Positions 1 to 31,467 of a stretch of 31,467 bases of DNA are shown here, piece after piece. A program made the translations under genes and the position numbers. The DNA is from a virus. Location of the stretch: the IMG/VR virus record IMGVR_UViG_3300025127_000140, positions 1 through 31,467 of that record; one strand, given 5' to 3'. How positions within the stretch are numbered: the stretch's first letter is position 1; the number at the start of each line of letters is the position of its first letter. The notes under the pieces were generated by a model. The model worked only from the letters and a program-made list of their open reading frames with translations. It ran no database searches and was not told where the DNA came from.

Positions 1-1
1 A

Positions 2-76
2 AAAGCAAAAAAAGAAACCCCAGTTAAAAAAACTCCCCGTAAAAGAGCACCAAAGACAACTAGAAAGAAGAGTTAG
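2..76 (+). CDS. C-terminal end of an unidentified protein with a basic tail (partial)
   Basis: The first bases keep an open frame to a TAG stop at 74-76 and encode about 24 residues, nearly half of them Lys or Arg, with Pro and Thr (TPRKRAPKTTRKKS at the end). The rest of the gene lies upstream of the window, so its function cannot be told. A low-complexity basic tail of this kind often contacts nucleic acid. A similar basic tail ends the large baseplate protein at 12059-17086. It sits just upstream of the neck genes, so a virion or head protein is likely, but that is inference from position only. Confidence 0.6.
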   Translation, partial: KAKKETPVKKTPRKRAPKTTRKKS

Positions 77-125
77 AAGCTTTCCCATTCTGGAAACTAT
101 TTAATCTTGATTGGGGGATTTATGT

Positions 126-1431
126 ATGTCAATACCAACTTTAACACCGGCTTCATCTAAGAGTGCTATTGTATTACCGGAGACAGGAAGCGCAGCAAAT
201 GTTGCAGATGCTCTGCCTCTTGGAGTTTATTCAGCATCAGAGAGCAGCAAATGTTGCAGATGCTCTGCCTCTTGGAGTTTATTCAGCATCAGAGCAGTTC
301 CTAACAGGTGCAGCCGCACAAGTTGATTATACTTTTAGAAAACTTGGTGGCGATGTTTTAGATATTGAGTTGACTGAAAAGAATGTTTATGCCAACTATG
401 AAGAAGCAGTGTTGGAATATTCGTATCTTGTCAACATACATCAATCCAAAAACACTCTGGGGTCCATGTTAGGGGCTCAAACAGCCAGTTTTGATCACAA
501 AGGCGAGGTTAGTAGTGGCCCCGAAGACATAGCACTTAAATACCCGAAATTCTCCTTTGAAACAGCATTTAGGATATCCGAAGCATATTCCACTGAATCA
601 ATTGTTGGAGGTAGACAAACAATATATTCTGGCTCCATAACAACAGTTGCAGACCAACAAGACTATGATTTACAAAATATCATATCTTCTTCGGCAGTTT
701 CAGATTCATCGGTTCCATATTATAATAAAGTTGGTGGCAATAGAATTAAAATTCATCAAGTTTATTATGTGACTCCAAGACAAATGTGGAGATTTTATGG
801 ATACTATGGTGGGCTAAATGTTGTTGGTGATTTTCATAATTATGGACAATATGCTGACGATTCCTCGTTTCAAGTAATCCCTGTTTGGCAAAACAAAATA
901 CAAGCTGTTCAATATGAGGACCATTTATATACAAGAACATCTCATTATTCTTATGAGGTGATTAATAATAGATTAAGGTTATATCCAAATCCCGATAGAG
1001 TATCACCAGAAAAGTTTTGGTTTAGATTTACAATTGAAAATGAAAAAGAACCATGGGAAGATGATTTTGAATCAGGACAAAATGGAATCAATAATATGAA
1101 TACGCTTCCATTTGAGAACCTTCCCTATGAGAATATCAACTCAATTGGTAAGCAATGGATACGCAGATTTGCTCTTGCTTTGTCTAAGGAGACGTTAGGA
1201 CAAATTAGAGGAAAATTTGGAGGTTCTATACCGATCCCCGGAGACAATATTAGCTTAAATGCTTCTGATCTTTTATCTCAGGCAAAAGATGAACAACAGA
1301 CATTGAGAGAAGAATTAAAAACACAACTGGATGAGATGACTTATCCAAAGCTTCTTGCCAATGACGCAGAAATGACAGAGAATGCTCAAAAGACAGTTGG
1401 TAAAACACCTTTGAAAATATTTGTGGGGTAA
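126..1431 (+). CDS. gp13-like neck (head completion) protein, frame broken by a tandem duplication
   Basis: T4 gp13 and gp14 form the neck that closes the filled head and receives the tail. The likely start is ATG 126 (MSIPTLTPASSKS), with an SD-like GGGGGA about 8 nt upstream. This frame runs into a 51-bp direct repeat (192-242 and 244-294, offset 52 bp) and stops at 324-326. Removing one 52-bp unit restores a single frame of about 417 aa reading GVYSASEQFLTGAAAQVDY and continuing to the stop at 1429-1431. The downstream frame is open from GTG 163 but there begins with nonsense sequence. The segment around RKLGGDVLDIELTEKNVYANYEEA resembles the N-terminal region of gp13-type neck proteins of T4-like marine phages. 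The gene is longer than T4 gp13 (309 aa). gp14 and gp15 follow in the T4 order, which supports the call. The duplication is either a real mutation or an assembly/read error. Confidence 0.7.
192..294 (+). repeat. 51-bp direct repeat in tandem (unit 52 bp) inside the gp13-like gene
   Basis: Bases 192-242 are identical to 244-294, with one extra base (A243) between the copies. The 52-bp offset is not a multiple of three, so the second copy shifts the frame of the neck gene. GCAG occurs both at the copy start and just after the second copy, which is compatible with a short-homology slippage event. Confidence 0.97.
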
Positions 1432-1435
1432 TTAG

Positions 1436-1924
1436 ATGTCTGATAAATGGAAAAATGCTGGTCAACCTCCTCCGCCAATGTTTCTCGGAGAGAAAGAAAG
1501 AGACTTAGTTAAACAAGTTAATGACGAAATCATTGAAAGAGTCGTAGGGCAGCAAATCCTTTACTTTCCAATTGACATGGATCACACCAATTTTCATCCA
1601 CTTTATGGTGAGGCCATAGAAAAAACATTTTTATCTCCTGTGAGAGTATATGCTCTTGTTGAATATGGTGGAGAAGAAACAAGCTTCTTGTCAAAGATTG
1701 CTGTTGACTCAATGGAAAAAATAACTGTTAAGTTCCACAGAAGAAGATTAACTGAAGATCAAGACTTAGAAGTTAGAGTTGGTGATTTTGTTAGATATGG
1801 CGATATTTATTACGAGATCATGAAAAAATCTGAACCCAAGCACTTGTTTGGTCAACCAGAACATGAGTTTGAAACAATAGCAGAGTGTATCAGAGCAAGA
1901 GACGGACTATTCAATGCCAGTTAA
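1436..1924 (+). CDS. gp14-like neck / head-closure protein
   Basis: A 162-aa protein placed between the gp13-like and gp15-like genes, as in T4. The pattern of a helical start (EKERDLVKQVNDEIIERVVGQ), then ILYFPIDMD, then a stretch near residue 70 reading PVRVYALVEYGG, fits gp14-type neck proteins of T4-like phages, in which an acidic helix precedes the connector barrel. It is shorter than T4 gp14 (256 aa). The C-terminal part (VGDFVRYGDIYYEIMK) looks like the beta-barrel head-closure fold found in many tailed phages. It follows gp13 by 4 nt and overlaps gp15 by 11 nt, so translation is probably coupled. The gp14 name rests on synteny and weak similarity; head-closure function is more secure than the exact family. 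Confidence 0.6.
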   Translation: MSDKWKNAGQPPPPMFLGEKERDLVKQVNDEIIERVVGQQILYFPIDMDHTNFHPLYGEAIEKTFLSPVRVYALVEYGGEETSFLSKIAVDSMEKITVKFHRRRLTEDQDLEVRVGDFVRYGDIYYEIMKKSEPKHLFGQPEHEFETIAECIRARDGLFNAS

Positions 1925-2753
1925 AGAATTTATATTTGAGCCATCAACCATAGAAACCATCGACACAGGGTTATATAATTGGGTAAATAATACACTTAAT
2001 TTATCAACCACAACAAACGAAGGTTGGAAGAAAGTTCCAGTTATTTGGCTTGGAGCCGAGAGGTCGTTTCAGATCAAAAAAAACCAACTTTTAAGAGACG
2101 ATGACGATAGATTGAAACTCCCTATAATTTCAGTAAATCGTGAATCCATTACAAAAGACCCCACTTTCAAGGGTAGATTCCAAGCACATTATCCCGAAAA
2201 GGATGACTATAAAGGCGGTACAGTTACAATTACACGAAGAATACAACAAGAGAAAACAAGAAATTTTACTAACGCTGACATTGCAAGATTACTTAAAGAT
2301 AGTAGAGAAACTGGCCCACAATTAAACAATAAACACAAAACAGTGTATCAAGAAATAACAATTCCGGTCCCTTCTTATGTTACAGTAATGTACAATATAA
2401 CCCTAAGAACGGAATATCAGCAGCAAATGAACGACTTAGTTAGCCCTTTTATCGCTAAAACGGGAAATATCAATGGCTTTTTCTTCGAACAAGAGGGCTA
2501 TAAGTATGAGGCATTCATAGATCCAAGTTTCACAGAGACAAAAAATATTAAAGATTTGGGAGACGACGAGCGAATGTTCGAGACAGATGTGCAAATAAAA
2601 GTGCTTGGATATTTGATTGGAGAAGGTAAAAATCGAGAGCGTCCAAAAGTGACTATCAGAGAGAACTATGTTAAAATTCGGGTATCTAGGGAGCGCACAA
2701 TCCTCGGAGACAAGGTTCCGTGGAAAGAAAAAGACAACGATTATAGAGAATAG
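1914..2753 (+). CDS. gp15-like tail terminator / proximal sheath stabilizer
   Basis: In T4, gp15 forms a hexamer that caps the tail tube and sheath and joins the tail to the neck. This 279-aa product is close to T4 gp15 in length (272 aa). It carries the same run of motifs: KKVPVIWLGAERSFQ (T4 has RVPITYASKEHF), then LPIISVNRESI, then the strongly matching VMYNITLRTEYQQQMNDLVSPFI (T4: MIYELSIFTRYEDDMFQIVEQILPYF), and near the end ERMFETDVQIKVLGYLI (T4: RRIEWSLTFEVNGWMY). The start at ATG 1914 overlaps the gp14-like gene by 11 nt. The sheath gene follows after a 60-nt gap. T4 comparisons are from memory. Confidence 0.8.
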   Translation: MPVKEFIFEPSTIETIDTGLYNWVNNTLNLSTTTNEGWKKVPVIWLGAERSFQIKKNQLLRDDDDRLKLPIISVNRESITKDPTFKGRFQAHYPEKDDYKGGTVTITRRIQQEKTRNFTNADIARLLKDSRETGPQLNNKHKTVYQEITIPVPSYVTVMYNITLRTEYQQQMNDLVSPFIAKTGNINGFFFEQEGYKYEAFIDPSFTETKNIKDLGDDERMFETDVQIKVLGYLIGEGKNRERPKVTIRENYVKIRVSRERTILGDKVPWKEKDNDYRE

Positions 2754-2813
2754 GATTTTAGGCTAAAACAATACTATTTACTGTGAATATTACATTTAAA
2801 GGAGAGTATTTTA

Positions 2814-5777
2814 ATGCCTAGAAAGTTTGATTTTGTATCCCCCGGAGTTCAGATCACAGAGATTGATCAGAGCCAAGTTGAAGCTCCACTCCAAGACGAT
2901 GGTTTATTAGTTATCGGTACAGCTAGATCGGGCCCCGCTGGAAAACCAGTTAGGGTTAATAGTTTACAGAACTTTATTGATGTGTTTGGAAAACCAATGA
3001 GCGGTAAAGGCACTGTCAATAGCGATGTTTGGCGTGACGGAAACAATCAAAGTCCAACATATGGTATGTATGCTGCTCAAGCTTGGTTGGCTTCTGAAAC
3101 CTCTCCTGTTACTTTTGTTCGTCTTCTTGGTGAAGACTCTCCAAACCAAGCATCTGGTTATGTTGAAGCGGGTTGGGACAATGGCGGTGCGGATTTTGAT
3201 CGCGCACCAGCATTAAATGGAACAGCTTATGGTCTTTTTATGGTTCCATCTGGCTCCGGTGCAGGAGGTGTTCTTAATGGTACATTAGCTGCGGTTATAT
3301 ATACAACCGGTTCAGCTTTGGGATTAAATGGAAAGATAGTCAACAGTGCTGCTGCTACAACATCTTCTGCTGGTGTTTTAGTGCGCTCTATTACAACTGC
3401 CGGTAAAGCAGGTACTTTTAAATTAGATGTGTACGATGCTGCAATTGAATCAGCGACACCAGCCGAAACACTTGTCTTTCACTTTGACCCAGACGAAAAA
3501 ACAAATTATATTAGAAACGTATTGAATACCAATCCACAAAAAATGAATGCGACCAATTTTGGTGCTGCACAGACAAAAAAATATTGGCTTGGTGAGACAT
3601 ACGAAGAAGCAGTTAGCCGCTTAGTAACAAATGTCGCATCATCTGCTGGCGATCAGTACGCTGTTCTTATTCCATTGCAGTCTGGATCTGCTGCCACCAA
3701 TAACCTTATGTATCATAAGAACCCAGCCAAAGAATCTAAATCTGGTTGGGTTATCAGTCGTGATCCAGCCCCACAGGAAAATGTTGCATCGTTCCATGCA
3801 GACCAACAAAAGAAGCTTTTCCGCTTATGTTCTTTGACAGAAGGCGAATGGTTTGAAAGAAATTACTACATTGCAATTTGTGATTTAGCTTTGGGAACAG
3901 TTGAGAATCCAAATTCATCATTTAGTGTAAAAATTTACTCCAAAGGGGGCGATATTGTAGAGCAATTCTCTAATTTGAATCTTGATGAGTCATCAGAAGA
4001 CTTCATCGGTAAGAAAATTGGTGATATGTATCAACAGTGGGACAACACCAAGGAACGATATGAGATGTATGGAGAATATCCAAATCAATCAAATTATGTC
4101 CGTGTTGAGATGGCTCCTGATTGGGAAGCTGGTATTGATGATATTTATAAGCTTCCGTTTGGTTTCCATGGCCCAGTTCAGCCAAAAGGCTTTGTTCTAA
4201 TTTCTGGTAGCGCAAATGGCGTATTACCTCTTGGAACGACAGCGGCTGAAACTGCTGTTGATGTAAACAACTATCTTAAAGTTGGAGCCAATGGTGCTGC
4301 ATATGTTCCGGCTAACGTTGAAACCTCTTTCACACCAATCCAGTTTAGCGCACCAACTGCTGGTGGTCTTGTCGATACAACAACTGCCTTAACTATGTCA
4401 TTCACTTTCCCAAGGTTAAAACTGACAGAAGAAGGAACTGCGCGAGCAGGTAGTAATTATCTTGCAAAAGATATGTTTGGTATTAATCACAAATTTGCTT
4501 CTAAAAACAAAAGAGGCCCCTACCATGATAGAAGTTACATTGATCTTGTTCGCTTTCAAGGTGGTGGAATTGACCTTCACACTTTATCCCCCGCAACTCA
4601 ACACTCTTTTGTATTCACACTAGATGAAGTTATGAAAAGAGATGGAAAATATTTTTGGCAATCTGGGTCACATGCTCTTGGCGCAGGTCTAAATTCAGAG
4701 ACTGCTGGATCGGGATCCCAAGCTCTTTTAACTGATGGTGTCCGACAATTTGCTTTGCCAATGTTCGGTGGTTTTGATGGAGTTGACGTCACACAAGTTG
4801 ACCCATTCTCAAGCAAAGTTATCTTAGATGAAACAGGCAGAGATGATACAAAACACTACGCTAATTACTCAATTAAAAAAGCCATTGATGCCGTTTCAGA
4901 TAGTGAAGTGGTCGCATACGATGTTGTTTCAATACCGGGATTAACCAACACTGCTTTATCAAATCAATTGATTTCTGCTGTTGAAGATCGCGGAGACGCT
5001 TTGGCTATTATCGATATTGATGATGAGTTCAAAGAAACATATGAATCCGGCACAGGTTTGAGAACAGGTGGGTCCATTGAGGATGTCAAGACAAACGCCC
5101 GTACCAGAGACTTAAATACTAGTTATGCTGCGACTTATTATCCAAGAGTCCGTATGCGTGATACAATCTCAGGAAATGGCGACATATTCATTGCACCAGC
5201 TTCTGTTGCGGGTGTAGGAGCCCTTGCGTTCTCTGATGCTAATTCAGATGGTCCTTGGTTTGCACCTGCTGGGTTTAATCGCGGTGGTATTTCTATCCTT
5301 GGTGGAAATGATGGCCCTCGCGTAACTGGAACTTGGAAAAATCTTGCAAAATCAGATCGAGACGAATTGTATGAATTAAACATCAATCCAATCGCAAGAT
5401 TCCCAGCCGTTGGTGAAATTGTCATCTTTGGACAAAAGACACTACAACAAACACCATCTGCATTGGATAGAATTAACGTAAGAAGGTTAATGGTTTATCT
5501 CAAGAAGAGAGTTGGTGCAATCGCTGACACAATTCTTTTTGATCAAAACGTTCAAGCAACGTGGTCTCGATTTAAGTCAAGTGCTGATTTAATCTTGGCA
5601 GACGTTCAAGCAAGGTTCGGTATTTCAGAATACAAGCTTATTTTGGACGACACAACAACCACACCGGATTTGGTGGATCAAAACATCTTGTATGCTAAGA
5701 TTTTTGTCAAGCCAGCAAGAGCAATCGAATTTATCGCTATCGACTTCATTATTACAAGAACAGGCGTCCAATTCTAG
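2814..5777 (+). CDS. Contractile tail sheath protein, gp18 family, enlarged
   Basis: The sheath polymer surrounds the tail tube and contracts to drive it through the host envelope. The start is well supported by AAAGGAGA just upstream of ATG 2814. The N-terminus (FDFVSPGVQITEID) is the classical sheath signature. The C-terminal 150 residues (NVRRLMVYLKKRVGAI, then ATWSRFKSSADLILADVQ and the final VKPARAIEFIAIDFIITRTG) form the conserved core that links subunits. The protein has 987 aa against 659 in T4 gp18. The extra 300 or so residues lie in the N-terminal and middle part (roughly residues 120-640), rich in Gly, Ala, Thr and Asn, as expected for surface domains exposed on the outside of the tail. 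It is followed after 40 nt by the tube gene, the standard sheath-tube pair. Confidence 0.95.
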   Translation: MPRKFDFVSPGVQITEIDQSQVEAPLQDDGLLVIGTARSGPAGKPVRVNSLQNFIDVFGKPMSGKGTVNSDVWRDGNNQSPTYGMYAAQAWLASETSPVTFVRLLGEDSPNQASGYVEAGWDNGGADFDRAPALNGTAYGLFMVPSGSGAGGVLNGTLAAVIYTTGSALGLNGKIVNSAAATTSSAGVLVRSITTAGKAGTFKLDVYDAAIESATPAETLVFHFDPDEKTNYIRNVLNTNPQKMNATNFGAAQTKKYWLGETYEEAVSRLVTNVASSAGDQYAVLIPLQSGSAATNNLMYHKNPAKESKSGWVISRDPAPQENVASFHADQQKKLFRLCSLTEGEWFERNYYIAICDLALGTVENPNSSFSVKIYSKGGDIVEQFSNLNLDESSEDFIGKKIGDMYQQWDNTKERYEMYGEYPNQSNYVRVEMAPDWEAGIDDIYKLPFGFHGPVQPKGFVLISGSANGVLPLGTTAAETAVDVNNYLKVGANGAAYVPANVETSFTPIQFSAPTAGGLVDTTTALTMSFTFPRLKLTEEGTARAGSNYLAKDMFGINHKFASKNKRGPYHDRSYIDLVRFQGGGIDLHTLSPATQHSFVFTLDEVMKRDGKYFWQSGSHALGAGLNSETAGSGSQALLTDGVRQFALPMFGGFDGVDVTQVDPFSSKVILDETGRDDTKHYANYSIKKAIDAVSDSEVVAYDVVSIPGLTNTALSNQLISAVEDRGDALAIIDIDDEFKETYESGTGLRTGGSIEDVKTNARTRDLNTSYAATYYPRVRMRDTISGNGDIFIAPASVAGVGALAFSDANSDGPWFAPAGFNRGGISILGGNDGPRVTGTWKNLAKSDRDELYELNINPIARFPAVGEIVIFGQKTLQQTPSALDRINVRRLMVYLKKRVGAIADTILFDQNVQATWSRFKSSADLILADVQARFGISEYKLILDDTTTTPDLVDQNILYAKIFVKPARAIEFIAIDFIITRTGVQF

Positions 5778-5817
5778 ACTAGAAACTAGTTAAGTTATAT
5801 TAAGGAGAAAACAAATT

Positions 5818-6369
5818 ATGGCATTTTGGAGCAACCACACATCAGAGGCAAAAAGAAATTATAGGTTTAAAGTTACTATGATCCCTTTCGGACAGGCTAA
5901 CTCTATTGTATGGTGGGCTAAGACCGCCACTTTGCCTTCATTTGACGTTTCAGAGATTGAACACAGTCACATGGACAACAAATATTATTTCCCCGGTAGA
6001 GTATCGTGGTCAGAGGTGTCAATGACTCTTGTTGATCCTATTTCTCCTGATGCAACAGATTTGTTAAACAAAATGCTTGTTGATAGTGGTTATATTGTAC
6101 CTGCGAACGAAACAAAAGCAGCCAATAAATCCACCATCTCCAAGAAGAAAGCTGCTGGTTTGGGTTTGATTAAAATTGAAGTTCTTGATGCCGAAGGAAG
6201 CGAAATCGAAACTTGGGAATTAAAGAATGCGTTCATTAAAGCTGCTACATTTGGATCTTTGGATTACAGCAGCGATGATATGAAGGAATTGGAGTTGACT
6301 CTTCGTTATGACTATGCCACTTGTACTGGTGGATCTGGTGCTACAACTCGCTTTGAAGCGCAAAGTTAA
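5818..6369 (+). CDS. Tail tube protein, gp19 family (first copy)
   Basis: A 183-aa tube subunit that stacks in hexameric rings to form the DNA conduit inside the sheath; T4 gp19 is 163 aa. It shows the gp19 pattern: an N-terminal RNYRFKVTMIPFG, then WWAKTATLPSFDVSEIEH, YYFPGRVSWSEVSMTLVDP, and the C-terminal SLDYSSDDMKELELTLRYDYAT. AAGGAG lies upstream of ATG 5818. It follows the sheath directly, which is the usual order. The next gene is a paralogue beginning with the same MAFWSN hexapeptide. Confidence 0.92.
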   Translation: MAFWSNHTSEAKRNYRFKVTMIPFGQANSIVWWAKTATLPSFDVSEIEHSHMDNKYYFPGRVSWSEVSMTLVDPISPDATDLLNKMLVDSGYIVPANETKAANKSTISKKKAAGLGLIKIEVLDAEGSEIETWELKNAFIKAATFGSLDYSSDDMKELELTLRYDYATCTGGSGATTRFEAQS

Positions 6370-6391
6370 CCTAACGCAACAAGGAGTTTAA

Positions 6392-7069
6392 ATGGCCTTT
6401 TGGAGCAATAAGAACGCAAGCCCAGCGAGAAAATATAGATTTAAAATGGGGCCGTCTGGCACTAATTGGTGGTATGTTAATTCCGTAACGCTACCATCTT
6501 TTGAGATAAATACCGGTGAATATCAACTATTAAACCAAAAGTTTAGATATCCCGGCATTCCAAGCTGGAACCCAGTAACGATTAATATTGTCGATACAGC
6601 AACGGCTGTTCAAGAAATTACAAAAACACTGGGTGCCCAAGGTTTTGACTTTCTACAAGAAGAGGGCTTGACAAAGCTTGTAAATAGCCAAACGAGACAA
6701 GCTTTATTAAATAAAGTTCAAACAGAGCTTGACGCTAGTATTAAAACAAGTAACGAAACAATACAAAAGAAACACGAAGCAGATAAAAAGAATGCCGATA
6801 AACCAATTCGAAACACAGCATTGGTACAGTCCGAGGCTAAGACAGATTTAAGGGCCGCTGCTATAATGAGAGCTAAAAATATTGCTCCTTCTGATGCAAA
6901 TGATATAGTCATTGAACAAATGAAGTCTGATGGGGGTACACTTAGAAGGTGGACATTAAAGAATTCTTTTGTCTCATCAGTTAATTATGGTGAACTGAAT
7001 TACAGTAGCGATGAGCTTGTAACAATAGATTTAGTTATTGCATATGATTATGCAACAACCGGATCATAA
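6392..7069 (+). CDS. Second tail tube-like protein (gp19 paralogue with a helical insertion)
   Basis: This 225-aa protein shares its framework with the preceding tube protein: MAFWSN start, RKYRFKMG, VTLPSFEINTGEY, FRYPGIPSWNPVTINIVD, and the final ELNYSSDELVTIDLVIAYDYAT. Between the two halves it carries an extra segment of about 60-70 residues (roughly residues 85-160) rich in Lys, Gln, Ala and Glu, predicted helical. It may be a minor tube protein, a tube-to-baseplate adaptor, or a decorated tube subunit mixed into the tail. The start has AAGGAG 6 nt upstream. It lies 22 nt after the first tube gene, so the pair is co-transcribed and probably arose by tandem duplication. Confidence 0.85.
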   Translation: MAFWSNKNASPARKYRFKMGPSGTNWWYVNSVTLPSFEINTGEYQLLNQKFRYPGIPSWNPVTINIVDTATAVQEITKTLGAQGFDFLQEEGLTKLVNSQTRQALLNKVQTELDASIKTSNETIQKKHEADKKNADKPIRNTALVQSEAKTDLRAAAIMRAKNIAPSDANDIVIEQMKSDGGTLRRWTLKNSFVSSVNYGELNYSSDELVTIDLVIAYDYATTGS

Positions 7070-7091
7070 AATAATTTTAAAGAGGTGAAAA

Positions 7092-7940
7092 TTGAGTAGA
7101 AATAATATGGAACGAATGGGGGCCGTTCCCCAAGCAGAAGCCCCAATGCCCGAAGTAACAAATGCCCAAAGTGGTTTGCATTTTGTTGCTCCAACTGAGT
7201 TTGTTGACCTTCCGTCAAAAGGTTTTGGATATGATGCAAGTCACCCAATGCACGGAAAAGACACCATTGAAATTCGCTACATGACAGCAAAAGATGAAGA
7301 TATTCTGACTTCTAAAACGTTGTTAAAAAAGGGAATAGCAATAGAAAGATTTTTAGATAATATTCTTGTTGATAAGAGCTTTAAGGCTTCTTCGCTTTTA
7401 GTCGGAGATAGGAACGCTATTATCATCGCAGCCCGAATATCAGGCTATGGGTCTGATTATGATACAACCGTATCGTGTCCCGCATGCGCTGAGACCAATA
7501 ATTATAGTTTTGATTTAAACGAGACACAGATTCATGAAACCATCTTGGACGAGAAACTTGGAATTGCAAAAACAGAAGAAGGGTTTTTTAAGGTAACATT
7601 GCCACTAACAAAGTATGAAGTTCAATTTAAGTTGTTAACTGGTGAAGATGAAATATATTTAGCAAAAATGTCTTCAAGCCAAACAAAGGGCACCAATGTT
7701 GAAACTAATCTTACAAATCAATATAAAAGAATGATTGTATCTGTGCAAGGTCACAAAGATACAATGACAATTGAACAGTTCGTTGACAATATGCCAACTA
7801 GAGATTCTCGTTTTCTTACGAAATGTTATAAATTGGTTAACCCTAATGTGAAAGTTATTAATAATTTTTCTTGTACCGCATGCGGCTTTGAGCAAGAATT
7901 GGAGGTGCCCTTCGGGGCGGACTTTTTTTGGCCTGAATGA
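7092..7940 (+). CDS. gp26-like baseplate hub assembly protein with zinc-ribbon cysteines
   Basis: This 282-aa protein has the signatures of the gp26-type baseplate hub/assembly family of T4-like phages: a PSKGFGY motif (residues 41-47), then the conserved IEIRYMTAKDEDILTSKTLLKKG, then SLLVGDRNAIIIAARISGYGSDY. Two CxxC pairs (C129/C132 and C261/C264) probably bind one zinc ion. It ends with the family-typical ADFFWPE. The start is probably TTG 7092, with AGAGGTG 4-5 nt upstream; ATG 7107 is the alternative. It lies between the tube and tape-measure genes, where other tailed phages keep tail assembly chaperones. A run of seven T near its end may allow a frameshift into the overlapping small ORF. 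Confidence 0.78.
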   Translation: MSRNNMERMGAVPQAEAPMPEVTNAQSGLHFVAPTEFVDLPSKGFGYDASHPMHGKDTIEIRYMTAKDEDILTSKTLLKKGIAIERFLDNILVDKSFKASSLLVGDRNAIIIAARISGYGSDYDTTVSCPACAETNNYSFDLNETQIHETILDEKLGIAKTEEGFFKVTLPLTKYEVQFKLLTGEDEIYLAKMSSSQTKGTNVETNLTNQYKRMIVSVQGHKDTMTIEQFVDNMPTRDSRFLTKCYKLVNPNVKVINNFSCTACGFEQELEVPFGADFFWPE

Positions 7941-8115
7941 TCAATATGTTCAAGTTGTGTATGAACAATTTTTTCTATTGAAGCATCACGGTGGCTGGTC
8001 ATTTATGGAAGCATATAATTTACCGGTTGGTTTGAGATTGTGGTTCCTAAAAAGACTACAAAAACAATTTAAGGATGAAAAAAAAGAAATTGATAAGGCT
8101 CAAAAGAGAAGATAA
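7888..8115 (+). CDS. Small tail assembly protein overlapping gp26-like gene; start uncertain
   Basis: The frame is open from TTG 7888 to TAA 8113-8115 (75 aa at most). The part that looks like protein begins near residue 17 (NDQYVQVVYEQFFLLKHHGGW) and continues with SFMEAYNLPVGLRLWFLKRL and a charged helical end. A short helical protein of this type follows gp26 in other T4-like phages and is probably involved in baseplate or tail assembly; I do not know its function. Neither TTG 7888 nor GTG 7957 has a proper Shine-Dalgarno sequence. The ORF overlaps the end of the gp26-like gene in the +1 frame with a T7 run in the overlap. It may therefore be made only as a gp26 fusion. A strong terminator follows 3 nt after its stop. 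Confidence 0.6.
   Translation: MSKNWRCPSGRTFFGLNDQYVQVVYEQFFLLKHHGGWSFMEAYNLPVGLRLWFLKRLQKQFKDEKKEIDKAQKRR
7923..7929 (+). other. Candidate ribosomal slippery run (T7) at the gp26 / small ORF overlap
   Basis: The codons are TTT TTT TGG, three codons before the gp26-like stop. A Phe-tRNA in the P site could re-pair perfectly after a +1 shift (TTT at 7927) or a -2 shift (TTT at 7924). Either would enter the frame of the downstream small ORF, which has no convincing start of its own. The +1 product would be about 340 aa. A homopolymer sequencing error is the main alternative. Confidence 0.4.
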
Positions 8116-8118
8116 ATA

Positions 8119-8140
8119 ATGCCCTTGTGGGCATTTTTTT
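8119..8140 (+). terminator. Rho-independent terminator after the tube/gp26 gene cluster
   Basis: A 6-bp stem (ATGCCC 8119-8124 with GGGCAT 8129-8134) has a TTGT loop and is followed at once by a run of T to 8140. It separates the sheath-tube-gp26 cluster from the tape-measure cluster. Confidence 0.85.
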
Positions 8141-8178
8141 ATTAAAACTATTTATATTTATAATGAGGAGAGTTATGC

Positions 8179-8526
8179 ATGTTAGTTATTGATTTATCAG
8201 AGAGAAAGCTTTTAAAAGAAACTTGGATGGAGATGTTAGGGTCTTGGTCTAAGTCGCTTCTAAAAATGATGTACGGTGATGATGTTAATATTGTTGCCAA
8301 TCTCAATGAGGAAGATGATAACCCCAAGTTCATTATTCGCGGCAAACACAAAGACGTTAAGTCTTACGCAAAAGCAATTGTAGCGGAAAAGAACTATCTT
8401 GATGCTTATTCTCAATATGGAAAAGAACATCTTCAAACTGTTAAAGCTCGCGAAGAACTAAATACAGCAGTGGATAACTTTGAAAGTACAACTGGATTAT
8501 TGTGGCCTTTCAAAGACGAGGGTTAA
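8179..8526 (+). CDS. Small protein of unknown function upstream of the tape measure
   Basis: A 115-aa protein with no function I can assign. It has a hydrophobic N-terminal helix (ETWMEMLGSWSKSLLKMMYG), an acidic middle, a short beta-like stretch (PKFIIRGKHKDVKSYAKAIV), a long helix, and ends with TGLLWPFKDEG. It starts at ATG 8179 with GAGGAG 8 nt upstream; ATG 8175, four bases earlier, is in another frame. It ends 3 nt before the tape-measure start, so the two are probably made together. Position suggests a tail assembly factor or minor tail protein. No membrane segment or catalytic motif is visible. Confidence 0.75.
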   Translation: MLVIDLSERKLLKETWMEMLGSWSKSLLKMMYGDDVNIVANLNEEDDNPKFIIRGKHKDVKSYAKAIVAEKNYLDAYSQYGKEHLQTVKAREELNTAVDNFESTTGLLWPFKDEG

Positions 8527-8529
8527 TGA

Positions 8530-11055
8530 GTGGCTGAAAAAGTAGACATAGATAAACTTGCTGAGTACAATAAACTTTTCAAAGAAGGTAAAATTGATAA
8601 AGAAGAGTTTAATGAGATTCAAGAAAAATATATTAAGCAAATGAAACAGCTTAATGAAGAGTTGGAAAAAGCAACCATTGAGACCGTTGCCCTTGCTCAA
8701 GCAGAAGCGGAATTGGCCGAAATGTTTGGAGATACCCTTTCAGCTTACGAAGCTAACAATGAAGCACTAAGACAAGCACAAGAGTTACTTGAAGCTGCTG
8801 AATCTTCCACAAAAGATCTTACACAAGCCCAATTAGATCAAATTGAGGCCAACTACGGAGATGTGGAGGCACTTAAAGAATCTATCAAAGCTATGGAGGC
8901 CAAGAAAAAAGCAATTGATGATCTTGGCCCAGCCTATAAGAAAGCTTTAAAACTATCAAAACCATTTTTTGAAGATACGGCAACAAAATTGGGCCTTTTA
9001 TCCAAAAAAGGAAATAAATTTGTTAAAACTCTTGGAGCAATGGGTAAAATGGCAACCCAAAAGGGCGGTTTAAGAGGTTTAGCTGCTGGGTTCTTTGAGG
9101 CTTTTAATCCATTGAACATGGGTGTGTCAATATTAACAAAAGTTGTTGAAGCAACAATGGAAATGATGTTTGCTGTCGATAATGCTGGAGCGGCTCTTGT
9201 GAAAACAACAGGGTTTTCTCGAAAATACGATGCAGTTATAGCGGATACAAATGTAAGAATGAGGCAGTTTGGAGTTACCGCTGACGATGCCCAAAAAGCA
9301 TTAGTTAGTTTAAAAAATAGACTAGGTGATTTTGATAACTTGGCTGGCCCAACAAGAGATAAGCTCATGGACTTGGTAACAGGTCTTGAAAAAATTGGTG
9401 TCTCCACCGCTGAATCAACAGAAATGATAAATTCTCTTACTAAATCATTTGATATAAGCACTTCACAAGCGGCAGACATGACAAGAAGCTTGGCCCTGCA
9501 AGCCGAGGTTCTTGGAAAGTCAGCCTCTGGATTGTTAAAGGATTATAATAAGACCCTATCAACACTTGCTATGTATGGTGATAGATCAGTTAAGATATTT
9601 AAAAACATCGCAGCAATGGCAGCAGCGGCTGGTGTTGAGGTCGGGGATTTAATGGGTATAGCAGATAAATTTAGAGACTTTTCTTCATCTGCAAAAACCG
9701 CAGCAAAAATGAATGCAATATTGGGAACAAGCTTTTCTGGTATGAATATGATGATGATGGATCAAGACAAAATAATTGAAAATGTTATAATGGGTCTACA
9801 AAGAACAGGAGTTCAGTTTAAAAATCTTGATAAATTTACACAGCAAGCAATAGCGACACAACTTGGCATTAAAGATTTAGATAAAGCAAGAAAAATTCTT
9901 GGTATGAATACCTCTGAATATCGAAGATTTCAAAAAGAACAAGCAAAAACAGCAGCAGATACAGAAGAGTTCAATAAGAGAATCGCAGCCGGGGTAAAAG
10001 TTTTAGATCAAATTAAATTAATATTTGCCGATTTTGCTGTCAATATGAAAGACTTTATACCAACTATTAGAAAGGCAGTTGAAGGCTTTGGAAGTTTGAT
10101 TAGGATGATTAGTCCGATGGGTCTCATCTTTACCGGTCTTGGTCTAAGTGCGCTTGGCTTTGCCATAAACATAGCCGGCTTGGTTACAAAAATAAAAATT
10201 GTTGAAAAGGTTGGCGGATCATCAATTAAAGGCTTATCAAAAGCTATTTCTGAGGGCCTATTAAGAGTCTCTAAGGCTGCTGGCCAATCAAGCCCAGCGT
10301 TGGGTAGTCTTAGCATCTCAATGAGCGGTATCGCTTTAACAATCATATCTACTGGTGCAGCCATATCTGGTATAATCTTATCTTTCGCTCTTTTATTTAA
10401 AACCATGATTGATGGCGTAGTTGCTTTAAAACAATCTGGTGCTGGATTTAAAGAAATGGCAATGGCACTTGGTTTTTTTGCTGCTGGTATAGTTGGTGTT
10501 ACATTTGCTATCAAAGGACTAGCAGCCGCATCAGCAGCATTAACTGCAACTGGTACGATTGGTTTGGCAATTGGTGGCGTTATCGCTGGTGTAGCTGGGA
10601 TCGCATTTGGCGTTGGAGCACTTATGAAAGGCGCATCTGACGCTGCTGCTCCAAAGATGGACACTAGTGATTTAATAAAAAGCGCAGAGGTGCTAAAAGG
10701 CTTGTCTCAAGAGTTGCAATTCTTGGTTGATAAAAGAGCAGAAATAGAGGAAACTTTTGCCGCAGTTGGACAAGGTTTAAAAAGAACACAAAGTTCTTTA
10801 ACTGCTGATATAAAGTCAACGATAACAAACATTGCTCTTATCACAACAGGGCAAGCCGCTGGTGAAATGACCCAAGGCGCAGCAGGTGCAGCCTTGAATA
10901 GAAATCTTGGTCGCTTTATAGATACTGTTGGTGATTACTTTGCGGGACAACAAAATGGCGAAAGTGATAAAAAAATGTTGATTCAAATGGATGGCGGTAA
11001 TTTTGGTGAGTTCTTAGACGGTAAAATAGCCAAGTGTCATGTAAAATCAAATTAA
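8530..11055 (+). CDS. Tail tape-measure protein
   Basis: The tape measure runs inside the tail and sets its length. This 841-aa protein has the usual makeup: a charged coiled-coil N-terminus (residues 1-135, rich in Glu, Lys, Gln), a central region of repeated helices with many Ala, Met and Lys, hydrophobic glycine-rich segments that could cross or insert into membranes (about residues 530-560, 600-625, 640-700), and a short polar C-terminus. At the rule of thumb of 1.5 angstrom per residue it implies a tail near 125 nm; T4 gp29 has 590 aa. The start is GTG 8530. It lies between the tail-tube genes and the baseplate junction genes. Two long antisense reading frames inside it are composition artefacts. 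Confidence 0.88.
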   Translation: MAEKVDIDKLAEYNKLFKEGKIDKEEFNEIQEKYIKQMKQLNEELEKATIETVALAQAEAELAEMFGDTLSAYEANNEALRQAQELLEAAESSTKDLTQAQLDQIEANYGDVEALKESIKAMEAKKKAIDDLGPAYKKALKLSKPFFEDTATKLGLLSKKGNKFVKTLGAMGKMATQKGGLRGLAAGFFEAFNPLNMGVSILTKVVEATMEMMFAVDNAGAALVKTTGFSRKYDAVIADTNVRMRQFGVTADDAQKALVSLKNRLGDFDNLAGPTRDKLMDLVTGLEKIGVSTAESTEMINSLTKSFDISTSQAADMTRSLALQAEVLGKSASGLLKDYNKTLSTLAMYGDRSVKIFKNIAAMAAAAGVEVGDLMGIADKFRDFSSSAKTAAKMNAILGTSFSGMNMMMMDQDKIIENVIMGLQRTGVQFKNLDKFTQQAIATQLGIKDLDKARKILGMNTSEYRRFQKEQAKTAADTEEFNKRIAAGVKVLDQIKLIFADFAVNMKDFIPTIRKAVEGFGSLIRMISPMGLIFTGLGLSALGFAINIAGLVTKIKIVEKVGGSSIKGLSKAISEGLLRVSKAAGQSSPALGSLSISMSGIALTIISTGAAISGIILSFALLFKTMIDGVVALKQSGAGFKEMAMALGFFAAGIVGVTFAIKGLAAASAALTATGTIGLAIGGVIAGVAGIAFGVGALMKGASDAAAPKMDTSDLIKSAEVLKGLSQELQFLVDKRAEIEETFAAVGQGLKRTQSSLTADIKSTITNIALITTGQAAGEMTQGAAGAALNRNLGRFIDTVGDYFAGQQNGESDKKMLIQMDGGNFGEFLDGKIAKCHVKSN

Positions 11056-11070
11056 TTGGGAGTCTATTAA

Positions 11071-11730
11071 ATGAGTAAAGGCAAGGGAAAGAAATCAGAA
11101 AATTCGTTACATCCAATCTCTACAACCTATGAGTCAGAGGTTCGTAACATTTCAAATAATAAAAATGCAAAACTTTGCATTAAAAGTATGTTATCAGGCG
11201 AGATCATTGAATTTCCAGCTTTTTTAACAAACTTTTCTCAAACCTTTGCTTCCAATTGGAATGAAGAAGATGTTTATGGTAGGATGGATCCAATTGCTAC
11301 TTTTCAAAACACAAGGCGTTCAATATCTTTGGGCTTTGACCTACCAGCAGCAAACATTGGTGTTGCGATTGATAATTTAAAATATTGCGATAAGCTAGCT
11401 CTATTTCTATATCCCGGCTATAAAAAACAAAAAGAAATCAAAAGTGATAACGCCAAAACCCTTGGTAATGTAATATCTAGACCACCGCTTGTTGCTGTTA
11501 AGTTTGCTAATTTATTATCCCCACAGAACGGCTTTCAGCTTGGGTACATGTTGGGTCTAGAATGGGCCCCTGTTTTGGATATGGGGATGTTTTCAGATGG
11601 AAAGAATAATTTGTTTCCCAAAGTTATTTCACTATCTTTTACTCTTAATGTTCTTCATCAATCCGATAGGGGCATTGGCGAAAGTAATGAAAGATTGGGT
11701 ACTAGTTTTTTCGGAGGGCATGAACAATGA
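11071..11730 (+). CDS. Baseplate-tail tube junction protein (gp48/gp54-like)
   Basis: A 219-aa protein. Its middle reads IIEFPAFLTNFSQTFASNW followed by VYGRMDPIATFQNTRRSISLGFDLPA. This pattern (a beta-rich tube-like domain, then the YGR-DPI motif and an SLGF/SLSF strand) is typical of T4-like and related proteins that sit between baseplate hub and tail tube and start tube polymerisation. The last part, FPKVISLSFTLNVLHQSD, repeats the strand type. The N-terminal 20 residues are basic and probably disordered. It starts at ATG 11071 with GGGAG upstream and overlaps the gp53-like gene by 4 nt (ATGA). Assignment to gp48 or gp54 specifically is not possible here. Confidence 0.65.
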   Translation: MSKGKGKKSENSLHPISTTYESEVRNISNNKNAKLCIKSMLSGEIIEFPAFLTNFSQTFASNWNEEDVYGRMDPIATFQNTRRSISLGFDLPAANIGVAIDNLKYCDKLALFLYPGYKKQKEIKSDNAKTLGNVISRPPLVAVKFANLLSPQNGFQLGYMLGLEWAPVLDMGMFSDGKNNLFPKVISLSFTLNVLHQSDRGIGESNERLGTSFFGGHEQ

Positions 11731-12059
11731 GCAGGTATCTTACAAGAATGACAGCTATAAATGAAGAAGAGCAATATCTTAAAATGCTGGACGATAGAGG
11801 CGTTACAAGTGTAAGGCAATATAGAACATTAGAGAAAGAAGTTTATGAAGATGATGTGTATGAATCAATTGAAACTGTAAATCACGTTTGGAAGTACGGA
11901 GACATGTATTGGAGATTAGCTAATACTTTTTATGGAGATTCAACATATTGGTGGGTAATAGCGTCTTTTAATAAAAGACCCACAGAATCGCATAATAAAA
12001 TTGGCGATACTTTAAAAATACCTATAAACTTAGCTGATGCTCTTCAGGTGGTGGAATAA
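11727..12059 (+). CDS. gp53-like baseplate wedge protein
   Basis: This 110-aa protein matches the core of gp53-type wedge proteins. After an N-terminal LTRMTAINEEEQYLKMLDDR it reads HVWKYGDMYWRLANTFYGDSTYWWVIASFNKRPTESH and then GDTLKIPINL, the LysM-like arrangement in which gp53 holds neighbouring baseplate wedges together. It is shorter than T4 gp53 (196 aa), essentially only the conserved domain. ATG 11727 overlaps the stop of the preceding gene (ATGA), and its own stop TAA overlaps the next start by one base, so the three baseplate genes are translationally coupled. Confidence 0.82.
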   Translation: MSRYLTRMTAINEEEQYLKMLDDRGVTSVRQYRTLEKEVYEDDVYESIETVNHVWKYGDMYWRLANTFYGDSTYWWVIASFNKRPTESHNKIGDTLKIPINLADALQVVE

Positions 12060-15000
12060 TGGCCGATGATTGGAAAACATCAACTTTCTTAACTGAAATG
12101 ATGGCTTATGTGAATTATCTTGACACCAAGTTGGTAGGTGCCGCCCAGAGAGCAGGTAATGCTCAACCACCAATCCAACTTCGATCATATTATGATGCTG
12201 TGTGGGGCGGAGCAATCAGCAAAAAAACGGGAAATAAGTTACCTAAAAACTGGTCCATCGCCAGCGGACCTGTAAGGGCTCCAAATATAAATTCTTATCT
12301 TGGTGGATCCCAACCCAGCGGCTATCTTATTGCAAGAGGCAACAAAACCGGTGAATATGCACCAAGTAAAAACCCATTTGCTGATCCTTGGTTTGTGCAG
12401 ATGTTCCTATATTTTTACAGTGATAGGAAAATACTTGGCGGCAGCATGTCAAAAGTTAGTTCAACGCGACCGGACGGCTTTAATGTTGAAAAGAAAAAAA
12501 GCAGTCGAAAGCGGTCAAAACAAAACGATAATATTTGGCAAGAAACCGATTATAATCATTACGTTAGCGTTTGTCAAAAGATTACTATTCAAGACTATGC
12601 TCCTTATAACCAAGCATATGGTTATCATAGATATGGATTTTTTACAGACCCTAAACATGTTGAAGTCACGCGAGGTGGCGGGAAGCTGAGTAATCTTTTT
12701 CTAAAAGATCGAATGGCACCACAATTATTTTCAGGCGCACCGGAAACTGATACACTAGGTCTGGTAGGTTGTGTAAATTTGCATAGAAAATTAATGGAAC
12801 ACATAAAAGCGGAGGATCCCCAATTTAAAAATGAAGGTCTAAGACACTGCTTTCTTCTCGCAGGCGGCAAACACTTTGGAAGAAACGATATCTCCCACTT
12901 AAATATAATGGATGCGGTTAAATACAAAGGCAGATATACAATATATGAATTTGTACCGGATGATGTTATTGAGTTCTGGAAAGACAATCATAAAACAGCA
13001 GTAAGAATTGAATCGGGTTCTACGACAACGGACAATACAGTTCTTGCGCAACTCGAAACATTGTTGGGAGAAAGAGTAACATTAGACTTGTTTGCAAAAT
13101 ACATCACCCATGGCGCACCTAAAAGCGCAGAATTTAGAAAAAAGATTTATCACTATACTCATCGCGGTGTTTGGGACGTAACGAATCAAATTCGCCGCCC
13201 CCCAATTGTTAGCGCAACCTTGGACAATATAGATAAAGGAGAGGCTTTTCTTACATTGGTGTTTCCAGATTACATATACTCTGGTTGGTATTATTCAACG
13301 GCCAAAGAAAATAAAGCGGACTTTGAAACCGTCAAATACGAAAATGAGGAAGAATTCAGACGATCAATCCCGTCAGGTGTTAGAGATTCTGGCAAGGCAT
13401 ACAACATCGGTCTCTCTAATATGGGGTCGGCGAAGAATATCAAACCGACGCAAACTGACGAGTATGAACTCCGTTATGATGGTAACTATCCGGGTAATTT
13501 TGGATCAAAGGGGGGAAAAGCCCTTCTCGCAACCGGTAGAAAAAACTCCATTAAGTTTAGCAAAAACTCTCAAATTCTGAATGTTGTAAAGAGAAGTCTT
13601 TATGTCGCCCCCGATGACGATAAAGCGGTGGTTGAGATGACTAAAAAAGCCGTCGCGTCAGAAATTGAAGTCCAGCGAGGTGGCAAAAGAAGAGATAAGC
13701 CACTTGTTTGGTTTAAGAAAGGACAGTGGGAAAATCGAGCCGGTGGGCGTGTATCCATTTCTACTAAATATGTTAGTCCGCCCAATTTTGAACCTACGAA
13801 AGAAAATGAAACATATACGAAGAAAAAAATATATGGCTCCATTGTTGGAAAGCCACCCGATATACCAAAGGATAGGTCACTTTTAGACTTTGATCCAACT
13901 GGCAAGGACATATCAAAATACGCTGATGCGCTGGGTAATGCGGTTGAGGATGAATTAGGATCAGAAACTGTCACTGGTCTTATAGGAAAAAGTGCTTTGA
14001 AAAATATTGTGACGAGTGCTGGACAGATTAAAGTACCATATGACAAAACGCTTATGACTGGTATCTATGGTGGTTTATTAGATGCACAAAAAGTCATTGA
14101 AAAAGAATACAAAAGGCTTGAAAAGAGAGCCAAATATTTAGAAGATCAACTAACAGCAGCCCCAGCAGGCGAAGAGAAATGGGATGAAATAACTAAAAAA
14201 ATCCTTTTGTCAGGCCAAAGTGAAACCGATAAAGAGGCAGTGTCGTTGCAGCTTTGGATAGATTCTGTAAACTCCGCAGCAAATAAAGTAGCACAGTGGA
14301 TGCAGTGTGCAGTTACCTCAGCCAACGCATTTGTTGCTTTTTTTGCTATAAATGTATTGGATAAGGGTGAAAAATCAGACGATGAGATTAACAAACTAAC
14401 AAGAGACCTTTACAGGGGAAATCTCAGGTCCACCAAGGGTCTCCGTGCCAGATCTAAAATACCTTTTGATATCAAATTGCCTCCTCCTCCCGAAACCCCC
14501 GATCCGGGCCTATCCGATGATGAAATAAAAAAGAGACTTGATGAAAGAAAGAAAAATATTGACCAATGCTTGGTGTCTGGAAACATTGAAAAACTTGCTG
14601 AAGCATATAATAAGAAAATAAAAGCTGAGTTGGCTGGTTCTGGCTTTACTATTCATAGGGCAAGCATAGATGGATCAGTTAAAAAAGTCCCATTTGGTGG
14701 TCGGTTTTTCCTTGTCTCCGATAGCAAAGCACAGCACTCTAAAATATCAAATTATATATTGGCGAATAAAGGAGAAAATTTAAGACCTTTTTTAGACATA
14801 ACAACAGATTTAATGTCTGCTTTGACGCCAAAAATAAGACTGTATCGTGTTAGCACTGATAGCAATGGGGTAGACAAAGAAACAGAATTTGTTTTTGAAA
14901 ATTTTGTATCTGGGAGAGAAGCGAGAGGTCTTAGGGACGGAACTAAATTTGAAAAGGGCCGTGGCTGTGGAATTAAAAGCTTCACTTTTACATATGAGGG

Positions 15001-17086
15001 TGGAACCCCTGCAACAGCAAAAAAAGACATAAACGCTGAGTTGGTTCTTTATTTTCAATCTTTTAATGAGTTGACAAAATTTCGTGGAACAAGTGGCCGC
15101 AAATATAAATACATTGATTTGTTGTTATATCCCAATAACCAAGCCGGTGTAGCAGATAGCGGGAATATACATCCAAATCAATATAATCCTCAAAATTTTA
15201 GAATTAGAGCAGATGTTGGTTGGAATTTAAGACAAGACTTTGCAATGGCAGAGATGGTTACTAAAAGAATATCTCAAACTGATCAAAATAAACTGAGAGA
15301 ATCTAATGCTGGAAAGCGAGGAATTAAAAAAATTCAAAAAGAATTTGAAGAACAAGAAGTCACGTTATCAGATGACGATGCTTTCAATCGCTATCTTTTA
15401 AAAAGATTCAATAAAGCGGTTGAATTACAAAATAAATCTCTTCTATTAAACATGATAGACCATGACATTGATTTTAGAAATGATGGTTCTGTTGAAATAA
15501 AAATAACATACGCTGCGTATATTGAATCTGCCACCAGATCAGCAAAATGCAATGCTATTTCAACACCACAAATAGAGGCGTTTGCTAGTCGTCAAAATAA
15601 TGAAATTGAAAAGCTATTAGCAGAAGGTAAGTGCACTATAAGAGAGATAAACGCACTAAAACAAGCAAGACAAGCAACGTATAGAGATTATGTTTTGGCT
15701 GCTCAAGGTTCTATCGTAAATCGCTTGCTTGATCGAGGACTCACCAGAACTGCCGTTTTTAACAAAAAAGATGTTGATGAATATTTAAAAGATTTTGCCA
15801 CCTTGCCACCGGCACCAAAAGGCAACATAACCCTAAGTCAAACAGCTTCTGGATCAAAAGAAGTAGAAGTAGGGTTTTATTTTTTAGGAGATATTATTCA
15901 TACAGTAATGGATTGCCTCTTTGATTTAACCACCAAATTGCCTGAAAAATATGATCCACAAACAGATCAACTTAAAGAATATACAAAAAGAAGAAAAGAT
16001 TTAGCAAAATTTGTACCGCTTTTATCCTCCTTTGTTTACACAGATTATAATAAAAAAGAACCATATTTTACATCTAATATAGCAGAGATTCCAATATCAG
16101 TGAAATTTTTTAATGAGTGGTTAGTCAACAACGTTTCAAAAAATGAAAGAATTGTTTATCCTTTAATGGACTTTATAAGAGATCTCGCAAAAGCAGTTGT
16201 TGATCTTATAACTGATGCTTGTATTAACAGGCAGTTTGATGTTTCTTTGTTTTTTCAAACAGCAGAGATAAGAGCAAGAAAGAATCCATTTCTATATGAT
16301 CCGAAATCATCAGCTAAATCGAAAACCACATGGAAAGACATTGTAAAAGATGTTGATACAATGCACAAAAATGGCGACTTACCACTGTATACATCTGACA
16401 CTATTAATGGTGGTCGAATAAGCTTAAATAGATACCATGATTTTTCTCTTTTGTATCCTGTGTCTCCGGTATTGTCAAGTGGCCATAAGGGCGTTGGTAT
16501 GCGAAGTCAAGATGAGAAATTAGGGACGTATCACTTTCAAATTGGATCAAACAAGGGGCTTTTAAAAAATGTAAAATTTTCCAAAACGGATATGGCTTTT
16601 TTAAGAGAAGCAAGATATTTTAATCAAGGAAATTATGGCTTGTTGCAGCTTGGAGCAGTTTATAATGTTAACTTAGAATTGTTTGGAAACACATTGTTTT
16701 ATCCGGGTATGGAGATATTCATTGACCCAAGGGGTTTCGGTGGGACAAGTTGGGATCCAACCGTTGGCGGCAAAAACAGGTCAGTTGCTAATGCTTTGGG
16801 CATTGGAGGATACCATGTGATAACAAAAGTTCAATCGACAATATCTCCAAGCGGGTTTACCACAAGCTTAGACGCAGTGTTTCAGTTCTCAGGTGACAAG
16901 TCTCAAAGAAATGTGGCTGTCGATGGTTCAACCGTGAGAATGAAAGAACCAAAAATTACGGAGTCCAGCGGTAAAAAATCTGGTAAATGTGCAACTGCGC
17001 TTGACACTTTCCTTTCGAGACGAGCAAAAGCGAGTGCAAAAAGAAAGAGCAAAAAGAAAAAGAAAAGATTAAAAAAAGGGAAGTAA
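12059..17086 (+). CDS. Very large baseplate protein with hub-like C-terminal domain
   Basis: A 1675-aa protein, the largest in the window. The last 200 residues (about 1460-1620) resemble gp27/gpD-type hub domains: GTYHFQIGSNKGLLKNVKFSK, LQLGAVYNVNLELFGNTLF, PGMEIFIDPRGFG, and GIGGYHVITKVQSTISPSGF, the usual hub ending. The first 800 or so residues I do not recognise. A proline-rich linker (near residues 805-820) divides the protein. The part after it is again mixed alpha/beta with long charged helices. The extreme C-terminus is about twenty residues of almost pure Lys/Arg. The 1-nt overlap with the gp53-like gene and the following virion gene fit a central baseplate or spike role. It may combine functions that T4 divides among gp27, gp5 and wedge proteins. 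Confidence 0.7.
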   Translation: MADDWKTSTFLTEMMAYVNYLDTKLVGAAQRAGNAQPPIQLRSYYDAVWGGAISKKTGNKLPKNWSIASGPVRAPNINSYLGGSQPSGYLIARGNKTGEYAPSKNPFADPWFVQMFLYFYSDRKILGGSMSKVSSTRPDGFNVEKKKSSRKRSKQNDNIWQETDYNHYVSVCQKITIQDYAPYNQAYGYHRYGFFTDPKHVEVTRGGGKLSNLFLKDRMAPQLFSGAPETDTLGLVGCVNLHRKLMEHIKAEDPQFKNEGLRHCFLLAGGKHFGRNDISHLNIMDAVKYKGRYTIYEFVPDDVIEFWKDNHKTAVRIESGSTTTDNTVLAQLETLLGERVTLDLFAKYITHGAPKSAEFRKKIYHYTHRGVWDVTNQIRRPPIVSATLDNIDKGEAFLTLVFPDYIYSGWYYSTAKENKADFETVKYENEEEFRRSIPSGVRDSGKAYNIGLSNMGSAKNIKPTQTDEYELRYDGNYPGNFGSKGGKALLATGRKNSIKFSKNSQILNVVKRSLYVAPDDDKAVVEMTKKAVASEIEVQRGGKRRDKPLVWFKKGQWENRAGGRVSISTKYVSPPNFEPTKENETYTKKKIYGSIVGKPPDIPKDRSLLDFDPTGKDISKYADALGNAVEDELGSETVTGLIGKSALKNIVTSAGQIKVPYDKTLMTGIYGGLLDAQKVIEKEYKRLEKRAKYLEDQLTAAPAGEEKWDEITKKILLSGQSETDKEAVSLQLWIDSVNSAANKVAQWMQCAVTSANAFVAFFAINVLDKGEKSDDEINKLTRDLYRGNLRSTKGLRARSKIPFDIKLPPPPETPDPGLSDDEIKKRLDERKKNIDQCLVSGNIEKLAEAYNKKIKAELAGSGFTIHRASIDGSVKKVPFGGRFFLVSDSKAQHSKISNYILANKGENLRPFLDITTDLMSALTPKIRLYRVSTDSNGVDKETEFVFENFVSGREARGLRDGTKFEKGRGCGIKSFTFTYEGGTPATAKKDINAELVLYFQSFNELTKFRGTSGRKYKYIDLLLYPNNQAGVADSGNIHPNQYNPQNFRIRADVGWNLRQDFAMAEMVTKRISQTDQNKLRESNAGKRGIKKIQKEFEEQEVTLSDDDAFNRYLLKRFNKAVELQNKSLLLNMIDHDIDFRNDGSVEIKITYAAYIESATRSAKCNAISTPQIEAFASRQNNEIEKLLAEGKCTIREINALKQARQATYRDYVLAAQGSIVNRLLDRGLTRTAVFNKKDVDEYLKDFATLPPAPKGNITLSQTASGSKEVEVGFYFLGDIIHTVMDCLFDLTTKLPEKYDPQTDQLKEYTKRRKDLAKFVPLLSSFVYTDYNKKEPYFTSNIAEIPISVKFFNEWLVNNVSKNERIVYPLMDFIRDLAKAVVDLITDACINRQFDVSLFFQTAEIRARKNPFLYDPKSSAKSKTTWKDIVKDVDTMHKNGDLPLYTSDTINGGRISLNRYHDFSLLYPVSPVLSSGHKGVGMRSQDEKLGTYHFQIGSNKGLLKNVKFSKTDMAFLREARYFNQGNYGLLQLGAVYNVNLELFGNTLFYPGMEIFIDPRGFGGTSWDPTVGGKNRSVANALGIGGYHVITKVQSTISPSGFTTSLDAVFQFSGDKSQRNVAVDGSTVRMKEPKITESSGKKSGKCATALDTFLSRRAKASAKRKSKKKKKRLKKGK

Positions 17087-17092
17087 AAAATA

Positions 17093-18433
17093 ATGACAAA
17101 TTTTAAAGGAACAAACACTTTACGATCTCCATTGGAGTCGTTTTATTACAGAGGCTTATATAAACAGGATGCTTTTCGAGGTGGGGGAATTTTTAATCCA
17201 GAGGTTTTAGATTTTAGCTTTGCTGAAAATGTTTTATATGGCCGTGTTAATACTGTTTTGAATACGGTATATCCAATTGAAAATAGAATGAAAGTAATAT
17301 CATCGGATAGCGATGCCGCTTCTTCATATCGTGTTGTTAATTTTGTTAAAGATGCTTTTGAAGTTGTAAGATCAACAATGAGTTCAGCAAGAGACCAAGG
17401 GACTATACCAAGTGACCAATCATTTTTTTCAAAGATTGAGATAAAAAGAGCATATACTTCACCAATTGAACTTTATAACGATTATATAGATGAATTAATG
17501 GAGAGATACACAACAGAGTATTTAATTGAAAAAAACAATAAAAGACACGTTATGACACTCAGCAATTTTATTGATCATTTTATTATTTTCTTACACAATC
17601 AAGCTTCTCATACACCCTTCACGCTCACTTCGTTTCAAAGATCGACTAAATCTAATATCTTTACCTCTGGGCTCGCTATTGATATAGGCGGGTTGGACTT
17701 TGGTTTTGACCCAGACATTGAGCGTTCTGTTTTAAGAAATCCTTGTTTTCAGTTTTATTTAAAAGTTTGTCGAGCAAATGGTTTTTTGGTCTCTCAGCTA
17801 GCACCCACTCTAATGGTCGCAGATGTGTTATCACCGGGTCTACTGCCCTACGCACAAAGAAATGAAGTTTATACGACTGAAACCGTATTTACAAAGAATT
17901 ATAGAGAGGCTTTTTTAGATGATTATGACTTAATGCAAATAAAATTAATTGATGCTTTTAATTTATTTGTTGGTTTGTTTCCAATTGAAAAAATAATAAT
18001 GCCAAAGTGTAAAAAAACAACCTTTTCAACCATAAAAGAAAGAACTATAACTAATATGTCCACTGCTCAAAAACAGATAAGTATGAACAGGTGGTTTCTA
18101 TATTATGCTAAAATTAGAAACATCGAAGAAGAGGGTGCGCTAGACAAACAAGCATACAAAATTTTAGCTAAAAATATTAAAACAACAAAATATCTTGACA
18201 AAGTTCAAGGTATAAGATATATTAATAGCGTATTTAGAAACACATACAAAAAAAAGTATGGTGGGGTTAATTATTTTGTTAGAAAAGATGAAGCAAATAG
18301 AAGTGATCGAATCCCCTCAGTCGAGAGAGTGTCAGGTGTTGACCCAACGTCCGATGTTATTGGTCCATCAGATATTAGTTCGTTTGTTGGTACATCAGGC
18401 GGTTCAAGTGGGGGATCAAGCGGGGGGTATTAA
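17093..18433 (+). CDS. Probable virion protein of unknown function with Gly-Ser tail
   Basis: A 446-aa protein with no family I can name. The body (residues 1-400) is mixed alpha/beta with many Phe, Tyr and Asn and no signal peptide or membrane segment. A motif-like stretch GLAIDIGGLDFGFDPDIERS lies near residue 195. The last 35 residues are low complexity, ending GTSGGSSGGSSGGY, a flexible tail. It starts 6 nt after the large baseplate gene and ends in a 1-nt overlap with the polymerase gene. Its place at the end of the tail cluster suggests a baseplate or fibre-attachment protein. This is inference from position. Confidence 0.7.
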   Translation: MTNFKGTNTLRSPLESFYYRGLYKQDAFRGGGIFNPEVLDFSFAENVLYGRVNTVLNTVYPIENRMKVISSDSDAASSYRVVNFVKDAFEVVRSTMSSARDQGTIPSDQSFFSKIEIKRAYTSPIELYNDYIDELMERYTTEYLIEKNNKRHVMTLSNFIDHFIIFLHNQASHTPFTLTSFQRSTKSNIFTSGLAIDIGGLDFGFDPDIERSVLRNPCFQFYLKVCRANGFLVSQLAPTLMVADVLSPGLLPYAQRNEVYTTETVFTKNYREAFLDDYDLMQIKLIDAFNLFVGLFPIEKIIMPKCKKTTFSTIKERTITNMSTAQKQISMNRWFLYYAKIRNIEEEGALDKQAYKILAKNIKTTKYLDKVQGIRYINSVFRNTYKKKYGGVNYFVRKDEANRSDRIPSVERVSGVDPTSDVIGPSDISSFVGTSGGSSGGSSGGY

Positions 18434-19623
18434 TGACATTTCAAATACTTGATGATAGGAGTGAATGCTATGGAATCTATTATAACGGAAATTTTATTTA
18501 CGACAATTTCCCAAGCAACCTTGATCGGACTTGGGAGTGGTCTTCTCATCTTCTTGGTCGGAACATCAATTATGGTTCTATCTTTTGCGGTGGTAGAGAG
18601 ATTGGTAAAGTTGGCCCCGTCCACCTTCAAGATCGGTATGAAATCTATTCTCGCAAGATTCGGAGTTTCTTGAGAGCAACAGCAAATGCCAAAATAAAGT
18701 TCGATGATGTTTGTTTATTCGAGATTGTTCCTCAACAACACCTCCGACACTATTGCGAGGTCAAAAACGATATAACCAATTGGGTATTTGAAAATCATGA
18801 GAAACCACAGAACCATCAGCACATGGTGGACGTAATGGAACTCAGTCACGATATTTCACAAAAAATCCCCGTAATCGACCTAAATCGGCTGTTTAGGTAT
18901 AGCAAGCATGATAGCAAGGCCAAGTATCTTTTTGACCAAGTTAAGGGTCAAAATACGCCCATTCTGTACGATGTATGGGGGTCTGTGACCGGCAGATTAA
19001 CCACGAAACCGGGATCTTTTCCAATCCTAAACTTGAAGAAGGAAATCGCTGATTGCGTAGTTCCAACCAACGATGTTTTCGTTCAACTTGACTTTAATGG
19101 AGCCGAGATCAGAACTTTAATTTCTCTTGCTGGAAAAGAACAACCAGAAGAAGATATCCACGAATGGAACATGAAGAACATCTATCACAACATAACTGAG
19201 AGATCAAAAGCAAAACAACGGTTCTTTGCTTGGTTGTACAATCCGAATTCAAATGATCAAGAGACCGAGAGACACTATACGAGAGAACAGATACTAAATA
19301 AGCATTATAATAATAATATAGTATCAACTCCTTTTGGAAGAAAGATAGGAGCCGATGATTTTCACGCTTTAAATTATCTTCTACAATCCTCTTCATCAGA
19401 TAATTGTTTACAGTCAGCAGTTAAAGTAAATAAAATTTTGAAAAATAAAAAATCATTTGTTCAATCGGTTGTGCATGATTGTGTTACAATCGATATGTCT
19501 TTAACAGAAAGGCATATTCTACCAACGTTAGTTGAAATGTTTAGCGATACTTCTCTAGGCAGATTTAAAACATCGGTACAAATTGGACACAATTTAAAAG
19601 ACTTGGAGGAAGTACAATGGTAG
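18433..19623 (+). CDS. Family A DNA polymerase, polymerase domain only
   Basis: Replicative DNA polymerase of the Pol I family, 396 aa. Motif A is VQLDFNGAEIR (catalytic Asp220, with the usual SQIELR changed to NGAEIR). Motif B is ERSKAKQRFFAWLY (Arg257, Lys261, Phe265 and Tyr269 at the canonical spacing). The STPFGRKIG stretch at 298-306 matches the Pol I LFGRR element. Motif C is VVHDC (Asp349 kept, but Cys350 where Pol I has Glu). TGRLTT at 186-191 is also conserved. The first 150 residues show no 3'-5' exonuclease DxE motif, so proofreading must come from another protein, as reported for phage RM378. It starts at ATG 18433, overlapping the previous stop by one base, and overlaps the next gene by 7 nt. 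Function as a polymerase is well supported; being the main replicase is inference. Confidence 0.88.
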   Translation: MTFQILDDRSECYGIYYNGNFIYDNFPSNLDRTWEWSSHLLGRNINYGSIFCGGREIGKVGPVHLQDRYEIYSRKIRSFLRATANAKIKFDDVCLFEIVPQQHLRHYCEVKNDITNWVFENHEKPQNHQHMVDVMELSHDISQKIPVIDLNRLFRYSKHDSKAKYLFDQVKGQNTPILYDVWGSVTGRLTTKPGSFPILNLKKEIADCVVPTNDVFVQLDFNGAEIRTLISLAGKEQPEEDIHEWNMKNIYHNITERSKAKQRFFAWLYNPNSNDQETERHYTREQILNKHYNNNIVSTPFGRKIGADDFHALNYLLQSSSSDNCLQSAVKVNKILKNKKSFVQSVVHDCVTIDMSLTERHILPTLVEMFSDTSLGRFKTSVQIGHNLKDLEEVQW

Positions 19624-20423
19624 TAATAGGCATAGGAACAGCAGGGTGCAAAGTTGCTAACTCTTTTAGTAAAGGACACAAGAAGATTCTTATCGGCCCT
19701 AATAAATTTCCAAAAACATGCAAGACTGTTGAAGATTATGAGAATAAATGCCCGTCACTGAAAAAAGAATTATCTTTCTCGCAAAAAGAATGTTGGGTGT
19801 TTGTCTGTGGTGCTTCAAAAACTTCTGGTGCTACATTAAGAATCTTGGAGAAAATAAAAGACAAAACACTGAATGTTGTTTATTTTACCCCAGATAATCT
19901 ATTATCAACACCAATACAGATTAAGCAAGATAAGGTTGCATTTAATGTTTTACAACAATTCGCTCGTTCCGGTCTCTTGTCTTCTTTGTATTTGGTTTCA
20001 AATGTTGCACTTGTTTCTCTTGCTGGCGAGGGTCCAATAACCGATGTTTATAGAAATGCGAATGCAACAATTGCAAATATTATTGAAACAATAGAATATT
20101 TTAAAAGCGAGGATCCTGTTCTTGGCACAATAGCCGAGACAAAAAATATATCTAGAATAAAAACATTTTCAGTTGGTGTTCTTTATGAGAGTGAAGAAAA
20201 ATTACTTTTTCCTCTTGACAACATTACTGAAACTGGTTACATGTATAGTATAAACGAAGACGAACTTAATCAGGAGAATGATTTGTTAATGTCGATAAAA
20301 GATAAAGTTGCCGAAGACAATGAGAATAATCTTCTTTCTTCTTTTGCTATCTTTTCTTCTCCACATGAGAGATCATTTTACTACGCGATTAAGTCTACGC
20401 ACTTCATTCAAGAAAAAATATAA
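19617..20423 (+). CDS. Candidate divergent tubulin/FtsZ-like protein
   Basis: A 268-aa protein. It begins with a Rossmann-type glycine loop, VVIGIGTAGCKVANSF (residues 2-17), much like the FtsZ start VIGVGGGGNNAVN. A strand and second Gly/Ser loop follow, WVFVCGASKTSGATLRILEKI (60-80), at the place of the tubulin signature GGGTGTG, then NVVYFTPD like FtsZ VAVVTKPF. Residues 123-160 (SLYLVSNVALVS, then GPITDVYRNANATIANIIETI) follow the order of FtsZ IPNDKLL and the helix before the T7 loop. The T7 catalytic Asp is not evident (AETKNISRIKT), and the tubulin signature is incomplete, so GTP hydrolysis may be lost. Phage tubulins (PhuZ, TubZ) position phage DNA or segregate plasmids. It overlaps the polymerase gene by 7 nt. 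The family call is my pattern reading and needs structure comparison. Confidence 0.5.
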   Translation: MVVIGIGTAGCKVANSFSKGHKKILIGPNKFPKTCKTVEDYENKCPSLKKELSFSQKECWVFVCGASKTSGATLRILEKIKDKTLNVVYFTPDNLLSTPIQIKQDKVAFNVLQQFARSGLLSSLYLVSNVALVSLAGEGPITDVYRNANATIANIIETIEYFKSEDPVLGTIAETKNISRIKTFSVGVLYESEEKLLFPLDNITETGYMYSINEDELNQENDLLMSIKDKVAEDNENNLLSSFAIFSSPHERSFYYAIKSTHFIQEKI

Positions 20424-20432
20424 AAAAATTAT

Positions 20433-20460
20433 TTGACAAAAAATAGTTTTATGTTATATT
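20433..20460 (+). promoter_or_regulatory. Sigma-70-type promoter for the small SH3-like gene
   Basis: TTGACA at 20433-20438, a 16-nt spacer, and TATATT at 20455-20460 lie in an AT-rich gap after the tubulin-like gene and about 50 nt before ATG 20509. It is close to consensus for the host housekeeping polymerase, so this region is likely expressed early. Confidence 0.8.
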
Positions 20461-20508
20461 GAAAGAGTCGATAAAGACACAACAACAAAACAACAAACAG
20501 GAGAAAAA

Positions 20509-20751
20509 ATGAGTAATTACACTGCATACACCGGAACCTTTGTAAACAAGAATGGCCAAACTCGTACCATGACTTTTATCCGTCAAGGCGATGTTCCAAG
20601 TTCTTTCTTTAACGGAGGTGTTAAGCGTAAACTTTCTGAGGGTATGGAAACCGTTTACGATGTAAATGCGAAAGGTTGGCGTACATTTAATAGCAATACG
20701 CAAATTGGCCAACTTTCACAGAAAACAGTACAATTTTCATTTGACAGTTAA
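20509..20751 (+). CDS. Small SH3-like beta-barrel phage protein
   Basis: An 80-aa protein reading GTFVNKNGQTRTMTFIRQGDVP, then LSEGMETVYDVNAKGWRTFNS, then a short end. The pattern (a GTF-K-NG-RTMTF start followed by EGME-V-DV---WR-FN) matches a widespread family of small phage proteins annotated as SH3 beta-barrel fold (I recall it as DUF2693). Their role is not established. It has its own sigma-70-type promoter and a strong RBS (AGGAG about 6 nt before ATG). The end of its coding sequence contains the -35 element of the next promoter (TTGACA within the FDS codons). Confidence 0.72.
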   Translation: MSNYTAYTGTFVNKNGQTRTMTFIRQGDVPSSFFNGGVKRKLSEGMETVYDVNAKGWRTFNSNTQIGQLSQKTVQFSFDS

Positions 20752-20769
20752 GCATAAATATGCTATAAT
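20741..20769 (+). promoter_or_regulatory. Consensus extended sigma-70 promoter for the gp32-like gene
   Basis: TTGACA (20741-20746), a spacer of exactly 17 nt, and TATAAT (20764-20769) preceded by TG at the extended -10 position. This is a perfect match to the consensus. The predicted start near 20776 places the following GC hairpin at the very 5' end of the mRNA. The -35 box lies inside the end of the preceding gene. Confidence 0.88.
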
Positions 20770-20777
20770 ATAAATAG

Positions 20778-20797
20778 CGGGGGGTCTTTGCCCCCCG
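20778..20797 (+). promoter_or_regulatory. 5'-terminal GC hairpin in the gp32-like mRNA leader
   Basis: CGGGGGG (20778-20784) pairs with CCCCCCG (20791-20797) around a TCTTTG loop. No clear T run follows, so termination is unlikely; it is more likely a structured leader of the SSB mRNA that begins at about 20776. The loop UUUG could pair with CAAA at 20815-20818 to make a pseudoknot, with a small GCC/GGC hairpin between. T4 gp32 represses its own mRNA through a leader pseudoknot, so the analogy is suggestive but stem 2 here is weak. Confidence 0.6.
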
Positions 20798-20844
20798 ACT
20801 TTAGCCTGAAACGGCAAAAACTTTAACGATAGAGGAGTAACAAC

Positions 20845-21606
20845 ATGGCGTTAAATTTAGATAAGATGAGAGAGAAGTTAGAAGCTTCCAAGAATGGTGG
20901 AAAAAAACAAGAAAATAACACCAAATGGAGACCACAAGAAGGTGACCAAACAATTCGCATTATGCCCACAGAAGATGGCGATCCGTTCAAGGAATACCAC
21001 TTTCATTATAATGTAGGTAAGAATCCCGGCATTTACTGCCCAAAGAAAAATGATGGTGAAGATTGTCCAATCTGTGAATTTGCTTCATCCTTGTGGCGAG
21101 ATGGTGTTCAAAACAATAATGACACCGCAAAGCGAGAAGCTAAGAAATTGTTTGTTCGCAAACGTTATTATTCTCCTGTCTTAGTCCGAGGTCAAGAATC
21201 CTCTGGAGTAAAAGTTTGGTCTTACGGTAAGACCGCATATGAAACCCTTTTGGGTTATGTATTGGATCCTGACTATGGTGATATTACTCACCCAGAAACA
21301 GGAACTGATATCGTACTAACCTATACGGTCCCGAACACACCGGGTTCGTTCCCAAAGACACAATTGAAACCAAGAAGGCGTCCATCCGTTTTATGTGATG
21401 ATGCTGTGGCTAATTGTGATGATTTGGTCAGTTCTGTCCCTGAGATTGATACTCTCTTCCAACGACATACTACCGCAGAGGTACAAGCCTTGTTGGATGA
21501 TTATCTTTCCTCCGATGCAAATAGTGAGTCGCGATCTTCGGAGACAGCAAAATATAATACTGAAAGCAAGGTAGATGCTGCTTTTCAAAAATTTATGAAC
21601 GGTTAG
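20845..21606 (+). CDS. gp32-like single-stranded DNA-binding protein
   Basis: It coats single-stranded DNA during replication, recombination and repair. At 253 aa (T4 gp32 is 301) it shows the gp32 pattern: a basic, disordered N-terminal segment (KLEASKNGGKKQENN) that in T4 gives cooperativity, an OB fold beginning at DQTIRIMPTEDGDPFKEYHFH, and a zinc site from His54, Cys65, Cys74 and Cys77 (T4 uses His64, Cys77, Cys87, Cys90). An aromatic-basic stretch follows (FVRKRYYSPV). The C-terminal part is Ser/Asp/Glu-rich, less acidic than in T4. A strong promoter and a 5' hairpin lie upstream, an SD GAGGAG precedes the start, and a terminator follows. Confidence 0.9.
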   Translation: MALNLDKMREKLEASKNGGKKQENNTKWRPQEGDQTIRIMPTEDGDPFKEYHFHYNVGKNPGIYCPKKNDGEDCPICEFASSLWRDGVQNNNDTAKREAKKLFVRKRYYSPVLVRGQESSGVKVWSYGKTAYETLLGYVLDPDYGDITHPETGTDIVLTYTVPNTPGSFPKTQLKPRRRPSVLCDDAVANCDDLVSSVPEIDTLFQRHTTAEVQALLDDYLSSDANSESRSSETAKYNTESKVDAAFQKFMNG

Positions 21607-21621
21607 ATACGGGCCGCTATG

Positions 21622-21660
21622 GGGGCGCAGCGGGTAATAAATTGCGCCCCACCTTTTTTT
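21622..21660 (+). terminator. Rho-independent terminator after the SSB gene
   Basis: An 8-bp GC stem, GGGGCGCA (21622-21629) with TGCGCCCC (21643-21650), encloses a 13-nt loop. A run of seven T (21654-21660) follows after ACC. The T run directly abuts the Shine-Dalgarno sequence of the tiny lipoprotein gene, so that gene depends on read-through or an unseen promoter. Confidence 0.88.
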
Positions 21661-21670
21661 AGGAGGAGAC

Positions 21671-21772
21671 ATGAAGTATTTCATGATGGCTGCACTATTC
21701 ATCGCATGTGGTGACAAAGACACAGGTGAAGAAGTAGCAGAAGAGCAAGATTCAGCAGTAGAAGCTGAATAA
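21671..21772 (+). CDS. Tiny predicted lipoprotein (33 aa)
   Basis: An ATG at 21671 with a perfect AGGAGG a few bases upstream opens a 33-codon gene. The product has a short signal (MKYFMMAALFIAC) with a lipobox-like end FIAC (Cys13), then GDKDTGEEVAEEQDSAVEAE, a very acidic mature part of 20 residues. The residue after the Cys is Gly, not Asp, which by the Lol rule favours the outer membrane. The signal has only one positive charge and Phe at -3, so processing is plausible but not certain. Phage lipoproteins can block further infection at the cell surface (T5 Llp is the known case); that role here is inference. It follows the SSB terminator and precedes the repeat-flanked DUF262 gene. Confidence 0.72.
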   Translation: MKYFMMAALFIACGDKDTGEEVAEEQDSAVEAE

Positions 21773-21783
21773 AATAAAAAAAT

Positions 21784-21818
21784 ACCACAGGGAGGCATGG
21801 GTTTATAGATGCCTCATT
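21784..21818 (+). repeat. 35-bp hairpin repeat, copy 1 (upstream of the DUF262 gene)
   Basis: This is 34/35 identical to 23136-23170; the only change is T21806 for C23158 in the loop. The core is a 7-bp stem, GAGGCAT (21792-21798) with ATGCCTC (21809-21815), and a 10-nt loop GGGTTTATAG. No T run follows. Confidence 0.95.
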
Positions 21819-21872
21819 ATTCATAGTTTTAAAATATAAAAACTATGAATCGGAACGAGGACCGTTATCCTC
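21819..21872 (+). promoter_or_regulatory. Two stacked hairpins in the leader of the DUF262 gene
   Basis: A perfect 12-bp inverted repeat, ATTCATAGTTTT (21819-21830) with AAAACTATGAAT (21839-21850), has an 8-nt AT loop. Six bases later a second stem GAGGA/TCCTC (21857-21861, 21868-21872) has a 6-nt loop. Together with the 35-bp repeat hairpin just upstream they make a three-stem leader ending 19 nt before ATG 21891. It could be an operator for a dimeric repressor (DNA level) or a structured mRNA leader; the sequence does not decide. Confidence 0.65.
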
Positions 21873-21890
21873 ACATAAAGAGAAAAAACA

Positions 21891-23129
21891 ATGAACATAA
21901 AAACATATAATATTGCAGAATTTGTTGAAAATTTTGCTATCAAAGAAATCAGCCGCGAAGCTTACGAAGAGGTCACCACGTTAAGCTTGTCCGAATATCA
22001 GAAAACGCAAAAACAATATGCGGATCCAAAATATCAGAGAATATTTGGTGCTTGGGATCACAAACAAAAGTGTGCTTACATTGAAAGTCTTTTTCACAAG
22101 GAGGCATATAATCCAATTGTTCTGGCGGAAATTCTTACTAAAGATGACACATTACCAAGGTCTATAAAATTTGCTTGTCTAGATGGGCAACATAGATCAA
22201 CAGTTATTTGTGAATTTATCGATAATAAGTTTGGCTTTACAGGTTCGCTTAATATTGATGGAGAAATAAGAGAGTTTACAAATACACTTTTTAAAGACTT
22301 AAATAAAAGAATTAGAAAAGTTTTCTTAGAAAGATCTAAGGTTTGCGTCTTGATTGTTGAGAACAAATCTGAAAACAATTTAAGAAATATTTTCTTACAA
22401 ATTAACTCAGGTGAGCCGCTAAATCGTCAAGAAAAAAGGAATGCTTTGGATACATACATAGCCGAGTGGTCGAGAAGACAAACAGAAAAACATGGTGATA
22501 TTTTTAAACAAATATCTAAGATTGGTTCGCAAATCCATAGAATGTCTGATCGCCAGTATACATCCAAAGTGGCTTTATTTTTGTCTGAATATGATAAAAA
22601 TAAAATTATAGAGACCAAAGACAATGAACTTGACGCCTACTATAATTCAAAAGAATATAATTACTCAATGTTGGAATATATCTCTAATCATTTATTTAGT
22701 AGTTTGAGTAGCATTGCTCTTTCTCACAAAAGAAAGAATAACTCAAGAATGCAAATGACACATCTTTGGTGCTATACGCTGCTTCATTATAAATTATTTT
22801 ATGCTTCAAGTGATAGTTTTGCAAGGTGTGAAAAAATTCCTGATTCATCGACAATTTATAACTTTTGCTGCGAATTAGTTGAAAGATTATCATCTGAATC
22901 AGAAGATAGGTTTTCTCATGAAAAAATTAGATGGCAATCTGGTGAAATTAGTGAAGAACAATTTAAAGCTGAACTATTCTTTCATCTTGAAAAGAATAGA
23001 ACCCATACTTCTACCTCAATGAAAGTATATGAAAAACATATTGTTGAAACTTTTAACAACGATATAGACACTCTTGTTGAGCAGATAATGGACTATGATC
23101 AGGGCTCATCGGATCAGATAGCAGCTTAA
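21891..23129 (+). CDS. DUF262-like protein with DGQHR motif
   Basis: This 412-aa protein has the marks of the DUF262 / ParB-like superfamily, the N-terminal domain type of GmrSD restriction enzymes: DPKYQRIFGAWDHKQKCAYIESL (45-67), NPIVLAEI, the signature CLDGQHRSTVICEFIDNKF (Asp98-Arg102), VCVLIVENKSENNLRNIFLQIN, and NSGEPLNRQEKRNAL (172-186). DUF262 domains in GmrS hydrolyse nucleotides to control cleavage of modified DNA. No HNH nuclease domain (DUF1524) is visible in the remaining 220 residues, which are helical with several aromatic and Cys residues, so this is a stand-alone DUF262 protein. Two 35-bp repeats flank it and interrupt the SSB-UvsX neighbourhood, which suggests a cassette. 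Role unknown: exclusion of other phages, counter-defence or homing are possible. The RBS is weak (AAAGAG). Confidence 0.75.
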   Translation: MNIKTYNIAEFVENFAIKEISREAYEEVTTLSLSEYQKTQKQYADPKYQRIFGAWDHKQKCAYIESLFHKEAYNPIVLAEILTKDDTLPRSIKFACLDGQHRSTVICEFIDNKFGFTGSLNIDGEIREFTNTLFKDLNKRIRKVFLERSKVCVLIVENKSENNLRNIFLQINSGEPLNRQEKRNALDTYIAEWSRRQTEKHGDIFKQISKIGSQIHRMSDRQYTSKVALFLSEYDKNKIIETKDNELDAYYNSKEYNYSMLEYISNHLFSSLSSIALSHKRKNNSRMQMTHLWCYTLLHYKLFYASSDSFARCEKIPDSSTIYNFCCELVERLSSESEDRFSHEKIRWQSGEISEEQFKAELFFHLEKNRTHTSTSMKVYEKHIVETFNNDIDTLVEQIMDYDQGSSDQIAA

Positions 23130-23135
23130 ACAAAC

Positions 23136-23170
23136 ACCACAGGGAGGCATGGGTTTACAGATGCCTCATT
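23136..23170 (+). repeat. 35-bp hairpin repeat, copy 2 (between DUF262 gene and UvsX)
   Basis: The same stem GAGGCAT (23144-23150) / ATGCCTC (23161-23167) with loop GGGTTTACAG, same orientation as copy 1. It starts 6 nt after the DUF262 stop codon and ends just before the UvsX RBS, so it forms the entire intergenic spacer. Confidence 0.95.
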
Positions 23171-23189
23171 CTATTTAACGGAGTAATAA

Positions 23190-24284
23190 TTGGGAAAGGT
23201 AATACAAATGAAAACTAAACCGGGTAAAGTTAATATTGGCGACTTTAAAAAAGCCCTCAACAAAAAACTAGGGATTGAAGTTGCTTACGACTTAAACCAT
23301 GAAAATCCTGCATCAATTAAGGATTGGATCTCAACTGGGTCAACTATTCTTGATTGGCTAATATATCCCGGTAAACGAGCCGGTATTCCTGTTGGCAGAA
23401 TCACAGAGTTAGCAGGGCTTTCAGCCGCAGGCAAGTCATTTATGGCTGCTGTTATTGCCGCAAATGCTAACAAGAAAGGTATGAAGGTTGTATACTTTGA
23501 TTCAGAAGCAGCAGTTGATGCTGAGTTCTTAGAGAAAGCAGGTTGCGATAAGAATGAGATTCTTTATGTTCAAGCAACATCGGTTGAAATGGTTCTCACT
23601 TCTATTGAGTACCTAATGGAACAGTGGCCAGACGAACAGCTATTGTTTATTTGGGATTCTATTGCTGCTACACCAGCAGAGAAAGATGTAGAGGGGGATT
23701 TCAATCCGCAATCAAGCATGGCTCAAAAGCCAAGAATCTTTTCAAAAGCATTTGCTAAATTGCAAGTTCCCTTGGAAAGAACACAATCAACACTTTTGCT
23801 TATTAATCAGTTGAAAACTAATATTACAACTAATGTAGCAGAAGCGATGACCACGCCTTACTTTGCCCCCGGTGGTAAAGCGATTGAGTTTCATTGCGCT
23901 CTTCGTATTTGGCTTACCCGTCGTAAAGCAAAAGCCGGTAAGGTACTTGACGAGAACGGAACGCAAGTTGGTTCCGAGGTTAAAGCTAAGATCCAGAAGG
24001 TCCGTTCAGCCGGATATGGTAGAGAATGTACTTTTGATGTTCTTTGGGGCGGTAAAGATGTTAGGATCGCAGATGAAGAATCATGGCTCCATGCCTTGGC
24101 CAAAGTCAATAGTGATCGCTATAAAGCCTCTGGTGCTTGGAAAACTATTATTGATAGCAAGGGAAAAGAATATAAATTTCAATCAAAAGATTGGCTTGAG
24201 AAACTAAAAGATGAAAAGTTTAAAGCTGCTGTAATGGAAGTCTTAGAGGAAGAATTTGTAAACAAGTATAAAAAAGAATCGTAA
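23190..24284 (+). CDS. uvsX: UvsX/RecA-type recombinase
   Basis: This strand-exchange protein drives recombination and recombination-dependent replication. At 364 aa it is close to T4 UvsX (391). It shows the RecA core: ISTGSTILDWLI, Walker A GLSAAGKS (76-83), the VYFDSEAAVD strand, Walker B LLFIWDSIAA (Asp156), the L1/L2 region EKDVEGDFNPQSSMAQKP, LLLINQLKTNI, and FAPGGKAIEFHCALRIWLTRR. The start is either TTG 23190 with GGAG 6 nt before it, or ATG 23208 with AAAGG 8 nt before it; the TTG gives the longer product used here. It sits downstream of the second 35-bp repeat. A terminator and the promoter of the PurA-like gene follow. Confidence 0.92.
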   Translation: MGKVIQMKTKPGKVNIGDFKKALNKKLGIEVAYDLNHENPASIKDWISTGSTILDWLIYPGKRAGIPVGRITELAGLSAAGKSFMAAVIAANANKKGMKVVYFDSEAAVDAEFLEKAGCDKNEILYVQATSVEMVLTSIEYLMEQWPDEQLLFIWDSIAATPAEKDVEGDFNPQSSMAQKPRIFSKAFAKLQVPLERTQSTLLLINQLKTNITTNVAEAMTTPYFAPGGKAIEFHCALRIWLTRRKAKAGKVLDENGTQVGSEVKAKIQKVRSAGYGRECTFDVLWGGKDVRIADEESWLHALAKVNSDRYKASGAWKTIIDSKGKEYKFQSKDWLEKLKDEKFKAAVMEVLEEEFVNKYKKES

Positions 24285-24313
24285 GTCATCTCCTTGATTC
24301 GATGAAACAAGAG

Positions 24314-24337
24314 CCCCGATTAATTTCGGGGTTTTTT
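24314..24337 (+). terminator. Rho-independent terminator after uvsX
   Basis: CCCCGA (24314-24319) pairs with TCGGGG (24326-24331) around a TTAATT loop, followed by six T (24332-24337). It overlaps closely with the next promoter, whose -35 box begins 3 nt later. Confidence 0.88.
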
Positions 24338-24339
24338 AT

Positions 24340-24367
24340 TTGACAAATCTTAATATCATGATATAAT
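24340..24367 (+). promoter_or_regulatory. Consensus sigma-70 promoter for the PurA-like/nuclease operon
   Basis: TTGACA (24340-24345), a 16-nt spacer and TATAAT (24362-24367), directly after the uvsX terminator and about 20 nt before the PurA-like start. Both hexamers are perfect matches. Confidence 0.9.
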
Positions 24368-24388
24368 ATAAAAGCAACGGAGGTATTC

Positions 24389-25393
24389 ATGAAAGAAATA
24401 CAATATGTAGACATTGTTGCCGATCTCTCTTGGGGAGACACAGGCAAAGGAAAAATAACATCACATCTTGCGAAAGACAAATCATATGATTATGTTTGTC
24501 GCTGGGCTGGTGGTAACAATGCTGGTCATACAGTTTTTTTAAAAGGAAAGAAATTTAAAACACATCTTATTCCATCTGGTGTTTTTCATGGAATTAAATC
24601 AATTATCGGACCTCAATGTGTAGTGCATCCAGAGTCCTTACAAGAAGAGTTAGATTATCTCAAAGAGAACGGATTTGATACTTCTTTGGTTAAGGTTTCT
24701 CCGAGAGCACATATTGTAACAAAAAAACATATATCAGCAGATAAAAGAAAACTAGCCAAGAAACTTGGAACAACTTCCAAAGGCATTGCTCCATGTTACT
24801 CAGACAAGATGGCTAGAACCGGACAATTAGCAAAAGATGTTCTCCCAGAGGAATTGATATGGGATGAACAATTAAGTGGAAGAATTCTCTGCGAGGGGGC
24901 CCAAGGTTATTATTTAGATATAGACCATGGTAATTATCCTTATGTCACCTCATCAATTACACTACCCTATGGTGCTTGTTCCCTTGGGTTTCCTCCGCAG
25001 AAAATTCGTCGTATATGGGGCATAGCCAAGCTATATGATACCCGCTCTGGTGTGGATCCACTATTCCCCGATAAGCTACTAAAAGACAAAGAATTGGCCA
25101 AATTGGGCGATCTAGGGGGTGAAGTTGGAGTAACAACCGGACGAAAAAGAAAGTGTAATTGGCTCAATGTCGATATGATGATTGATGCCGCGAGAAAAAC
25201 AGGAACAACTCATCTTGTGATCAATAAATGTGATATTGTTAGGGGATTAGGTATTTTTAAGTGTTATAGCGGAGGGGAGTTAAAAGAATTTTCTTCCTAT
25301 CATAAGATGACCGAGTTTATTACTGACAAAGTTGGGCAATCTAACTCATTGGCAAAACATATTTACCTTTCAAACTCCCCGGAGAGATTATGA
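24389..25393 (+). CDS. Adenylosuccinate synthetase family enzyme (PurA/PurZ-like, short form)
   Basis: PurA joins IMP and aspartate using GTP on the way to AMP. The phage PurZ branch acts on dGMP to make the precursor of 2-aminoadenine. This 334-aa protein has the P-loop-like LSWGDTGKGK (Asp17 at the catalytic Asp13 of E. coli PurA), GGNNAGHTV with His47 (E. coli His41), GTTSKGIAPCYSDKMAR, EGAQGYYLDIDHGNYPYVTSS, and VTTGRKRKCNWLN. It lacks about 100 residues of bacterial PurA (432 aa) and is the size of archaeal PurA and of PurZ. The catalytic Asp, which I recall as substituted in PurZ, is kept, so plain adenylosuccinate synthesis is possible. It has its own promoter and overlaps the nuclease gene by 4 nt (ATGA). 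No DatZ or MazZ is seen in this window. Confidence 0.82.
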   Translation: MKEIQYVDIVADLSWGDTGKGKITSHLAKDKSYDYVCRWAGGNNAGHTVFLKGKKFKTHLIPSGVFHGIKSIIGPQCVVHPESLQEELDYLKENGFDTSLVKVSPRAHIVTKKHISADKRKLAKKLGTTSKGIAPCYSDKMARTGQLAKDVLPEELIWDEQLSGRILCEGAQGYYLDIDHGNYPYVTSSITLPYGACSLGFPPQKIRRIWGIAKLYDTRSGVDPLFPDKLLKDKELAKLGDLGGEVGVTTGRKRKCNWLNVDMMIDAARKTGTTHLVINKCDIVRGLGIFKCYSGGELKEFSSYHKMTEFITDKVGQSNSLAKHIYLSNSPERL

Positions 25394-26349
25394 GTGAGAA
25401 GAAAAGATTATTAATTGTTGATGCGCTTAACTTGTTTATACGAAGTTACGTTATTATTCCGACGATGGACCCATCCGGTATTCCAATTGGAGGCACTATT
25501 GGGTTTCTCAAATCATTGCAGAAGATCATGCGTCAATCACGACCTCATGAAGTTATTATCTGTTGGGATGGCATTGGTGGCTCACAAAGAAAAAAACAAC
25601 AGAACGAGAACTACAAAGAAGGTAGAAAACCACTTCGTTTCAATCGTCGTATGATCGAACTAGACCCCAAGAGCCAAGAGCAAAACAAAATACACCAACA
25701 GATTCGCTTGTTTGAGTATTTAAATGAGTTGCCCGTAATACAACTAACTTATGATGGTGTTGAGGCCGATGATGTTATTGCAATCGTTGCCCGACACAAG
25801 CATTATGAAGATTGGCAGAAGATTATCGTCTCAAGTGATAAAGATTTCTTCCAGTTGTGTGATGAGAGCACAGCGGTTTACAGACCAGTGCAAGATGTGT
25901 TGGAGACACAAGGTACAATAAAATATAGATTCGATATTCATCCAAATAACTTTGCATTGGCCAGAGCGATTGCAGGGGATGCTTCGGACAACCTCAAAGG
26001 AGTGGGTCGTGTTGGGTTAAAAACCATCGCCAAAAATTTTTCATTCCTCTCCGAGTCGAAACAGTACGAGTTGGAAGAATTGGTTGAATATTGCGAGAAC
26101 ATAGAAAAGAAAAAAGTCGCACATAATAAAATTATCGAGAACCAAAAGTTGATAGAAAATAATTACTCAATTATGCAGTTATATAACCCCTCGATTTCGG
26201 TACTCAATAGAAAGAAAATCGACTACACCATAGCCAGTTTTGAGGCAGAGAGCAATAAGATGAATTTTACAAAAATGCTTTTTGAAGATGGCCAAGGATC
26301 TATAAATTTCACGGACTTATGGAATTTAATAAAAAATTTTCAAAGATAA
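25390..26349 (+). CDS. 5'-3' exonuclease / RNase H of the T4 Rnh (FEN) family
   Basis: It removes RNA primers and 5' flaps during lagging-strand synthesis. The 319 aa are close to T4 RNase H (305). Acidic metal-site residues are in place: LLIVDALNLFIRSY (Asp11), VIICWDG (Asp60), YDGVEADDVIAIV (Glu125, Asp127, Asp128), SSDKDFFQL (Asp150, Asp152) and GDASDNLKGVGRVGLKTIA (Asp197, Asp200 and the helix-hairpin-helix). ATG 25390 overlaps the PurA-like stop (ATGA), so it is coupled to that gene and shares its promoter. The polymerase in this genome has no 5' nuclease domain, so this separate enzyme supplies the function. Confidence 0.9.
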   Translation: MSEKKRLLIVDALNLFIRSYVIIPTMDPSGIPIGGTIGFLKSLQKIMRQSRPHEVIICWDGIGGSQRKKQQNENYKEGRKPLRFNRRMIELDPKSQEQNKIHQQIRLFEYLNELPVIQLTYDGVEADDVIAIVARHKHYEDWQKIIVSSDKDFFQLCDESTAVYRPVQDVLETQGTIKYRFDIHPNNFALARAIAGDASDNLKGVGRVGLKTIAKNFSFLSESKQYELEELVEYCENIEKKKVAHNKIIENQKLIENNYSIMQLYNPSISVLNRKKIDYTIASFEAESNKMNFTKMLFEDGQGSINFTDLWNLIKNFQR

Positions 26350-26358
26350 AAAAGTCAT

Positions 26359-26387
26359 TTGACATGGTTAGAAAAAGATGTTACATA
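26359..26387 (+). promoter_or_regulatory. Probable sigma-70 promoter for the helicase gene
   Basis: TTGACA (26359-26364) with a 17-nt spacer to TACATA (26382-26387) in the 60-nt gap before the helicase gene. The -35 is perfect; the -10 matches at only three of six positions, so this is weaker evidence than for the other promoters. Confidence 0.55.
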
Positions 26388-26409
26388 GTTAAAAAGCATT
26401 GGAGGAAAA

Positions 26410-27768
26410 ATGGAACACACCAAAGAAACATTTCAAAGATTCGGAAAATCATTTCAAGAGGACTTGTGCCATTTGATGCTACAAGACAGGCCGTTTTGTG
26501 ATCAAATCACAGAGGTGCTTAGTCTTGAATTTTTGCAATATGAGTATCTACGAGTATTCGCCAAGACAATCTTAGAATATCGTCGTGAATATAAGATGCA
26601 TCCATCTTACAAGATTATGGCGACACATATTTCCGCAGGGCTTGGCGAGTACTCCGATGCTCTTCAGAAACAAATAAGACAATTTTATGCTAAGGTACTT
26701 TCAAATTCAGAGATCGAAGGTACACAATATATTAAAGATAATGCACTTGACTTTTGCCGCAAGCAGGTTCTAAAAGGAGCCATGATGAAATCGGTAAAAC
26801 TCATCAAAACTTCATCTTTTGACGAGATACAGAAAGTTATCCAAGATGCTCTTAAACTTGGGACAGATAATAATTTTGGACATGATTACCTTAAAGACTT
26901 TGAAGAAAGATTTCAAATAAAATCTCGCGATCCGATATCAACCGGATGGGATAGAATAGATGATATTTGCAAGGGCGGACTTGGCAAAAGGGAGCTTGGA
27001 GTCGCGATTGCCCCTACCGGGGCTGGAAAGTCTATGGTGCTTGCCGCGCTTGGTGCTGCCGCACTAAAACAGGGAAAAACTGTTGTTCATTATACACTAG
27101 AATTAGCCGATACTGTTGTTGGATCAAGATACGATTCATCAATATCGAGTGTTCCATTGGGTGACCTAATGTCGAATAAACAAAAAATTCTCGATGTTGT
27201 GAAAGATATTGAAGGTACTCTAATTATTAAGGAGTATCCAACGAAGTCTGCTTCAACGGAAACAATCAAAAACCATATCGAAAGGTTAAAGAAGCGCGGT
27301 ATTGAACCAGACATGATTATTGTCGATTATGCCGATCTTTTGAGGCCAGTTAAGGAGACCCGTGAGAAACGTCACGACCTTGAAAACATTTATGAAGAAT
27401 TGCGAGCCATCGCACAAATTTATGACTGCCCACTTTGGACAGCATCACAAACAAACAGGTCAGGTTTAAATGCGGAAGTTATCACTATGGAGGCAATATC
27501 AGAAGCCTTCAATAAATGTTTTGTCTCTGATTTTATATTTTCGCTGTCGAGAACCATCGAAGATAAGAATGCAAACACTGGAAGAGTCTTTGTCGCCAAG
27601 AATAGAAATGGCCCGGACGGTCTTGTGTTTCCCATCTTCGCTGATTGGTCGAGAGTTACAATGAAAGTCTTAGAGAGACAAGATGAGACTATGGACGATG
27701 CCGTACAGCAGTCCACAAAATCAACCGTAGAGTTTTTAAAGAACAAATATAAAAACATGAAAAAATAG
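26410..27768 (+). CDS. Replicative DNA helicase, gp41/DnaB family
   Basis: This hexameric 5'-3' helicase opens the replication fork and recruits primase. At 452 aa it is close to T4 gp41 (475). A helical N-terminal domain (1-150) precedes the RecA-like motor: ISTGWDRIDDICKGGLGKRELGV, Walker A APTGAGKS (201-208), VVHYTLELADTVVGSRYDS, Walker B DMIIVDYADLL (301-311), the sensor-like LWTASQTNRSG, and the arginine-finger/H4 region FVAKNRNGPDG. The start has GGAGG 6 nt before ATG. No primase gene is recognisable in this window. A weak promoter lies upstream and the ribonucleotide reductase follows after 11 nt. Confidence 0.9.
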   Translation: MEHTKETFQRFGKSFQEDLCHLMLQDRPFCDQITEVLSLEFLQYEYLRVFAKTILEYRREYKMHPSYKIMATHISAGLGEYSDALQKQIRQFYAKVLSNSEIEGTQYIKDNALDFCRKQVLKGAMMKSVKLIKTSSFDEIQKVIQDALKLGTDNNFGHDYLKDFEERFQIKSRDPISTGWDRIDDICKGGLGKRELGVAIAPTGAGKSMVLAALGAAALKQGKTVVHYTLELADTVVGSRYDSSISSVPLGDLMSNKQKILDVVKDIEGTLIIKEYPTKSASTETIKNHIERLKKRGIEPDMIIVDYADLLRPVKETREKRHDLENIYEELRAIAQIYDCPLWTASQTNRSGLNAEVITMEAISEAFNKCFVSDFIFSLSRTIEDKNANTGRVFVAKNRNGPDGLVFPIFADWSRVTMKVLERQDETMDDAVQQSTKSTVEFLKNKYKNMKK

Positions 27769-27779
27769 AGGGAGTTATT

Positions 27780-29771
27780 ATGATGAAAATCGGAAACATT
27801 AATGTTCGGAGATTTGGTTTATCAGACCAATTTATCGACCAATACAAAACAAAAGAGGTTCCTTGGGGGCCTGTTGGGTATATTACTTATAAGCGCACTT
27901 ACGCTCGTCGTTTAAACGAGATAGACCCAAATATTAAAGGAACGGAGGAGTGGTATCAAACTTGTCGTCGTGTCATTGAAGGAATGTTCGATATCCAAAA
28001 GAGACATGTGTTTGCTCTTGGTTTGGAATGGAATGACGCCAAGGCACAAAGAACAGCAAAAGAAGCTTATGATCGTTTGTTTAATTTAAAATGGACACCA
28101 CCCGGTCGTGGTTTGTGGATGATGGGAACTAAATTTATCTATGAACGAACTGGTGCTGGTCTTTTCAATTGTGCTTTTCGATCAACAAAAGACTTATCTA
28201 CTAAGGGTGGTTATATTTTTGCTTGGATGATGGATGCTCTGATGGTTGGTATCGGTGTTGGCTTTGACACTCTTGGAGCCAAAACCCTAACAGTCAAAGA
28301 GCCACAATGGGTGTCCGACACTTTAATAATTGATGATAGTCGTGAGGGCTGGGTAGACTCAGTTCACATGCTTCTTGATGGGTATCTTCAAGGCAAGAAA
28401 GTTCCTAATTTTGATTATTCAAAAATTCGTCCCGAAGGGGCTCCAATCAAAGGGTTCGGTGGCACCTCAAGCGGCCCCGCTCCTTTGATTGAGCTTCATA
28501 ATAATTTAAAAGAACTGTATAATGAAAAAATTGGCGAATTGATTTCATCAGTTGATATTGTCGATACAGAGAATCTTATTGGTCGCTGTGTTGTTGCTGG
28601 TAATGTCCGTCGTTCTGCCGCTCTTGCTTTGGGACAACATGATGATCGTGAGTATTTATCCATGAAAAATGACCAAGAGAAGCTTTATCATCATCGCTGG
28701 GGGTCTAACAACTCTTTTGAGGCTAAAATTGGTATGGATTATACTTGGCATGCCGAACAATCACAAAAGAATGGCGAACCGGGTTATATCTGGCTACACA
28801 ATGCTCGTCACTATGGTCGCATGAAAGACGGTAAAAGATATGATGATATGAAAGTTATGGGTTTCAATCCTTGTGTTGAGCAGCAGCTAGAAGATGGAGA
28901 ACTTTGCTGTTTGGTTGAGACTTTCCCAGCAAAACATGATTCATATGAAGATTATGTTAAGACACTTGAAATTGCTTACTTATATGGCAAGACAGTTACT
29001 CTTGTTAATACTCATTGGCGTGAAACAAATGCGATTATGTTGAAGAACCGTCGTATTGGCTTGTCCCAATCAGGTGTTGTACAGGCTTTTAATAAACACA
29101 CACGAAGAACAATGCTGCAATGGTGCGATGATGCTTATGAACATGTAACCGAGATGGATAAAGAATATGCCGATTGGTTGTGTATTCCTCGATCTGTTAG
29201 GATGACTTCTATTAAACCAAGTGGAACAGTGTCGCTTCTTAACGGTTCGACACCGGGCATTCACTTTCCAGAGAATGAATTTTATATTAGAAGAATCCGC
29301 TTTGGTAAGGATTCTGATCTACTACCGACTTTAAAAGAGGCTGGCTATAAGATTGAAGATGACAGATATTCACCTAATACTGTTTGTGTGGAATTTCCTG
29401 TTAAAGAGCCTTTTTTCGTAAAAGGCAAAAAAGATGTTTCTATGTGGGAACAGTTAGAGATTGCCTCCCAATACCAACATTATTGGGCAGACAATAGCGT
29501 TAGTATTACGGTAACCTTCAATGCCGACGAAGCTCCGCAAATTAAAGATGCTTTGGAGCTTTATGAATCTCGCCTCAAAGCCGTGTCTTTCTTGAGATAT
29601 CAAGAGACAGGGTATGAGCAAGCTCCATACGAGCCAATTACAGAAGAAGAATATAATGAAATGGTAAAGGGAATTGTCCCTATACAGAGAATTGATACCG
29701 AAGAAGAAGGTGTTGGTTCTAAATACTGTACGAATGATTCGTGCGACATTAACTTTGGAGAAGAACAATGA
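27780..29771 (+). CDS. nrdJ: Class II (cobalamin-dependent) ribonucleoside triphosphate reductase
   Basis: It reduces ribonucleotides to deoxyribonucleotides using adenosylcobalamin, with no need for oxygen or a small subunit. The 663-aa sequence follows the monomeric Lactobacillus leichmannii type (739 aa). Cys131 in FNCAFRS corresponds to Cys119. Cys365 in GFNPCVEQ is the radical cysteine. Cys376 sits 11 residues later as in the model enzyme (Cys408/Cys419). The C-terminal pair Cys650/Cys655 (CTNDSC) matches Cys731/Cys736 for re-reduction. The PSGTVSLLNGSTPGIHFPEN loop also fits. The start is ATG 27780 or 27783, with GAGGGAG just before. It heads a tight operon with 1-4 nt overlaps through to ThyX. 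Confidence 0.93.
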   Translation: MMKIGNINVRRFGLSDQFIDQYKTKEVPWGPVGYITYKRTYARRLNEIDPNIKGTEEWYQTCRRVIEGMFDIQKRHVFALGLEWNDAKAQRTAKEAYDRLFNLKWTPPGRGLWMMGTKFIYERTGAGLFNCAFRSTKDLSTKGGYIFAWMMDALMVGIGVGFDTLGAKTLTVKEPQWVSDTLIIDDSREGWVDSVHMLLDGYLQGKKVPNFDYSKIRPEGAPIKGFGGTSSGPAPLIELHNNLKELYNEKIGELISSVDIVDTENLIGRCVVAGNVRRSAALALGQHDDREYLSMKNDQEKLYHHRWGSNNSFEAKIGMDYTWHAEQSQKNGEPGYIWLHNARHYGRMKDGKRYDDMKVMGFNPCVEQQLEDGELCCLVETFPAKHDSYEDYVKTLEIAYLYGKTVTLVNTHWRETNAIMLKNRRIGLSQSGVVQAFNKHTRRTMLQWCDDAYEHVTEMDKEYADWLCIPRSVRMTSIKPSGTVSLLNGSTPGIHFPENEFYIRRIRFGKDSDLLPTLKEAGYKIEDDRYSPNTVCVEFPVKEPFFVKGKKDVSMWEQLEIASQYQHYWADNSVSITVTFNADEAPQIKDALELYESRLKAVSFLRYQETGYEQAPYEPITEEEYNEMVKGIVPIQRIDTEEEGVGSKYCTNDSCDINFGEEQ

Positions 29772-29959
29772 ATGATAAAATGTTAGAAATAATCAGTATA
29801 CTAAACGGTACAGCCGATGATATTGATAAGATTGAAAATAAAAAATATGGCTATAAATCCTCTGCTGTTAGAGCAAGAAAAGCCTGTCAGGAAGCTATCA
29901 ACATGCTCAAACAAATGAGAAAAGATATTCAAGATTCTAAAAACGAAGTGGAGGGATAA
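29768..29959 (+). CDS. Small histone H1 (Hc1)-like protein
   Basis: A 63-aa protein. After a helical N-terminus (MLEIISILNGTADDIDKIE) it reads KYGYKSSAVRARKACQEAINMLKQMRKDIQDSKNE, with regularly spaced Lys/Arg and Ala like the Hc1/histone H1-like small proteins found in T4-like and other phages (KAA-R-RK motif followed by a long basic helix). Such proteins are thought to bind DNA; no function is proven here. It overlaps the NrdJ stop (ATGA) and its own stop overlaps the GroES-like start by one base. Confidence 0.6.
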   Translation: MNDKMLEIISILNGTADDIDKIENKKYGYKSSAVRARKACQEAINMLKQMRKDIQDSKNEVEG

Positions 29960-30243
29960 TGAAATTTGAACCAACTAACCGTCACATTTTAGTTAACCCC
30001 ATTGAAGAAGAACAAGAAGAATCAAATTCTTTAATTATGCTTCCCGATGATTATAAAAAACAAGAATCACCTTATTTGGCTTGTTCTGTCCTCGCAATAG
30101 CGAGCGACAGCAAGCTTGTTGATTCTATTCGCCAATATGATACCATAGTTATTGAAAGAAGAATGCTACAAAAAATAGCCATGAATGGAACAGAAATCTA
30201 TTTAGTCCTAGACAATTATGTTATGGGGAGATTTTTAGAATGA
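29959..30243 (+). CDS. GroES-like co-chaperonin (gp31 type)
   Basis: T4 gp31 replaces host GroES so that GroEL can fold the large capsid protein. This 94-aa product begins FEPTNRHILVNPIEEE, like the GroES start (PLHDRVIVKR-E-E), has a mobile-loop region SNSLIMLPDDY where the IVL-type contact for GroEL resides (LIML), then CSVLAIASDS, a YDTIVIERRM strand and the LVLDNYVMGRFLE end. It is slightly shorter than T4 gp31 (111 aa). It overlaps its neighbours by 1 and 4 nt in the NrdJ-ThyX operon. The GroES fold is likely; use with the phage capsid protein is inferred from T4. Confidence 0.78.
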   Translation: MKFEPTNRHILVNPIEEEQEESNSLIMLPDDYKKQESPYLACSVLAIASDSKLVDSIRQYDTIVIERRMLQKIAMNGTEIYLVLDNYVMGRFLE

Positions 30244-31223
30244 AATTAGATGCTACAATGCTTAAAGAACTAATCAAAGAGGCGGCTGGTCCGTCTATGC
30301 TTTTAGAAGAACCAGTTATTGCTGAATCTTCTTTTAACCGCATTAAAGACAAGATAGATAAAACAAATGTAAGGTTTGTTGTTATATCTGCTGATAGACA
30401 CAATTTTTCACGAAATGAAAATGATCAAAGGTATTCTGAATTGCAAGCCGCATTTAAGGCGAATGGGTTTCCATTCACAAAGCTACAAGGTGCTTGGACT
30501 GAAAAAGACGATGAAGGTAATGAAGTTCGTGTCGTTGAAAGATCATTAATCGCTACCGAAGAAGATAGGGGCGATGTTGAAAGAGGTGAAGACTCTTTGT
30601 TTGATTTAGCCAAGAGTCTAACAGAAAAATATGAACAAGATGCTTTTATCTATGGATGGATCGATGAAACAGGCGAACGTCAAATTCAAGCTCGTAATCA
30701 AGCTGGGAAATATGCTGGATATGGTTCTTGGCAAAGCATTGTTCCGGTCGCTGAAGATTCTGAGTTCTGGTCCAGAGTTCGTGGATCCACATTTGTGTTT
30801 AAAGAGCAACAGGTGGAAGAGTCTCTTGATATGCCTGCTGGTCGAGATACTACCGCAATGGCAAAAGACCTTGAGGGTTCAACAATTGGCGCAGTCTATA
30901 CTCAAATGATGAAGCAAACAAACGATAAAAAAGGATTTCAAAAAACCAAACTTCATAAAGATTTGAGAAACCTTACTGGAACAGCAGAAGCATATGATAC
31001 ACAAAAGATTGAACAGTTTATAAAAGATCTTTTTGACGGACAATATGAAGAGAATTTCGCTCTTAGTCTTTCAAGAATATTAAAAGACGGATACTTAAAA
31101 AAGCATTTTGTTCAAAGTGATGAAATGTTTGAAGTTGACGCTCCAAACTCCGTTATCGAAGCAATGATTAAGGCCGAGATGCACAAAGGCAAGAAAATTA
31201 AATTTGTGCGGAGGAAGAAGTGA
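30240..31223 (+). CDS. DUF3293-like protein with possible capsid-targeting N-terminus
   Basis: A 327-aa protein. The N-terminal 30 residues (DATMLKELIKEAAG, then LLEEPVIAES) look like the short helices plus prohead-protease sites (LLE, IAE) found on internal capsid proteins of T4-like phages. Residues 43-150 read RFVVISADRHNFSRNENDQR, YSELQAAFKANGFPFTKLQGAW, VVERSLIA and then EKYEQDAFIYGWIDETGERQIQ, in the order of DUF3293 proteins, whose function is unknown. The C-terminal 140 residues are helical and basic. It overlaps the GroES-like gene (ATGA) and ThyX (GTGA). It might be packaged and injected, but this is inference from the N-terminus; processing is not shown. Confidence 0.6.
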   Translation: MKLDATMLKELIKEAAGPSMLLEEPVIAESSFNRIKDKIDKTNVRFVVISADRHNFSRNENDQRYSELQAAFKANGFPFTKLQGAWTEKDDEGNEVRVVERSLIATEEDRGDVERGEDSLFDLAKSLTEKYEQDAFIYGWIDETGERQIQARNQAGKYAGYGSWQSIVPVAEDSEFWSRVRGSTFVFKEQQVEESLDMPAGRDTTAMAKDLEGSTIGAVYTQMMKQTNDKKGFQKTKLHKDLRNLTGTAEAYDTQKIEQFIKDLFDGQYEENFALSLSRILKDGYLKKHFVQSDEMFEVDAPNSVIEAMIKAEMHKGKKIKFVRRKK

Positions 31224-31467
31224 GCGAATATGAAAAATCTGTTATCTTATATGATGACGGGATTGGCCGTGTGGACTACATTTCTCATATGGGTAGTGAC
31301 CTTACCGTCGTCAATTCTGCTAGGGTTTCTTTTGGCGTGGAGAAGTTACAGTTGGATAACAGGGACAGGAAACTTATCAAGTATCTTATTAAGCACAGAC
31401 ACACTTCTACTTTGGAGCATTGTGTTATTACCTATAAATTTACTGTCCCTTTATTTGTTCGCTCGCA
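31220..31467 (+). CDS. thyX: Flavin-dependent thymidylate synthase ThyX (N-terminal part)
   Basis: It makes dTMP from dUMP using flavin and methylenetetrahydrofolate. The gene begins at GTG 31220, overlapping the previous stop (GTGA) with GGAGGAAG upstream, and runs off the window after about 82 codons. The visible part matches ThyX: VNSARVSFG, then DRKLIKYLIKHRHTSTLEHCVITYKF and the FTVPLFVRS strand that leads into the conserved RHR-x7-S site, which lies beyond the end. It is co-translated with the reductase operon, so deoxyribonucleotide and thymidylate synthesis are linked. Confidence 0.93.
   Translation, partial: MSEYEKSVILYDDGIGRVDYISHMGSDLTVVNSARVSFGVEKLQLDNRDRKLIKYLIKHRHTSTLEHCVITYKFTVPLFVRS

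Follow-up and report, generated by a model that had tools for sequence, protein, structure and literature searches.

The DNA analyzed here (the window) is the whole 31,467-nucleotide IMG/VR virus record IMGVR_UViG_3300025127_000140, a fragment of a phage genome in which a DUF262 gene and two copies of a short repeat, E1 and E2, lie between the genes for a gp32-like single-stranded DNA-binding protein (SSB) and the recombinase UvsX. ORFs were called mechanically, and the region contained the following features.

20741-20769, plus strand: consensus sigma-70-type promoter TTGACA-17-TATAAT before gp32 (pattern scan)
20845-21606, plus strand: gp32-like SSB, 253 aa (PF08804, 2.6e-14)
21614-21660, plus strand: PK0, a pseudoknot of different sequence directly 3′ of the gp32 stop (read from the sequence); S1 pairs CCGCT (21614-21618) with AGCGG (21629-21633), S2 pairs GGGGCGC (21622-21628) with GCGCCCC (21644-21650), and a U7 tract lies at 21654-21660
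21672-21773, plus strand: lipoprotein-like small ORF, 33 aa, between PK0 and E1, with a homologue in loci L036 and L055
21784-21815, plus strand: E1, H-type pseudoknot between the lipoprotein-like ORF and DUF262 (covariance model 54.8 bits, E 1e-13); S1 pairs 21784-21786 (ACC) with 21800-21802 (GGT), S2 pairs 21792-21798 with 21809-21815
21891-23129, plus strand: cargo gene DUF262/GmrSD_N, stand-alone, 412 aa, DGQHR motif retained (Pfam GmrSD_N)
23136-23167, plus strand: E2, H-type pseudoknot before uvsX (covariance model 56.2 bits, E 4e-14); S1 pairs 23136-23138 with 23152-23154, S2 pairs 23144-23150 with 23161-23167
23190-24284, plus strand: uvsX (RecA-like recombinase), start TTG or an internal ATG (PF00154, 3e-33)
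24314-24337, plus strand: terminator-like hairpin CCCCGATTAATTTCGGGG followed by T6, 3′ of uvsX (read from the sequence; the scan listed its minus-strand form only)

The Pfam matches GmrSD_N, PF08804 and PF00154 agreed with the DUF262, SSB and UvsX identities given in the original prediction. Upstream of gp32, positions 19617-20423 encoded a conserved 268-aa protein with a GIGTAGCK-like start, whose family occurred in more than 100 loci and had no Pfam, PHROG or NCBIfam match. Positions 24389-25393 encoded a phage adenylosuccinate synthetase (best PHROG "2-aminooxy adenylosuccinate synthetase"); its match to PurZ of NCBIfam fell below the cut-off, which makes a modified-base genome no more than a possibility.

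E1 and E2 lay within direct repeats of 44 nt (21775-21818 and 23127-23170), 93% identical and 1352 nt apart from start to start, at the place around DUF262 that had been described from the sequence. Their core, GAGGCATGGGTTTAYAGATGCCTC at 21792-21815 and 23144-23167, differed by one base between the two copies. E1 started 10 nt past the stop codon of the lipoprotein-like ORF and ended 75 nt upstream of the DUF262 ATG, and E2 started 6 nt past the DUF262 stop. A search of the same genome for more copies had been proposed; pattern and covariance model searches of the 31,467-bp record found no third one, with a chance expectation of 0.00. The DUF262 leader (21819-21873) contained two more hairpins, ATTCATAGTTTT/AAAACTATGAAT and GAGGA/TCCTC, and this stretch had a z-score of −5.1.

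The GAGGCAT stem of the original prediction proved correct, but the description of GGGUUUAYAG as a plain loop was too simple, because its GGU pairs with a conserved ACC upstream of the stem. The repeats are H-type pseudoknots rather than simple hairpins, the 5′ NCC pairing with GGN′ in the hairpin loop. The consensus element of about 32 nt was 5′-NCC-RCAGG-(7-bp S2)-G-GGN′-UUAYAG-(S2′)-3′; the RNA after it was R-N-U-rich and almost devoid of G. In a scan that left the stem free, the 7-nt arms paired at 6-7 positions in 167 of 173 copies among the matches listed, with more than 12 different stem sequences. Across 58 distinct sequences, 98.8% of the cells of both stems were paired, and the covariation score was 0.368 compared with 0.181 ± 0.011 for shuffled alignments, none of 500 shuffles scoring as high. 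S1 column 1-19 paired in 56 of the 58 as AU, CG, GC, GU or UG, the S1 covariation resting on this one variable pair while the other two C-G pairs were invariant and uninformative either way. Likewise, a less strict scan within the fetched loci found that the first base of NCC and the fourth base of the loop covary (ACC/GGU, CCC/GGG and GCC/GGC, plus wobbles). Wobbles on the coding strand numbered 35 G.U versus 2 A.C, indicating that the fold is that of the coding strand, either as RNA or, in principle, as single-stranded DNA; this bias alone does not separate the two. The pseudoknot is most likely made of RNA.

The sequence of the element was also strongly constrained. Thirteen of its 32 columns, in L1, the loop and the core of S2, were invariant. 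The AYAG end was mostly retained where L3 contained a long insert, and the element stayed nearly constant though gp32 identity was 36-75% for most locus pairs. On the 3′ side of the stem, an A occupied +1 in 86% of copies, followed by a T-rich stretch at +3 to +6. The RNWUU motif started at +1 in 98 of 193 copies versus 12 expected after shuffling, an enrichment that would also be expected from the U-tract alone; E1 and E2 of the window had no exact RNWUU at +1. This U-tract, which started two bases past the stem, had a mean of 4.2 T in 8 nt and at least 5 T in 39% of copies, and would be weak for an intrinsic terminator.

About 230 copies of the element were found in IMG/VR loci. The exact core occurred in 64 loci, and a scan with fixed ACCRCAGG and GGGTTTAYAG and a free stem detected the element in at least 120. 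A chance repeat was ruled out by the expectation of 0.00 and by the reversed-sequence control, which gave 0 copies versus 229. The contigs were mostly fragments from uncultured phages, and most loci had been fetched via the element itself, which makes the frequencies conditional on the fetching. Cultured phages yielded no copy, only matches of at most 22 nt at E of about 4 that were judged chance; in the nearest cultured gp32-uvsX pairs, Mel-JY01 and immuto, the two genes lay 8 and 2 nt apart and the element was absent. GTDB bacterial genomes gave one 20-nt match without ACCRCAGG, which is within chance for a 20-mer. A known Rfam family was dropped as a candidate, since Rfam 15 had no match at the gathering threshold and nothing related at E≤5 over 21600-23250, and a literature search found no described motif matching the element. 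Judged from these searches, the element appears to be a conserved, previously uncatalogued RNA family of uncultured marine phages, "marine" being taken from the nearest relatives, which are of marine lineage, and from the T4-like tail and replication genes of the window rather than from sample metadata.

Nearly all copies sat between gp32 and uvsX, and the gene order was almost always gp32-[element]-(cargo-[element])n-uvsX. Five loci (L006, L081, L085, L122 and L124) had the element with gp32 and uvsX absent from the visible flank. In 33 larger records of up to 191 kb, the copies were confined to one neighbourhood, G010 with a second site being the sole exception. The element lay directly behind the upstream stop codon, at a median distance of 8 nt (n=185; mostly 5-14 nt), between genes of one operon, as in a malEF-type arrangement. 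Gaps with the element had a median of 69 nt and were at least 58 nt long, and 103 of 142 element-free gaps were shorter than 25 nt. In most loci, a G-poor AU tract and then a ribosome-binding site (RBS) followed on the 3′ side, but not where the element was followed directly by a tRNA gene (L033, L129 and L168) or by a promoter (L023, L026, L105 and L124 by pattern, L111 by eye). Copies before tRNAs or promoters have no RBS to control, which favours a role at the 3′ end of the gene before the element; about 70% of copies, however, were also 19-44 nt upstream of a start codon, so that a 5′ role is possible as well. The gp32 leaders carried another hairpin, and L105 alone had the element on the upstream side of gp32, ahead of the gp32 promoter. 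This leader hairpin, found at 20778-20797 of the window and in about 80 loci, had a conserved loop GARAUUUG (a variant in the window), was followed by ACUWUARCC ahead of the RBS and is possibly the gp32 autoregulatory site.

A set of 80 loci was fetched by gp32 rather than by the element and was biased to the gp32 clade of the window. In this set, uvsX was visible in 73 intervals, and 24 of these had the element, a tally that includes the window. Element-free gp32 genes usually had, in the position of the element, a pseudoknot unrelated to it in sequence, many with a U-tract, and in many PK0-type forms the U runs were longer than that of the element. With S2 fixed, S1 was significant in 26 of 35 element-free gp32 3′ flanks versus 2 of 39 uvsX 3′ flanks, indicating that the pseudoknot behind gp32 is conserved as a structure. 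The window carried both kinds, PK0 and E1/E2, and homologous PK0 variants occurred in L036 and L055. The element is thus one sequence class of gp32-trailing pseudoknot, one that also follows cargo.

Among 126 complete intervals, 19 were empty (gp32-element-uvsX), and 22 protein families were found singly framed by the element. At the slot of the window, relatives with about 85-90% DNA identity showed three states: the window has DUF262, L036 has nothing, and L055 has, between the second and the third of its elements, a 544-aa GHKL ATPase. In L036, the one element at this slot was flanked on the left as E1 is and on the right as E2 is. L036 and L055 also had an FKBP gene after gp32, which the window lacks. 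The original prediction had seen a cassette in this layout and had proposed a look for relatives with one repeat and no DUF262, and for other genes framed by the repeat; L036 is such a relative, and the singly framed families are such genes. The exchangeable slot was hence borne out, but the repeats could not be upheld as the ends of an insertion or homing element, because a covarying pseudoknot stood at gp32-uvsX junctions whatever the gene, empty intervals included. The prediction had set a shared RNA element at many unrelated intergenic positions against its cassette boundary, and this largely turned out to be so: the element was found beside unrelated genes, but in one operon and not scattered genome-wide. 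A mobile-element boundary or homing system was rejected because no recombinase was found in the proteins scanned, the element was kept in empty intervals and the coding-strand fold covaried. The domain searches, which took in the window proteins and representative cargo rather than whole phage genomes, found no integrase, homing-endonuclease or transposase domain.

DUF262 is thus probably one passenger among many that can be exchanged between marks of RNA punctuation. The protein matched Pfam GmrSD_N at 4.3e-13, above the curated cut-off, with no match to the GmrSD C-terminal nuclease domain in Pfam and none to the PDB by sequence. It resembled PADLOC NsnA (9e-21), and the GHKL ATPase of L055 resembled MzaB (2e-18); no paper was traced for either PADLOC name. 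These likenesses would fit, but do not prove, an anti-phage or counter-defence role of DUF262. Recurrent large cargo proteins between gp32 and uvsX in L007, L024, L092 and L130 had no Pfam family, and DGQH-, DGDHR- or DGGGR-like motifs were seen by eye in some large cargo proteins.

From its place and structure, we infer that the element acts as a boundary for expression within the operon of gp32, cargo and uvsX. For the full proposal, one cis-acting RNA pseudoknot that is part of the 3′ end of the preceding gene and acts as this boundary, we see about an even chance. Standing after each stop codon, the pseudoknot would be an obstacle to 3′-to-5′ decay of an mRNA cut in the U-rich tract, or would attenuate transcription, or both, and SSB mRNA would thereby accumulate over that of uvsX and cargo. 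When a ribosome occupies the stop codon, it would presumably cover S1, and the fold could thus sense the end of translation. However, the near-constant loop and L1 sequence exceeds the needs of a simple decay barrier, which suggests a specific partner. The element might be bound by some other protein, encoded by the phage or the host, or be a small aptamer; either way, it would control antitermination or RNA processing, and its operon position would point to a dedicated regulator. We hold this to be improbable: the invariant columns persist while gp32 diverges to 36% identity, but no co-conserved candidate regulator was found, and the sequence-unrelated pseudoknots of relatives apparently substitute for the element. 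The same substitution counts against an exchange site at the DNA level, at which the element would fold in single-stranded DNA, like an integron attC, for site-specific recombination of cassettes, with the RNA fold secondary. The element-gene-element arrays with framed cargo families and empty sites, the position after stop codons as in attC and the exact exchange among L036, L055 and the window all speak for such a site, but the scanned proteins contained no recombinase or integrase domain, the element had a single orientation relative to the genes and it was retained in empty intervals. It is the least probable of the explanations considered here.

The main rival is a translational operator bound by gp32. 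The T4 operator consists of a pseudoknot of about 28 nt and an unstructured tract with the RBS (PMC535899). In the way that T4 gp32 acts on its own mRNA, gp32 in excess over single-stranded DNA would nucleate on the pseudoknot and spread over the AU-rich tract and the RBS of whichever gene follows (uvsX or cargo). The topology is that of the T4 gene 32 operator (UGCC-A-GCUAUGA-GGUA-AAGUG-UCAUAGC in the T4 record, with S1 CC/GG and a 7-bp S2), the G-poor tract and RBS follow in most loci, and structure without sequence is conserved behind gp32. Nevertheless, the element is not upstream of gp32 itself, where the leaders have a different hairpin, copies with immediate tRNAs or promoters offer no RBS to repress, and the element keeps a tighter spacing to the stop codon before it than to the start codon after it. 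We regard an operator as unlikely, at roughly one chance in four, and retain the expression boundary as the preferred reading.

Besides this boundary function, the nearly identical copies may also supply homology for UvsX-type recombination, by which cargo such as DUF262 could be lost or swapped exactly between two of them. More tentatively, and with the odds against it, the whole might be an exchangeable-gene operon in which invariant pseudoknots set the SSB-to-recombinase stoichiometry at the RNA level and also give the homology for swaps of defence-like cargo. If true, this would be RNA punctuation doubling as a cassette exchange point. The element itself defines a widespread RNA family in uncultured marine phages without an Rfam 15 match, connects the pseudoknot of T4 gp32, a classic case, with a broader group of phages that have a pseudoknot behind the gene, and marks a hotspot of defence-like genes (DUF262/NsnA-like, MzaB-like and other DGQHR-motif proteins) that could be mined by a 32-nt RNA search.

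Compared with known systems, the element shares with the T4/RB69 gene 32 operator (PMC535899, PMC3014915) an H-type pseudoknot linked to gp32, the 7-bp S2, the S1 CC/GG pairing and, on the 3′ side, AU-rich RNA that is presumably single-stranded. It differs in lying behind gp32 and cargo, whereas that of T4 lies in the gp32 leader, in having an L1 of 5 nt instead of 1, and in its nearly invariant L1 and L3 and several copies. The closest described motif in kind is STAXI (PMC2864571), which likewise consists of pseudoknots that recur close to the genes for SSB and other DNA-handling proteins; STAXI, however, is tandem, with 2-3 copies side by side and UUCG loops, and the present element has no Rfam match. 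The malE-malF intercistronic structure is a proposed decay barrier, and RNWUU is the RNase E motif (PMC5927463). Similarly to such 3′ protective structures, the element is a structured RNA between the gene for an abundant product and less-needed operon genes, but it is a phage pseudoknot of invariant sequence that also stands behind exchangeable cargo, and its role as a decay barrier is proposed. Integron attC cassettes resemble the arrays in joining a gene to a structured repeat behind its stop, exchangeable and in variable arrays, whereas here no integrase was found in the scanned window and cargo proteins, the locus is single and fixed, and the element is kept without cargo. Finally, DUF262 belongs with GmrSD/DUF262 proteins and PADLOC NsnA to one family with the DGQHR motif, but unlike GmrSD, it is a stand-alone protein of 412 aa with no C-terminal nuclease match, encoded within a phage replication operon.
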